From the NCBI RefSeq assembly GCF_009193185.1, contig NZ_VUKF01000008.1, positions 62,001-126,000 of the forward strand: DNA of 64,000 nucleotides. Direction: 5' to 3'. The notes beneath the pieces are model-generated. The model ran no database searches and was not told where the DNA came from. It saw only the letters and a program-made list of their open reading frames with translations. Shown one piece after another: positions 1 through 64,000 of the stretch; position 1 is the first letter of the stretch, and every line of letters begins with the position of its first letter. This DNA comes from Georgenia thermotolerans (lineage in GTDB: Bacteria; Actinomycetota; Actinomycetes; Actinomycetales; Actinomycetaceae). The position numbers and the translations under genes were made by a program.

Positions 1-60
1 TCCGGCCCCGAGGCCGCTCCCTCCGGCGAGGGCGACGCCGAGCCGCCGGCGCCTCGCTGA
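1..60 (+). CDS. C-terminal tail of an upstream gene (partial)
   Basis: The frame open at the left edge encodes 19 residues rich in Gly, Glu, Pro and Ala and ends in TGA at 58-60. This looks like the disordered tail of a protein that begins outside the window. In related actinobacteria the gene before the HGxxPAAW protein is usually a Trp-operon-associated membrane protein or a nearby trp gene, so that is the likely identity by context only. Its GGCGAGG and GAGCCGCCGG stretches resemble the 19-bp repeats that follow at 103. Confidence 0.4.
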   Translation, partial: SGPEAAPSGEGDAEPPAPR

Positions 61-102
61 AGCCCCCGGGCGTGCGGCCGGCCACGGCGCGCGCGACGCC
101 GT

Positions 103-178
103 CGGCGAGGTCGAGCCGCCGCGGCGAGGTCGCGCTTCGTCGGCGAGATCGAACCGGTCCGGCGAGGTCGCTGCCGAT
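103..178. repeat. 19-bp tandem repeat array A, four copies
   Basis: The block CGGCGAG(G/A)TCG recurs at 103, 122, 141 and 160, exactly every 19 bp, each followed by 8 variable bases. It fills most of the non-coding stretch between the upstream gene tail and the promoter of the HGxxPAAW gene. A period that is not a multiple of three argues against coding. Arrays with the same period occur at 32902 and 51096. Confidence 0.7.
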
Positions 179-303
179 CGGCCGCTGACTGGCCGAGCTC
201 CTGTTTCGCCGCTCTGGTGCCGGCTCGTCACGCCGCGACGCACGAGGTCCCGTGAGGCGGGCGCGCGCATGGTCCGGCGCGGCGAGCAGCCGCGCTTTCC
301 CGC

Positions 304-309
304 TAGGGT
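304..309 (+). promoter_or_regulatory. Predicted -10 box for the HGxxPAAW gene
   Basis: TAGGGT fits the actinobacterial TANNNT -10 consensus and would give a leader of about 35 nt before the ATG at 352. A purine-rich AAGGGAAGAG ribosome site lies just upstream of the ATG. Confidence 0.4.
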
Positions 310-351
310 GAGCCTCATACCGCCGACAGCCCGCGAAAGGGAAGAGAAGAG

Positions 352-633
352 ATGCCGCAGACACCCGAACCGCAGACCTACACGTTGCCCCCGGCCTCGC
401 CGTTCGCCAACCACGGCCGGACGAAGGCCGCGTGGGTCCTCATGTGGGGCGTGTGCCTGGGCTTCCTGCTCGCCGGCCTCGGCCTGATGATGAGCAACCA
501 GGTCGTGGTGATCGTGGGGGTCGTCGTCACCGTCGGCTCGGTCGTCCTCAGCGTGATCATGCGCGGCATGGGCATGGGCCAGCCGGCGCCCGCCGCCGTC
601 CAGGGCGACGAGCGCGACTGGTACTCCGCCTGA
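352..633 (+). CDS. HGxxPAAW-family small membrane protein
   Basis: This 93-residue protein has a short proline-rich cytoplasmic N-terminus, the family signature in the variant form NHGRTKAAW (about residues 20-28), and two predicted membrane helices (about 28-50 and 53-72). It ends in a short polar tail. Proteins of this family sit next to tryptophan genes in many actinobacteria, as here, but no biochemical role is established. The ATG is preceded by a purine-rich ribosome site. Its TGA overlaps the ATG of the next gene (TGATG), so the two are translationally coupled. Confidence 0.8.
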
Positions 634-995
634 TGGCGGGGGAGCACCAGCCCTACCCCGCCCAGCAGTACGGCCAGCCGTACGGCACCCCCGCCTACGG
701 GCCGACGGCCGAGAAGAACAACCTCGGCAACATCGGGCTGATCGCCTCGATCGTCGGCATCGTGGGCTCCTTCATCCCCGTGCTCAACATCGTCGCCGGC
801 TTCGGCGGCATCGTCGGACTCGTGCTCGGCATCCTCGGCCTGCGCGCCGCGAACGCCGGCCGGGCGACCAACCGGGGCATGTCGATCGCCGCGATCGTCG
901 TCGGCGCGGTCCAGATCGTGCTCGGCATCCTGGTCATCATCGGGCTCGCCGCCTTCCTCAGCACGTACGAGACGTCGGGCTTCGAGTCCCTCTGA
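633..995 (+). CDS. DUF4190-like membrane protein
   Basis: This is a 120-residue protein. The ATG at 633 overlaps the stop of the preceding gene by one base. The N-terminus is rich in Tyr, Gln, Pro and Gly (repeated QQYGQPYG-type segments), followed by two long hydrophobic stretches separated by a short basic Gly/Ala/Asn turn ([13 protein letters not shown]). That is the layout of DUF4190 proteins. Function is unknown; a membrane role beside the tryptophan genes is inferred from position only. A strong terminator hairpin follows at 1005, so this pair is probably a unit separate from trpCBA. Confidence 0.7.
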
Positions 996-1004
996 CGCCC
1001 ACCG

Positions 1005-1038
1005 CGACGCCCCGCCCGGACGTCCGGGCGGGGCGTCG
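1005..1038 (+). terminator. Perfect palindromic terminator hairpin
   Basis: The 34 bp from 1005 to 1038 are a perfect inverted repeat, with arms CGACGCCCCGCCCGGAC and GTCCGGGCGGGGCGTCG. There is no U tract, as usual in high-GC actinobacteria. It separates the two small membrane genes from trpC. Confidence 0.75.
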
Positions 1039-1107
1039 TCGTACCCGAGGGAGGCGGCCCGGCGTCCCCCACTGCGGACGCCGTCCGGGGGTGTCGGCGG
1101 CCCGGCC

Positions 1108-1113
1108 TACGAT
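1108..1113 (+). promoter_or_regulatory. Predicted -10 box of trpCBA
   Basis: TACGAT lies 31 nt before the trpC GTG and downstream of a strong terminator, which suits an independent trpCBA promoter. I found no Trp-rich leader peptide or attenuator in the roughly 25-nt leader. Confidence 0.35.
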
Positions 1114-1144
1114 GGGCGCGACGACAACGAGGGGAGACGGCACC

Positions 1145-1956
1145 GTGACTGTGCTGGAAGACATCGTCGCCGGGGTCCGTGAGGACCTCGCCGAGCGCGA
1201 GGCACAGCGCCCGCTGGACGTCCTCAAGGAGATGGCGCAGCGCCAGGTGGGCGCGAAGGACGGCGTGGCTGCGCTGCGCGGCGAGCACGGCGAGGTGACG
1301 ATCATCTCGGAGGTCAAGCGCTCGAGCCCGTCCAAGGGCGCGCTGGCCGAGATCGCCGACCCGGCGGGCCTCGCCGCGGAGTACGAGGCCGGCGGGGCGA
1401 GCGTGATCTCCTGCCTGACCGAGCGGCGCCGCTTCGGCGGCTCCCTGGAGGACCTCGCCGCCGTGCGCGCGGCGGTGGACGTCCCCGTGCTGCGCAAGGA
1501 CTTCGTCGTCACCCCCTACCAGGTGTGGGAGGCGCGGGCCTTCGGCGCGGACCTCGTGCTCCTCATCGTCGCCGCCCTCGAGCAGGAGGTCCTCGTCTCG
1601 CTGATCGAGCGGGTCCACTCCCTGGGCATGACGGCGCTGGTCGAGGCCCACAACCGCGAGGAGGCGCAGCGCGGGCTCGATGCCGGCGCCCGCGTCCTGG
1701 GCATCAACGCGCGCAACCTGCACACCCTCACCGTCGACCGCGCCGTGTTCAGCCAGGTCGTCGACGTCGTGCCCAGCGGGGTCATCAAGGTCGCCGAGTC
1801 CGGCGTCCGCGGCCCGCACGACGTGCTCGACTACGCCCGCGCCGGGGCCGACGCCGTCCTGGTGGGCGAGGCGCTGGTGACCACCGGCAACCCCCGCCAG
1901 GCGGTGGCCGACATGGTCGCCGCCGGCTCCCACCCCTCCCTGCGGGCGGTGCGCAA

Positions 1957-1960
<4 letters not shown>
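1145..1960 (+). CDS. trpC: Indole-3-glycerol phosphate synthase
   Basis: TrpC closes the indole ring of CdRP to give indole-3-glycerol phosphate, which the next two genes use. The 271-residue protein is a single beta/alpha barrel of normal family length. It has the conserved substrate-binding segment [11 protein letters not shown] near residue 55, the catalytic-lysine segment LRKDF near 118, the NARNL segment near 194, and the phosphate-binding ESGV and GADAVLVGE segments at the C-terminus. The GTG at 1145 is preferred over an in-frame ATG at 1091 because GGGGAGACGG lies just upstream and the family start aligns there. The stop overlaps the trpB GTG by 3 bases in a GTGA arrangement. Confidence 0.95.
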
Positions 1961-3315
<1,355 letters not shown>

Positions 3316-3317
3316 GC

Positions 3318-4145
3318 ATGACGACCACCGGCGCGACGACCGCGTCCAAGACCGCCGCGGCGATCGACGCCGCCAAGGCCCGCGGGGGAGCGGCGCTGAT
3401 CGGCTACCTCCCGGTCGGCTTCCCCGACGTCGACACCTCCATCCGGGCCGCGCGCGAGCTCGTCGCGGCCGGCGCCGACGTCATCGAGCTGGGGCTGCCC
3501 TACTCCGACCCGGGCATGGACGGCGAGACCATCCAGCAGGCCACCCAGGCCGCGCTCGACGGCGGCACCCGCACCGCCGACGTGCTGCGCGCCGTCGAGC
3601 AGGTCGCCGCGACCGGCGCCGCCGTGCTCGTCATGACCTACTACAACCCCGTGTACCGCTACGGCGTGGACCGCTTCGCGCGCGACCTGGCCGCGGCGGG
3701 CGGGGCCGGCCTCATCACCCCGGACCTCATCCCGGACGAGGCGGGCGAGTGGATCGCCGCCTCCGACGCCCACGGGCTCGACCGGGTCTTCCTCGTCGCG
3801 CCCAGCTCCACCGACGCCCGGCTGCGGCTGACCGCCGGCGCCTGCCGCGGGTTCGTCTACGCCGCGTCCACCATGGGCGTCACCGGCGCCCGGACCGCCG
3901 TGGACACCCACGCGCGCGGGCTGGTCGCCCGCACCCGGGAGGCCGGCGGGGAGCCGCGGGTGTGCGTGGGCCTCGGGGTGTCCAACCGGGACCAGGCGGC
4001 CGAGATCGCCGAGTACGCCGACGGCGTCATCGTCGGCTCGGCGCTGGTGCGGACCCTCATGCGCCCCGACGGCGACACCGGCGCCGGGCTGCGGGACCTC
4101 AGCGCCCTCGCCCAGGAGCTGGCCACCGGCGCGCACGGCGGCTGA
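3318..4145 (+). CDS. trpA: Tryptophan synthase alpha subunit
   Basis: TrpA cleaves indole-3-glycerol phosphate into indole and glyceraldehyde 3-phosphate and channels indole to TrpB. The 275-residue barrel shows the catalytic Glu and Asp region ELGLPYSDPGMDG (from about residue 57), the TYYNPVYRYG segment, LITPDLIPDE, and VGLGVSNRDQ near the phosphate site. GGAG at 3306-3309 lies 8 nt before the ATG at 3318, which supports this start. A GTG at 3312 in a GTGA overlap with trpB would add only two residues and cannot be excluded. Confidence 0.95.
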   Translation: MTTTGATTASKTAAAIDAAKARGGAALIGYLPVGFPDVDTSIRAARELVAAGADVIELGLPYSDPGMDGETIQQATQAALDGGTRTADVLRAVEQVAATGAAVLVMTYYNPVYRYGVDRFARDLAAAGGAGLITPDLIPDEAGEWIAASDAHGLDRVFLVAPSSTDARLRLTAGACRGFVYAASTMGVTGARTAVDTHARGLVARTREAGGEPRVCVGLGVSNRDQAAEIAEYADGVIVGSALVRTLMRPDGDTGAGLRDLSALAQELATGAHGG

Positions 4146-4175
4146 CGGCCGGCGAGGGCAGGGGCGGCGAGCGGA

Positions 4176-4181
4176 TAGTCT
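4176..4181 (+). promoter_or_regulatory. Leaderless -10 box of lgt
   Basis: TAGTCT ends 6 nt before the GTG start of lgt. That spacing places the transcription start on or next to the start codon, so lgt probably has its own leaderless promoter besides read-through from trpA. Confidence 0.5.
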
Positions 4182-4187
4182 GCACGG

Positions 4188-5312
4188 GTGCTGACCTCCG
4201 CCGTCCTCGCCGCCCTGCCCAGCCCGCCCCAGGGGGTCTGGCAGCTGGGCCCGCTCCCGGTGCGCGCCTACGCGCTGGCGATCCTGCTTGGCGGGGTGGC
4301 GGCCTGGTGGATCCTCGACCGGCGCTACACCGCCAAGGGCGGGCCCAAGGACACCGCCATCGACGTCGTGTTCTGGATGGTGCCGTTCGGCATCGTGGGG
4401 GCGCGGCTGTACCACGTCTTCACCACCCCGGAGCCGTACTTCGGCCCGGGCGGCAACCCCTGGAACGCCTTCGCGATCTGGAACGGCGGGCTGGGCATCT
4501 GGGGCGCGGTCGCGCTGGGCGCGGTGGGGGCGTGGCTCGGGCTCCGCCGCCGCGGGCTGCGCCTGGCGCCGTTCGCCGACGCCCTCGCGCCCGGGCTGCT
4601 CGTCGCCCAGGCCATCGGCCGGCTGGGCAACTACTTCAACCAGGAGCTCTACGGCAAGCCCACGACCCTGCCGTGGGGGCTGCAGATCGACGACGCCCAC
4701 CTGGTCCCCGGGTATCCCTCCGGCACCCTGTTCCACCCGACGTTCCTCTACGAGCTGGTGTGGAACCTCGCCATGGTGGGGGTGCTGGTGTGGGCCGAGC
4801 GCCGCTTCCGGCTGCGCCACGGCCGGGTGTTCTGGCTGTACGTCATGCTCTACACGCTGGGCCGGGTGTGGATCGAGCACCTGCGCATCGACACCGCCGA
4901 GATCGTCCTGGGCCTGCGCCTGAACGTGTGGACGTCGATCCTCATCTTCCTCGTGGCCCTCGCCCTGTTCGTCGTCATCGGCCGGCGCACCCGCGGGGTA
5001 CCCGAGAACCTCTGGCTGCCCGGCCGGGAGCCGGTCGACGAGGCCGTCCCCGGGGCCGACGACGGGCAGGCGCCCACCCCGACCGGCACCGTCGCGGCCG
5101 AGCGACCCGCGCCGGCCTCGGCATCCGAAGACGGGCAGGACGCCCGTGCACCGGGCGACGCGTCCGCGCCTGGCGCCGCGGACGCAGCGGACAGCGCCGC
5201 AGGCGGCCCGCAGGCATCGGACGGGGAGCGCCTGGCCAGCACGGCCCGGTCCGCCGACGACGAGCACGTCCCCTCCGCGCCGGCCGACGAGGACGTCCCC
5301 GGCCGCGCCTGA
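4188..5312 (+). CDS. lgt: Prolipoprotein diacylglyceryl transferase
   Basis: Lgt transfers a diacylglyceryl group from phosphatidylglycerol to the lipobox cysteine of prolipoproteins at the outer face of the membrane, the first step of lipoprotein maturation. The 374-residue protein has about seven membrane helices and the diagnostic signature GRLGNYFNQELYG at about residues 144-156. From about residue 285 a roughly 90-residue Ala/Gly/Asp-rich tail follows, which is not part of the family core and is probably a disordered cytoplasmic extension. The start is a GTG with a leaderless-type -10 box and no good ribosome site. Confidence 0.93.
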   Translation: MLTSAVLAALPSPPQGVWQLGPLPVRAYALAILLGGVAAWWILDRRYTAKGGPKDTAIDVVFWMVPFGIVGARLYHVFTTPEPYFGPGGNPWNAFAIWNGGLGIWGAVALGAVGAWLGLRRRGLRLAPFADALAPGLLVAQAIGRLGNYFNQELYGKPTTLPWGLQIDDAHLVPGYPSGTLFHPTFLYELVWNLAMVGVLVWAERRFRLRHGRVFWLYVMLYTLGRVWIEHLRIDTAEIVLGLRLNVWTSILIFLVALALFVVIGRRTRGVPENLWLPGREPVDEAVPGADDGQAPTPTGTVAAERPAPASASEDGQDARAPGDASAPGAADAADSAAGGPQASDGERLASTARSADDEHVPSAPADEDVPGRA

Positions 5313-5657
5313 GAACGTCGTCGGCGCCTGCGGCCAACCCCGCGGCCCACGTGACGCGGCGGTTCCACAGCCGTGGGATCCACCTCCGCGGCGTCGAGCC
5401 AGCGACGTCCGGCACCGATGCGCCCGCGCGCCGTGGCGAGCCAGCAGGGAGGGGCACCGAGCTAGCGGCGTCGCGTTGCCCAGCAGTGACGACCCCGCTG
5501 CCTGGGTGCATACCGGCTGGCTGGGGTGCCCAGCCCGCTGCCTCGGCCCCGGACCGCGGCGCTCGCCAGCGAACTGGGCAACCGATGTCCCCGAAGTGCC
5601 GCCGGCAGGGGCGAAACGTGCTGGCTCGGCCCGGGGGCGCCGGCGGCCACACCCTCC

Positions 5658-5709
5658 TCGACAGCCTTGACAGCCCTGACAGCGGCGGGCCCCGCGCCGC
5701 TTGACAGCC
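5658..5709. repeat. Tandem 9-bp GACAGC repeats upstream of gltB
   Basis: TCGACAGCC, TTGACAGCC and CTGACAGCG follow each other without gaps at 5658-5684, and a fourth copy, TTGACAGCC, lies at 5701-5709. Two copies contain the -35 hexamer TTGACA, but no matching -10 lies 16-19 bp downstream of either. They could be a regulator binding array or a replication-slippage product. Confidence 0.6.
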
Positions 5710-5784
5710 CCCACCCTCGCGGCTTGTCTGGACGCGTTGTCCGCGGCCGCGGGCGGCCAAGTGTCAAGAATGTGGACAGGTCGT

Positions 5785-5813
5785 GTTACCTCCGGGTCAT
5801 CTGGCAGTAATAT
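5785..5813 (+). promoter_or_regulatory. gltB promoter with GlnR-like half-sites
   Basis: GTTAC (5785), GTCAT (5796) and GTAAT (5807) are spaced exactly 11 bp apart, the spacing of actinobacterial GlnR boxes (GTNAC-N6-GAAAC-N6). The last element overlaps a TAATAT -10 hexamer at 5808-5813. Control of glutamate synthase by a nitrogen regulator is plausible; the middle site departs from the GlnR b-box. Confidence 0.4.
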
Positions 5814-5906
5814 CGCGCCACCATCGGGACGACGGCGACCCAACCACCACTCAGCTCAACGAAGCGGGGGTCCGTCTCGGGTCTTCGCGGTGAGGACGAC
5901 ACGCGG

Positions 5907-10467
<4,561 letters not shown>

Positions 10468-10475
<8 letters not shown>

Positions 10476-11946
10476 CCCCCAGGGTTTCCTGAAGTACCGC
10501 GAGCGGGAGCTGCCCCGCCGCCGGCCGGTGCCGGTGCGGATCATGGACAGCAAGGAGGTCTACGAGCGCCGCGCGGAGGACGCCCCCGCCCTCGTGCGCC
10601 AGGCCGCCCGGTGCATGGACTGCGGGGTGCCGTTCTGCCACAACGGCTGCCCGCTGGGCAACCTCATCCCCGAGTGGAACGAGCTCACCCGCACCCAGGA
10701 CTGGGCCGGGGCGATCGAGCGGCTCCACGCGACGAACAACTTCCCGGAGTGGACCGGGCGGCTGTGCCCCGCCCCCTGCGAGACGGCGTGCGTGCTGGGC
10801 ATCAACCAGCCGCCGGTGACGATCAAGAACATCGAGCAGTCCATCGCCGACAACGCCTGGGACCGCGACCTCATCCGCCCGCAGATCCCCCAGCGGCTCA
10901 CCGGCTCCACCGTCGCGGTGATCGGCTCCGGGCCCGCCGGGCTGGCCGCCGCCCAGCAGCTCACCCGCGCCGGGCACACCGTGGCGGTCTACGAGCGCGA
11001 CGACCGCATCGGGGGCCTGCTCACCTACGGCATCCCCGACTTCAAGATGGACCGGGCCCAGGTGGACCGGCGCATCGCCCAGATGGAGGCGGAGGGCACC
11101 CGCTTCCGCCCGTCGGTGGACGTCGGCGGCGCGGGGTCGCTCAGCGGGCAGGACCTGCGCGAGCGGTACGACGCCGTCATCCTCGCCATGGGCTCGACCG
11201 TGCCCCGCGAGCTGCCCGCCCCCGGGCGCGAGCTGGGTGGCATCCACTACGCCATGGACTACCTCGTCCAGGCCAACCGGGTGGTCGCGGGCCAGGAGGT
11301 GCCCGACCAGATCCTCGCCACCGGCAAGGACGTGGTCATCATCGGCGGCGGCGACACCGGCTCGGACTGCCTGGGCACCGCCACCCGCCAGCAGGCCCGC
11401 TCGGTCGTGCAGATCGACATCAACCCCGTCCCGCCGGAGGAGCGCCCGGCGAACCAGCCGTGGCCGACCTACCCCAAGGTCTACCGGGTCTCGACCTCGC
11501 ACGAGGAGAACGGCGAGCGCGTGTACGGCTCCTCGACCGTGGAGTTCCTCTCCGACGGCTCGGCGGGGGAGGGGCAGGTCACCCACCTGCGCCTCGTCGA
11601 CGTCGACCGCACCTCCGGGCAGGCCGTGCCCATCGAGGGCACCGAGCGGATCATCCCCGCCCAGCTCGTCCTCCTCGCGCTCGGCTTCACCGGCGTCCCC
11701 GCCGGCGGGCTCGTCGAGCAGCTGGGCGTCGAGCTGGACGCGCGCGGGCGCGTCGTGCGCGATGAGACGTTCGCCACCTCCGTGCCGGGGGTGTACGTCG
11801 CCGGCGACGCCGGGCGCGGCCAGTCGCTCATCGTGTGGGCCATCGCCGAGGGCCGCTCGGCGGCCTCCGCCGTCGACGCCTACCTGCGCGGCGAGACCGA
11901 GCTTCCGGCCCCGATCCTGCCCTCGACGGTGTCGGTGTCGGTCTGA
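10468..11946 (+). CDS. gltD: Glutamate synthase (NADPH) small subunit
   Basis: GltD takes electrons from NADPH through FAD and passes them via 4Fe-4S clusters to GltB. The 492-residue protein starts with the cysteine-rich domain: C49, C52, C57 and C61 in [13 protein letters not shown], then further cysteines in CPAPCETAC near 99-107. Two Rossmann folds follow: GSGPAG (about 153) for FAD and [11 protein letters not shown] (about 290) for [20 protein letters not shown] motif closes the FAD site. It starts with GTG inside the end of gltB, so the subunits are translationally coupled. Confidence 0.96.
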
Positions 11947-11970
11947 CCTGGCCCGCCCGGCCCGCTCCGC

Positions 11971-12009
11971 ACGGCCCGGCCCCCCGCGAGTCCGGGGGCG
12001 CCGGGCCGT
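11971..12009 (+). terminator. gltBD terminator hairpin
   Basis: ACGGCCCGGC (11971-11980) pairs perfectly with GCCGGGCCGT (12000-12009), and CCCCCG with CGGGGG inside, leaving one bulged C and a 6-nt loop. It lies 25 bp after the gltD stop and before the pyk promoter. Confidence 0.75.
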
Positions 12010-12086
12010 CGGCGCACCCGGCGCGCAGCACACCGGTGAGCGGCACCACTGGGACCTCGCACGGGCGGCCCGGGACCGCCAGGCCC

Positions 12087-12092
12087 TAGGCT
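12087..12092 (+). promoter_or_regulatory. Leaderless -10 box of pyk
   Basis: TAGGCT ends 7 nt before the ATG of pyk, and no Shine-Dalgarno sequence is present in between, so the transcript probably starts at the ATG. Confidence 0.5.
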
Positions 12093-12099
12093 GGGCCCC

Positions 12100-13524
12100 A
12101 TGCGTAGAGCGAAGATCGTGTGCACCATCGGCCCCGCCACCGAGTCCCCCGAGAAGGTCCAGGAGCTGGTGGACGCCGGCATGGACGTCGCCCGGATCAA
12201 CCGCTCCCACGGTGCGGTGGAGGAGCACGAGGCGGTGTACCGCAACGTGCGGGCCGCCGCGCAGGCCTCGGGCCGCGCCGTCGCCGTCCTGGTGGACCTC
12301 CAGGGCCCGAAGATCCGCCTGGGCAACTTCGCCGACGGCAAGGTGAACCTCCGCGAGGGCGACACCTTCACCATCACCACCGAGGACGTCCCGGGCAACG
12401 CCGAGATCGCCTCGACCACGTACAAGGGCCTGCCCGGCGACGCCAACCCCGGCGACCGCATCCTCATCGACGACGGCAAGGTCGCCGTCCGCGTCCTCGA
12501 GGTGGACGGCCCCCGCGTCGTCACCCGGGTCGAGGTGCCCGGCCCGGTGTCCAACCACAAGGGCCTGAACCTGCCCGGCGTCGCCGTGTCCGTGCCCGCC
12601 CTGTCCGAGAAGGACAAGGAGGACCTGCGCTGGGCCCTGAACGTCGGCGCCGACATGATCGCGCTGTCCTTCGTGCGCTCCGCCGCGGACGTCGAGGACG
12701 TCCACGCGATCATGGACGAGGAGGGCCGCCGGGTCCCGGTCATCGCCAAGATCGAGAAGCCCCAGGCCGTGGAGAACCTCGTCGAGGTCGTCGACGCGTT
12801 CGACGGCGTCATGGTCGCCCGCGGCGACCTCGGCGTCGAGCTGCCGCTCGAGCAGGTGCCGCTGGTGCAGAAGCGCGCCATCGAGCTCGCCCGGCGCAAC
12901 GCCAAGCCCGTCATCGTCGCCACCCAGATGCTCGAGTCGATGATCACCAGCCCGCGGCCCACCCGCGCCGAGGCCTCCGACGTCGCCAACGCCATCCTCG
13001 ACGGCGCCGACGCGGTCATGCTCTCCGGCGAGACCTCGGTCGGGGAGTTCCCCATCGAGACCGTGCGCACCATGGCCCGCATCGTGGAGAACACCGAGGA
13101 GAACGGCGGCGAGCGGATCGCCCCGCTGGGCTCCAGCCCGCACACCCGCGGCGGGGTCATCACCAAGGCCGCCGCGGACATCGGCGAGATGCTCGAGACG
13201 AAGTACCTCGTCACCTTCACCCAGTCCGGTGACTCCGCCCGCCGCATGTCCCGGCTGCGCTCGCCCATCCCGCTGCTGGCCTTCACCCCGTCGACCGACG
13301 TGCGCAACCAGCTGGCGGTCAGCTGGGGCGTGCAGACCTACACCGTGCCCCCGGTGAGCCACACCGACGACATGGTCAACCAGGTCGACCAGCTCCTGCA
13401 GACCACCGGGCTGGCCGAGGAGGGCGACCGGGTCGTCATCGTCGCCGGCATGCCCCCGGGCAAGGTCGGCTCGACCAACTCCATCCGCGTGCACAAGATC
13501 GGCGAGACCTACACCAAGGCCTGA
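12100..13524 (+). CDS. pyk: Pyruvate kinase
   Basis: This enzyme converts phosphoenolpyruvate and ADP to pyruvate and ATP, the last step of glycolysis. The 474-residue protein shows CTIGPATESPEKV at the N-terminus, the Arg/Asn/His segment ARINRSHG (about 28-35), VDLQGPKIRLGNF, the catalytic-lysine segment IAKIEKPQAVEN (about 220), and the metal-binding segment VMVARGDLGVEL (about 237-248). The C-terminal regulatory domain ends in a PPGKVGSTNSIRVHKIG segment. A perfect 16-bp stem hairpin follows. It is monocistronic with a leaderless-type promoter. Confidence 0.96.
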   Translation: MRRAKIVCTIGPATESPEKVQELVDAGMDVARINRSHGAVEEHEAVYRNVRAAAQASGRAVAVLVDLQGPKIRLGNFADGKVNLREGDTFTITTEDVPGNAEIASTTYKGLPGDANPGDRILIDDGKVAVRVLEVDGPRVVTRVEVPGPVSNHKGLNLPGVAVSVPALSEKDKEDLRWALNVGADMIALSFVRSAADVEDVHAIMDEEGRRVPVIAKIEKPQAVENLVEVVDAFDGVMVARGDLGVELPLEQVPLVQKRAIELARRNAKPVIVATQMLESMITSPRPTRAEASDVANAILDGADAVMLSGETSVGEFPIETVRTMARIVENTEENGGERIAPLGSSPHTRGGVITKAAADIGEMLETKYLVTFTQSGDSARRMSRLRSPIPLLAFTPSTDVRNQLAVSWGVQTYTVPPVSHTDDMVNQVDQLLQTTGLAEEGDRVVIVAGMPPGKVGSTNSIRVHKIGETYTKA

Positions 13525-13531
13525 CGGTCGA

Positions 13532-13567
13532 CGGCGGCGGGCGGCGCGGGTGCGCCGCCCGCCGCCG
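13532..13567 (+). terminator. pyk terminator hairpin
   Basis: CGGCGGCGGGCGGCGC (13532-13547) and its perfect complement (13552-13567) form a 16-bp stem with a 4-nt loop, starting 7 bp after the pyk stop. Confidence 0.8.
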
Positions 13568-13606
13568 CGTGCTCGGACGGCGTCCGAGCCGACGGCGCGG
13601 GCACGG

Positions 13607-13612
13607 TACCCT
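13607..13612 (+). promoter_or_regulatory. Predicted -10 box for tRNA-Leu
   Basis: TACCCT lies 13 bp before the mature 5' end of the tRNA, consistent with a short 5' trailer removed by RNase P. Confidence 0.35.
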
Positions 13613-13625
13613 GATGCCCGCCTTC

Positions 13626-13707
13626 GCTCCTGTGGTGGAATCGGCAGACACACCGCACTCAAAATGCGGCGCCGCGAGGCGTGCGGGTTCGAGTCCCGCC
13701 GGGAGCA
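13626..13707 (+). tRNA. tRNA-Leu (anticodon CAA)
   Basis: The sequence folds as a class II tRNA. The acceptor stem GCTCCTG pairs with CGGGAGC, with one G-U pair. The D arm contains TGGTGGAATCGGCAGAC, the anticodon stem-loop CCGCACTCAAAATGCGG carries CAA, there is a long variable arm, and the T arm is GCGGGTTCGAGTCCCGC. Discriminator A73 is at 13707. The bases after it are CCG, so the CCA end is only partly encoded and must be added or repaired. This tRNA reads UUG, a rare leucine codon at this GC content. Confidence 0.93.
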
Positions 13708-13725
13708 CCGCGACCTTGTTGCACC

Positions 13726-13760
13726 CGTCACGTGGCGGTTGTTGAACGCGTCACGTGGCG
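13726..13760. repeat. Direct repeat of CGTCACGTGGCG
   Basis: The 12-mer CGTCACGTGGCG occurs at 13726-13737 and 13749-13760, 23 bp apart. Each copy contains the palindrome CACGTG. The pair sits between tRNA-Leu and the -10 box of the ANTAR regulator, so it could be an operator. The related CGCCACGTGA also occurs at 32864. Confidence 0.5.
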
Positions 13761-13794
13761 CCGTTCGCGCAGGCCTGGGCGCGGATCGGCGCTA

Positions 13795-13800
13795 TAGGCT
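13795..13800 (+). promoter_or_regulatory. Leaderless -10 box of the ANTAR regulator
   Basis: TAGGCT ends 7 nt before the GTG at 13808, with no ribosome site in between. Confidence 0.5.
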
Positions 13801-13807
13801 GACCCTC

Positions 13808-14500
13808 GTGACGACGAAGAAGCGCAGCGAGGCCCCTGACGAGACGACGACCGCCCCCGACGGTGGCACCGCCCCGATCGACCTGCCCGGCCCCGAGGCT
13901 GCCGGCACCGAGGAGGAGCCGACCGTCCGCCGGCGCGTGGTCGTCGCCGAGGACGAGACCCTCATCCGGCTCGACATCGTGGAGAGCCTGACCGAGGCCG
14001 GCTTCGAGGTGGTCGGCGAGGCCGCGAACGGCGAGCAGGCCGTCGCGCTGGCCACCGAGCTCGAGCCCGACGTCGTCGTCATGGACGTCAAGATGCCCGT
14101 GATGGACGGCATCACCGCCGCCGAGCGCATCATCGGCAACCGCACCTGCGCCGTGGTCATGCTGACCGCCTTCTCCCAGAAGGAGCTCGTCGAGCGGGCC
14201 CGCGACGCCGGCGCCATGGCCTACGTGGTCAAGCCGTTCACCCCGGCCGACCTGCTGCCCGCGGTCGAGATCGCCATCTCCCGCCACCAGGAGATCACCT
14301 CGCTCGAGGCCGAGGTCGCCTCGCTCGCCGAGCAGTTCGAGACCCGCAAGCGCGTGGACCGCGCCAAGGGCCTGCTCATGACCAAGATGGGGCTGAGCGA
14401 GCCCGAGGCCTTCCGGTGGATCCAGAAGACCTCGATGGACCGCCGCCTGACGATGCGCGAGGTCGCCGACGCCGTCATCGAGCAGGTCGGCGCCAAGTAG
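13808..14500 (+). CDS. pdtaR: ANTAR-domain response regulator, PdtaR-like
   Basis: This is a cytosolic two-component regulator that acts on RNA. The 230-residue protein has a variable 40-residue head, a receiver domain (about 42-155) with acidic residues in VVAEDE and the phospho-acceptor Asp93 in VVVMDVKMP, then a coiled linker and a C-terminal ANTAR domain (about 165-220, LLMTKMGLSEPEAFRWIQK). ANTAR domains bind paired hexaloop hairpins in transcripts and relieve termination. It resembles mycobacterial PdtaR (Rv1626), whose cognate kinase is encoded elsewhere; no kinase is adjacent here. The GTG at 13808 is chosen over upstream in-frame starts because of its leaderless-type promoter. Confidence 0.88.
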   Translation: MTTKKRSEAPDETTTAPDGGTAPIDLPGPEAAGTEEEPTVRRRVVVAEDETLIRLDIVESLTEAGFEVVGEAANGEQAVALATELEPDVVVMDVKMPVMDGITAAERIIGNRTCAVVMLTAFSQKELVERARDAGAMAYVVKPFTPADLLPAVEIAISRHQEITSLEAEVASLAEQFETRKRVDRAKGLLMTKMGLSEPEAFRWIQKTSMDRRLTMREVADAVIEQVGAK

Positions 14501-14525
14501 CGCCCGGACGCCTCCGGCTTCTCGC

Positions 14526-14556
14526 ACGGCCCGCTTTCCCCTGGGAAGCGGGCCGT
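14526..14556 (+). terminator. Terminator hairpin after the ANTAR regulator
   Basis: ACGGCCCGCTT (14526-14536) pairs perfectly with AAGCGGGCCGT (14546-14556), separated by a 9-nt apical part, 26 bp after the stop. Confidence 0.7.
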
Positions 14557-14582
14557 CGCCGTCCCCGGCGACACGGCTCAAG

Positions 14583-14598
14583 TGTGATGCGCGCCACA
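14583..14598. promoter_or_regulatory. CRP/GlxR-type site upstream of livK
   Basis: TGTGA-N6-CCACA matches the CRP-family consensus TGTGA-N6-TCACA with one mismatch. Its centre (14590.5) is 41.5 bp from the start predicted by a weak TACGGG -10 at 14620-14625, the class II activator position. The same TGTGA-N6-CCACA form occurs upstream of livH at 20357. Confidence 0.5.
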
Positions 14599-14745
14599 AT
14601 CGTGACCGTTCTGTGACATTACGGGGCCGGATCCCCCTGACACGGACGCCCCTCGTCAATACGTTGGCGCGAACGGGCGCAGGGGCCCGCGCCGGGCACA
14701 GGGGCCCGCGGGCACGCGCCGCACTCGGGAGACGAAGGAGACGGC

Positions 14746-16011
14746 ATGACTCGCAGGAAGACAGGCCTCCGCTCGCTGGCCGTGGTGGCGGCGCTCTCGC
14801 TGACCCTCGCGGCCTGCGGGTCGGGGGGCGGGGACACCGGGGCGACCGGCGACGGCGACGCGGCCGGCGGGGGCCTGCTCATCGGCACGCTCCTGCCCCA
14901 GACCGGGTCTCTCTCGCAGCTCGGCCCGCCCGAGATCGCGGGCGTGGACCTCGCCGTCAAGGAGATCAACGCGGCCGGGGGCGTCAACGGCGCCGACGTG
15001 AAGGTCAGCCACAAGGACTCCTCCGACGCGGACAACGCGCAGGTGGCCACCCAGTCCGTCACCGAGCTGACGGGCGAGAAGATCTCCGCCCTGGTCGGCG
15101 CCGCCTCCTCCCAGGTCACGCTCAACGTCATCGACGACGTGGTCGGCGCCCAGATCGTCATGGTCTCGCCCGCGAACACCGCGGCGAAGCTGTCCGGGTA
15201 CGACAAGTTCTTCTTCCGCACGGCCCCGCCGGACACCGTGCAGGGCGACGTGCTGGGCAACCTCATCGTCAGCGACGGTGCCGCCAACGTCGGCATCCTC
15301 GTGTTCAACGAGGACTACGGCACCGGGCTGCGCGACGTGGTCCAGAAGGTCGTGGAGACCGCCGGCGGCACGGTGACCTACGGCAAGTCGGGGCAGGAGT
15401 TCGACCCGACGGAGCAGAACTTCTCCACCATCGTGGGCAACGCGCTGGCCACCCAGCCCGACGCCATCGCGATGATCGCCTTCACCACGCAGACGCCGCT
15501 GATCATCCAGGAGCTGGTCAACCAGGGCTTCGACATGTCCAAGACGTACTTCGTCGACGGCAACCTGCAGAACTTCGGCGACCAGTTCGACCCCGGCACC
15601 CTCGAGGGCGCACAGGGCACCCAGCCGGGCGTGTTCCCCAGCGAGGAGTTCCGCAGCCGGCTCAAGGAGGTCGACGCGGGCCTGAAGGACTTCAACTACG
15701 CGGCGGAGTCCTACGACGCGGCCATGCTCATCGCCCTGGCGGCGGTGCGCGGGAAGGCCAACGACGGCCCGACCATCCAGGAGAACATGGCCGCCGTCTC
15801 CGGTGCCGACGGCGGGGACGAGTGCACCGGCTTCGAGGAGTGCGCCAAGCTTCTCCAGGACGGCAAGGACATCACGTACAAGGCGGTCTCCGGAGTCGGC
15901 CCGTTCAACGCCGAGAACGACCCCTCGGCGGCGAACATCGGCATCTACCTGTTCGACGGCGAGAACAACAACTCCTTCCAGCGGGTGGAGTACGGCAAGA
16001 TCGCCGGCTGA
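14746..16011 (+). CDS. ABC transporter substrate-binding lipoprotein, LivK-like
   Basis: This is an extracytoplasmic receptor for a branched-chain amino acid type (HAAT) ABC importer. The 421-residue protein has a lipoprotein signal peptide with lipobox LAAC and acylated Cys24, followed by a Gly/Asp-rich linker and a type I periplasmic-binding fold (LLPQTGSLSQLGPPEIAGVDLAV...). The ATG follows GGAGACGGC. The permease and ATPase genes are in the convergent minus-strand operon, so receptor and channel are transcribed separately. The true ligand could be branched-chain amino acids, amides, urea or another small metabolite; sequence alone does not decide. Confidence 0.85.
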   Translation: MTRRKTGLRSLAVVAALSLTLAACGSGGGDTGATGDGDAAGGGLLIGTLLPQTGSLSQLGPPEIAGVDLAVKEINAAGGVNGADVKVSHKDSSDADNAQVATQSVTELTGEKISALVGAASSQVTLNVIDDVVGAQIVMVSPANTAAKLSGYDKFFFRTAPPDTVQGDVLGNLIVSDGAANVGILVFNEDYGTGLRDVVQKVVETAGGTVTYGKSGQEFDPTEQNFSTIVGNALATQPDAIAMIAFTTQTPLIIQELVNQGFDMSKTYFVDGNLQNFGDQFDPGTLEGAQGTQPGVFPSEEFRSRLKEVDAGLKDFNYAAESYDAAMLIALAAVRGKANDGPTIQENMAAVSGADGGDECTGFEECAKLLQDGKDITYKAVSGVGPFNAENDPSAANIGIYLFDGENNNSFQRVEYGKIAG

Positions 16012-16041
16012 CGACGGCGACCCTCGGGTCCGCCCACGGCG

Positions 16042-16075
16042 CGCAGGGGCTCGGCACTCCCGCCGGGCCCCTGCG
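16042..16075. terminator. Bidirectional terminator between livK and livF
   Basis: CGCAGGGG (16042-16049) pairs with CCCCTGCG (16068-16075), with an inner CGGC/GCCG helix. It lies between two convergent genes and could stop transcription from both sides. Confidence 0.6.
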
Positions 16076-16141
16076 TCGCGTCCGGGGACAGGGCGAGGGC
16101 CGCGGAGCCGACCAGGCGCGTGCGACGGCGCCGGGGCTCGC

Positions 16142-16945
16142 TCAGGCGCCGGCGTCCTCGGCGTCGGCGCGGTCGACGTCGGCCGCCAGGGTGCCCAGGT
16201 ACAGCTCGATGACCTTGGGGTCGTCCATGAGGTCCCGGCCCCGCCCGGAGTAAGCGTTGGTCCCCTGGTCGAGGACGTAGGCGCGGTCGCAGATCTGCAG
16301 GCAGCGCCGGGCGTTCTGCTCGACGATGACGATGGAGACGCCCGCCCGGTTGATCTTGCGCGTGCGGATGAAGGTCTCGTCCTGGCGGACGGGGGAGAGG
16401 CCGGCGGAGGGCTCGTCGAGCAGGAGCACCTGCGGGTCCATCATCAGCGCCCGGCCCATGGCGACCATCTGCCGCTCCCCGCCCGAGAGCGACCCCGCGC
16501 GCTGCTTCCGCCGCTCGCCCAGGGTGGGGAAGATGTCGACGATCCGGTCGAACCGCTCGGCGAAGCGCCGGGGGGCCTGGAAGACCCCCATCTGCAGGTT
16601 CTCCTCGATGGTCAGGGACGGGAAGACGTTGTTGTTCTGCGGGACGAACCCGACCCCGCGGTGCACGAGGGTGTCCGCGCGCCGGTTGGTGATGGCCTCC
16701 CCGGCCAGCGTGACCGAGCCCGCGCGGACGTGCACGAGCCCGAACAGCGCCTTGAGCAGGGTCGACTTGCCGGCCCCGTTCGGGCCGATGATGCCCACGA
16801 GCTCACCCGGGTGCAGGGCCAGGCTGCACCCGCGCAGGATGTCCACGCCGGGCAGGTAGCCGGCGACGACGTCGTCGGCCAGCAGCAGCGGCTCGCCGGC
16901 CGGTGCGCCGGCGTGCGGGTCGGTCGCGCTGACGGTGGTGGTCAT
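16142..16945 (-). CDS. livF: HAAT-family ABC transporter ATPase, LivF-like
   Basis: This is one of two ATPase subunits that power import through LivH/LivM. The 267-residue protein has an extended N-terminus of about 20 residues, then Walker A GPNGAGKST (about 54-62), a Q-loop in GFVPQNN, the signature LSGGERQM, Walker B LLLDEPSAGLSP and an H-region-like EQNARRCL. The short C-terminus and the GFVPQNNNVFPSLTIEENL segment are typical of LivF rather than LivG. It is last in the livH-livM-livG-livF operon, 10 bp after livG. Confidence 0.92.
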   Translation of the reverse strand: MTTTVSATDPHAGAPAGEPLLLADDVVAGYLPGVDILRGCSLALHPGELVGIIGPNGAGKSTLLKALFGLVHVRAGSVTLAGEAITNRRADTLVHRGVGFVPQNNNVFPSLTIEENLQMGVFQAPRRFAERFDRIVDIFPTLGERRKQRAGSLSGGERQMVAMGRALMMDPQVLLLDEPSAGLSPVRQDETFIRTRKINRAGVSIVIVEQNARRCLQICDRAYVLDQGTNAYSGRGRDLMDDPKVIELYLGTLAADVDRADAEDAGA

Positions 16946-16955
16946 CGGGGCCTCC

Positions 16956-17837
16956 TCAGTCCTCGAGCAGCGCGTCGTCGCCGAGGTCGGTGTCGTGGTG
17001 GGCGCCGAGGTAGGCGTCGACCACCGCCTGCTCGTGCATGACCGTGCGGGCCGGCCCCTCGGCGACGATGCGGCCCTCGGCCATGACGACCACCCAGTCC
17101 GAGACGTGGCGGACCATGTGCATGTCGTGCTCGACGAACAGCACGGTCATGCCCTCGTCGCGGAGCTGGCGGATGTGCCCGAGCAGGGACTGGGTCAGGG
17201 CCGGGTTCACCCCCGCCATGGGCTCGTCGAGCATGATCAGCTTCGGGTCGCTCATCAGGGCCCGGGCCATCTCGAGGAGCTTGCGCTGCCCGCCGGAGAG
17301 GCTGCCGGCGAAGTCGTCCTTCTTGGCGTCGAGGCGGAACCGCTCGAGCAGCGTCATCGCCTTGTCGGTGATCTCCCGCTCGCGGCGCCGCCACAGCGGC
17401 GCGGCGAGCGCGACGGCGAGCTTCTCGCCCGGCTGGCCGGACGCCCCGAGGCGCATGTTCTCCAGCACGCTCATCCGGTTGAGGGCCTTGGTCAGCTGGA
17501 AGGTGCGCACCATGCCGGCGCGCGCCGCGCGGGCGGCGCCGAGGCGCTCGGCGGGCTGCCCGTCGAAGGTCCACCGGCCGGAGTCGGCCCGGTCGAAGCC
17601 GGTGAGGACGTTGAAGAAGGTCGTCTTGCCCGCCCCGTTGGGCCCGATCAGGGCGGTGATGGCGTGGCGGGGCACCTCGAGGTGGGCGACGTCGACGGCC
17701 GCGATGCCGCCGAAGGCCCGGGTGACGTCGTCGGCGACGAGGATCGGGTCCGCCTTGGGGGCGCCGGGGACGTGCGCGGCGCCGGCGAGGTCCGGCGCGG
17801 GCGCGGACGTGGCCGCCGTGGTCGTCTCAACGGGCAT
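16956..17837 (-). CDS. livG: HAAT-family ABC transporter ATPase, LivG-like
   Basis: This is the second ATPase of the branched-chain amino acid type importer. The 293-residue protein carries an unusual 30-residue Ala/Pro-rich head, then Walker A GPNGAGKTT (about 69), RTFQLTKALNRMSVLENM, the signature LSGGQRKLLE, Walker B LIMLDEPMAGVNP, and the LivG-type C-terminus with VEHDMHMVRHVSDWVVVMAEG. It overlaps livM by 11 bp, so the two are translationally coupled. Confidence 0.92.
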   Translation of the reverse strand: MPVETTTAATSAPAPDLAGAAHVPGAPKADPILVADDVTRAFGGIAAVDVAHLEVPRHAITALIGPNGAGKTTFFNVLTGFDRADSGRWTFDGQPAERLGAARAARAGMVRTFQLTKALNRMSVLENMRLGASGQPGEKLAVALAAPLWRRREREITDKAMTLLERFRLDAKKDDFAGSLSGGQRKLLEMARALMSDPKLIMLDEPMAGVNPALTQSLLGHIRQLRDEGMTVLFVEHDMHMVRHVSDWVVVMAEGRIVAEGPARTVMHEQAVVDAYLGAHHDTDLGDDALLED

Positions 17838-18813
17838 TGATCGCCAGCTCCTTCTTGTCCCCGAGGATGCCCTGTGGTCGGAAGATGATGAGGAGCATCA
17901 GGGTCACCCCGACCACGATCCAGCCGAACGCCTCGATCTCCGCGACCGACATGAAGCTCGGGGGCACCACCTGGCGCATCACGGACTTGATGAGCATGAG
18001 GGCCGACCAGAACAGCATCGAGCCGAGGATCGGGCCGAACACCGTCGCGGCGCCGCCGAGCAGCAGGATGGTCCACACCCAGAACGTCGTGGGCCGGCCC
18101 ATGGCGTCGGGCTGGACCGCGCGGGGGAGGACGAACAGGATGCCGGCCAGGGCGCCGAGGACCCCGCCGAGCACGAGGGCCTGCATCTTGTAGGCGAAGG
18201 CGTTCTTGCCCAGGGAGCGCACGGCGTCCTCGTCCTCCCGGATGCCCTTGAGCACCCGGCCCCACGGGCTCCTCATCAGCCGCCACACGAGCAGGCAGGC
18301 GAGGGCGACGACGACCCAGGCGACCAGCCGCAGCCACCAGCTGTTGGAGGCGTTGAGCGCGTAGCTGAACGGCCCGAGGGCGAAGGTGCCGTCCGGGAAC
18401 GGCGAGGCGTCCTGGAAGGTGTGCTTGAACGAGTTGCCCAGCAGGCCGTTGGAGGCGCCGGTGAGGTCCGACAGGGCCGTGGACCGGCCGACGATGCGGA
18501 CGATCTCCGCGGCGGCGATGGTCACGATCGCCAGGTAGTCCCCGCGCAGCTTCAGCGTAGGGATGCCCAGGAGCACCGCGAACCCCACGGCGCAGACGAC
18601 GGCGACGAGGACGGCGGTCCACAGCGGCCAGCCCGCGATGGTGGAGATCGCGAAGCCGTAGGCGCCGAGCAGCATGAAGCCGGCCTGGCCCATGTTGAGC
18701 AGGCCGGTGAGCCCGAAGTGCACGTTCAGCCCGATGGCGGCCAGCGCGAACGCCGCGGTCGTGGGCGCGAAGAGCTCGCCGGCGACGTTGGTGAGGAGGT
18801 TCGACCAGTCCAT
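17827..18813 (-). CDS. livM: HAAT-family ABC transporter permease, LivM-like
   Basis: This is a membrane subunit of the importer, pairing with LivH. The 328-residue protein has eight to ten predicted membrane helices and the family segment NVHFGLTGLLNMGQAGFMLLGAYG written here as NVHFGLTGLLNMG plus QAGFMLLGAYG. The EAA-like cytoplasmic loop RSPWGRVLKGIREDEDAVRS contacts the ATPases. The ATG at 18813 follows GGAAGGG at good spacing, 14 bp after the livH stop. A longer upstream reading frame exists but runs back into livH. Confidence 0.92.
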   Translation of the reverse strand: MDWSNLLTNVAGELFAPTTAAFALAAIGLNVHFGLTGLLNMGQAGFMLLGAYGFAISTIAGWPLWTAVLVAVVCAVGFAVLLGIPTLKLRGDYLAIVTIAAAEIVRIVGRSTALSDLTGASNGLLGNSFKHTFQDASPFPDGTFALGPFSYALNASNSWWLRLVAWVVVALACLLVWRLMRSPWGRVLKGIREDEDAVRSLGKNAFAYKMQALVLGGVLGALAGILFVLPRAVQPDAMGRPTTFWVWTILLLGGAATVFGPILGSMLFWSALMLIKSVMRQVVPPSFMSVAEIEAFGWIVVGVTLMLLIIFRPQGILGDKKELAINAR

Positions 18814-18827
18814 GACCAACCCTTCCG

Positions 18828-20276
18828 TTACCCGACCCGGGCGGTGCGGCCGAGGATTCCCTGCGGCCGCAGCAGCAGGACGAGGATGAGGATGAGGAGG
18901 GCGGCGGCGTAGCGCATGTCGCTCGGGATGAACAGCGTCGACAGCTCGACGACCAGGCCGATGACCAGCGACCCGATGAGCGCGCCGAACGCGGTGCCGA
19001 GACCGCCCAGGGTCACGGCCGCGAACATCAGCAGCAGCAGGGCGGTGCCCATGTTCCACCGCGTGGCGCTGAGGTAGAGGCCGAGGAGCACCCCGCCCAG
19101 CGCGGCCAGCCCGGTCCCGGTGGTCCACACGAGCCGGATGATGCGGTCCACCGCGATGCCGGAGGCCGCCGCCAGCGCGGCGTTGTCGGCCACGGCCCGG
19201 GTCGCCCGGCCGATCCGGGTGCTCGTGAGCACGTACCCCACCGCCGTCAGGACCAGCACGGCGATGAGCACCGACACGGCGGACTGGACGGTCAGCCGGA
19301 CCGGGCCGAGCTGGAGGACGTGCGGGTTGGACGTGACGATGCGCAGCACCCCGCCGCCCGCGAAGAGGTTGAAGGCGTACTGCAGGGCGAGGGCGAAGCC
19401 GATGGTGACGATGAGCTGCTGGGTCAGGCCCACCCCGCGGCGGCGCAGCGGACCCCAGATCGCGCGGTCCTGCAGGTAGCCGGACGCCAGCCCGGCGACG
19501 ACGGCGAGGGCTCCCGCGACGGGCAGGGGAAGGCCCAGCGGCTGGGCGAACAGGTAGGCGAGCAGGGCGCCGAGGGTCACCTGCTCCCCGTGCGCGAAGT
19601 TGCTCAGGCCGGTGGTGCCGTAGATGACGGACAGCCCCACCGAGGCCAGGGCGAGCAGCAGGCCGAAGATCAGCCCGCTGACGACGAGCTGGACGACCCG
19701 CTCGGTGGTGGAGGCGCCGGCGGCGGCGGCGCTCTCGGCGGAGACGTCGGCCTCGCCGCCCGCGGTGCCCGCCTCGGTCGTCGGGCCTCCGTCGCTGCCG
19801 GTCGCCGTGGCCGTCGCCGACGGCGACGTCGGTGCCGCCGCGCCGCCGGCCCCGCCGAGCGGGAACAGGGCGCCGGCGCTGCTGCCCAGCTCCACCGTCA
19901 CGGTGCGCGGGTTGTTGCCCGGGTCGCGCAGGGACTCACCGGCCGGCAGCGTCGCGGTGTCCAGCGAGACCGTGTACTGCCCCGGCGACGTGACCGCAGC
20001 GGTCCACCGGCCGGCGTCGTCGGTGGTCGCCTCGACGGCACCGCCCGCGCCCTCGATCTTCAGGACGACGCCGACGGCCGGCTGGCCCGCGGCGGTGCGG
20101 ATGGTCCCGCCCAGGCACCCGGTGGCGGCGTCCGGTGTGCACCCGGCCCCCGCGGCGGCGGCCGCCGGGCCCGCCCACGCCAGCGAGGTCAGGCCGAGGA
20201 ACGCGGCGACGAGGAGCGTGAGGAGCAGGGCGGGGGTCGTGCGGCGGGCGCGGGTGGGAGCGGCACCGGATGTCAC
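18828..20276 (-). CDS. livH: LivH-like permease with an N-terminal extracytoplasmic domain
   Basis: The C-terminal part (about 195-482) is a standard LivH permease (YGTTGLSNFAHGEQVTLGALLAYLF, written in parts as YGTTGLSNFAHGEQ and VTLGALLAYL) with about eight helices. Ahead of it lie a cleavable-looking signal sequence (about 15-42), a domain of about 95 residues (45-140) with C46 and C54 and a carboxypeptidase-regulatory or CnaB-like beta-sandwich pattern (GTIRTAAGQPAVGVVLKIEG, TTDDAGRW, PGQYTVSL), and a Ser/Thr/Gly-rich linker (141-190). LivH proteins are normally about 290-310 residues, so this is a fusion. The added domain may bind ligand, the receptor or cell wall. Confidence 0.88.
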   Translation of the reverse strand: MTSGAAPTRARRTTPALLLTLLVAAFLGLTSLAWAGPAAAAAGAGCTPDAATGCLGGTIRTAAGQPAVGVVLKIEGAGGAVEATTDDAGRWTAAVTSPGQYTVSLDTATLPAGESLRDPGNNPRTVTVELGSSAGALFPLGGAGGAAAPTSPSATATATGSDGGPTTEAGTAGGEADVSAESAAAAGASTTERVVQLVVSGLIFGLLLALASVGLSVIYGTTGLSNFAHGEQVTLGALLAYLFAQPLGLPLPVAGALAVVAGLASGYLQDRAIWGPLRRRGVGLTQQLIVTIGFALALQYAFNLFAGGGVLRIVTSNPHVLQLGPVRLTVQSAVSVLIAVLVLTAVGYVLTSTRIGRATRAVADNAALAAASGIAVDRIIRLVWTTGTGLAALGGVLLGLYLSATRWNMGTALLLLMFAAVTLGGLGTAFGALIGSLVIGLVVELSTLFIPSDMRYAAALLILILVLLLRPQGILGRTARVG

Positions 20277-20330
20277 CGGGGGCCTCCGTCCTGTCGGCTC
20301 GCTCGGGTTTCGGCCGCCCGAGTGGTGGTG

Positions 20331-20336
20331 AGCCTA
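20331..20336 (-). promoter_or_regulatory. -10 box of the livHMGF operon
   Basis: On the minus strand TAGGCT predicts transcription from about 20324, giving a leader of about 48 nt before the livH ATG. Confidence 0.5.
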
Positions 20337-20356
20337 GAGGACACCGGGGACATGAG

Positions 20357-20372
20357 TGTGACGTTCGCCACA
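20357..20372. promoter_or_regulatory. CRP/GlxR-type site upstream of livH
   Basis: TGTGA-N6-CCACA, the same form as at livK. Its centre (20364.5) lies about 40.5 bp upstream of the predicted livH start near 20324, in class II activator geometry. Confidence 0.55.
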
Positions 20373-20396
20373 CGACCTGCCGTCCTCCGGACGAGG

Positions 20397-20413
20397 GGCG
20401 CCGTATTGGCGCC
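20397..20413 (-). terminator. Short hairpin after the thioesterase gene
   Basis: GGCGCC-GTATT-GGCGCC forms a 6-bp stem with a 5-nt loop, 32 bp beyond the minus-strand thioesterase stop. It is a weak candidate. Confidence 0.35.
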
Positions 20414-20444
20414 GCCCCGGCGCCGGTCCGGGCGCTCCTCCGGC

Positions 20445-20870
20445 TCAGGACGCCGGCGCGGTCCCGGCGTCGACGAACATGCAGCTGAGCCGGGCGGTGC
20501 ACACCCGCCGGTCCGCCTCGTCGACGATGGCGATCTGGTAGCTCGCGGTGCGCCGGCCCTCGTGCAGGGCCCGGGCCGTGCCGGTCACGTACCCGTCCCG
20601 GCCGCCGCGGTGGTGGGTGGCGTTGAGCTCGGTGCCGACGGCGGCGCGTCCGGGCCCGGCGTGGATGGTGGCGGCCAGGGAGCCGAGGGTCTCGGCGAGC
20701 GCCGCGCTCGCCCCGCCGTGCAGCAGCCCGGCGGGTGTGGTGTTGCCGGCCACCGGCATGCGGCCGACCACGTGGCCGGGGGCGGCCTCGAGCAGCTCGA
20801 TGCCGAGCCGCTCGATGAGGGTGCCGGGGATGCGGGCCCGCAGGCGGGCGAGGAGCGTGTCGTCGGTCAT
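20445..20870 (-). CDS. PaaI-family hotdog thioesterase
   Basis: A 141-residue hotdog-fold protein, likely a cytosolic acyl-CoA thioesterase. The family segment GLLHGGASAALAETLGSLAA (about 47-66) contains the HGG motif that supports the catalytic site, and GTELNATHHRG supplies the central beta strand. PaaI-like thioesterases are commonly encoded next to polA in actinobacteria, as here, in divergent orientation. The substrate is unknown. On the minus strand CACCCT ends 6 nt before the ATG, one base off the TANNNT leaderless pattern. Confidence 0.85.
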   Translation of the reverse strand: MTDDTLLARLRARIPGTLIERLGIELLEAAPGHVVGRMPVAGNTTPAGLLHGGASAALAETLGSLAATIHAGPGRAAVGTELNATHHRGGRDGYVTGTARALHEGRRTASYQIAIVDEADRRVCTARLSCMFVDAGTAPAS

Positions 20871-21091
20871 GGCACCAGGGTGTCACCGTGGCGGGCCGGA
20901 CCCCGCCAGGCGCCGGGCCCGCGGCCTCCTCGCCCGCGCCGTCCCGCGCGCCGGAGCCCTTACACCCGCGCCGTGCCGCGCTTCCGGCGGCCTCCCACCC
21001 GTGCCGGGCCGCGCGCCCGCTCCCGCATCCGGCGCCCTCGCCCGCGCGTCCGCGCCGCCACGCCGTGCGGGTCGGTGTCGGTGCGGGCACT

Positions 21092-21097
21092 TAGGGT
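21092..21097 (+). promoter_or_regulatory. Leaderless -10 box of polA
   Basis: TAGGGT ends 7 nt before the GTG of polA. Confidence 0.5.
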
Positions 21098-21104
21098 GTC
21101 TGTC

Positions 21105-23798
21105 GTGACCGAGAGCCAGACCGACAACCAGCCGCCGCGCCTCCTCCTCATCGACGGCCACTCGATGGCCTTCCGGGCCTTCTACGCCCTGCCCGCGGAG
21201 AACTTCTCGACGAAGACCGGTCAGGTCACCAACGCCGTCTACGGGTTCTTGTCGATGCTGATCAAGCTGCTCGCCGACGAGCGGCCCACGCACCTGGCGG
21301 TTGCCTTCGACGTGTCGGACCAGACCTTCCGCACCGAGGAGTACGCCGAGTACAAGGGCACCCGGGACGCCACGCCCCAGCCGTTCAAGGGCCAGGTCCC
21401 GCTCATCCAGGAGATCCTCCACGCGATGAACGTGCCGGTGCTCGAGAAGGACAACTACGAGGCCGACGACATCCTCGCGACCCTCGCCTCCCAGGCCGAG
21501 GCCGACGGGCTCGAGGTGCTCATCTGCTCCGGGGACCGCGACACCTTCCAGCTCGTCACCGACCAGGTCACCGTGCTCTACCCGGTCCGCGGGGTGTCCA
21601 CCCTGTCCCGGATGACCCCCGAGGCCGTGCTGGAGAAGTACGGCGTCGGCCCGGCGCGCTACCCCGACCTCGCCGCCCTGGTCGGCGAGACCAGCGACAA
21701 CCTCCCCGGCGTGCCCGGCGTGGGCCCGAAGACCGCCGCGAAGTGGATCAACCAGTACGACGGCCTCGAGAACGTCATCGCCAACGTCGACCTCATCGGC
21801 GGCAAGGCGGGGCAGAACCTGCGCGACAGCCTCGACCTCGTGCTGCGCAACCGGCGCCTCAACCGGCTGCTCACCGACCTCGAGCTGCCCCTCGCCGTCG
21901 ACGACCTCTCCCGCCGCCCGCTCGACCGCGAGGAGGTGCACCGGGTCTTCGACGCCCTGGAGTTCGACACGCTGCGCCAGCGCCTGTTCGAGACTCTCCC
22001 CGAGGAGGAGACCACCGAGCCGGCCGAGGGGCTCGACGTCGACGTGGTGGCGCTGGACGCGCTGCCCGGCGGGCTGGCCCCCTGGCTCGAGGCCCGGCGC
22101 GGCGCGCTGCTCGGGGTCGACGTCACCGGCAGCGCGGCGCAGGGCACCGGGGACGCCTGGGCGCTGGCCGTCGCCGACGGCGAGGGGCACGCCGTCGCGG
22201 TGGACCTGACCACCCTGCCCGCCGAGGAGGAGCAGGTGCTGGCCGCCTGGCTGGCGGACCCGGCGCAGCCGAAGACCCTGCACGAGGCGAAGTTCGCCTG
22301 GCACGCCCTCGACGGGCGCGGGCTGCGGCTCGAGGGCATCGTCTTCGACACCGCCCTGGCGGCCTACCTGTGCCACCCCGACCAGCGTCGCTACGCCCTG
22401 CCCGACCTCACCATCCGTCACCTGCGGCGGGAGCTGCGCGACGAGGACGAGCCCGGCGGCCAGGGCGTGCTGGACCTGGACGGCGCGACCGCCGACACCC
22501 GGGGCGGCGTGCGGGCCAGCGCCGTGGTGGAGCTGACCGCGGCGCTGCGCACCGAGCTCGCCGACCGGGGCGCGGCCGACCTGCTCGAGTCCCTCGAGCT
22601 GCCCGTGCAGCGCGTGCTCGAGCGGATGGAGAAGGTCGGCATCGCCGCCGACGTGCCCAACATCGAGGAGCTCCAGGCCGGGTTCGACCACGCGGTGGAG
22701 CTGGCCGCCTCCCAGGCGTTCGAGGCGATCGGCCACGAGGTCAACCTCTCCAGCCCCAAGCAGCTGCAGGAGGTCCTCTTCGGCGAGCTCGACATGCCCA
22801 AGACGAAGAAGACCAAGACGGGCTACACCACCGACGCCGACGCCCTGGCGGACCTCTACGCCAAGACCCAGCACCCGTTCCTCCAGCACCTCCTCGAGCA
22901 CCGCGACCAGATCCGGCTGCGCCAGACGGCCGAGGGGCTGCTGCGGTCGGTCTCCCCGGACGGGCGCATCCACACCACCTTCCACCAGACCATCGCCGCC
23001 ACCGGCCGGCTCAGCTCCACCGACCCCAACCTGCAGAACATCCCGGTGCGCACCGAGGACGGGCTGCGCCTGCGCGAGGGCTTCGTCGTGGGGGAGGGGT
23101 TCGAGACCCTGCTGACCGCGGACTACTCCCAGATCGAGATGCGCATCATGGCGCACCTGTCCGCCGACGACGGGCTGATCGAGGCCTTCCGCTCCGGGGA
23201 GGACCTGCACTCCTTCGTCGCGTCCCGGGTCTTCAGCGTGCCCACCGACGAGGTCACCCCGGCCCAGCGCAGCAAGATCAAGGCGATGAGCTACGGCCTC
23301 GCCTACGGGCTGAGCGCCTTCGGGCTCTCGCGGCAGCTGAAGATCGACGTCGCCGAGGCCCGGGACCTCATGGAGGGCTACTTCCAGCGGTTCGGCGGGG
23401 TGCGGGACTACCTGCGCAGCGTCGTCGACCAGGCGCGGCGCACCGGCTACACCGAGACGATCATGGGCCGACGGCGCTACCTGCCGGACCTGACCAGCGA
23501 CAACCGGCAGCGCCGCGACATGGCGGAGCGGATGGCGCTCAACGCCCCCATCCAGGGCTCGGCCGCCGACATCATCAAGGTCGCCATGGTCAACACCCAG
23601 CGCGCCCTCGACGACGCCGGCCTCGCCTCGCGGATCCTGCTGCAGGTCCACGACGAGCTCGTGCTCGAGGTCGCCCCAGGGGAGGCCGCCCAGGTGGAGC
23701 GCCTCGTGCGCGAGCAGATGGGCTCGGCCGCCGACCTGTCGGTCCCGCTCGACGTCTCCGTGGGCACCGGCCGCTCCTGGCGCGACGCCGCCCACTGA
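21105..23798 (+). CDS. polA: DNA polymerase I
   Basis: PolA removes RNA primers and fills gaps in replication and excision repair. The 897-residue protein has an N-terminal 5' nuclease domain (LLLIDGHSMAFRAFYAL, ADDILATLA, GDRDTFQL, GVPGVGPKTAAKW), a degenerate 3'-5' exonuclease domain (about 320-480) and a family A polymerase domain with RLSSTDPNLQNIPVRTEDG (motif across about 640), DYSQIEMRIMAH (about 674) and HDELVLE (about 849). In the exonuclease domain the first DxE metal motif reads VDVTGSA, so the Glu is missing and proofreading is probably absent, as in other actinobacterial PolA. The GTG at 21105 is chosen from family alignment and the leaderless promoter. Confidence 0.96.
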   Translation: MTESQTDNQPPRLLLIDGHSMAFRAFYALPAENFSTKTGQVTNAVYGFLSMLIKLLADERPTHLAVAFDVSDQTFRTEEYAEYKGTRDATPQPFKGQVPLIQEILHAMNVPVLEKDNYEADDILATLASQAEADGLEVLICSGDRDTFQLVTDQVTVLYPVRGVSTLSRMTPEAVLEKYGVGPARYPDLAALVGETSDNLPGVPGVGPKTAAKWINQYDGLENVIANVDLIGGKAGQNLRDSLDLVLRNRRLNRLLTDLELPLAVDDLSRRPLDREEVHRVFDALEFDTLRQRLFETLPEEETTEPAEGLDVDVVALDALPGGLAPWLEARRGALLGVDVTGSAAQGTGDAWALAVADGEGHAVAVDLTTLPAEEEQVLAAWLADPAQPKTLHEAKFAWHALDGRGLRLEGIVFDTALAAYLCHPDQRRYALPDLTIRHLRRELRDEDEPGGQGVLDLDGATADTRGGVRASAVVELTAALRTELADRGAADLLESLELPVQRVLERMEKVGIAADVPNIEELQAGFDHAVELAASQAFEAIGHEVNLSSPKQLQEVLFGELDMPKTKKTKTGYTTDADALADLYAKTQHPFLQHLLEHRDQIRLRQTAEGLLRSVSPDGRIHTTFHQTIAATGRLSSTDPNLQNIPVRTEDGLRLREGFVVGEGFETLLTADYSQIEMRIMAHLSADDGLIEAFRSGEDLHSFVASRVFSVPTDEVTPAQRSKIKAMSYGLAYGLSAFGLSRQLKIDVAEARDLMEGYFQRFGGVRDYLRSVVDQARRTGYTETIMGRRRYLPDLTSDNRQRRDMAERMALNAPIQGSAADIIKVAMVNTQRALDDAGLASRILLQVHDELVLEVAPGEAAQVERLVREQMGSAADLSVPLDVSVGTGRSWRDAAH

Positions 23799-23808
23799 GC
23801 CGCGGCGG

Positions 23809-24375
23809 ATGGCACGGGCGCGCTCCTGGGCGGAGATGAAGGAGTGGATGGCGGGGCTCGTCGCGCGCAGCGGGGCGGACGTCGCCGAGTGGAACCGGCG
23901 CATCGACGCCGCCGGGATCACCGACGAGCCGGCGCTGCGCGCCTTCCTCGACGAGCAGGGGGTCACCGGGTACGCCCAGATGCTGCTCGTGTTCGAGCGC
24001 TTCGGGTACCCGGACTTCTTCACCCGCACCGGCGAGGAGCTCATCGACGCCCAGTACGCCGACCGCACGCACCTGCGCCCGGTGTACGACGCCGTCGAGC
24101 TGCTCGCGCTCGGGCTCGCGGGCACCCATGTGCAGGCCCGCAAGGGGTACGTCTCCTTCGTCGGGCCGCGGCGCACGTTCGCCGCGGTCCAGCCGTCCAC
24201 CCGGGCCCGGGTGGACCTCGGCCTGCGCCTGGACGACCCGCCCGGCGGCCGGCTCGCCACGGCGCCCAGCGTCGGCAATGCGGCGATCCGGGTGCGGGTG
24301 CCGCTCGGATCCGTCGAGGACGTCGACGACGAGGTCGCGGATTTGGTGCGCCGGGCCTACGCCGAGAACCTCTGA
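23809..24375 (+). CDS. DUF4287 plus DUF5655 protein
   Basis: The 188-residue cytosolic protein begins with a helical segment of the DUF4287 type (SWAEMKEWMAGLVARSGADV, then helices to about 75) and continues into a DUF5655-like domain (about 80-188) with RPVYDAVELLALGLAG, KGYVSFVGPRRTFAAVQPST and a C-terminal DVDDEVADLVRRAYAENL helix. DUF5655 proteins are thought to be nucleic-acid or transport associated, but no function is proven. It starts 10 bp after polA, so it may be co-transcribed with it. Confidence 0.75.
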   Translation: MARARSWAEMKEWMAGLVARSGADVAEWNRRIDAAGITDEPALRAFLDEQGVTGYAQMLLVFERFGYPDFFTRTGEELIDAQYADRTHLRPVYDAVELLALGLAGTHVQARKGYVSFVGPRRTFAAVQPSTRARVDLGLRLDDPPGGRLATAPSVGNAAIRVRVPLGSVEDVDDEVADLVRRAYAENL

Positions 24376-24418
24376 CCGCTCCCGGGTGGCCGGCAGACCG
24401 GACCGGGACGCCCTGCCG

Positions 24419-25492
24419 TCAGGCCTGCCGAACCGGCCGCCCGGTGCGCGCCGACTCGTACATCGCCAGGACGGTGGCCAGCGTCAGCCGGCCCTCGGGG
24501 GTGCCGACCCGTGGCCGCGCGGTGGTGTCCCCGGCCTGGCGGGCGCGGATCACGCGCACGAGGTCGGCGAGCTGACGCTGGTGGGAGGTGCCGAGGCCCC
24601 GCTCGTCCGCCGCGAGCCGGTCCGCGGCGGTCACCTGGTTCGCCGTGGCCCCCGACTCCGCCATGCCCACCTCCGGGCGAGGCCCGGAGGTCGTGTGCCA
24701 GAAGGCCAGCTCGTCGTCGACGATCGCGGCCGATCCGGCGTCGCCGAAGACCCGGAGCGCGGCCTCGACGCCGGGATAGGCGGCGGTCGTCGCGTGGATC
24801 GTGCCCAGCGCGCCGGAGGCGAAGCGCAGCGCCGCCACGGCGGTGTCCTCGACCTCGATGCGCTCGTGCGCCAGCGTGCCGGTGAACGCGAAGACCTCCG
24901 CGGGCGGCCCCATCACCGCCAGCAGCAGGTCGATGATGTGCACCGCCTGGTTCATCGTCGCCCCGCCGCCGTCGAGCGCCCAGGTCCCGCGCCAGGCGCC
25001 GGAGTCGTAGTAGGACTGCCCGCGCCACCACGCGCACGAGGCGGTCGCCGAGGTCAGCCGGCCCAGCCCGCCGTCACGCACCGCGGCCACCAGCTTCTCG
25101 CTGGAGCGGTCGAAGCGGTGCTGGGAGACGACGGCGACGACGTTGCCCGTGCGGCGCTCGGCGTCGATGATGCGGTCCGCCGCGGCGAGGCTGACGTCGA
25201 GGGGCTTCTCGACGAGCACGTGCCTGCCCGCCTCGAGCGCCGGCACGGCGAGGTCGGCGTGCGTGCCCGACGGCGTCGCCACGATGACGACGTCGACATC
25301 GTCGGCCGCCTCGAGGTAGCCGGCGGTGTCGGTGCTCCACCGTGCCGCGTGGGCCTCGGCCAGCGGCCGGGCCGAGGCCTGCGAACGGGCGACGACGAGG
25401 CGCAGCTCGGCGCCGTCGACCTGGGCGAGGGCATCGGCGAAGACGCGGCCGATGGCGCCGGCGCCCACGAGGGCGAAACCGAGGGGACTCAT
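24419..25492 (-). CDS. Gfo/Idh/MocA-family oxidoreductase
   Basis: This is a predicted NAD(P)-dependent dehydrogenase of sugar- or inositol-type substrates. The 357-residue protein has an N-terminal Rossmann fold with GAGAIG (about 9-14), the VVIVATPSGTHAD segment and the conserved EKPLDVSL (about 97), where the lysine is catalytic. A mixed alpha/beta C-terminal domain with GGGATMNQAVHIIDLLLA follows. The ATG at 25492 (MSPLGFAL) is preferred over the ATG at 25531 because the nucleotide-binding strand begins right after it. The gene stands alone between converging and co-directional neighbours and gives no pathway clue. Confidence 0.85.
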   Translation of the reverse strand: MSPLGFALVGAGAIGRVFADALAQVDGAELRLVVARSQASARPLAEAHAARWSTDTAGYLEAADDVDVVIVATPSGTHADLAVPALEAGRHVLVEKPLDVSLAAADRIIDAERRTGNVVAVVSQHRFDRSSEKLVAAVRDGGLGRLTSATASCAWWRGQSYYDSGAWRGTWALDGGGATMNQAVHIIDLLLAVMGPPAEVFAFTGTLAHERIEVEDTAVAALRFASGALGTIHATTAAYPGVEAALRVFGDAGSAAIVDDELAFWHTTSGPRPEVGMAESGATANQVTAADRLAADERGLGTSHQRQLADLVRVIRARQAGDTTARPRVGTPEGRLTLATVLAMYESARTGRPVRQA

Positions 25493-25561
25493 GAGCCGAT
25501 CGTGCCACCTTGGGCGTGACGACCTGGGCACCGACGGGCCCGCACGGCCGAGATCGGGCCG

Positions 25562-26383
25562 TCAGGCGCGGTGGGCCACGAAGATCGCCGTGCCCGGCAG
25601 GACGGCGCCGCGCTCGGGCCCCCACCCGCCCCAGACGTTCGTGTTGCCGGTGGGCCACTCGGGCTCGAGCAGGTCGTCGAGCACGAACCCGGCGGCGACC
25701 AGGTCGCGCACGTGGTCGCCGAGCGTGCGGTGGTACTCGGCGTACAGCGGCGCCCCGTCGGCGCCGGTCTCCACGTAGGGCGTGCGGTCGAAGTAGGACC
25801 GGTTGGCCGTCAGGCCCCGCGCCGTGGGGTCGTCGGGGAAGGCCCAGCGCACCGGGTGGGTCACCGCCCACACCCACCGCCCGCCCGGGCGCAGCACCCG
25901 GGCGACCTCGGCGTGCACGCGGGCGGCGTCCGGGACGAAGGGGATCGCGCCGAAGGCGGTGAAGGCGACGTCGAACGCGGCGTCGGGGAAGGGCAGGGCG
26001 CGGGCGTCGGCCTGGACCGTCGGCACGGCCACCCCCGTCAGGGCGTCGAGCTCGGCGGCGCGCCGGAGCATCCCGGCGGCGACGTCGGTGGCCACCACGT
26101 CCACCCCGCGGGCGCGCAGCCACCGCGCGCACTGCGCCGCCCCGCAGCCCACCTCCAGCACCCGCAGCTCGCGCAGCCGCTCGAGCGGGCCGAGCAGGTG
26201 GGCGTCGCCCTCGCGCAGCCCCTCCGGGCACCAGCAGAAGTCCGCGTCCCCCAGGAACGCGCCGTGCTCCTCGAGGTACTCGGCGGACGCGGCGCTCCAC
26301 CAGTCGGCGTTGGCGCGGGCCGCCGCGGCGCCGTCGACGGCGTGGTAGCCGGCGCTGAGGATGGGGCCGTCGGCGTCGCTCAT
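25562..26383 (-). CDS. Class I SAM-dependent methyltransferase
   Basis: A 273-residue cytosolic methyltransferase. Motif I is LEVGCGAAQCARWL (about 89-102), followed by VVATDVAAGML, an acidic-loop region ADARALPFPDAAFDVAFTAF and the post-motif VARVLRPGGRWVWAV typical of the Methyltransf_11 group. The N-terminal segment ANADWWSAASAEYLEEHG is shared with other actinobacterial proteins of unassigned specificity. ATG 26383 is used; longer upstream frames would run into the rpsA promoter. Substrate unknown. Confidence 0.85.
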   Translation of the reverse strand: MSDADGPILSAGYHAVDGAAAARANADWWSAASAEYLEEHGAFLGDADFCWCPEGLREGDAHLLGPLERLRELRVLEVGCGAAQCARWLRARGVDVVATDVAAGMLRRAAELDALTGVAVPTVQADARALPFPDAAFDVAFTAFGAIPFVPDAARVHAEVARVLRPGGRWVWAVTHPVRWAFPDDPTARGLTANRSYFDRTPYVETGADGAPLYAEYHRTLGDHVRDLVAAGFVLDDLLEPEWPTGNTNVWGGWGPERGAVLPGTAIFVAHRA

Positions 26384-26443
26384 GGGACCAGTCTGCGACA
26401 CGCCCGCTGTGACGCAGCGCGCGTCCCGGCGGGGGAGGGACGG

Positions 26444-26473
26444 TTGCCCGGCTGCGAAACCGCTCGGTAGGAT
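26444..26473 (+). promoter_or_regulatory. rpsA promoter
   Basis: TTGCCC (26444-26449) and TAGGAT (26468-26473) are spaced 18 bp apart. They give a leader of about 90 nt before the rpsA ATG, which lacks an obvious Shine-Dalgarno sequence. Confidence 0.5.
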
Positions 26474-26568
26474 CGTCCTCGGCGCACGTATGCTTTCACG
26501 GCTGCTGCACTGAAGCACGACCATCCCTGTCCGCACTACTTCCTGTCCGCATCGGAGTCCATTCCTCA

Positions 26569-28044
26569 ATGACCACCACTACGCCCACGCAGCCGACGTC
26601 CCCCCAGGTTGCCGTCAACGACATCGGCTCGGCCGAGGACTTCCTCGCCGCCGTTGACGAGACCATCAAGTACTTCAACGACGGGGACATCGTCGAGGGC
26701 ACCATCGTCAAGGTCGACCGGGACGAGGTCCTCCTCGACATCGGTTACAAGACCGAGGGCGTCATCCTCTCGCGCGAGCTCTCCATCAAGCACGACGTGA
26801 ACCCCGACGAGGTCGTCTCGGTCGGCGACCACATCGAGGCGCTCGTCCTCCAGAAGGAGGACAAGGAGGGCCGGCTCCTCCTCTCCAAGAAGCGCGCCCA
26901 GTACGAGCGCGCCTGGAGCACCATCGAGAAGATCAAGGAGGAGGACGGCGTCGTCACCGGCACCGTCATCGAGGTCGTCAAGGGCGGCCTGATCCTCGAC
27001 ATCGGCCTCCGCGGGTTCCTCCCGGCCTCCCTGGTCGAGATGCGGCGCGTGCGCGACCTCCAGCCCTACGTGGGCCGCGAGCTCGAGGCGAAGATCATCG
27101 AGCTGGACAAGAACCGCAACAACGTCGTGCTCTCCCGCCGCGCCTGGCTCGAGCAGACCCAGTCCGAGGTGCGCAGCCACTTCCTGCAGACCCTGCAGAA
27201 GGGCCAGGTCCGCCACGGCGTGGTCTCCTCGATCGTCAACTTCGGTGCGTTCGTGGACCTGGGCGGCGTGGACGGCCTCGTGCACGTCTCCGAGCTGTCC
27301 TGGAAGCACATCGACCACCCGAACGAGGTCGTCGAGGTCGGCCAGGAGGTCACCGTCGAGGTGCTCGACGTGGACATGGACCGCGAGCGCGTGTCGCTGT
27401 CCCTCAAGGCCACCCAGGAAGACCCGTGGCAGGCCTTCGCCCGCACCCACGCCATCGGCCAGGTCGTGCCGGGCAAGGTCACCAAGCTGGTCCCCTTCGG
27501 TGCGTTCGTGCGCGTCGAGGACGGCATCGAGGGCCTGGTGCACATCTCCGAGCTGGCCCAGCGCCACGTCGAGGTGCCCGAGCAGGTCGTCAAGGTCGGC
27601 GACGAGGTGTTCGTCAAGGTCATCGACATCGACCTCGACCGTCGCCGCATCTCCCTGTCCCTCAAGCAGGCCAACGAGGGCGTCGACCCCAACAGCGAGG
27701 ACTTCGACCCGTCGCTGTACGGCATGGCCGCGGAGTACGACGAGCAGGGCAACTACAAGTACCCCGAGGGCTTCGACCCGGAGACCAACGAGTGGCTCGA
27801 GGGCTACGACGCCCAGCGCGAGGCCTGGGAGAACGAGTACGCCCAGGCGCACGCCCGCTGGGAGGCCCACAAGAAGCAGGTCGCGGCGGCCATCGAGGCC
27901 GACGCCGAGGCCGCCGAGGCGGGCACCCCGGGTGCCGGCACGGCTGGTCCGACCTCCTACACCTCGGCCCCGGCCGAGGCGCACGGCACCCTGGCCTCCG
28001 ACGAGGCCCTGGCCGCCCTGCGCGAGAAGCTCACCGGCCACTGA
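26569..28044 (+). CDS. rpsA: 30S ribosomal protein S1
   Basis: S1 helps the 30S subunit bind structured and weak-leader mRNAs. The 491-residue protein has four S1/OB repeats (about 35-105, 122-190, 205-275 and 292-360), recognisable by GTIVKVDRDEVLLDIGYKTEG, GTVIEVVKGGLILDIGLRG, GVVSSIVNFGAFVDLGGVDG (each quoted in part) and GKVTKLVPFGAFVRVEDGIEG. An acidic, Tyr-rich then Ala-rich C-terminal tail of about 130 residues follows. Four repeats instead of the six of E. coli is normal for actinobacteria. The gene is monocistronic with its own promoter and terminator. Confidence 0.95.
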   Translation: MTTTTPTQPTSPQVAVNDIGSAEDFLAAVDETIKYFNDGDIVEGTIVKVDRDEVLLDIGYKTEGVILSRELSIKHDVNPDEVVSVGDHIEALVLQKEDKEGRLLLSKKRAQYERAWSTIEKIKEEDGVVTGTVIEVVKGGLILDIGLRGFLPASLVEMRRVRDLQPYVGRELEAKIIELDKNRNNVVLSRRAWLEQTQSEVRSHFLQTLQKGQVRHGVVSSIVNFGAFVDLGGVDGLVHVSELSWKHIDHPNEVVEVGQEVTVEVLDVDMDRERVSLSLKATQEDPWQAFARTHAIGQVVPGKVTKLVPFGAFVRVEDGIEGLVHISELAQRHVEVPEQVVKVGDEVFVKVIDIDLDRRRISLSLKQANEGVDPNSEDFDPSLYGMAAEYDEQGNYKYPEGFDPETNEWLEGYDAQREAWENEYAQAHARWEAHKKQVAAAIEADAEAAEAGTPGAGTAGPTSYTSAPAEAHGTLASDEALAALREKLTGH

Positions 28045-28077
28045 GCCGGCCGGCGGGGGATCCCCGCTGAGCACGAC

Positions 28078-28112
28078 GAGGCCCGTCGCCCCTTCCCGGG
28101 GCGGCGGGCCTC
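28078..28112. terminator. Bidirectional terminator between rpsA and the multicopper oxidase
   Basis: GAGGCCCGTCGCCCC and GGGGCGGCGGGCCTC pair around a 5-nt loop with one G-U pair. It sits between two convergent genes. Confidence 0.75.
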
Positions 28113-28153
28113 GCCGCGTGTCGGGCGCCGGTGCGCCGCCACCGGCGCGGGGG

Positions 28154-29713
28154 TCACTCCGGGTGGTTCGCCGCGTCGCCGCCGATGACGTACGGCGTGC
28201 TGACCCCCGCGTAGGCCAGGTGGGCCACCATGCCGTCGGCCGCGTGCTGGAGGTTGTGGCAGTGGTCGAGCCAGATGCCCGGATTGTCGGCGACGAACGC
28301 CACCTCGTAGCTGTCCCCGGAGGCGACGTCGAGGGTGTCCGCCCACCAGGGACTGCCCGTCGCGCGCTCGCCGTTGCGGCTCAGCACGACGACGTGGTGG
28401 CCGTGCAGGTGCATGGGATGGACGGTGCCGGAGGAGTTCCGCAGCGTCATGACGACCACGTCGCCCTCCTCCACCATGAACATGGGCACGTCCGGGTAGA
28501 GGCGCCCGTTGATGGTCCACCACAGGCCGGGCCGGCCGTCGACGAACCCGACGCGCCGGCCCACCGCGTACTCGAAGTGCCGGGCGGGGGCCGTGACGTC
28601 GAACGGCAGCGGCGCGGGCTCGCCGTAGGTGAGCAGGTCCACCTCCCGGTGGGGGACCGCGCCGGGCTCCGTTGCCGGCTGCTCGCCGGGGCCCACGCTG
28701 AGGGTCGGCCGGCCGCCCACGTGGAGGACGAGGCCCGCGGCCGGCACGTCGACGCCGAGGTCGACGCGGCCGCCGCCGGGCACGTGCACCGCCTCGCCGT
28801 GGACCGGTGGCGGGGCGTTGATCTCGCGGCCGTCGACGGCGAGCACCCGGAAGTCGGCGCCGGTGAGCCACGCGCGCAGGTTGGCGCTGTCGGTGTTGAG
28901 CACGCGCAGCCGCAGCTGCGTGCCGGCCGGCACGGGCACGTGGGTGGGACCCGAACGTCCGTCGAGGGTGCGGATGCCGTCGTAGGTGTGCACGGGCAGG
29001 ACCAGGTCGGCGGGGGCCGGGTTTCCGGCGGCGCGCGCCGCCCCGTCCGGATGCACGACCACCGCCCCGAAGAGCCCCCCGACGACCTGCTCGTGCGAGA
29101 CCTGGTGCGAGTGGTACCAGTAGGTCCCGGCGTCCCGCGCGACGAACCTGTAGGTATGGCTGGCGTGGACCGGTACGGCGTCCTGCGTCACGCCCGCCAC
29201 GCCGTCCTCGGCGTTCGGCACGGCGATCCCGTGCCAGTGCAGCGCCGCGCCGTCGCGCACCGACTCGTTGACGAGCGTCACCTCCACCAGGTCCCCCTGC
29301 ACCGCCTCGATGGTGGGGCCGGGAGAGGCGCCGTTGACCGTGAAGCCGTCCACCTCCTCGCCCGAGGCGAGGGTGAAGCGCTCCTGGCGGGCGGTGAGTG
29401 TCACCGAGACGTCGGGGACGCCGTCGCGCGGCCCGGTCAGGTCGGTGACGGCCACGGCCCCCGCGCCTCCGGCGGTGGTCGCGGCCGCCGGGGCCGCCTG
29501 GCCGTGGTGGGCGGCCGGGGATCCCGCGGGCGCATGCCCGACGGCGGAGCCGCCGCCGTAGTCGGGATACCCCATGTCCATCACGGAGTACGTCCGCGGC
29601 AGCAGCGAGACCCACCAGCCGGCGCCGAGCACCCCGAGAGCCAGCGCCAGGAGCAGGACGCCCCACGTCGTCGGCCGCAGGAGCAGGCTCCGCCGGCGCC
29701 GGCCCGTGCGCAT
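28154..29713 (-). CDS. Multicopper oxidase
   Basis: A 519-residue three-cupredoxin-domain copper oxidase anchored or exported by an N-terminal hydrophobic segment (about 16-37). Copper ligands are visible in all four motifs: HWHG (about H159, H161), YWYHSH (about H201, H203), HPMHLHGHH (about 430) and HCHNLQHAADGM (about 483), which supply the type 2/3 trinuclear site and the type 1 copper. A Gly/Ala/His-rich spacer (MDMGYPDYGGG and following) lies before the first domain. Likely roles are cuprous-ion oxidation and copper tolerance, or phenol oxidation. It lies 59 bp downstream of a small membrane protein that is probably co-transcribed. Confidence 0.9.
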   Translation of the reverse strand: MRTGRRRRSLLLRPTTWGVLLLALALGVLGAGWWVSLLPRTYSVMDMGYPDYGGGSAVGHAPAGSPAAHHGQAAPAAATTAGGAGAVAVTDLTGPRDGVPDVSVTLTARQERFTLASGEEVDGFTVNGASPGPTIEAVQGDLVEVTLVNESVRDGAALHWHGIAVPNAEDGVAGVTQDAVPVHASHTYRFVARDAGTYWYHSHQVSHEQVVGGLFGAVVVHPDGAARAAGNPAPADLVLPVHTYDGIRTLDGRSGPTHVPVPAGTQLRLRVLNTDSANLRAWLTGADFRVLAVDGREINAPPPVHGEAVHVPGGGRVDLGVDVPAAGLVLHVGGRPTLSVGPGEQPATEPGAVPHREVDLLTYGEPAPLPFDVTAPARHFEYAVGRRVGFVDGRPGLWWTINGRLYPDVPMFMVEEGDVVVMTLRNSSGTVHPMHLHGHHVVVLSRNGERATGSPWWADTLDVASGDSYEVAFVADNPGIWLDHCHNLQHAADGMVAHLAYAGVSTPYVIGGDAANHPE

Positions 29714-29772
29714 CACGCCGGGGCGGGCGCCGTCACCCGCACCGGGACGGCCTGCGCGACCTCCACGGCGGA

Positions 29773-30222
29773 TCAGGCGTCCGCGGTCGCCGGCCGGCGT
29801 GCCGCGGTCGGCAGCGCCTGGGCCGCCCGCCCGGCCGCCCGTGCGGCCAGCAGCGCGAGCAAGAAGATCGCCAGCGCGTTCGCCCCGTGCAGCAGCCCCA
29901 CGACGGGCGCGCCGAAGGCGAGGAGCCCGAAGGCCCACTGCGCCAGCACCGCGACGAAGGTCCACACCGCCCACGTCTTCGCGCCCGGGAACCGGACGAA
30001 GAAGGACGCGAGGAGCAGCAGGATGGCGAGCCCGGCGACCACCATCGCCCCCATGGAGTGGGTCGCCAGGCCGGGGTTGGCCGAGCTGTCGTAGGTGGAG
30101 TCGATGACGGCACCGCCATCGACGTCGTTGATCATGCGGAAGACGCCGAAGGCGATGGCGGCGGCCTGGACGAGGACCCCGAGCGCGACGAGCGAGGCCA
30201 GGACGCGGAACACGGAACGCAT
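29773..30222 (-). CDS. Small four-helix membrane protein upstream of the copper oxidase
   Basis: A 149-residue protein with four predicted membrane helices (about 5-27, 55-78, 84-105, 110-130). There is a short extracytoplasmic loop after helix 1 (NDVDGGAVIDSTYDSS) and an Ala/Arg-rich cytoplasmic tail. It resembles DUF6220-type proteins, though I hold that loosely. GGAGG lies 5 nt before the ATG at 30222, which decides the start over an in-frame ATG at 30276. Position as first gene before the multicopper oxidase suggests a membrane partner of that enzyme. Confidence 0.65.
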   Translation of the reverse strand: MRSVFRVLASLVALGVLVQAAAIAFGVFRMINDVDGGAVIDSTYDSSANPGLATHSMGAMVVAGLAILLLLASFFVRFPGAKTWAVWTFVAVLAQWAFGLLAFGAPVVGLLHGANALAIFLLALLAARAAGRAAQALPTAARRPATADA

Positions 30223-30317
30223 GAGGACCTCCGAAGGGCCCCGGCGCCCGCGGGCCGAGCGCTGGTGGCGCGACACTATGCCGACGGGCCCGCCCGGAAC
30301 ATCCCCGATGCCTGGGA

Positions 30318-30323
30318 TACCGT
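30318..30323 (+). promoter_or_regulatory. Leaderless -10 box of the asparaginase gene
   Basis: TACCGT ends 6 nt before the ATG at 30330. Confidence 0.45.
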
Positions 30324-30329
30324 GGCCCG

Positions 30330-31331
30330 ATGACTCTGCCGACCGTCGCCGTGGGCGCGCTCGGTGGCACCATCGCCATGACCCCCGCCCACCCCGGCGA
30401 GCCGGTTGCGCCCGAGCTGAGCGCCGCGCAGCTGGTCCGGGCGGTGCGCGGGCTCGACGCGGTCGCGCACGTGACGGCGACGTCGCTGCGCAACCTGCCC
30501 TCGCCGGCGCTCACCACCGCCGACGTCCTCGACGCCCTGGCCTGGGCCCGCGCCCAGGTCGACAGCGGCGCGGCCGGGGTCGTGCTCACGCACGGCACCG
30601 ACACCCTCGAGGAGTCGGCCTTCCTGCTCGACCTGCTCTGGGACCGCCCCGCCCCGCTCGTGCTCACCGGCGCGATGCGCCCGCCGCGCAGCCCCGGCCC
30701 GGACGGTCCGGCGAACCTCTACGCGGCCGTGGTCGTCGCCGCCGCGCCCGCCGCCCGCGACCTCGGCGCCGTCGTCGTGCTCGACGACGAGGTGCACCTG
30801 GCGCGGTGGGCGACCAAGACCCGCACCGCGGGCGTCGGCGCGTTCGCCTCGCCGGGGGCCGGGCCGGTCGGCCGGGTGGTGGAGGGGAGGCTGGTCCTGA
30901 TCCTGCGCCCGGCGCGGCGGGACGCCCCGCTGCCCGACCCGGCGGGCGCGGCGCAGGTGGCGCTGCTGGAGTTCGCCCTGGGCGACGACGGCGGCCTGCT
31001 GCGGCTCGTCGCCGGCGGCGGGTTCGACGGCGTCGTCGTCGCCGGGGCCGGGGCCGGGCACGTCTCCCCGGCGGCCGCCGAGGCGGTCTCGTGCGCCGTC
31101 GAGCGGATGCCGGTGCTCGTCGCCTCGCGGACCGGCAGCGGCCCGACGGCGACCCGCACCTACGGCTACCTCGGCTCGGAGACCGACCTCGCGCGCCGCG
31201 GCGCCCAGCTCGCCGGCTCGCTCACCGCGCGCAAGGCCCGGCTGCTGCTGTGGGCGCTGCTCGCCGGCGGCGCGGACGCCGCGACGGTGCGGCGGGAGGT
31301 CGCCCGGCGCGCGGGCCTGCCGGGGGACTGA
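30330..31331 (+). CDS. L-asparaginase (asparaginase/glutaminase family)
   Basis: Hydrolyses L-asparagine to aspartate and ammonia. The 333-residue protein has both active-site threonine segments: GALGGTIAM near residue 9-17 and VLTHGTDTLEESAFLL near 87-102. GAMRPP and the SPGPDGPANL loop are also present. There is no signal peptide, so the enzyme is cytosolic, and the length is normal for the family. It is monocistronic between a divergent membrane gene and a strong convergent terminator. Confidence 0.88.
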   Translation: MTLPTVAVGALGGTIAMTPAHPGEPVAPELSAAQLVRAVRGLDAVAHVTATSLRNLPSPALTTADVLDALAWARAQVDSGAAGVVLTHGTDTLEESAFLLDLLWDRPAPLVLTGAMRPPRSPGPDGPANLYAAVVVAAAPAARDLGAVVVLDDEVHLARWATKTRTAGVGAFASPGAGPVGRVVEGRLVLILRPARRDAPLPDPAGAAQVALLEFALGDDGGLLRLVAGGGFDGVVVAGAGAGHVSPAAAEAVSCAVERMPVLVASRTGSGPTATRTYGYLGSETDLARRGAQLAGSLTARKARLLLWALLAGGADAATVRREVARRAGLPGD

Positions 31332-31410
31332 CCGCCGGAGCGGCCGGCGCGAGAACGCGGGAAGGCCCGGCGTGCTGGCAGCTGCCCGCGGGAACCGGCC
31401 GGGCCCGCTG

Positions 31411-31437
31411 AGGCCCGCCGCCTCGGGCGGCGGGCCT
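31411..31437. terminator. Bidirectional terminator between asparaginase and Ohr genes
   Basis: AGGCCCGCCGCC and GGCGGCGGGCCT form a perfect 12-bp stem with a 3-nt loop between two convergent genes. Confidence 0.8.
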
Positions 31438-31446
31438 CGCCGGCGC

Positions 31447-31884
31447 TCAGGCGGAGGCCAGCTTGGCGGTCAGGGTGATCTCGGTGCCCTTGAGCGCCTG
31501 GCTGACGGGGCAGCCGACCTTGGCCGCGTCCGCGATGCGCTGGAAGTCCTCCGGGGAGATGCCCGGGACGTCGGCGTCGACCGTGAGGTGGATGCCCTTG
31601 ATGCCCTCGCCTGCCACGAACGTCACCTCGGCGCGGGTGCGCAGCTCGTTCGGGGCGGTGTCGTTCTGGGCGAGCTCGTTGGACAGGGCCATCGAGAAGC
31701 AGGTGGCGTGCGCCGCGGCGATGAGCTCCTCGGGGGAGGTGGTGCCGCCGGCCTCCTCGGCACGGGCCTTCCAGTTGACGTCGAAGCTGGCGAGGCCTGA
31801 GGTGTCCAGCGACGTGCGCCCCTTGCCGGAGAACAGGTCGCCGTTCCAGGTGGTGCTGCCCTTGCTCACGATCGGTGTCGGCAT
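31447..31884 (-). CDS. OsmC/Ohr-family peroxiredoxin
   Basis: A 145-residue thiol peroxidase that likely reduces organic hydroperoxides. Both reactive cysteines are present: one in AAHATCFSMAL (about C61) and one in AAKVGCPVSQAL (about C126). The catalytic-region motif GGTTSPEELIAAAH is also present. The start ATG at 31884 is preceded by GAAGGAGGAGACC. It contrasts with the cysteine-less OsmC paralogue at 59283 in this same window. Confidence 0.92.
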   Translation of the reverse strand: MPTPIVSKGSTTWNGDLFSGKGRTSLDTSGLASFDVNWKARAEEAGGTTSPEELIAAAHATCFSMALSNELAQNDTAPNELRTRAEVTFVAGEGIKGIHLTVDADVPGISPEDFQRIADAAKVGCPVSQALKGTEITLTAKLASA

Positions 31885-31986
31885 GGTCTCCTCCTTCGGG
31901 CGCCCGGACCCTCCGGGCACCGGCGGGCCCATCCTGCCCTGCCCGGCCGCCCGACGCGCAACCGCTGGGTGTCCGGGATGCCGGGT

Positions 31987-31992
31987 TATGGT
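31987..31992 (+). promoter_or_regulatory. Leaderless -10 box of the SIP gene
   Basis: TATGGT ends 6 nt before the GTG at 31999. Confidence 0.45.
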
Positions 31993-31998
31993 CGGGGT

Positions 31999-32844
31999 GT
32001 GACCGACGATCTCGCCGCCACCGCGCCCGCCCTGCGCCGGGAGCGGGTGCGCCACCCCCTCGCCGTCCGCCACCTCACGGTGCTCCGCCGCCGTCAGCTC
32101 AGCGCCCGCATGCTGCGGCTGACCCTCGGCGGGGAGGATCTCACCGGCTTCACCGCCGACGGGCCCGCCGACCACGTCAAGCTCTTCGTCCCCGACCCGG
32201 CCACCGGCGAGCTGCACGCCCCGCGCGTCGTCGGCGAGGCGATGGAGCGCCCCGACGTCGCGCCCACGGTGCGCGACTACACCCCGCGCGCCCTGCACGA
32301 CGGGGGCCTCGACATCGACGTCGTCCTCCACGCCCACCCGGGCCCGGTGTCGGCGTGGGCGGAACGCGCGGTGCCGGGCGACCCGGTGGCCATCGCCGGC
32401 CCGCGCAGCTCCCAGCTGCTGCCGGCGGCCGACCACCTGCTCCTCGGCGGGGACGAGACGGCGCTGCCCGCCCTGGCCCGCTGGCTCGAGCGGGCGCCCG
32501 CCGGGCTGCCCGTGGACGTGCTCGTCGAGCTGTCCGACCCGGCGGACGCGGAGTACCTGGCCGCGGTCGCCCGGCCCGAGCACGCCCTGCACGTGCGCTA
32601 CCGCGGCGACGCGGCCCCGGGCACGACGACGCTCCTCGCCGACGCCGTGCGGGCCGTCCCGGCCCGCGCCGGCACCGGCTATGCCTGGTTCGCCGGGGAG
32701 GCGGGGTCGCTGGTGGCCGTGCGCCGCTGGCTGCGCCACGACTCGGCCTTCGCCCGGGGGAACGTCAAGGTGGACGGGTACTGGCGCCGCGGCGTCGTCG
32801 CCCTCGACCACCACGCCCCGGTCGATCCCGAGGACGTCGACTGA
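31999..32844 (+). CDS. Siderophore-interacting FAD/NAD(P)H reductase
   Basis: A 281-residue SIP-family ferric reductase that would release iron from siderophores in the cytosol. The N-terminal FAD-binding barrel holds the flavin motif TVRDYTPR (about 91-98) and GGLDIDVVLHAHPGPVSAWA. The C-terminal SIP domain has the segment LLLGGDETALPALARWLE (about 145-162) and the conserved tail GYWRRGV with a tryptophan stacking region. No siderophore synthesis or uptake gene is nearby. The GTG at 31999 is supported by the family N-terminus (RHLTVLRRRQLSARMLRLTL) and the promoter spacing. Confidence 0.9.
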   Translation: MTDDLAATAPALRRERVRHPLAVRHLTVLRRRQLSARMLRLTLGGEDLTGFTADGPADHVKLFVPDPATGELHAPRVVGEAMERPDVAPTVRDYTPRALHDGGLDIDVVLHAHPGPVSAWAERAVPGDPVAIAGPRSSQLLPAADHLLLGGDETALPALARWLERAPAGLPVDVLVELSDPADAEYLAAVARPEHALHVRYRGDAAPGTTTLLADAVRAVPARAGTGYAWFAGEAGSLVAVRRWLRHDSAFARGNVKVDGYWRRGVVALDHHAPVDPEDVD

Positions 32845-32901
32845 GGGCCGGCTGCCCCTGCTTCGCCACGTGATCAGCTGACGGCGCCCGTGCCCGCTGA
32901 G

Positions 32902-32958
32902 CGCGCCATTTGCCACCGGGCGCGCCAGTTCTCACCGAACGCCCCAGTTGGAGCTGTC
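32902..32958. repeat. 19-bp tandem repeat array B
   Basis: Three 19-mers follow each other at 32902, 32921 and 32940: CGCGCCATTTGCCACCGGG, CGCGCCAGTTCTCACCGAA and CGCCCCAGTTGGAGCTGTC. The two preceding 19-bp frames (32864 CGCCACGTGATCAGCTGAC, 32883) look like more decayed units. The array fills the gap between the SIP stop and the coaE promoter. Confidence 0.6.
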
Positions 32959-32987
32959 GTGAGCGGTCCATGCCGTCACGCCGGCGA

Positions 32988-32993
32988 TAGGGT
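32988..32993 (+). promoter_or_regulatory. Leaderless -10 box of coaE
   Basis: TAGGGT ends 7 nt before the GTG at 33001. Confidence 0.5.
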
Positions 32994-33000
32994 CGGCGGC

Positions 33001-33657
33001 GTGCTGACTATCGGGCTCACCGGCGGGATCGGCTCGGGCAAGAGCACGGTCTCGGCCGAGCTGGCGCGCCTGGGCGCCGTCGTCATCGACGCCGACCGGA
33101 TCGCCCGTGACGTCGTCGCGCCGGGCACCCCCGGCCTGGCCGCCGTCGTCGACGCCTTCGGCGCCGACGTCCTCGCGGCGGACGGGTCCCTCGACCGGCC
33201 CGCCCTGGGCCGGCGCGTCTTCGCCGACCCCGAGGCGCTGCGCCGCCTCGGCGAGATCACCCACCCGCTCATCAAGGCCGAGACCGCCCGCCGGGAGGCC
33301 GCCGCGCCGCCCGACGCGATCGTCGTCCACGACGTCCCGCTCATCGTCGAGAACCGCCTGGCCGACGCCTACGACCTCGTCGTGGTGGTGGGGGCGAGGG
33401 AGGAGGTCCGGCTCGAGCGGCTGGTGCGCGACCGCGGCATGACCCCCGAGGACGCGCGCGCCCGCATCCGGGCCCAGGCCACGGACGCCGAGCGGCGCGC
33501 CGTCGCGGATGTGTGGCTGGACAACTCCGGCACGGTCGAGGACCTGCTCGCCGCGGTGGACGCGGTGTGGCGGGAGCGGATCGTGCCCGCGCACGATCGA
33601 CGGCGGACGGGCGGGTCGAGCGGGCCACGGGCCCCGCGGGGTGCCGCCCGGTCCTGA
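33001..33657 (+). CDS. coaE: Dephospho-CoA kinase
   Basis: CoaE phosphorylates dephospho-CoA in the last step of coenzyme A synthesis. The 218-residue protein shows Walker [13 protein letters not shown] (about 5-16), [12 protein letters not shown] (about 30-41), the CoA-region [16 protein letters not shown] and the lid segment [17 protein letters not shown]. The C-terminus has a short Arg/Gly-rich tail. The GTG at 33001 places Walker A at the expected distance from the N-terminus, whereas an in-frame ATG at 32890 would translate the repeat array. It converges on the BCCT gene. Confidence 0.95.
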
Positions 33658-33699
33658 GGCGGCGCCGCGGCGGCGGTCACTCTCCGGACGGCCCCGCGG

Positions 33700-35529
33700 T
33701 CATTCCCTGGGCGGCCCGGGGCGCCGCCCGGGCGAGCCGGGGCGACGGATCAGCCGTTCGCGCAGCTGCCGGGCCGTCGTGGCGGACTCGATGGGCCAGT
33801 TCGGCGGCGTGTCGGCGCCGCCCAGCTCGCCGACCACGGCGGTGACCAGGCGCTCGCGCACCATCGAGCGGCGGATCTCCTCGGACCGCTCGTGGTCCGC
33901 CTGCAGGGAGCGGAACAGGCCCACGCACATGAAGATCATGACGACGCTGAAGGGCGCGGCGACCAGGATCGCCATCGTCTGCAAGGAGGCGAGGCCGCCC
34001 GCGGTGCCCCCTGTGCCGAGGAGGACGGCGGCGATGGCGCCGGACAGGGCCGCCCAGCTCAGCCGGGTCCACAGCTCGGGGTTGGGGTTGCCGCCGGCGG
34101 AGAGCATCGACACGACGTAGGACCCGGAGTCCGAGCTCGTGACGAAGAAGATGACGATCAGCAGGATGGCCAGGCCGGAGAGCACCGGCCCGCCGGGGAG
34201 CCCGGCGAGCATCTGGAACAAGGCGGTGTCGTTGTTCACCGTGCCGTCGGGGGCGATCAGGCCGCCGGCGCCGAAGAGCTCGCGGTACAGCGCGGTGCCG
34301 CCCAGGACCGAGAACCAGGTGAAGGTCACCAGCGTGGGCACGAGGAGCACGCCGATGATGAACTCGCGCACCGTCCGGCCCCGGGAGATGCGCGCGATGA
34401 AGATGCCGACGAAGGGCGACCAGCTCATCCACCAGCCCCAGTAGTACGTCGTCCAGCTCGCCAGCCAGCTCTCGCCCTGCACGCCCTGATAGGGCAGCGT
34501 CGCAAAGGACAGCCGGACGAGGCTGCCCAGGTAGGAGCCGATCGACTGGACGGCCTCGCGCAGGACGAAGAGCGTCGGGCCGAAGGAGAGCACCAGGAGC
34601 ATGAGCAGGCCCGCGAGCACGAGGTTGATGTTCGAGAGCCACTTGATGCCGGCGTCGAGACCGGTGGCGACGGAGATCGCCGCCAAGCCGGCGATGACGA
34701 TGATGAGGACGACGAGCGTCGTGCGCGAGAGCGTGAGGATGCCGAGGAAGTCGAGGCCGGCGCCCACCTGCGCGACGCCGAAGCCCAGGGAGGTGGCCAC
34801 GCCGAACATCGTTCCCACGACGGCGACGACGTCGACCAGGTGGCCCCACCCGCCCTGGACCCGGCGGGTGCCCAGCACGGGCTCGAGCGCCCAGCGCAGC
34901 GACACGGGCCGACGCCGGCGGTGGACGACGTAGGCGACCGAGAGCCCCACCACGATGTAGATGGCCCACGCGTGCAGCCCCCAGTGCAGGAAGGTGTAGG
35001 TCATCGCCCCCTGGGCGAGGACGTCGGGGGAACCCTGCGCCCGCGGCGGCGGGCTCGCGTAGTGGTTGAGCGGCTCCGCCACGCCCCAGAACACCAGCCC
35101 GATGCCCATGCCGGCGGCGAAGAGCATGGCGAACCAGCTGAAGAGGCGGTACTGCGGCGGTTCCTCGTCGCGGCCCAGCTTGATGTCGCCCAGGCGGGAG
35201 AGCGCCAGGAAGATGGCGAAGATGACGAACCCGGTGACGATGAGGACGTAGTACCAGCCCAGCGAGTTGACGACGACGTCGTTGGCGGCGGCGATGACCG
35301 AGCCGAGCCACTGGGGGAACGCCACGGCCACCACGACGAAGAGCAGCACCAGCCCGGCCGCCGGGTAGAAGACCGGTCGGGCGACCCCGTGCCGGGTCTT
35401 CACGGGCCGGTGCTCCAGCGTCACGTTCTCCAGCGCCACCGCGCCGGCCGGAACGCCTCCGACCTCGGCCTGAGGGGTCGTGGACGGCTCCGGCGGCTGC
35501 TGGCCGGCGCCAGACGCGGTCGTGCTCAT
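33700..35529 (-). CDS. BCCT-family betaine/choline/carnitine transporter
   Basis: A sodium- or proton-coupled symporter for quaternary ammonium osmolytes. The 609-residue protein has twelve predicted membrane helices. Family landmarks are GMGIGLVFWGVAEPLNHY on helix 3-4, the aromatic box stretch TTYYWGWWMSWSPFVGIFIARISRGRT (quoted as YYWGWWMSWSPFVGIF), and the DSGSYVVSML segment. A polar N-terminal head (about 60 residues) and an Arg-rich C-terminal tail may sense osmotic stress, as in BetP. The ATG at 35529 is preceded by GGAGAGCAC. It lies 87 bp downstream of ftsH on the same strand, so the pair may share the MarR-controlled promoter. Confidence 0.9.
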   Translation of the reverse strand: MSTTASGAGQQPPEPSTTPQAEVGGVPAGAVALENVTLEHRPVKTRHGVARPVFYPAAGLVLLFVVVAVAFPQWLGSVIAAANDVVVNSLGWYYVLIVTGFVIFAIFLALSRLGDIKLGRDEEPPQYRLFSWFAMLFAAGMGIGLVFWGVAEPLNHYASPPPRAQGSPDVLAQGAMTYTFLHWGLHAWAIYIVVGLSVAYVVHRRRRPVSLRWALEPVLGTRRVQGGWGHLVDVVAVVGTMFGVATSLGFGVAQVGAGLDFLGILTLSRTTLVVLIIVIAGLAAISVATGLDAGIKWLSNINLVLAGLLMLLVLSFGPTLFVLREAVQSIGSYLGSLVRLSFATLPYQGVQGESWLASWTTYYWGWWMSWSPFVGIFIARISRGRTVREFIIGVLLVPTLVTFTWFSVLGGTALYRELFGAGGLIAPDGTVNNDTALFQMLAGLPGGPVLSGLAILLIVIFFVTSSDSGSYVVSMLSAGGNPNPELWTRLSWAALSGAIAAVLLGTGGTAGGLASLQTMAILVAAPFSVVMIFMCVGLFRSLQADHERSEEIRRSMVRERLVTAVVGELGGADTPPNWPIESATTARQLRERLIRRPGSPGRRPGPPRE

Positions 35530-35616
35530 GTCGTGCTCTCCTCGTAACGCGGCGGCGGGTGTGCGCCCTTCGAGGATGGCCGCGGGACTGGCGTCCCGCC
35601 ACATGGGGGCCGCGCG

Positions 35617-37737
<2,121 letters not shown>

Positions 37738-37764
37738 GAGCACTCCTTCGGCGCGGACCCCCAC

Positions 37765-37784
37765 TGGTTGGACCTTCCCAACCA
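37765..37784. promoter_or_regulatory. Palindromic operator at the ftsH start site
   Basis: TGGTTGG-N6-CCAACCA is a perfect 7+7 inverted repeat. It abuts the minus-strand -10 box TAGCCT (37784-37789) and covers the predicted ftsH transcription start near 37777. A bound regulator would block ftsH. The adjacent divergent MarR protein is the obvious candidate. Confidence 0.6.
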
Positions 37785-37789
37785 GGCTA
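37784..37789 (-). promoter_or_regulatory. -10 box of ftsH
   Basis: TAGCCT on the minus strand fits TANNNT and predicts a leader of about 40 nt with a GAAGGAG ribosome site. Confidence 0.45.
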
Positions 37790-37915
37790 CAGCGCGTGCC
37801 TCCGCTCTGGGGGTGCTAGGCGGCACCCTTCTCAGGCCCTCGCGCCGGCCCAGCTCTTCCCGGCCACGTGCCGCGCCGGCCTCGGGCCGGGCGCCGGGGC
37901 CTGGCAGGGTCGCCG

Positions 37916-37935
37916 CCAATTGGTTGGTGTAGTCT
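37916..37935 (+). promoter_or_regulatory. marR promoter with an operator-like half-site
   Basis: CCAATTGGTTGG (37916-37927) repeats the TGGTTGG half-site of the ftsH operator next to the -10 box TAGTCT (37930-37935). The -10 ends 7 nt before the ATG, so marR is probably leaderless and self-repressed. Confidence 0.5.
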
Positions 37936-37942
37936 CCCTAAC

Positions 37943-38506
37943 ATGGAGAAGGTCACGACCTTGCTCGGCCCCGCAGCGGTGGACGAGGCTCCCCGGCCCG
38001 GTGACGCCGACGAGCAGCTCCACTCCGCCTTCCTCGCGCTGCTGCGCTGGACGAGCCGCTCGGCGGTGCGCACCCGCCTGTGGACCGGCGACGGCGTGGA
38101 GCTCACGCCCACCGACGCCTGGCTCATCGACGCCCTCGCCGCGCACGGGCCCATGCGGGTCACCACGCTCGCCGGGTGGCAGGGCGTCGACAAGTCGACC
38201 GTCACCCCGCAGGTGCGGCGCCTGGAGCGGGCGGGCCTCGTGGACCGGCGCCCGGACCCGGAGGACGGCAGGGCGTCCCTCCTCACCCTCTCCGCCCACG
38301 GGCGGGAGGTGCGTGAGCGTGTCCGGGCGGCCGGCGGCCAGGCCCTCTCGAGGTCCCTCGCGTCCTGGGACGACGCCGACCGGCGGGCGCTCGCCGAGCT
38401 GCTCATCCGCTTCGTCGCGACCGTCGAGCAGGCCGAGGGGGACGAGGCCGCCGGGCACGGTGCCGATCGGCGCCCGACCGAGCCGGGGGAGACCGGGCGC
38501 GGCTGA
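37943..38506 (+). CDS. MarR-family transcriptional regulator
   Basis: A 187-residue winged-helix regulator, normally a homodimer released from DNA by a small ligand. The DNA-binding core spans about 60-130: [20 protein letters not shown], the recognition helix region [20 protein letters not shown] and the wing [19 protein letters not shown] with the conserved Asp/Arg pair. N- and C-terminal helices form the dimer interface, and a charged disordered tail of about 25 residues follows. Divergence from ftsH and shared TGGTTGG half-sites suggest that it controls itself and the ftsH-BCCT pair. Ligand unknown. Confidence 0.88.
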
Positions 38507-38586
38507 CCGAGGCGGCCCGCGCGGCGGGCCGGGTGCCGCCGTCCGCCCATGGCGTACGCGGCGGCGCCGATGTCAGTGCTGCGACG

Positions 38587-38592
38587 TACGGT
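38587..38592 (+). promoter_or_regulatory. Leaderless -10 box of uvrB
   Basis: TACGGT ends 6 nt before the ATG at 38599. I see no LexA-type GAAC-N4-GTTC box nearby. Confidence 0.45.
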
Positions 38593-38598
38593 TGCCTC

Positions 38599-40675
<2,077 letters not shown>

Positions 40676-40695
<20 letters not shown>

Positions 40696-40725
40696 CCGGC
40701 CTGACGGCGGCCAACGCCTGACCGG
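40676..40725 (+). repeat. Tandem duplication of the uvrB 3' end
   Basis: The 24 bp at 40676-40699, which encode the last residues and stop of uvrB, recur without mismatch at 40702-40725 (26-bp period). The second copy is untranslated. Confidence 0.85.
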
Positions 40726-40809
40726 GGCCGGCCCGTCGGCGAGCCCTCTCGGGTCCGCGGTGGGTCCGCTCACGGCGTGCCCCGGTGCACCGGCCCGCGC
40801 GGCTGGACG

Positions 40810-40815
40810 TATCCT
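40810..40815 (+). promoter_or_regulatory. -10 box of the terC transcript
   Basis: TATCCT predicts a start near 40822, exactly where the riboswitch P1 helix begins. Confidence 0.5.
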
Positions 40816-40822
40816 GGGACGG

Positions 40823-40982
40823 CGGAGGGGAGTATTCCCGCAACGGTGGTGCCGTCATCACGGCAGGCGTCGCGCCTGCTCGGTGCCATCGGCCGCGCCC
40901 AGACCGGGGATCCGGCGGGCACGGCGGAAGAGACCTCCGGTACCTCGTGCTGCGCGCACATCCCTACGTACCGGAGGAAGTT
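40823..40982 (+). promoter_or_regulatory. yybP-ykoY manganese riboswitch with Shine-Dalgarno switch helix
   Basis: The leader has the class hallmarks: P1 CGGAGG (40823-40828) with CCTCCG (40934-40939), GGGGAGTA in the first leg, a GTCATCACGG segment, and AGAGACC in the second leg. CCTCCGGTAC (40934-40943) is also perfectly complementary to GTACCGGAGG (40968-40977), which contains the terC ribosome site. P1 formation with bound Mn would free the ribosome site; without ligand the 10-bp helix would hide it. This class is established as Mn2+-responsive and often precedes terC-like genes; the switch model is my inference from pairing. Confidence 0.85.
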
Positions 40983-42200
40983 GTGGACGTCCACGCCCTC
41001 GGATGGGCCGGCCTCGGGCTGGTCGTCGTCATCCTGATCACCATCGACATCGTCGGACACGTGCGCACCCCGCACGCGCCGTCGATGCGGGAGTCGGCGC
41101 GCTGGACGGCGTTCTACGTGTCCCTGGCCGTCGTGTTCGGCCTGATCATCTGGGGCATCTACGGCGGGCAGTACGCGGGCGAGTACTTCGCCGGGTACAT
41201 CACCGAGTACAGCCTGTCGGTGGACAACCTCTTCGTCTTCATCATCATCATCGGCGCGTTCCGGGTGCCCCGGGAGTTCCAGCAGAAGGTGCTGCTCTCC
41301 GGCATCATCATCGCGTTGGTGCTGCGGCTGATCTTCATCCTCGTCGGCGCCGCCGTCATCCAGAACTTCTCCTGGGTCTTCTACCTCTTCGGCGCCTTCC
41401 TCCTCTACACCGCCTACTCCCAGGCCCGCGAGGGCTCCGGCGGCCCGGCCGAGCAGGACGAGGGCTACCACGAGAACGCCGTCGTCCGGCTGATCCGCCG
41501 CGTCATGCCGGTCAGCGAGGGCTTCGTCGGGGACAAGATGCTCCACCGCGCCCACGGCAAGACGTTCATCACCCCGCTGCTCATCTGCATCTTCGCGCTC
41601 GGCACCGCCGACCTCATGTTCGCCGTGGACTCCATCCCGGCGGTGTTCGGCCTGACCAAGGAGCCGTACATCGTCTTCGCGGCGAACGCCTTCGCGCTCC
41701 TCGGCCTGCGCCAGCTGTACTTCCTCATCGACGGCCTCCTCGACCGCCTCGTCTACCTCCACTACGGCCTGGCCGCGATCCTGGGCTTCATCGGCGCCAA
41801 GCTGGTCATCCACGCCCTGCACGAGAACGAGCTGCCCTTCATCAACGGTGGCGAGCACTGGGACGTCATCCCCGAGCCGACCATCCTCGTCTCGCTGGCC
41901 TGGATCGTCGGCGTGCTGACCATCACCGTCCTGACGAGCCTCGCCAAGAACCGCAAGGACGCGCGCATCGCCGCCGCCGAGCGCGCCGTGGCGCAGGCCC
42001 GGGCGGCCCAGCAGCGTCACGTCATCCCCGAAGCCCCGGCCGACCGCCGGCCCGCCGGGGGCGTCGCCTCTGTCGCGGGCTCGGCCACCGATGGGGTGTC
42101 CGGGCGAGGTCCGGCGACCGACCCGGCCGACCCGGCCGACGCGGACGACGCGCCGGGCGCGGAGGACCGGGTGGACGAGGGCACCGGCCGCCGGGAGTGA
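40983..42200 (+). CDS. TerC-family membrane protein, probable Mn2+ exporter
   Basis: A 405-residue protein with eight or nine membrane helices of the TerC/Alx type. Conserved acidic membrane motifs are ITEYSLSVDNLFVF (about 72-85) and ADLMFAVDSIPAVFGLT (about 205-221), with FLIDGLLDRLVYLHYGLA further on. The C-terminus is a disordered Ala/Pro/Asp-rich tail of about 80 residues. Related proteins under the same riboswitch export manganese. The GTG at 40983 is chosen because GGAGGA lies 5 nt upstream and forms part of the riboswitch; an in-frame ATG at 40785 would lie upstream of the transcription start. Confidence 0.88.
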   Translation: MDVHALGWAGLGLVVVILITIDIVGHVRTPHAPSMRESARWTAFYVSLAVVFGLIIWGIYGGQYAGEYFAGYITEYSLSVDNLFVFIIIIGAFRVPREFQQKVLLSGIIIALVLRLIFILVGAAVIQNFSWVFYLFGAFLLYTAYSQAREGSGGPAEQDEGYHENAVVRLIRRVMPVSEGFVGDKMLHRAHGKTFITPLLICIFALGTADLMFAVDSIPAVFGLTKEPYIVFAANAFALLGLRQLYFLIDGLLDRLVYLHYGLAAILGFIGAKLVIHALHENELPFINGGEHWDVIPEPTILVSLAWIVGVLTITVLTSLAKNRKDARIAAAERAVAQARAAQQRHVIPEAPADRRPAGGVASVAGSATDGVSGRGPATDPADPADADDAPGAEDRVDEGTGRRE

Positions 42201-42320
42201 GCAGGGGGCGCCAGGGACCGGCGCGCCCCGGTCCGTGGCCCACCGTCAGCCGCCCTCGGTTCCGCCGCGCCGACGGGCGCAGCCGGGCCCGGCGGCGCCG
42301 GAGGGCGGGCGGCGGGCCGG

Positions 42321-42326
42321 TAGCAT
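42321..42326 (+). promoter_or_regulatory. Leaderless -10 box of the first iclR gene
   Basis: TAGCAT ends 7 nt before the ATG at 42334. Confidence 0.45.
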
Positions 42327-42333
42327 GCCGGGA

Positions 42334-43176
42334 ATGAGCGCAGGCGACGGCGCGCCCCGCCAGAACCCCGGCGCGGGCGCCGACCTCACCACCGAGACCG
42401 CCCGCGCGTCGGAGACGATCCGCTCCCTCGAGCGCGGGCTGACCGTCATGCGCATCTTCGACGCCGAGCACCCGCGGCTGACCCTCAGTGAGGCCGCGGT
42501 GCGCTCCGGGCTGCCGCGCGCCGGGGCGCGCCGGGCGCTGAACACCCTCGTCGAGCTCGGCTACGCCGGGCAGGCGGGCCGCGAGTTCTACCTGCGGCCC
42601 AAGGTCCTCGAGCTCGGCTTCGAGCAGCTCGCCGACGTCACCCTCGCCGAGGTCATCGCCCCGCACCTGCAGGCCCTGTCCGAGCGGGTGGGGGAGTCCG
42701 CGTCGGCCTCCGTGCTCGACGCGGGGCAGATCGTCTACATCGCCCGGGTGGCCACCCGCCGCATCATGCGCGTGCGCATCCGCACCGGCACCCGCTTCCC
42801 CGCGGAGTCGACGTCCATGGGGCGGGTGCTCCTGGCGTCGCGGTCCGACGACTGGATCGCCGGGTTCGTCGCCTCGGTCCGTGTCGAGCGCCGCTCGGCC
42901 TACACCACCACCGACACCGGCCAGCTGCGCGCGATCCTCGACCAGACCCGCCGGCAGGGGTACGCGCTGGTCGACCAGGAGCTCGAGGAGGGGCTGCGGT
43001 CCCTCGCCGTGCCGGTGCGCGACGGGGACGGCGTCGTCGTCGCCGCCATCAACGTCGCGACGGCGGTGGTCCCCGGCCGCCCGGACGACCTCGTCGCCCG
43101 CGTTCTGCCCGAGCTGCGCCGAGCCGCGGCGGCGATCGAGGCCGATCTGCGCCCCCTGGGGCACCTCGAGGTCTGA
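42334..43176 (+). CDS. IclR-family regulator (PcaR/PobR type), copy 1
   Basis: A 280-residue regulator with an N-terminal winged helix (about 28-90: SLERGLTVMRIFDAEHPRLT, RSGLPRAGARRALNTLVELG) and a C-terminal effector domain (about 105-270: SASASVLDAGQIVYIARVAT, STSMGRVLLAS, LVDQELEEGLRSLAVPVRD). The pattern FYLRPKVLELG places it in the PcaR/PcaU/PobR branch, which responds to aromatic acids or beta-ketoadipate. It is clearly paralogous to the second IclR gene at 45929, also 280 residues. It sits where pcaHG would lie in a Rhodococcus-type cluster. Target genes are not proven. Confidence 0.88.
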   Translation: MSAGDGAPRQNPGAGADLTTETARASETIRSLERGLTVMRIFDAEHPRLTLSEAAVRSGLPRAGARRALNTLVELGYAGQAGREFYLRPKVLELGFEQLADVTLAEVIAPHLQALSERVGESASASVLDAGQIVYIARVATRRIMRVRIRTGTRFPAESTSMGRVLLASRSDDWIAGFVASVRVERRSAYTTTDTGQLRAILDQTRRQGYALVDQELEEGLRSLAVPVRDGDGVVVAAINVATAVVPGRPDDLVARVLPELRRAAAAIEADLRPLGHLEV

Positions 43177-43243
43177 GGGTCCCGCGCCGTGTCGCCCCGC
43201 GGGCCCGTCAGCGTGTCCGCCATCCGGCTCCTCTGTACGCCTG

Positions 43244-43258
43244 CCGAACAATCTTCGG
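43244..43258. promoter_or_regulatory. IclR-type operator upstream of pcaB
   Basis: CCGAA-N5-TTCGG is a perfect inverted repeat. It overlaps the -35/-10 interval of a probable pcaB promoter, with a CACAAT -10-like hexamer at 43260-43265. The half-site extended to CCGAACA recurs in the pcaI upstream region. Confidence 0.4.
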
Positions 43259-43346
43259 GCACAATGGGCCGGGGCGCCGTGTCGACGCGACGCCCGGGGG
43301 CGCCGGAGGGCGCCCCCGCAGGCCACCGACGGCGAGGGAGGCTGTC

Positions 43347-44702
43347 ATGTTCGACGCGGAGCTGTTCGGGGACACGGCCGACCACGGCGCCGCCCGGGCG
43401 GTGGACGACGCCGCCGTCGTCACCGCCATGGTGCGCGCCGAGGTGGCCCTGCTCCGCGCGCTGGAGACCTGCCGGCTCGTGCCGGCCGGTGACGACGGCC
43501 CGGCCGCCGCGCTGGAGCGGGCCACGGCCGACCTCGTCATCGACCCCGCGGATCTCGGGCTGCGCGCCCGCGGCGCGGGCAACGCCGTCGTCCCGCTCGT
43601 GAAGACCTTGCTCGCCGCGGTTCCCGAGGGGGCCCGGCCCTGGGTCCACTACGGCGCCACCAGCCAGGACATCGTCGACACGGCCCTCATGCTGCTCGCC
43701 CGCGACACCGCCGCCGCCGTCGCCGCGGACCTGCGCCGCGCCGCCCGCGCCGCGGCCGCGCTGGCCGACACGCACCGCGACACGGTCATGGCCGGGCGCA
43801 CCCTCGGCCAGGTCGCCGTGCCCACCACCTTCGGGCTCAAGGCCGCCGGCTGGGCGACCGGCCTGGCCGCGGCCGCGGCCGACGTGGAGCGGGTCGGCCG
43901 CGAGCGGCTCGCCGTCCAGCTCGCCGGCGCCGCCGGCACCCTCGCCGTCTACGGCGCCCAGGCCCCCGCCGTCGTCGCGGCCTTCGCGGCCGAGCTGGGC
44001 CTGGCGGCGCCCGCCGCGCCGTGGCACACCGAGCGCTCCCGGGTGCGCGAGCTCGCCGCCGCCCTGGCCGGGGCGGTCGCCGCGCCGGCCAAGATCGGCA
44101 CGGACGTCGCGCTGATGGCCATGTCCGAGGTCGGCGAGGCGAGCGAGGGCGGCGGCGTCGGGCACGGCGGGTCCTCGGCCATGCCCCACAAGCAGAACCC
44201 GGTCACCTCCGTCATGCTCCGCGCGGCCGCCGTGCGCGCCCCCGGGCTCCTCGGCACCGTCTTCGCCGCCGGCCTGCAGGAGCACGAGCGGGCCATGGGC
44301 CACTGGCACGCCGAGTGGCAGGCGCTGGAGGAGCTCATGACCCTCGCGCGCGGCTCCGCCCAGCGGGTCGCCGAGCTGCTCGACTCCCTCGCCGTCGACG
44401 CCGCCCGCATGACCGCCAACCTCGACGCCGCCCGCCCGTTCGTCATGGCCGAGGCCCTGGCCACCCGGCTCGGCCCGCACCTGGGCCGGGGCGAGGCGCA
44501 GCGGGTGGTCAAGGCCGCGCTCCAGGACGCCGACGCCCACCCCACCGACGAGCAGGTCCTCGACGCTCTCGCCCGGCAGAGCGCGCAGGCGGCCGACGTG
44601 CCCGCCGCCGCGCTCGACCCGCGCGCGGCCCTCGACGGTGCCGGCCCCCTCCTCGACCACGCCCTGCGCGCCCTCGCCGACGGCGCCCCGGGCACCGCCT
44701 AG
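43347..44702 (+). CDS. pcaB: 3-carboxy-cis,cis-muconate cycloisomerase
   Basis: PcaB converts 3-carboxymuconate, the ring-cleavage product of protocatechuate, to 4-carboxymuconolactone. The 451-residue protein belongs to the fumarase/aspartase superfamily, with WVHYGATSQDIVDTAL (about 99-114) and the signature GSSAMPHKQNP (about 275-285). GAGGGAGG stands 5 nt before the ATG. The product feeds directly into the C-terminal domain of the next gene, pcaL. Adenylosuccinate lyase is the main alternative within the superfamily; operon context and the PcaB-like C-terminal region favour PcaB. Confidence 0.93.
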   Translation: MFDAELFGDTADHGAARAVDDAAVVTAMVRAEVALLRALETCRLVPAGDDGPAAALERATADLVIDPADLGLRARGAGNAVVPLVKTLLAAVPEGARPWVHYGATSQDIVDTALMLLARDTAAAVAADLRRAARAAAALADTHRDTVMAGRTLGQVAVPTTFGLKAAGWATGLAAAAADVERVGRERLAVQLAGAAGTLAVYGAQAPAVVAAFAAELGLAAPAAPWHTERSRVRELAAALAGAVAAPAKIGTDVALMAMSEVGEASEGGGVGHGGSSAMPHKQNPVTSVMLRAAAVRAPGLLGTVFAAGLQEHERAMGHWHAEWQALEELMTLARGSAQRVAELLDSLAVDAARMTANLDAARPFVMAEALATRLGPHLGRGEAQRVVKAALQDADAHPTDEQVLDALARQSAQAADVPAAALDPRAALDGAGPLLDHALRALADGAPGTA

Positions 44703-44761
44703 CGGCATCCCCGCCGGCGCCCCGACCCGACCAGCCCACCGCCCATGAGGAAGGACCCTCC

Positions 44762-45928
44762 TTGGCCAGCACCACCACTCCCTACCTGCCCGCCTACGAG
44801 GTCAGCGGTCCCGCCGACGCGCCCGTCGTCGTCATGGGCTCGTCACTGGGCACCGACCGGCACATGTGGGACGCCCAGGTCCGGCTCCTCGAGCGGCGCT
44901 ACCGGGTGGTGCGCTACGAGCTGCGCGGCCACGGCCGCTCGGCCTCGCCGCGCACCGATGCGCCCACGACGATCGCCGACCTCGGCGAGGACGTCGTGCG
45001 GCTCATGGACCACCTCGGCATCGAGCGCGCCCACCAGGTGGGCCTGTCCATCGGCGGCATGATCGCCCTGTGGCTCGCCGAGCACCGCCCCGAGCGGGTG
45101 CACCGGGTCGCCGTGGTGTGCAGCGCCGCGTACCTGCCGCCGGCCGAGAAGTGGCTGACCCGCGCCGCCACCGTGCGCGAGCAGGGCATGGGCGCGATCT
45201 GGGACGGCGTCGTGGCGGGCTGGTTCACCGAGACCTTCGCCGACGACGCCGTCCGCGAGCGGATGCGCCAGACCTTCCTCGCCGTCGAGCCCGAGGGCTA
45301 CGCGCAGTGCTGCGAGGCCATCGCCGGCATGGACCTGCGCCCCGACCTCGCGCGCGTCGCCGGGCCGGTGCTGGTGCTGGCCGGGCGGCAGGACCCGGCG
45401 ACCCCGCCGTCGATGGGGGAGGAGGTCGTCGACGCCGTCCTCGCCGGCGGCGGCCAGGCCCGCCTCGAGCTCGTCGACGACGCCGCCCACATCGCCGCGG
45501 TGCAGCGCCCCGCCACCGTCACCCGCCTCCTGCTGGACCACCTCGACGCCGACCGGCCCGGCCACGCGGCCGGGATGCGGGTGCGCCGGGAGGTGCTCGG
45601 CGACGCCCACGTCGACCGCGCCCAGGAGAGCACCACCCCCCTGAACGCCGACTTCCAGGACTTCATCACCCGCTACGCCTGGGGCGACGTGTGGACCCGC
45701 CCGGGCCTGGACCGCCGGATGCGCAGCGCGATCACCCTGGCGCTGCTCATGACCCTCGGGCACGACGGCGAGTTCCAGATGCACGTGCGGGCGGCGCTGC
45801 GCAACGGCCTGACCGTCGACGAGATCCGCGAGGTGCTGCTGCACGTGGCGGTCTACTCCGGCGTGCCGGTGGCCAACCACGCCTACGCGCTGGCCACCGA
45901 GGTGCTGCGCGCCGAGGGGCTGGTCTGA
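44762..45928 (+). CDS. pcaL: PcaL: fused enol-lactonase and carboxymuconolactone decarboxylase
   Basis: The 388-residue protein joins two consecutive steps. Residues about 1-265 are an alpha/beta hydrolase (3-oxoadipate enol-lactonase, PcaD) with an HG-type loop MGSSLGTDRHMWD, nucleophile elbow GLSIGGM (Ser near 95) and a late His in DDAAHIAAV (near 241). Residues about 285-388 are a carboxymuconolactone decarboxylase (PcaC: DFQDFITRYAWGDVWTRPGL, LLHVAVYSGVPVANHAYALA). The PcaDC fusion is typical of actinobacteria. The start is a rare TTG, supported by GAGGAAGGA 6 nt upstream; a nearby ATG at 44745 is out of frame. Confidence 0.93.
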   Translation: MASTTTPYLPAYEVSGPADAPVVVMGSSLGTDRHMWDAQVRLLERRYRVVRYELRGHGRSASPRTDAPTTIADLGEDVVRLMDHLGIERAHQVGLSIGGMIALWLAEHRPERVHRVAVVCSAAYLPPAEKWLTRAATVREQGMGAIWDGVVAGWFTETFADDAVRERMRQTFLAVEPEGYAQCCEAIAGMDLRPDLARVAGPVLVLAGRQDPATPPSMGEEVVDAVLAGGGQARLELVDDAAHIAAVQRPATVTRLLLDHLDADRPGHAAGMRVRREVLGDAHVDRAQESTTPLNADFQDFITRYAWGDVWTRPGLDRRMRSAITLALLMTLGHDGEFQMHVRAALRNGLTVDEIREVLLHVAVYSGVPVANHAYALATEVLRAEGLV

Positions 45929-46771
45929 GTGGCCGACGAGCCGCTCGGGCCCGCCGCCGCGGCCGAGACGGGCGAGGCCGCCGGCGCCGGTGAGGAGGAC
46001 GCACCCGCCGAGGGCCTGCAGTCCCTCGCCCGCGGGCTCGCCGTCGTCCGCGCGCTGGCCGCCGCCGGCGAGCCGCGCACCCTGGCCCAGGTGGCCCAGG
46101 CCGCCGGGCTCAACCGCGCCGTCACCCGCCGGGTGCTGCTCACCCTCGTCGAGGTCGGCTACGTCCTGGCCCGCGGCCGCGAGTTCAGCCTGCGCCCGCG
46201 GGTGCTCGAGCTCGGGCAGGCCTACCGCAGCAGCCTGCGGCTGCCGGCCCTCGGGGAGGCGGCGATGGCGGAGCTCGTCGCCACCACCGGGCAGTCCTGC
46301 TCCATGGCGGTGCTCGACGGCGACGAGATCGTCTACGTCCAGCGGGTGCCCGGCTCGCGGATCATCGACGCCGTCATCCACGTCGGCACCCGGCTGCCGG
46401 CCCACGCCACGGCCATGGGCCGGGTGCTGCTCGCCGCCCTCGACGACACCGCGCTCGAGCCGGCGCTCGGGCCCGGGCGCCTCGCCGGGCTCACCGAGCG
46501 CACGGTCACCGACCCCGACGCGCTGCGCGCCGAGCTGGCCCGGGTGCGCGAGCGCGGGTACAGCCTCATCGAGCAGGAGTTCGAGCGGGGGCTGACCACG
46601 CTCGCCGCCCCCGTGCGGGACGCCGCCGGCGCGGTCGTGGCCGCGGTCAACCTGCCCCTGAGCAGCTACACCCTGCCCGACGGGAAGGTGCCCGAGGAGT
46701 ACGTCGACGCGCTGCTCGCGACGGCGCAGAAGATCACCGACGCGGCGGTGGCCACGGGCCTGCGCAGCTGA
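45929..46771 (+). CDS. pcaR: IclR-family regulator, PcaR-like, copy 2
   Basis: A 280-residue regulator with a winged helix (about 32-95: LQSLARGLAVVRALAAAGEP, AGLNRAVTRRVLLTLVEVG) and an effector domain (about 110-275: SCSMAVLDGDEIVYVQRVPG, HATAMGRVLLAAL, FERGLTTLAAPVRD). The GTG directly follows the pcaL stop with no gap, so it is co-translated with the pathway. The order pcaB-pcaL-pcaR matches Rhodococcus, which makes this the likelier true PcaR. A 30-residue acidic Ala/Gly/Glu head precedes the DNA-binding domain. Confidence 0.88.
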   Translation: MADEPLGPAAAAETGEAAGAGEEDAPAEGLQSLARGLAVVRALAAAGEPRTLAQVAQAAGLNRAVTRRVLLTLVEVGYVLARGREFSLRPRVLELGQAYRSSLRLPALGEAAMAELVATTGQSCSMAVLDGDEIVYVQRVPGSRIIDAVIHVGTRLPAHATAMGRVLLAALDDTALEPALGPGRLAGLTERTVTDPDALRAELARVRERGYSLIEQEFERGLTTLAAPVRDAAGAVVAAVNLPLSSYTLPDGKVPEEYVDALLATAQKITDAAVATGLRS

Positions 46772-46834
46772 CCGGGGGAGACTCCCGGCGACCAGGCTGC
46801 CGTTCTGCCTGTGACCACGGTGCCGGTCCGGACG

Positions 46835-46873
46835 ACGGCGGGGCGGGAGGTCATCGACCTCCCGCCCCGCCGT
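46835..46873. terminator. Strong bidirectional terminator in the pca cluster
   Basis: A perfect 17-bp stem, ACGGCGGGGCGGGAGGT (46835-46851) with ACCTCCCGCCCCGCCGT (46857-46873), and a 5-nt loop. It lies between the convergent pcaR and pcaF genes. Confidence 0.85.
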
Positions 46874-46900
46874 CCGCTTCGGGCTGGGTGCGTGCGGCGC

Positions 46901-48070
46901 TCAGGCCTCCAGCACGACCGCCAGGCCCTGGCCGACGCCGATGCAGATGGCGGCCACGCCGATGCCGCCGCCGCGGGCCTTGAGGGCGTGGGCGAGGTGG
47001 CCGATGATCCGCCCGCCGGAGGCACCGAGGGGGTGGCCGATGGCGATCGCGCCGCCGTCGACGTTGACCTTGGCCGGGTCGAGCTCGGGCCAGAGCCTGA
47101 GGCAGGCGAGCGACTGGGACGCGAAGGCCTCGTTCAGCTCGACGAGGTCGACGTCCTCCCACGTCTTGCCCGCCCGGCGCAGGGCGAAGTTGGCCGCCTC
47201 GACCGGGCCGATGCCGAACACCTGCGGCTCGACCGCCGAGACGCCGCGCGAGACGACGCGGGCCAGCGGCTCGCCGTCGAAGTCCTCCCCGGCGAGCAGC
47301 ACGGCGGAGGCGCCGTCGTTGAGCGGGGAGGCGTTGCCGGCGGTCACCGTGCCCGTCTCGGCGGGGCGGAAGGCGGGCTTGAGCTTGCCGAGGGCCTCCA
47401 GGGAGCTGTCCGGGCGGATGTTCTCGTCGCGGGCCAGGTCGACGCCGGGGACGGCGACGATCTCGTTGTCGTAGCGCCCGGCGTCCCAGGCCTCGGCGGC
47501 CAGCCGATGGCTGCGCAGGGCGAACTCGTCCTGCTCCTGGCGGGAGATGGCGTGCTGGTCGGCGAGGATCTCCGCGCCCTCACCCAGCGCGACCGTCCAC
47601 TCCTTCGGCATCTTCGGGTTGACCAGGCGCCAGCCCAGGGTGGTGGAGACCAGGGTCTGGTCACCGGCGGGGAAGGGCCGCTCGGTCTTGGGCAGCACCC
47701 ACGGCGCGCGGGACATCGACTCCACGCCGCCGGCGAGGATGACGTCGGCGTCGCCGGTCTCGATGGCGCGCGAGCCCTGGATGACGGCCTCGACGCCGGA
47801 GCCGCACAGCCGGTTGACCGTCACGCCGGGGACCGAGGTGGGCAGCCCGGCGAGCAGGGAGGACATCCGCGCGACGTCGCGGTTCTCCTCCCCGGCGCCG
47901 TTGGCGTTGCCGAAGATGACGTCGTCGATGCGCTCGGGGTCCAGCCCGGGGTTGCGCTCGAGCACGGCCTGGATCACGACGGCGCCGAGGTCGTCGGGGC
48001 GCACCCCGGCCAGGGCCTTGCCGTAGCGGCCGAACGGGGTGCGGACGGCGTCGTAGACGAACGCGGACAT
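46901..48070 (-). CDS. pcaF: 3-oxoadipyl-CoA thiolase
   Basis: PcaF cleaves 3-oxoadipyl-CoA with CoA into succinyl-CoA and acetyl-CoA, the last step of the pathway. The 389-residue thiolase shows the acylated Cys in NRLCGSGVEAV (about C88), the GGVESMSRAPWVLPK segment, NEAFASQSLACL, the catalytic His in IGHPLGASGGR (about 346), and the second Cys in CIGVGQG (about 375). General acetyl-CoA acetyltransferase is a close alternative; placement directly after pcaIJ favours PcaF. The ATG follows GGAGGAACCCC 11 bp after pcaJ. Confidence 0.93.
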   Translation of the reverse strand: MSAFVYDAVRTPFGRYGKALAGVRPDDLGAVVIQAVLERNPGLDPERIDDVIFGNANGAGEENRDVARMSSLLAGLPTSVPGVTVNRLCGSGVEAVIQGSRAIETGDADVILAGGVESMSRAPWVLPKTERPFPAGDQTLVSTTLGWRLVNPKMPKEWTVALGEGAEILADQHAISRQEQDEFALRSHRLAAEAWDAGRYDNEIVAVPGVDLARDENIRPDSSLEALGKLKPAFRPAETGTVTAGNASPLNDGASAVLLAGEDFDGEPLARVVSRGVSAVEPQVFGIGPVEAANFALRRAGKTWEDVDLVELNEAFASQSLACLRLWPELDPAKVNVDGGAIAIGHPLGASGGRIIGHLAHALKARGGGIGVAAICIGVGQGLAVVLEA

Positions 48071-48081
48071 GGGGTTCCTCC

Positions 48082-48738
48082 TCACCGCACCGGGGCGGAC
48101 TGGTCGATGAGCGCCAGGCCGGTGGTCTCGCGCAGGCTGTCGATGGTGTGCTCGCCGAAGATCTCCAGGACGGCGACGCCGTCGGGGGTGATGTCGAAGA
48201 CCGCGACGTCGGTGTAGACCCGGCTGACGCAGCCGATGCCGGTGAGCGGATAGGTGCATTGCTCGACGAGCTTGGACTCGCCCTTCTTAGTGAGCAGCTC
48301 CATCATCACGTAGGTCCGCTTCGCCCCGATGGCGAGGTCCATGGCGCCGCCGACGGCGGGGATGGCGTCGGGCCTGCCGGTGTGCCAGTTGGCGAGGTCG
48401 CCGGTGGCGGAGACCTGGAAGGCGCCGAGGACGCACAGGTCCAGGTGGCCCCCGCGCATCATGGCGAAGGAGTCGGCGTGGTGGAAGTAGGCGGCGCCGG
48501 GCAGCTCGGTGACGGGGATCTTGCCCGCGTTGATCAGGTCGGGGTCGATCTCGTCCCCGTGCGCCTCCGGGCCCATGCCGAGCATGCCGTTCTCGGTGTG
48601 CAGGGTGACGCGCCGCTCGGCCTCGAGGTAGTCCGAGACCTTGGTCGGCATGCCGATGCCGAGGTTGACGTAGGCGCCGACCGGGATGTCCCGGGCCAGG
48701 CGCTGCGCGATCTGGTCGCGGGTCAGCGGCTCGCTCAC
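48082..48738 (-). CDS. pcaJ: 3-oxoadipate CoA-transferase subunit B
   Basis: With PcaI this moves CoA from succinyl-CoA to 3-oxoadipate. The 218-residue beta subunit has VNLGIGMPTKVSDYL near the N-terminus, the catalytic Glu in TENGMLGMGP (about E50), and the GGHLDLCVLGAFQVS and GGAMDLA segments of family I CoA transferases. The GTG start overlaps the pcaI stop by 4 bases (GTGA). SCOT-type succinyl-CoA:acetoacetate transferase is the alternative; the pca setting decides. Confidence 0.93.
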   Translation of the reverse strand: MSEPLTRDQIAQRLARDIPVGAYVNLGIGMPTKVSDYLEAERRVTLHTENGMLGMGPEAHGDEIDPDLINAGKIPVTELPGAAYFHHADSFAMMRGGHLDLCVLGAFQVSATGDLANWHTGRPDAIPAVGGAMDLAIGAKRTYVMMELLTKKGESKLVEQCTYPLTGIGCVSRVYTDVAVFDITPDGVAVLEIFGEHTIDSLRETTGLALIDQSAPVR

Positions 48739-49424
48739 TGTCCGACCTCCTCCTGCACCGGCGCGGGCTCGACGCGCACGATGCGGTTGATATAGATGCC
48801 CGGGGTGACGACGTTCTCCGGGTCCAGCGCGCCGGTCTCGACGATCTCGCTGACCTGGGCGATGGTCGTGGTGGCCGCCGTCGCCATGATCGGCCCGAAG
48901 TTGCGGGCGGTCTTGCGGTAGACGAGGTTGCCGACCCGGTCCGCGCGCAGGGCCTTGATGAGGGCGTAGTCGGCGCGGATGGGGTACTCGAGGACGTAGT
49001 CGCGCCCGTCGATGCGGCGGGTCTCCTTGCCCTCGGCCAGCAGGGTGCCGAAGCCGGTGGGGGTGTAGAAGGCGCCGATGCCCGCGCCGGCGGCGCGGAT
49101 GCGCTCGGCGAGGTTGCCCTGGGGGACCACCTCGAGCTCGATCTCGCCGGCGAGGTACTTGGCGTCGAAGTGCCAGGAGTCCTTCTGCCGGGGGAAGGAG
49201 CAGATGATCTTGCGGACCCGGCCCAGGCGGATGAGCTCGGCCAGGCCGACGTCGCCGTTGCCGGCGTTGTTGTTCACGACGGTGAGGTCGGAGGCGCCCT
49301 GGGCGATGAGCGCGTCGATGAGCTCGACCGGCTGCCCGGCGGTCCCAAAGCCTCCGATCATGACGGTGGCCCCGTCCGGTATTCCCTCGACCGCCTGGGC
49401 GATGTCGTCGGTGATCTGCAGCAT
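48735..49424 (-). CDS. pcaI: 3-oxoadipate CoA-transferase subunit A
   Basis: The alpha subunit partner of PcaJ. The 229-residue protein begins LQITDDIAQAVEGIPDGATV (after Met) and continues with the family motif MIGGFGTAGQP, then NNNAGNGDVGLAEL, QGNLAERIRAAGAGIGAFYTP (quoted in part) and GTLLAEGKETR. The ATG at 49424 matches the family start. An ATG at 49445 would add seven residues (MKGWPAP) and place the start 2 bp from the operator-like palindrome, so it is less likely. First gene of the pcaI-pcaJ-pcaF operon. Confidence 0.92.
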   Translation of the reverse strand: MLQITDDIAQAVEGIPDGATVMIGGFGTAGQPVELIDALIAQGASDLTVVNNNAGNGDVGLAELIRLGRVRKIICSFPRQKDSWHFDAKYLAGEIELEVVPQGNLAERIRAAGAGIGAFYTPTGFGTLLAEGKETRRIDGRDYVLEYPIRADYALIKALRADRVGNLVYRKTARNFGPIMATAATTTIAQVSEIVETGALDPENVVTPGIYINRIVRVEPAPVQEEVGQ

Positions 49425-49446
49425 CGGTGCCGGCCACCCCTTCATG

Positions 49447-49482
49447 TGTTCGGTATGCGCACGACTGCGCGTGTAATGAACA
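49447..49482. promoter_or_regulatory. Operator-like imperfect palindrome upstream of pcaI
   Basis: Outer arms TGTTC and GAACA frame a 36-bp imperfect inverted repeat just upstream of pcaI. Read on the minus strand it contains ACCGAACA, related to the CCGAACA half-site at pcaB. It is a plausible binding site for one of the two IclR proteins. Confidence 0.4.
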
Positions 49483-49735
49483 GAATGATGGGTGGCGGCG
49501 GGCGGGGTGTCAAGGAAGCGGGCCGCGGGGCGGACGGCCACCTGCGCGCGGGGTGGGCGCCGTCCGGTGGTTCGCTGTCCGCCCCGCACTCAATGGCCAC
49601 CTGCGCGGGCTGCTGTTTGGGGCGAGCGCGAGCCGTTGCGGCACGCGCGGGTGTCGCAGCACCGCGCGTGACGCATTCACGCGCGCTCGCGTGTGGGCCG
49701 CGAGCACCCCCGGCCAGGCCCGAGACGGGCCCGCG
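49483..49735. other. Intergenic region between pcaI and the symporter gene
   Basis: No credible gene. It contains the 13-mer GGCCACCTGCGCG twice (49536 and 49595, 59 bp apart), a GGGGCGGAC/GTCCGCCCC inverted pair spanning 49527-49585, and a bulged hairpin CACGCGCGG.../...CCGCGCGTG at 49642-49670 that may terminate the minus-strand symporter transcript. Confidence 0.5.
49642..49670 (-). terminator. Possible terminator of the symporter transcript
   Basis: CACGCGCGG pairs with CCGCGCGTG plus a GTG/CAC extension with one bulged G. It lies 66 bp beyond the minus-strand stop at 49736. Confidence 0.4.
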
Positions 49736-50695
49736 TCAGCGGCGGCGGGCGAGGTGCCGGGCGAGCACGGCGCACACCACCAGCTGCAGCTGGTGGAAGA
49801 CGATGACCGGCACGGCCACGGTCGCGGCCGCGGCCGGCGAGAAGAGGACGGCCGCCATGGGCAGCCCGGTCGCCAGGGACTTCTTCGAGCCGCACATGAG
49901 CAGGGCGACGCGGTCGGCGAGGTCGAGCCGCAGCGCCGCCCCGCCGTACCAGTTGACCGCGAGGACGACGGCGAGGACGACGGCGCTGAGCACGAGCAGC
50001 GCCACGACCATCCCCCAGGTGACGCCGGCCCACACGCCCGCCGCCGTCGCCGAGGCCACCGCGCCGAGCACGACCAGCAGGATGGTGCCGCGATCGACGG
50101 TGCGGCTGATCCAGGGCCGGGCGCGCACCCACCGGCCGACGAACGGCTGCAGGAGCTGGCCGACGATGAACGGGACGAGCAGCTGCAGCAGCACGTCGCG
50201 CAGGCCACCCGTCCCGGTGCTGCCCGCGCGGCCCATGAGCCACAGCACGAGGAGCGGGGTGAGGAACATGCCCGCCACGTTGGAGACCGTGGCGGCGCAG
50301 ATCGCCCCGGCCACGTTGCCCCGGGCGATGGAGGTGAACGCGACCGAGGACTGCACGGTGGAGGGCAGCAGGGTGAGGTAGAGCAGGCCGGCCGCCAGCG
50401 CGGTGCCGAGCCAGGGCGCGGCGACGGCGTGGACCAGCAGCCCGATGGCCGGGAAGAGCACGTAGGTGGCGGCGAGGATCGCGCCCTGCAGGCGCACGTT
50501 GCGGAGCCCGGCGACCACCTCCGTGGTGGACAGCCGCATGCCGTAGACGAGGAAGAGGACGGTGACGGCGACGTCGCCGGCGCCCGAGACGACGGCGAGC
50601 GCCGCCTGGGGGAGGGGGACGAGGAGGCCGAGGGCGAGGGTTACGAGGAGTGCTACGACGAAGGGGTCGATCCAGGTCCGCAGGAACCGCAGCAT
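49736..50695 (-). CDS. Bile acid:sodium symporter-like transporter (SBF_like family)
   Basis: A 319-residue membrane protein with nine or ten helices of the BASS/arsenite-permease fold, shown by VLFLVYGMRLSTTEVVAGL (about 46-64), LLPSTVQSSVAFTSIARGNV (about 109-128) with the conserved Ser/Asn crossover, and CGSKKSLATGLPMAAVLF near the C-terminus. The KKSLATGLP motif places it in the YfeH/SBF_like subgroup whose substrate is uncertain (organic anions, pantoate or bile-acid-like compounds). The ATG overlaps the stop of the YciI gene (TGATG), so the two are co-expressed. Proximity to the pca genes raises uptake of an aromatic or organic acid as a speculation. Confidence 0.85.
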   Translation of the reverse strand: MLRFLRTWIDPFVVALLVTLALGLLVPLPQAALAVVSGAGDVAVTVLFLVYGMRLSTTEVVAGLRNVRLQGAILAATYVLFPAIGLLVHAVAAPWLGTALAAGLLYLTLLPSTVQSSVAFTSIARGNVAGAICAATVSNVAGMFLTPLLVLWLMGRAGSTGTGGLRDVLLQLLVPFIVGQLLQPFVGRWVRARPWISRTVDRGTILLVVLGAVASATAAGVWAGVTWGMVVALLVLSAVVLAVVLAVNWYGGAALRLDLADRVALLMCGSKKSLATGLPMAAVLFSPAAAATVAVPVIVFHQLQLVVCAVLARHLARRR

Positions 50696-50982
50696 CAACC
50701 GATGGTGCCGATGACCGGCTGCCACGCGCGGGCGTGCCGGCGGACGATCAGGTGCGCCCGGTGGAACGGGTCGGGGTCGAGCAGCTTGAGGGCGGCGTCG
50801 TGGTTGTCCGCCCGCAGCAGCATCAGCGCCCCAGGGGCAGCGGCGTCGAGCCAGGGCCCGGAGGCCACCAGCACGCCGGACTCGTGCAGCTCGCGGAGGA
50901 ACGCACGGTGCTGCGGCCGCAGGGTCTCGATGTCCGAGGTGCGCGCGATGTCGTAGTGGTACTCCACGGCGAAGAGCGTCAT
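50695..50982 (-). CDS. YciI-family protein
   Basis: A 95-residue ferredoxin-fold protein of the YciI type, with YDIARTSDIETLRPQHRAFL near the N-terminus (the His and Asp of the putative active site), VLVASGPWLDAAAPGALMLL in the middle and DPFHRAHLIVRRHARAWQPV towards the end. Relatives act as dehydrochlorinases or muconolactone-isomerase-like enzymes, but most are unassigned. It is the first gene of a two-gene minus-strand unit with the SBF-like transporter. Confidence 0.85.
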   Translation of the reverse strand: MTLFAVEYHYDIARTSDIETLRPQHRAFLRELHESGVLVASGPWLDAAAPGALMLLRADNHDAALKLLDPDPFHRAHLIVRRHARAWQPVIGTIG

Positions 50983-50988
50983 AGGGGG

Positions 50989-50994
50989 AGGGTA
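50989..50994 (-). promoter_or_regulatory. Leaderless -10 box of the yciI-like gene
   Basis: On the minus strand TACCCT ends 6 nt before the ATG at 50982. Confidence 0.45.
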
Positions 50995-51095
50995 GTGGCC
51001 CCGTCGCGGCAGCGGGGCTCACCCGGAGCCGCGCGCGATGACCGGGCTGTCGAGGAAGGCGACCACTCCCGCCGGACCGCCCGCCTCGTGCTGCG

Positions 51096-51209
51096 TTGAC
51101 GTCTCGCGCCGGACTTGACGTCTCGCGCCGGACTTGACGCGTCGTGGCGGAGTTGACGTCTCGCGCCCCACTTGACGTCTCGTGGCGGAGTTGACGTCTC
51201 GCGGGATGG
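51096..51209. repeat. 19-bp tandem repeat array C, six copies
   Basis: Six direct 19-mers start at 51096, 51115, 51134, 51153, 51172 and 51191. The first two are identical (TTGACGTCTCGCGCCGGAC). The others share TTGACG and mostly GACGTCTCG, with two recurrent endings, CGCGCCGGAC or CGCCCCAC and CGTGGCGGAG. There are no spacers, so this is not a CRISPR. It starts 10 bp beyond the minus-strand stop of the MBL gene and ends about 100 bp before the yciI promoter. Each unit except the third contains the palindrome GACGTC. Confidence 0.9.
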
Positions 51210-51218
51210 GCGGCGGGG

Positions 51219-51941
51219 TTACCAGCCGCGCGCGCGCCACTCCGCCAGGTGCGGGCGCTCGCGGCCGAGGGTGGTGTCGTCGCCGTGCCCCGGATAGACC
51301 CGGGTGTCGTCGGGGAAGCGGTCGAAGATCCGCGCCTCGAGGTCGTCCATGAGCGACTGGAAGTCCGCCGGCGACCAGGTGCGCCCCGGCCCGCCGGGGA
51401 AGAGCGAGTCCCCGGTGAACAGGTGGACCCGGCCGGGGGAGGGGGCGCCGTCGGGCTCGGTCAGGGCCAGCGCCACGGACCCGGGGGTGTGCCCGCGCAG
51501 CGCGATGACCTCGAGGCTGAGCGGGCCGAGCGCGATGCGGTCGCCGTGGGTCAGCGGACGGTCGGTGGGGGCGGGCAGCTCGGGGGCGTCCGGGGCGCCG
51601 GCGAGGGCCTTCGCGCCGGTGGCGGCGAGCACCGCCGCCAGGGCCCGGTGGTGGTCCCAGTGCCGGTGCGTCGTCACGACCGCGTCCAGGCGCCCGGAGC
51701 CCTCGGCCACCAGCGCGAGCACGCGGTCGGCGTCGTCGGCGGCGTCGACGAGCAGCTGGGCGCCGTCGGGGGCGGTGATGAGGTAGGCGTTGTTGTCCTC
51801 GGGCGAGACGCTGGCCTTGCGCACGGTCACCGGCCCGAGCGGGTGGGCGGCGGTGGGGCCGCCGTGCGTGACGTGACCGCCGGGCAGGGCGCCGGCGTCG
51901 CCCGAGGTCTCCTCGGCGGGGCTGGGGTGATCGTCGGTCAT
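51219..51941 (-). CDS. MBL-fold metallo-hydrolase (glyoxalase II-like)
   Basis: A 240-residue metallo-beta-lactamase-fold hydrolase. Metal ligands are visible in TTHRHWDHHRAL (HxHxDH, about 111-116), in LRGHTPGSVALAL and in VYPGHGDDTT; FTGDSLFPGGPGRTW carries the bridging Asp. The pattern fits hydroxyacylglutathione hydrolase-type enzymes acting on thioesters, which in actinobacteria might use mycothiol. An N-terminal Pro/Gly-rich stretch of about 35 residues precedes the fold. The ATG at 51941 is chosen because an upstream frame would overlap the GH15 gene; GGAGGAG lies 11 nt before it. Confidence 0.87.
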   Translation of the reverse strand: MTDDHPSPAEETSGDAGALPGGHVTHGGPTAAHPLGPVTVRKASVSPEDNNAYLITAPDGAQLLVDAADDADRVLALVAEGSGRLDAVVTTHRHWDHHRALAAVLAATGAKALAGAPDAPELPAPTDRPLTHGDRIALGPLSLEVIALRGHTPGSVALALTEPDGAPSPGRVHLFTGDSLFPGGPGRTWSPADFQSLMDDLEARIFDRFPDDTRVYPGHGDDTTLGRERPHLAEWRARGW

Positions 51942-51984
51942 GGGCGACTGTGCTCCTCCCGGGCGCCGCGCGGTGGCGGCGACG

Positions 51985-53871
51985 TCAGTGCGTGGGCTCG
52001 CCCGCCGCCCCCACCGGGGCGTGCGGGCCGACGGGCTCCACACTGGCACGGGCGACGCGCAGGGCGTGGGCGGCGCGCACGAGCGCGAGGTGGGAGAAGG
52101 CCTGCGGGTAGTTGCCGACGTACCGTCGCCGCACCGGGTCGTACTCCTCGGCGAGCAGGCCGACGTCGTTCATCGCCGCGCACAGCGCGCGCATGTGGCT
52201 GGTCGCGGTGACCAGGTCGCCGGTGCGGGCGAGGGCGTCGACGAGCCAGAAGCAGCACGCGAGGAACGGGTGCTCGTCCCCGCGCACGCCGTCCACCCCG
52301 GTGGCGACGCGGTAGCGGCGCACCCACGGCCCGTCCGCCAGCTCGGCGCGCACCCGGGCGATCGTGCCGAGCAGCCGCGGGTCGTCCGGAGGTAGGAAGC
52401 CCACCTGCGCCATCTGCAGGAGCGAGGCGTCGGTGTGCCGGGCGCCGTAGTACTGCACGAACGAGCCGAGCTCGGCGTCCCAGCCGTGGGCGAGGACGTC
52501 GGCGTGGATCTCCGCCCGCGCCGCCCGCCACTCGTCCACCGGCCCGTCGCAGCCGAAGCCCTCCACGGCCCGGACGGCGCAGTCCAGCGCCGCCCAGCAC
52601 ATGACCTTCGAGTGGGTGAAGTGCCGCAGCGGCCCGCGCACCTCCCAGATGCCGTGGTCCGGCGAGCGCCAGCGGGCCAGGAGGTTGTCCACCAGGTGGC
52701 GCTGCAGGGCCCAGCCGTCCTCGCTGGCCGGCAGGCCGACGCGGCGGGCCAGGTCGAGGGCGAGCATGACCTCGCCGAGGACGTCGTTCTGGTGCTGGGC
52801 GGCGGCGCCGTTGCCGATCCGCACCGGCCGAGCCCCGCCGTACCCGGCCAGGTGCGGCAGCTCGCGCTCGGGCAGGTCCCGCGACCCGTCGAGGCGGTAC
52901 ATGATCTGCAGGTTCTCCGGGTCGCCGGCCACCGCGCGCAGCAGCCAGCTGCGCCACGTGTCGGCCTCCCGGCGGAACCCCAGCTCCAGCAGGGCCTCGA
53001 GCGTCTGGGCGGCGTCGCGCAGCCAGCAGAAGCGGTAGTCCCAGTTCCGCTCGCCGCCTGGATCCTCGGGCAGGGAGGTGGTCGCCGCGGCGGCGATCCC
53101 GCCGGTGGGGTGCTGAGTGAGCACTCGCAGCGCCAGCAGGGACCGGATGACCCGCTCGTCGAACTCGCCGGCGAAGGTGCTCGTCCGGCACCAGCGGGCC
53201 CACAGCCGCATCGTGCGGACCAGGTCGGTGCTCACGTCCGGAGGCCCCGGGACAGGCTCCCACGAGTGGTTCCAGGTGAGGACGAGGTCGACGTGGTCGC
53301 CGGGCCCGACGGCGAAGCGGTCGCGGTGGCGTCCCTCGGCGCCGTGGGGGAGGCGGTCGCCGTGCAGGGTCAGCGCGTCCGGCCCGGCGATGGCGCGGAT
53401 GATCGGCCGGCCGTCGGGGTCGACGTCGCGGTGGACCCAGGGCCGGGTGCGGCCGTAGCCGAACCGGACCACCCACTCGTGGACGAACACCACCTGCCCC
53501 TCGAGGCCCTCGACGCGGCGGACGATGTCCGACCGGCCCTCGGTCAGCGGCATCGCCTCCACCACCCGGGCGCGGCCGGTGGGCGTCGTGTAGGTGGTCT
53601 CCAGGACGAAGCTGTCCCCGAGGTAGCGTCGGCGCACCTCCGGCTCGCCGTCGGCCGGGTCGGCGGTGAGCAGCCAGCGGCCGTTCTCGGCGGTGCCGAG
53701 CAGGGCGGCGAAGCAGGCGTCGGAGTCCAGCCACGGCAGGCACAGCCAGTCGATGGAGCCGTGCCGGGAGACCACCGCGACCGAGCGGGAGTCCCCGAGC
53801 ACGGCGTAGTCCTCGATGGGCGTCGGGCCGGCCGGTTCCCATGTGCCGTCGCTGGCGGTCACCTGCGTCAT
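51985..53871 (-). CDS. GH15-family glycoside hydrolase, trehalase-like
   Basis: A 628-residue cytosolic protein with the N-terminal beta-sandwich (PIEDYAVLGDSRSVAVVSRH, GSIDWLCLPWLDSDACFAAL) and the alpha/alpha barrel of GH15 (NWDYRFCWLRDAAQTLEALL, FTHSKVMCWAALDCAV, PFLACCFWLVDALARTGDL). Similar mycobacterial proteins hydrolyse trehalose; alpha-glucan activity is the alternative. GGGAGG directly abuts the ATG at 53871, too close to serve it, but lies 9 nt before an in-frame GTG at 53862. The true start may therefore be three codons later. Monocistronic. Confidence 0.87.
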   Translation of the reverse strand: MTQVTASDGTWEPAGPTPIEDYAVLGDSRSVAVVSRHGSIDWLCLPWLDSDACFAALLGTAENGRWLLTADPADGEPEVRRRYLGDSFVLETTYTTPTGRARVVEAMPLTEGRSDIVRRVEGLEGQVVFVHEWVVRFGYGRTRPWVHRDVDPDGRPIIRAIAGPDALTLHGDRLPHGAEGRHRDRFAVGPGDHVDLVLTWNHSWEPVPGPPDVSTDLVRTMRLWARWCRTSTFAGEFDERVIRSLLALRVLTQHPTGGIAAAATTSLPEDPGGERNWDYRFCWLRDAAQTLEALLELGFRREADTWRSWLLRAVAGDPENLQIMYRLDGSRDLPERELPHLAGYGGARPVRIGNGAAAQHQNDVLGEVMLALDLARRVGLPASEDGWALQRHLVDNLLARWRSPDHGIWEVRGPLRHFTHSKVMCWAALDCAVRAVEGFGCDGPVDEWRAARAEIHADVLAHGWDAELGSFVQYYGARHTDASLLQMAQVGFLPPDDPRLLGTIARVRAELADGPWVRRYRVATGVDGVRGDEHPFLACCFWLVDALARTGDLVTATSHMRALCAAMNDVGLLAEEYDPVRRRYVGNYPQAFSHLALVRAAHALRVARASVEPVGPHAPVGAAGEPTH

Positions 53872-54074
53872 CCTCCCACCAGGGGTACGGGGGCCGCCCG
53901 CCCGGGGATGGGGGGCTCGAGGACGTGCGCCGCCCGCGGACGGGACGTGGAGGCGGCGCGGGCTCCCCCGGGGCAGATCCGCCGGTACGCTCCCCGCCAC
54001 CAGGACAGGCGCCCGCGGGCACGCCGCGGTGGCCGGCCGGCCACCGCGCGCCCGGGCCGACGGGGAGGTTGAGC

Positions 54075-54680
54075 GTGGCGGACGAGCTGGAGGAGCTGCT
54101 GGTGCCCGATGCCGCCGCCTGGCGCGCGTGGCTGGCGGAGCACCACGCCACCTCGCCCGGGGTGTGGCTGGTCCTGCACAAGAAGGGTGGCAACACCACC
54201 GCGCTCACCTACGACGCCGCCCTGGACGAGGCTCTGTGCTTCGGCTGGATCGACGGTCAGGCGAGCACCCGCGACGGCGAGTCCTACCGGCAGCGGATGA
54301 CTCCGCGCCGTGCCCGCAGCCGATGGTCGGCACGCAACGTCGACCACGTCGCGCGCCTGGAGCGCGAGGGCCGCATGCACGAGGCCGGCCGGGAGCAGGT
54401 GCGCGCCGCGCAGGCGGACGGGCGCTGGGAGCAGGCGTACGGCTCCTCGACGACGGCCGTGGTGCCCGAGGACCTGGCCGCTGCCCTGGCCGCCGAGCCG
54501 CGGGCCCAGGCGATGTTCGAGGTGCTCACGAGCACGAACCGGTTCGCGCTCGTCTACCGGATCACCTCGGTGAAGCGGCCGGAGACCCGGGCCCGCAAGA
54601 TCGCGTCGATGGTGGCCGACCTGGCCCGCGGCGTGACGCCGTACCCGCAGAAGCGCCGCCCGGAGGGCTGGGACGCCTGA
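54075..54680 (+). CDS. YdeI/OmpD-associated family protein
   Basis: A 201-residue cytosolic protein of the YdeI type: LVPDAAAWRAWLAEHHATSP, GVWLVLHKKGGNTTALTYDA, ALDEALCFGWIDGQAST, the RQRMTPRRARSRWSARNVDH core and the C-terminal KRPETRARKIASMVADLARG helix. The family has been linked to bacteriocin or peptide tolerance in some bacteria, without a known mechanism. GGGGAGG lies about 6-8 nt before the GTG at 54075; a TTG at 54069 is an alternative. The end of the gene is tandemly duplicated downstream. Confidence 0.8.
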   Translation: MADELEELLVPDAAAWRAWLAEHHATSPGVWLVLHKKGGNTTALTYDAALDEALCFGWIDGQASTRDGESYRQRMTPRRARSRWSARNVDHVARLEREGRMHEAGREQVRAAQADGRWEQAYGSSTTAVVPEDLAAALAAEPRAQAMFEVLTSTNRFALVYRITSVKRPETRARKIASMVADLARGVTPYPQKRRPEGWDA

Positions 54681-54753
54681 CGCGGCCCGACGGCTGGGCG
54701 CCAGACGCGGCCCGACGGCAGGGCGCCAGACGCAGCCCGACGGCAGGTCGTCC
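54666..54753 (+). repeat. 25-bp tandem repeats at the ydeI-like gene end
   Basis: Three 25-bp units start at 54679, 54704 and 54729, and the last bases of the gene itself (GGCTGGGACGCC then TGA) are the start of the first unit. Later units carry CCAGACGC where the gene has CCTGACGC, so the duplicated stop has become AGA. Confidence 0.8.
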
Positions 54754-54765
54754 TCGCGCGCGGCA

Positions 54766-54828
54766 TTGACAAGGCTCGAGTCAGCCAGAAAGATTCATTG
54801 TGTCAATGCATTGACTCATTGAGGAGAG
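54766..54828 (+). promoter_or_regulatory. Promoter and GntR-type operator of the membrane protein/ytrA pair
   Basis: TTGACA (54766-54771) is a perfect -35, with weak -10 candidates near 54789-54799. A perfect 14-bp palindrome, GTCAATGCATTGAC, occupies 54802-54815, flanked by further CATTG copies, about where transcription would begin. GAGGAGAG (54821-54828) is the ribosome site. Autoregulation by the operon's own GntR protein is the obvious reading. Confidence 0.6.
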
Positions 54829-54836
54829 CTGCTGCC

Positions 54837-55736
54837 GTGAGCGCCGTCTTCGTGGTCCTCCTGCTCGCCCCCTGGGCCGTGCTCGTCGTCGTCCTCGCCG
54901 TCGTCATCGGCGCGGCGCGGGGCGCCCGCCCGCAGAACACGCCCGCCGCGACGCTGGTGGCCGCCCGCCGGCACGAGAACCGCACCTCGGCGCTCGCGCT
55001 CGCGGGCGGGCTGGTCGTCGCCGTCCTGCTCCTGATGGCGGACGGGGCGGCCCTGCCCGGACCGCCCGGTGGACTGACAGCGGTGAGCCTGCTCGGGGCG
55101 GCGCTCGTCGCCCTCCTCGTGCACGCCGTCGGCGAGCTGACCTGGCCGCGCCCGGTGGGGGCCGTGCGCCGCGCCTCGCTGCGCCGGCGGACGATGCGGG
55201 ACATCGGGGGCCGCCGCGCCGTGCTGCTCGGGGGCACCGCCGCGCTGATGGCCCTCGCCATCGCGATCTTCGGCCTCACGGCCGACGCGACGGGCCGGGC
55301 CGTGCCCCACCCCGTCACGCCGGTCGCCGGGGGCGGGTACGTCACCGGCGCCTCCGGCCCCTACCCCGGCTGGGCCTACGGCCTGCCGCTGCTCGCGGCG
55401 CTCGCCGTCGTGCTCGTCGTCTGTGCGGGGGTGCTGCGCCTGGTCGTGCGGCGCCCGGCGGTGGCCGGCACCCGGGAGGAGGACGACCTCGCCCTGCGCC
55501 GCACCAGCGCCCGGCGCATCCTCGGTGCGGTCCAGCTGTTCGTCGGCGGGACGCTGGCGGCCGTCCTGCTCGTGGCGGCCGCCGCGCTGGGCAACGCCGG
55601 GTGGACGCCAGCCGCCTGGGGTGTCGGCGGCCTCGGCATGCTCGTGGGCATCGCCTCGTTGGTCGTCGCCGGCACCGCGCTCGTCCCGCCCCCCGGCCCG
55701 GCTCCGGCCCCGATGCCCGCTGGGTCGCCGGCATGA
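54837..55736 (+). CDS. Membrane protein paired with a GntR/YtrA regulator
   Basis: A 299-residue integral membrane protein with seven or eight predicted helices and no recognisable catalytic motif. It starts in a hydrophobic segment (SAVFVVLLLAPWAVLVVVLA), has a basic cytoplasmic loop (GAVRRASLRRRTMRDIGGRR) and an extracytoplasmic Pro/Gly/Tyr segment (GGGYVTGASGPYPGWAYG), and ends in a proline-rich tail. The GTG at 54837 follows GAGGAGAG by 8 nt. Its stop overlaps the ATG of the GntR gene (ATGA). DUF1648-like membrane proteins occur beside YtrA regulators, but I cannot assign this one. It may sense or resist cell-envelope stress. Confidence 0.6.
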   Translation: MSAVFVVLLLAPWAVLVVVLAVVIGAARGARPQNTPAATLVAARRHENRTSALALAGGLVVAVLLLMADGAALPGPPGGLTAVSLLGAALVALLVHAVGELTWPRPVGAVRRASLRRRTMRDIGGRRAVLLGGTAALMALAIAIFGLTADATGRAVPHPVTPVAGGGYVTGASGPYPGWAYGLPLLAALAVVLVVCAGVLRLVVRRPAVAGTREEDDLALRRTSARRILGAVQLFVGGTLAAVLLVAAAALGNAGWTPAAWGVGGLGMLVGIASLVVAGTALVPPPGPAPAPMPAGSPA

Positions 55737-56101
55737 GTGCCGCGCTCACGCTCGACCTGGCGTCCGGGGTGCCGCCGTACGAGCAGATCCGCGCCCAGGT
55801 CACCGCGCTCGTCGCCGCGGGCACGCTCGTGGAGGGGGAGCGGCTGCCCACCGTCCGGGACCTGGCCGCCGACCTCGGGATCGCCCCCGGCACGGTGCAG
55901 CGGGCGTACCGCGAGCTGGAGGCGCGGGGCGTGGTGCGCTCGCGCCGTCGGGCCGGGACCGTCGTCGCGACGGGCGCGGACGCCGGCCCCGCCGCGGCCG
56001 TCCAGGGCCGGGCCCGCGACTTCGTCCGCCGGGCCCGCGCCGCCGGCCTCGACGACGGCGCGATCCTCGACCTGGTCCGCGGCGCCCTCATGACGGCGTG
56101 A
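55733..56101 (+). CDS. GntR-family regulator, YtrA subfamily
   Basis: A 122-residue repressor. The winged helix (about 15-75) has the YtrA start LDLASGVPPYEQIRAQVTAL, then GERLPTVRDLAADLGIAPGT, VQRAYRELEARGVVRSRRRA and GTVVA. It lacks a large effector domain and carries only the short C-terminal dimerisation helix pair of YtrA proteins. These usually repress their own operon of membrane or ABC-transport genes. ATGA overlap with the membrane protein gene and the GTCAATGCATTGAC palindrome upstream support autoregulation. Confidence 0.9.
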   Translation: MSAALTLDLASGVPPYEQIRAQVTALVAAGTLVEGERLPTVRDLAADLGIAPGTVQRAYRELEARGVVRSRRRAGTVVATGADAGPAAAVQGRARDFVRRARAAGLDDGAILDLVRGALMTA

Positions 56102-56196
56102 CGGCGGGCTCGCGAACGCCGTGATCCCGCCGTCCGCGCCGGTCCGCGAGGCGATGCCGCCCGTGCCGCGGTGCGCCGTCGACCCGTCCGTGTGAT

Positions 56197-56210
56197 CGAA
56201 CACATGTGCG
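56197..56210. promoter_or_regulatory. LexA (SOS) box upstream of uvrA
   Basis: CGAACACATGTGCG differs from the actinobacterial consensus CGAAC-N4-GTTCG at one position. It lies 20 bp upstream of the -10 box, over the -35 region, where LexA would repress. Confidence 0.6.
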
Positions 56211-56229
56211 GCATGTCGGCGCGTCGTCA

Positions 56230-56235
56230 TATCAT
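56230..56235 (+). promoter_or_regulatory. Leaderless -10 box of uvrA
   Basis: TATCAT ends 6 nt before the GTG at 56242. Confidence 0.5.
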
Positions 56236-56241
56236 CTCCGG

Positions 56242-59103
<2,862 letters not shown>

Positions 59104-59270
59104 GCGCCGCCGGCGGGTGGGCGGACGACGTTCGCGGCCGCTCGGGCGGTGGGCGGGTGGCGCGAGGACCAGCGTGGGCGAGAGCATCCGCCCGACGACG
59201 GCCCGGTACCGCCCCTGCGCGAGGCCCCGTGCGAGGGCCGGAAGGCCTCGCCGGGGGCGGGGTGCCCCGG

Positions 59271-59276
59271 TAGCGT
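59271..59276 (+). promoter_or_regulatory. Leaderless -10 box of osmC2
   Basis: TAGCGT ends 6 nt before the ATG at 59283. Confidence 0.45.
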
Positions 59277-59282
59277 GGCTGC

Positions 59283-59783
59283 ATGGGAGCACTCCAGACG
59301 TACCACGTGACCGTCGACTGGACCGGCGCGGACGAGCGGGGCACGGCGAGCTACACGAGCTACTCGCGCGACCACGAGGTGCGGGTGGAGGGCAAGCCGA
59401 CGCTGCTGGCCACCTCGGACCTCAAGGTGCGCACCGACGTCAGCCGGTACCGGGCCGAGGAGCTCTTCGTCGGGGCGATCTCACAGGCGCAGATGCTCTG
59501 GTTCCTGCGCACCGCCGCCCGGCACGACATCGTGGTGCTCGGCTACGCCGACAAGGCGACCGGCACGCAGCGGGTCGAGGCCGCCGGCTCCGGCCCCTTC
59601 GTCGAGGTCGTGCTGCGCCCCCGGGTGACCTACGCCGGCGAGGTCGGTGAGGAGCTGGCCGCCCGGCTGCACCACGAGGCCCGCGAGCACAACCACATCG
59701 CCCGCTCGGTGCACTTCCCGGTCCGCGTGGAGCCCGCGGTGCCGGCCCGCTCCGTGCCCGCGCCGGTGCCCGCCGTCGAGTAG
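59283..59783 (+). CDS. OsmC-family protein lacking both catalytic cysteines
   Basis: A 166-residue protein with the OsmC fold: HVTVDWTGADERGTASYTSY, the GKPTLLATSDLKVRTDVSRY stretch and the helix AEELFVGAISQAQMLWFLRT (about 60-79). Where active family members have Cys, the helix here has Ser, Gln and Ala, and no second Cys occurs; I find no Cys anywhere in the protein. Peroxidase activity is therefore unlikely, and a ligand-binding or structural role is possible. A Pro/Ala/Val tail ends the protein. The uvrA-osmC-uvrC order is common in actinobacteria, which hints at a conserved partner role. Confidence 0.85.
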   Translation: MGALQTYHVTVDWTGADERGTASYTSYSRDHEVRVEGKPTLLATSDLKVRTDVSRYRAEELFVGAISQAQMLWFLRTAARHDIVVLGYADKATGTQRVEAAGSGPFVEVVLRPRVTYAGEVGEELAARLHHEAREHNHIARSVHFPVRVEPAVPARSVPAPVPAVE

Positions 59784-59828
59784 CGCGTCGGGCACGGCGA
59801 CCGCCGAGTAGCGCCGCGGCGGCAGCGA
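59770..59828 (+). repeat. Tandem duplication at the osmC2 stop codon
   Basis: The segment around the osmC2 stop (59770-59800) is followed directly by a diverged, 3-bp shorter copy (59801-59828). Both contain CCGCCG, GAGTAGCGC and end in a GGC(A)(G)CGA-type block, so the in-frame TAG context is repeated. Confidence 0.55.
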
Positions 59829-59890
59829 GAACGCGGGCGACGCCGTCGCCCAGCGCCGCCGCCCGCCCGGGGCGTGTCGGTGCCCTGACG

Positions 59891-59896
59891 TAGGCT
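59891..59896 (+). promoter_or_regulatory. Near-leaderless -10 box of uvrC
   Basis: TAGGCT ends 8 nt before the ATG at 59905. Confidence 0.45.
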
Positions 59897-59904
59897 TGGC
59901 GATC

Positions 59905-62109
59905 ATGGCCGACCCGTCCACCTATCGTCCACGGCCGGGTGAGGTGCCCGACTCCCCGGGTGTCTACCGCTTCCGCGACCCGTACGGCCGCGTCATCTAC
60001 GTCGGCAAGGCGAAGAGCCTGCGCAACCGCCTGGCCAACTACTTCCAGGACCTCTCCGCGCTGCACCCGCGCACCCAGCAGATGGTCACCACCGCCGCGT
60101 CGGTGGAGTGGACCGTGGTGGGCACCGAGGTCGAGTCCCTCGCCCTCGAGTACGCCTGGATCAAGGAGTTCGACCCGCGGTTCAACGTCAAGTACCGCGA
60201 CGACAAGTCCTACCCCTACCTCGCCGTGACGATGGGGGAGGACGTCCCCCGCGTGCAGGTCATGCGCGGCGCCAAGCGCAAGGGCACCCGCTACTTCGGT
60301 CCCTACACCCACGCCTGGGCGATCCGCGAGACCGTCGACCTCCTGCTGCGGGTCTTCCCCGTGCGCACCTGCTCCGCCGGGGTCTACCGGCGCGCCGAGT
60401 CCTCGGGCCGCCCGTGCCTGCTGGGCTACATCGACAAGTGCGCGGCGCCGTGCGTCGGGCGCATCTCCAAGGAGGACCACCGGGCGCTGGCGGAGGAGTT
60501 CTGCCGGTTCATGGAGGGCGAGACCGGCCCGCACCTGCGCCGGCTCGAGAAGGAGATGCGCGAGGCCGCCGCCGCCATGGACTACGAGCGCGCCGCCCGC
60601 CTGCGCGACGACATCGGCGCGCTGCGCAAGGTGGTGGAGAAGAACGCCGTCGTGCTGCCCGACGGCACCGACGCCGACATCTTCGCCCTGGCCGCCGACG
60701 AGCTCGAGGCCAGCATCCAGGTCTTCCACGTGCGCGGCGGGCGCATCCGCGGCCAGCGCGGCTGGGTGGTCGAGAGGGTCGAGGAGCTCGACGACGCCGG
60801 GCTGGTCGAGCACCTGCTCCAGCAGGTCTACGGCGACGCCGACCGCGAGCCCGTCGCGCCCAGGGACCAGCACTCCGTCGGCAAGGCCCGCGCCCGGGCC
60901 GCGGACGGGCAGGCCACCAGCGTGGACGACCGGCGGCACACCCCCACCACGGCCGTGCCCCGCGAGATCCTCGTGCCGGTCCTGCCCACCGACGCGGCCG
61001 GCATGGAGGAGTGGCTCACGGGCGTGCGCGGGGCCCGGGTGCGCATCCGGGTGCCCCAGCGCGGGGACAAGAAGGCCCTCGCCGACACCGTCCACACCAA
61101 CGCCGAGCAGGCCCTCGCCCTGCACAAGGCCCGCCGCGCCGGCGACCTCACCTCGCGCTCGAAGTCCCTGACCGAGCTGCAGGAGGCGCTCGAGCTGGCC
61201 GAGCCGCCGCTGCGCATCGAGTGCTACGACATCTCCCACACCCAGGGCACCCACCAGGTGGGGTCCATGGTGGTCTTCGAGGACGGCCTGCCCAAGAAGT
61301 CCGAGTACCGCCACTTCGTCGTCCGCGGCGAGAACGGCGAGGGCGCCCGCGACGACACCGCCGCCATGGACGAGGTGCTCCGCCGCCGGTTCAAGCGCTA
61401 CGTCGCCGAGCGCGAGGCGCTGGAGGCGGGCGCCGCCGCGGCGCCGGGCACCGACCCTGTCGCCGCCGCCCTGGAGGGCGACGACCCCGACCACGCCGGC
61501 CCCGACCTCGACGCCCTGGACGACGACGGCGTGCCGCTGCGCTCCGGCCCGGTCGACCCCACCACCGGGCGGGCCCGCAAGTTCGCCTACCCGCCCAACC
61601 TGGTCGTCGTCGACGGCGGCCCGCCCCAGGTCGCGGCGGCGCAGCGGGTGCTCGACGACCTCGGCATCGACGACGTCGCCCTCGTCGGGCTGGCCAAGCG
61701 GCTGGAGGAGGTGTGGGTGCCCGGCGACGACTTCCCGGTCGTGCTGCCGCGCACCAGCCCCGCGCTCTACCTGCTCCAGCACCTGCGCGACGAGTCCCAC
61801 CGCTTCGCCATCACCCACCACCGCTCCCGGCGCGCCAAGGCGATGACCCGCTCGGTGCTCGACGGCGTCCCGGGCCTCGGCCCCACCCGGCAGGCCGCGC
61901 TGCTCAAGGCGTTCGGGTCGGTGAAGAACATCCGGGCGGCGAGCGTCGAGGAGATCGCGGCGGTCAAGGGCGTCGGCCCGCGCACCGCCCGGGCCGTGCT
62001 CGAGGCGCTCGGCGGCGGCGCGGCGACGGGGGCCGCCACGCCGTCGCCCGCCAGCCCGGAGGAGGCGGCGGACCTCGCCGCGGGCCGCGACGCGCACCTG
62101 GCATCCTGA
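59905..62109 (+). CDS. uvrC: Excinuclease ABC subunit C
   Basis: UvrC makes both incisions around UvrB-marked damage. The 734-residue protein has the GIY-YIG nuclease (about 12-95: [20 protein letters not shown]), a Cys-rich patch ([15 protein letters not shown], about 170), the UVR motif that binds UvrB (about 215-250: [19 protein letters not shown]), the RNase H-like nuclease ([20 protein letters not shown] from about 438, VVDGGPPQV near 570), and a helix-hairpin-helix pair ([23 protein letters not shown]). An extra acidic, Ala/Pro-rich insert at about 505-555 splits the nuclease domain and makes it longer than the usual 610-680 residues. Confidence 0.96.
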
Positions 62110-62113
62110 GGGC

Positions 62114-63058
62114 ATGACTGCAGGCAGCGACCACCGGCCGCCCACCGTCCCCGAGGGCATCCCCCAGCTCGACGCCGAGGCCCGGCTGCCCGAGGCGGAC
62201 CCGCCGGAGCTCCTCATCATCACCGGCATGTCCGGCGCCGGGCGCTCGCGCACCGCCGCGGCGCTGGAGGACCTGGACTGGTACGTCGTCGACAACCTCC
62301 CGCCGCGCATGCTCGCCGCACTGGCCCGCATGATGACCCCCACGGGCGGCGGGGTGCACCGCCTGGCCGCCGTCGTGGACGTGCGCAGCCGGGAGTTCTT
62401 CGCCGAGCTCGTCGCGGTGCTCGACGAGCTGCGCCTGCAGGGCACCGACTACCGCATCGTCTTCCTCGACGCCGCCGACGACGCGCTCGTCCGGCGCTAC
62501 GAGTCGGTGCGCCGCCCGCACCCGCTGCAGGGCGACGGGCGGCTGCTCGACGGCATCACCGCCGAGCGCCAGCTCCTCGCGCACCTGCGCCGCCGGGCCG
62601 ACGTCCTCATCGACACCACCGACCTGTCCGTGCACGACCTCGCCCGCAAGGTGCGCGAGCTCGTCGCGGGCGAGGGCGAGCGGCCGCTGCGGCTGACGGT
62701 GGTCTCCTTCGGCTTCAAGTACGGCCTGCCGCTGGACGCCGACCACGTCGTGGACGTCCGCTTCCTCACCAACCCCTACTGGGTCAGCGAGCTGCGCCAC
62801 CTCACCGGACAGGACGAGGCGGTGCGGGAGTACGTGCTCGGGCAGGACGGGGCCAGCGCCTTCGCCGACCGGTACGTCGACGCCCTCGCCCCCGTGCTCG
62901 ACGGTTACATCAACGAGCTCAAGCCGTTCGTCACCATCGCCGTGGGCTGCACCGGCGGCAAGCACCGCTCGGTGGCGATGGCCGAGGCCATCGCCCAGCG
63001 CCTGCGCGAGCGGGGCCAGTCCGTGCGGACCCTGCACCGGGACCTGGGGCGCGAATGA
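62114..63058 (+). CDS. rapZ: RNase adapter protein RapZ (YvcJ family)
   Basis: A nucleotide-binding regulator. E. coli RapZ steers RNase E to the small RNA GlmZ; the actinobacterial role is not settled. The 314-residue protein has Walker A GMSGAGRS (about 38-45), the DNLPP segment after VVD (about 61-65), a Walker B-like [20 protein letters not shown] and the C-terminal domain with [20 protein letters not shown] and [17 protein letters not shown]. It starts 4 bp after uvrC and overlaps yvcK by 4 bp (ATGA). In actinobacteria this order usually continues uvrC-rapZ-yvcK-whiA. Confidence 0.95.
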
Positions 63059-64000
63059 CCACCCGCCCCGGCGCCGCCACGCCCCCCGAGCCCGCGCTCG
63101 CCGCGATGCTCGGCAACCGGCCGCTGCCCGCGCCGCTGCGCCCGCGGCTCCAGCCCGGCGCGCGCGGGCCGGCCGTGGTCGCGCTCGGCGGCGGGCACGG
63201 CCTGGCGGCCACCCTCGGGGCGCTGCGGCACATCTCCGACAACCTCACCGCCGTGGTCACCGTCGCCGACGACGGCGGTTCCTCCGGGCGGCTGCGCCAG
63301 GAGCTGGGCGTGCTGCCGCCCGGCGACCTGCGCATGGCCCTGTCGGCCCTGTGCGACGACGGCGAGTGGGGGCTGACCTGGCGCGACGTGCTGCAGCACC
63401 GGTTCGACTCGGACGGGCCGCTGAACAACCACGCCGTCGGCAACCTGCTCATCGTGGCGCTGTGGGAGCTCCTCGGCGACGAGGTCGCCGGCCTGGACTG
63501 GGTGGGCCGGCTGCTGGGCGTGCGCGGGCGGGTGCTGCCGATGGCGGCGGTCCCGCTGGAGATCGAGGCCACCGTGGTGGACGCCTCCGGGCAGCACACG
63601 GTGCGCGGGCAGTCCCGCGTCGCCGTCACCGAGGGGCGGGTGGACCACGTCGAGCTGGTCCCGGCGGACCCGCCGGCCTGCCCCGAGGCGGTCGCGGCGG
63701 TGGACGCGGCGGACTGGGTCGTGCTCGGCCCGGGCTCCTGGTACACCTCGGTGATCCCGCACCTCATGGTCCCCGAGCTCGCCGAGGCGCTGCACACCAC
63801 CCCGGCCCACCGGGCGCTCACCCTCAACCTCTCCCCGCAGACGGGGGAGACCGAGGGGATGACGGCGGCCGACCACGTGCGCACCCTGCACGACCACGCG
63901 CCGGGGTTCCGGCTCGACGTCGTCGTCGCCGACCCCGCGGCGGTGGAGGACCTCGACGACCTGGCCGACGCCGCGGAGGCCACCGGCGCCGAGCTGCTGC
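63055..64000 (+). CDS. yvcK: YvcK/CofD-like gluconeogenesis factor (3' end outside window)
   Basis: The frame opens at the ATG overlapping the rapZ stop and runs without a stop to the right edge (315 codons). After a 35-residue Pro-rich head come [15 protein letters not shown] (about 44-58), [14 protein letters not shown] (about 69-82), [13 protein letters not shown] (about 89-101), [13 protein letters not shown] and [14 protein letters not shown] (about 225-238), all family landmarks of UDP-sugar-binding YvcK. Such proteins are needed for growth on gluconeogenic carbon and for cell-wall control. Only the last part of the protein is missing. Confidence 0.95.

Follow-up and report, generated by a model that had tools for sequence, protein, structure and literature searches.

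An alx-like, compact yybP-ykoY leader before terC in Georgenia thermotolerans, very probably a translational Mn2+ riboswitch

Several described RNAs are close to the leader reported here. The alx and mntP leaders of Escherichia coli are placed in the yybP-ykoY class and both are reported to respond to Mn; in unbuffered medium, 1 mM Mn is described as raising translational reporters of alx 3-fold and 2 mM Mn 6.5-fold (PMC9603457). In the account given in PMC6754395, Mn2+ docks L1 with L3, stabilising P1.1. The Lactococcus lactis and Xanthomonas oryzae aptamers treated there have, as here, an L1 with a conserved A10 and an L3 with a Mn-contacting adenosine (A41/A48), and differ from our leader in their four-way junction and in the anti-termination described for them (PMC6754395). 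For the mgtA riboswitch of Streptococcus pneumoniae a review names a three-way junction (PMC9495176), a comparison that we make by description alone. Leaders of the class have already been listed for Corynebacterium glutamicum, one of them before terC (PMC3890552). This actinobacterial terC leader (cg2157) is given there with an RF00080 score of 49.13 bits, and its 5' region was observed by RNA-seq; the match was made with the Rfam version of its time (the paper dates from 2013), and it too is compared by description alone. In the literature searched, of which coverage was partial, we found no earlier paper on the leader type reported here, and earlier notice of a form lacking P2 is possible.

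The window, i.e., the whole stretch of DNA analysed, comprises 64,000 nucleotides of a G. thermotolerans contig (NZ_VUKF01000008.1), and all features given below are on its forward strand. The gene of interest (40983-42200) starts with GTG at 40983, 5 nt after a GGAGG, and encodes a TerC-family membrane protein, as the preliminary description had supposed (PF03741, E 3.1e-49). The neighbour preceding terC encodes UvrB. We conclude that the leader between them is very probably a translational ON riboswitch of the yybP-ykoY (Mn2+) class, in a compact, alx-like form without P2. The landmarks on which the class was originally proposed were all confirmed, letters and coordinates alike, by a check of the sequence: the P1 strands CGGAGG (40823-40828) and CCTCCG (40934-40939), the class landmarks GGGGAGTA (40827-40834) and AGAGACC (40929-40935), and the complementary strands CCTCCGGTAC (40934-40943) and GTACCGGAGG (40968-40977). 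To these we add the L3 metal loop, P1.2, P3 and P4, which that description lacked.

The 5' strand of P1.1, the switch helix (40823-40828), was identified from the fold, covariation and its letters. It is followed by the 5' side of L1, GGAGUA (40829-40834), which occupies invariant columns of an alignment of relatives (A2, below), GGGGAGTA being present in 30 of 30 family loci. The 5' strand of P1.2, UUCC (40835-40838), covaries with its partner GGAA (40926-40929). P3.1 is formed by 40844-40854 and 40881-40891 (covariation, and for the 3' strand also the fold), and encloses the L3 metal loop UCAUCAC (40855-40861) and the P3.2 hairpin (40862-40880; fold and covariation). P4 (40892-40925) is a hairpin of variable length, recognised from the fold and from length variation in A2, and was left out of the covariation count. 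The 3' side of L1, GAGA (40930-40933), was placed from A2. Next is CCUCCG (40934-40939), a switch strand common to P1.1, as its 3' strand, and to the core of the anti-Shine-Dalgarno (anti-SD) strand (40934-40943); both assignments draw on the anti-SD tests described below, the former also on covariation and the latter on the leader fold and letters. The strand that contains the ribosome site, 40968-40977, is sequestered in the OFF helix according to the leader fold and the anti-SD tests.

Two features typical of the class are present. The internal loop L1 has GGGGAGUA facing GAGACC and is closed by P1.1. L3 lies within P3, and its letters correspond to those of the solved structures: in a positional alignment UCA(40857)UCAC stands against UCA41AUUC and ACA48UACU (PMC6754395). 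A40857 thus appears, by position, to match the Mn-contacting A41/A48. With this spacing, the combined L1 and L3 motif pattern has a single occurrence in the window and none in 100 dinucleotide shuffles.

We built a covariance model (R1) from 29 distinct terC leaders of one family; its E-values come from a shortened calibration. R1 scores the window's element at 91.8 bits (E 1.1e-24), a value that is not independent because this element is one of the 29 training leaders, and elsewhere in the window the best E is 0.64. In 20 kb of E. coli sequence R1 gives the alx leader 43.3 bits (E 5.1e-11). This match is full-length (model positions 1-121) and brings AGGGGAGUA, the L3 motif and GAGACCU into register. 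The leader is thereby homologous to an experimentally Mn-responsive member of the class. The likeness is one of aptamers, with L1, L3 and P1 motifs as in the window; the alx leader is lower in G+C and its P4 is unlike that of the window. The E. coli mntP leader reached only 11.8 bits (E 0.079), which we counted against the proposed reading. A second terC paralog of the same Georgenia genome has an element of its own (L039, G000:C19:52973-53088), which lies outside the training set and scores 72.7 bits.

Folding of the aptamer part gives P1.1, P1.2, P3 and P4, with an energy z of -2.71 (three of 200 shuffles were as good). The whole leader shows a weak excess (z -1.63; 14 of 200 shuffles as good), and thermodynamics by itself is the less striking support. 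In each of the 30 fetched terC loci of the family, GGGGAGTA occurs once within 350 nt upstream of the gene, and GTCA starts 26-29 nt past its first base. Alignment A2 contains the 29 distinct aptamers of these leaders (L013 duplicates L012). Its four stems (P1.1, P1.2, P3) are paired in 92.0% of cells, and pairing falls to 39-56% when the partner is slid by 1-3 columns. Double changes occur at 15 of 26 pairs (shuffled mean 10.0; equalled by one of 500 shuffles) and in 71 cells (shuffled mean 21.7; 0/500); the four measures of covariation other than the pair count were reached by none of the 500 shuffles. For example, the first P1.2 pair is UA in 13 sequences, CG in nine, AU in three and unpaired in four, and both sides have changed at seven of the 11 P3.1 pairs. 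The second P3.1 pair (columns 29-96) is unpaired in 17 of 29 sequences, which counts against the structure.

The P2 helix and four-way junction of the solved structures were not found in the window's element. Between GGGGAGTA and GTCA, 54 of 57 elements have 17-22 nt (three fell outside the search expression), and both the window's element and the alx leader have 19 nt. Once the 5' strands of P1.2 and most of P3.1 are accommodated, a gap this short leaves about 5-7 nt, too little for P2. P2 is not required for the class, as the gap of the alx leader is equally short. RF00080-positive elements of Actinomycetota (L097-L107) have the same L1 landmark and the same kind of L3, but differ in a distance of 26-38 nt from L1 to the L3 core (11 of 11), with a stem of at least five pairs within the gap in 10 of 11. 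By eye, a hairpin followed by a U tract can be made out in several of them. Gap length separates the two groups. The longest stem within the gap, tried as a test for P2, did not do so cleanly (it measured 2-5 pairs among the 54 elements with a short gap and 3-10 among the 11 RF00080-positive ones), because the gap also contains strands of P1.2 and P3. The window's element is an alx-like yybP-ykoY aptamer consisting of P1.1, L1, P1.2, P3 with L3, and P4, with no room for P2. We considered whether a three-way junction is new and rejected the idea, given the same short gap in alx, short-gap matches in Firmicutes and Proteobacteria, and what the review describes for pneumococcal mgtA.

The strand shared by P1.1 and the anti-SD helix marks the expression platform as probably of the translational type. 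For the leader as a whole, the anti-SD hairpin is the favoured fold (OFF, -88.9 kcal/mol, vs ON, -82.5 kcal/mol, or -79.0 kcal/mol for the ON fold with the SD core, 40972-40977, held unpaired). In the family alignment pairing in the anti-SD/SD helix reaches 86.7%, and double changes occur in 10 cells (shuffled mean 2.9; 0/500); the number of pair types shows no excess (8 vs 8.6, reached by 394 of 500 shuffles). We extended the test to 141 elements, of which 136 are distinct, leaving out the 24 non-actinobacterial named loci and the truncated L155. At least seven contiguous anti-SD pairs (G-U allowed) are possible in 107 of the 136 actinobacterial elements and not in the other 29, compared with a mean of 77.8 (maximum 87, 200 runs) when downstream regions were swapped and 24.0 (maximum 32, 50 runs) when they were shuffled. 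At the third P1.1 pair from the outer end, the letters of the 5' strand, switch strand and SD in these 107 elements are G/C/G in 74, A/T/A in 14, A/T/G (a G-U wobble) in 12 and others in seven; related sequences inflate these three-strand counts, as they do the anti-SD counts. Because three strands change together, the two helices appear to be kept compatible with one common strand. The claim that P1 and the ribosome-site helix exclude each other is thus borne out by covariation, the anti-SD and three-strand tests and the alx match, and the class assignment by the covarying stems, the switch-strand tests and that same match.

In the mechanism that we propose, transcription would begin at or just before the aptamer. 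When little Mn2+ is present, the favoured fold would pair CCUCCGGUAC (40934-40943) with GUACCGGAGG (40968-40977), hiding the terC ribosome site. Mn2+-dependent docking of L1 on L3 would stabilise P1.1 and P1.2, CCUCCG would be drawn into P1.1, and the ribosome site would be freed for production of the TerC membrane protein. Since P1.1 would take CCUCCG from the ribosome site, we infer that Mn2+ turns terC on.

Readout by hiding of the ribosome site is set against a transcriptional control that uses Rho or pausing. The CCUCCG switch could equally expose or hide a Rho site, and Rho-dependent regulation is reported for mntP (PMC11647493). However, an intrinsic terminator was rejected for the platform, where none was found, and the strand that competes with P1.1 is the ribosome site itself, covarying with the switch strand. 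We therefore regard transcriptional control as unlikely and take the readout to be probably translational. It is exceedingly improbable that the leader combines a chance motif likeness with an ordinary constitutive hairpin at the ribosome site: the lack of an RF00080 match (see below) and the low z of the whole-leader fold could be read in this way, but not readily the motif upstream of terC at all 30 family loci, the covarying stems and the recovery of alx by R1.

The physiological signal may also be other than Mn2+. Binding of another divalent ion, or of Ca2+ plus Mn2+, is suggested by the two Na/Ca exchangers and seven P-type cation ATPases that follow related elements among 57 loci, and by the pneumococcal mgtA aptamer, for which the review gives a higher affinity for Ca2+ than for Mn2+, though Mn2+ activates transcription more (PMC9495176). 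We consider this reading quite unlikely, as L3 retains the adenosine whose N7 contacts Mn2+ in the solved structures (PMC6754395), terC is the downstream gene at most of the 57 loci, and the product of E. coli alx is annotated as a Mn2+ exporter. Being a relative of alx by R1, the leader could instead respond mainly to pH, with Mn2+ secondary. Alkaline pH as well as Mn is reported to trigger the alx and mntP reporters, and buffering of the medium at pH 5.0 to dramatically suppress the activation of the alx reporter by Mn (PMC9603457). The same paper describes the pH and Mn signals as acting in concert, however, and the conserved core of the element is its metal pocket, which makes a primarily pH-responsive leader very improbable. 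Mn2+ is thus the ligand that we favour, and Mn2+ control of terC becomes directly testable in actinobacteria.

A TATCCT sequence reported 7 nt before P1 was found at 40810-40815 and is a probable -10 box. TANNNT ending 3-14 nt before P1 is present in 62 of 81 distinct upstream stretches, that of the window counted among them (mean of 200 shuffles 5.8, maximum 13). A generic sigma-70 scan found no promoter at this leader. From the position of the box, transcription would probably start at or just before P1.

The preliminary description had proposed a search with the Rfam model of the class, RF00080, and took absence of a hit as evidence against the assignment. That search indeed failed: RF00080 yields nothing in the window at the gathering score, nothing in the leader even at E<=10 and nothing anywhere in the genome at E<=0.001. 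The assignment itself still stands on R1 and alx. No other Rfam family could be assigned to the leader, the sole match being a miRNA at E 9.7. We calibrated RF00080 on two regions of E. coli K-12 with the alx and mntP leaders (L228:5372-5500 and L227:5462-5558). At E<=5 in 20 kb the alx leader was not listed, and the mntP leader scored 41.6 bits, under the cut-off of 45; thus, the cut-off is not diagnostic, and RF00080 was rejected as arbiter. Because the published alx switch is also unlisted, yet is found by R1, the lack of a match is not a valid refutation, and the miss of this leader is a weakness of the model. All seven RF00080 places in the order are also R1 matches (32.6-74.9 bits), three of them (in G060, G119 and G105) being R1 places in the order-wide search, and of the 11 places in the phylum nine give weak R1 matches at the element (E 1.6e-7 to 0.4). 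As they match overlapping loci, the two models describe overlapping parts of one class. The leader is therefore a member of a known riboswitch class that the current Rfam model largely misses; what is new here is the extent of this blind spot and the three-strand covariation.

In the order, 149 genomes were searched; R1 has matches in 83 of them and RF00080 in seven, none above the cut-off. In the phylum, with 296 genomes, the counts are 48 for R1 and ten for RF00080, one of the latter above the cut-off, and no genome is in both tables. That the same genome sets underlie the counts of the two models was judged from equal numbers and handles. Stricter filters were used in these searches, so that weak matches were lost with either model: R1 also matches order loci L004-L007, which are missing from the order-wide table, and phylum loci missing from the phylum-wide listing. 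A survey by the RF00080 cut-off would miss all 149 genomes of the order, as well as the E. coli alx leader, and a lack of RF00080 matches says little about members without P2.

The downstream gene was identified at 57 loci, which are the 59 loci L038-L096 (window's element included) minus L071, at a contig end, and L040, with E 0.49; the tally is confined to fetched loci and so omits some weaker matches. Calls were made by tblastn to representatives, and Pfam was run on the seven ATPases, two exchangers, two odd proteins and five TerC proteins of this set and on the window's TerC. TerC is encoded at 46 loci, P-type cation ATPases at seven and Na/Ca exchangers at two (55 of 57 together); the remaining two have an M50 peptidase with a CBS domain (L095) and a protein without Pfam match (L075). 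Outside the window's family the 49 loci comprise 38 terC, seven ATPases, two exchangers, the M50 peptidase and the protein lacking a Pfam match. Leaders with AAAGGGAGTAG at L004, L005 and L007 (near 1465-1569; R1 57-60 bits) precede genes for GDT1 divalent cation antiporters.

The short-gap pattern was matched by at least 119 stretches of the collection. The matches listed include 80 named loci, of which 24 are non-Actinomycetota (sorted by record titles; Firmicutes and Proteobacteria are represented). R1 matches all 80 at E<=0.01, with one match partial where the stretch ends, and none of the 36 that were scanned with Rfam reached the RF00080 cut-off. Carriage by viruses was rejected, the pattern having no match in viral_contigs. 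It is likely that the compact form without P2 is the main Mn2+ riboswitch of Actinomycetota, with a large regulon that is for the most part unannotated (terC, P-type cation ATPases, Na/Ca exchangers and GDT1 antiporters), and that it represents a subtype invisible to the Rfam model, other phyla and E. coli alx included.

Some contigs have more than one element. In a Nonomuraea contig (L135) two are placed back to back, at 1762-1862 on the reverse strand and 1942-2045 on the forward strand; a TerC gene follows one of them and another ORF the other. An Alkalihalobacillus contig (L110) has two on the same strand about 500 bases apart (3024-3118 and 3535-3629). In one relative, a guanidine-III riboswitch (70.9 bits) was identified 3' of terC (L028:3072-3136, reverse strand).
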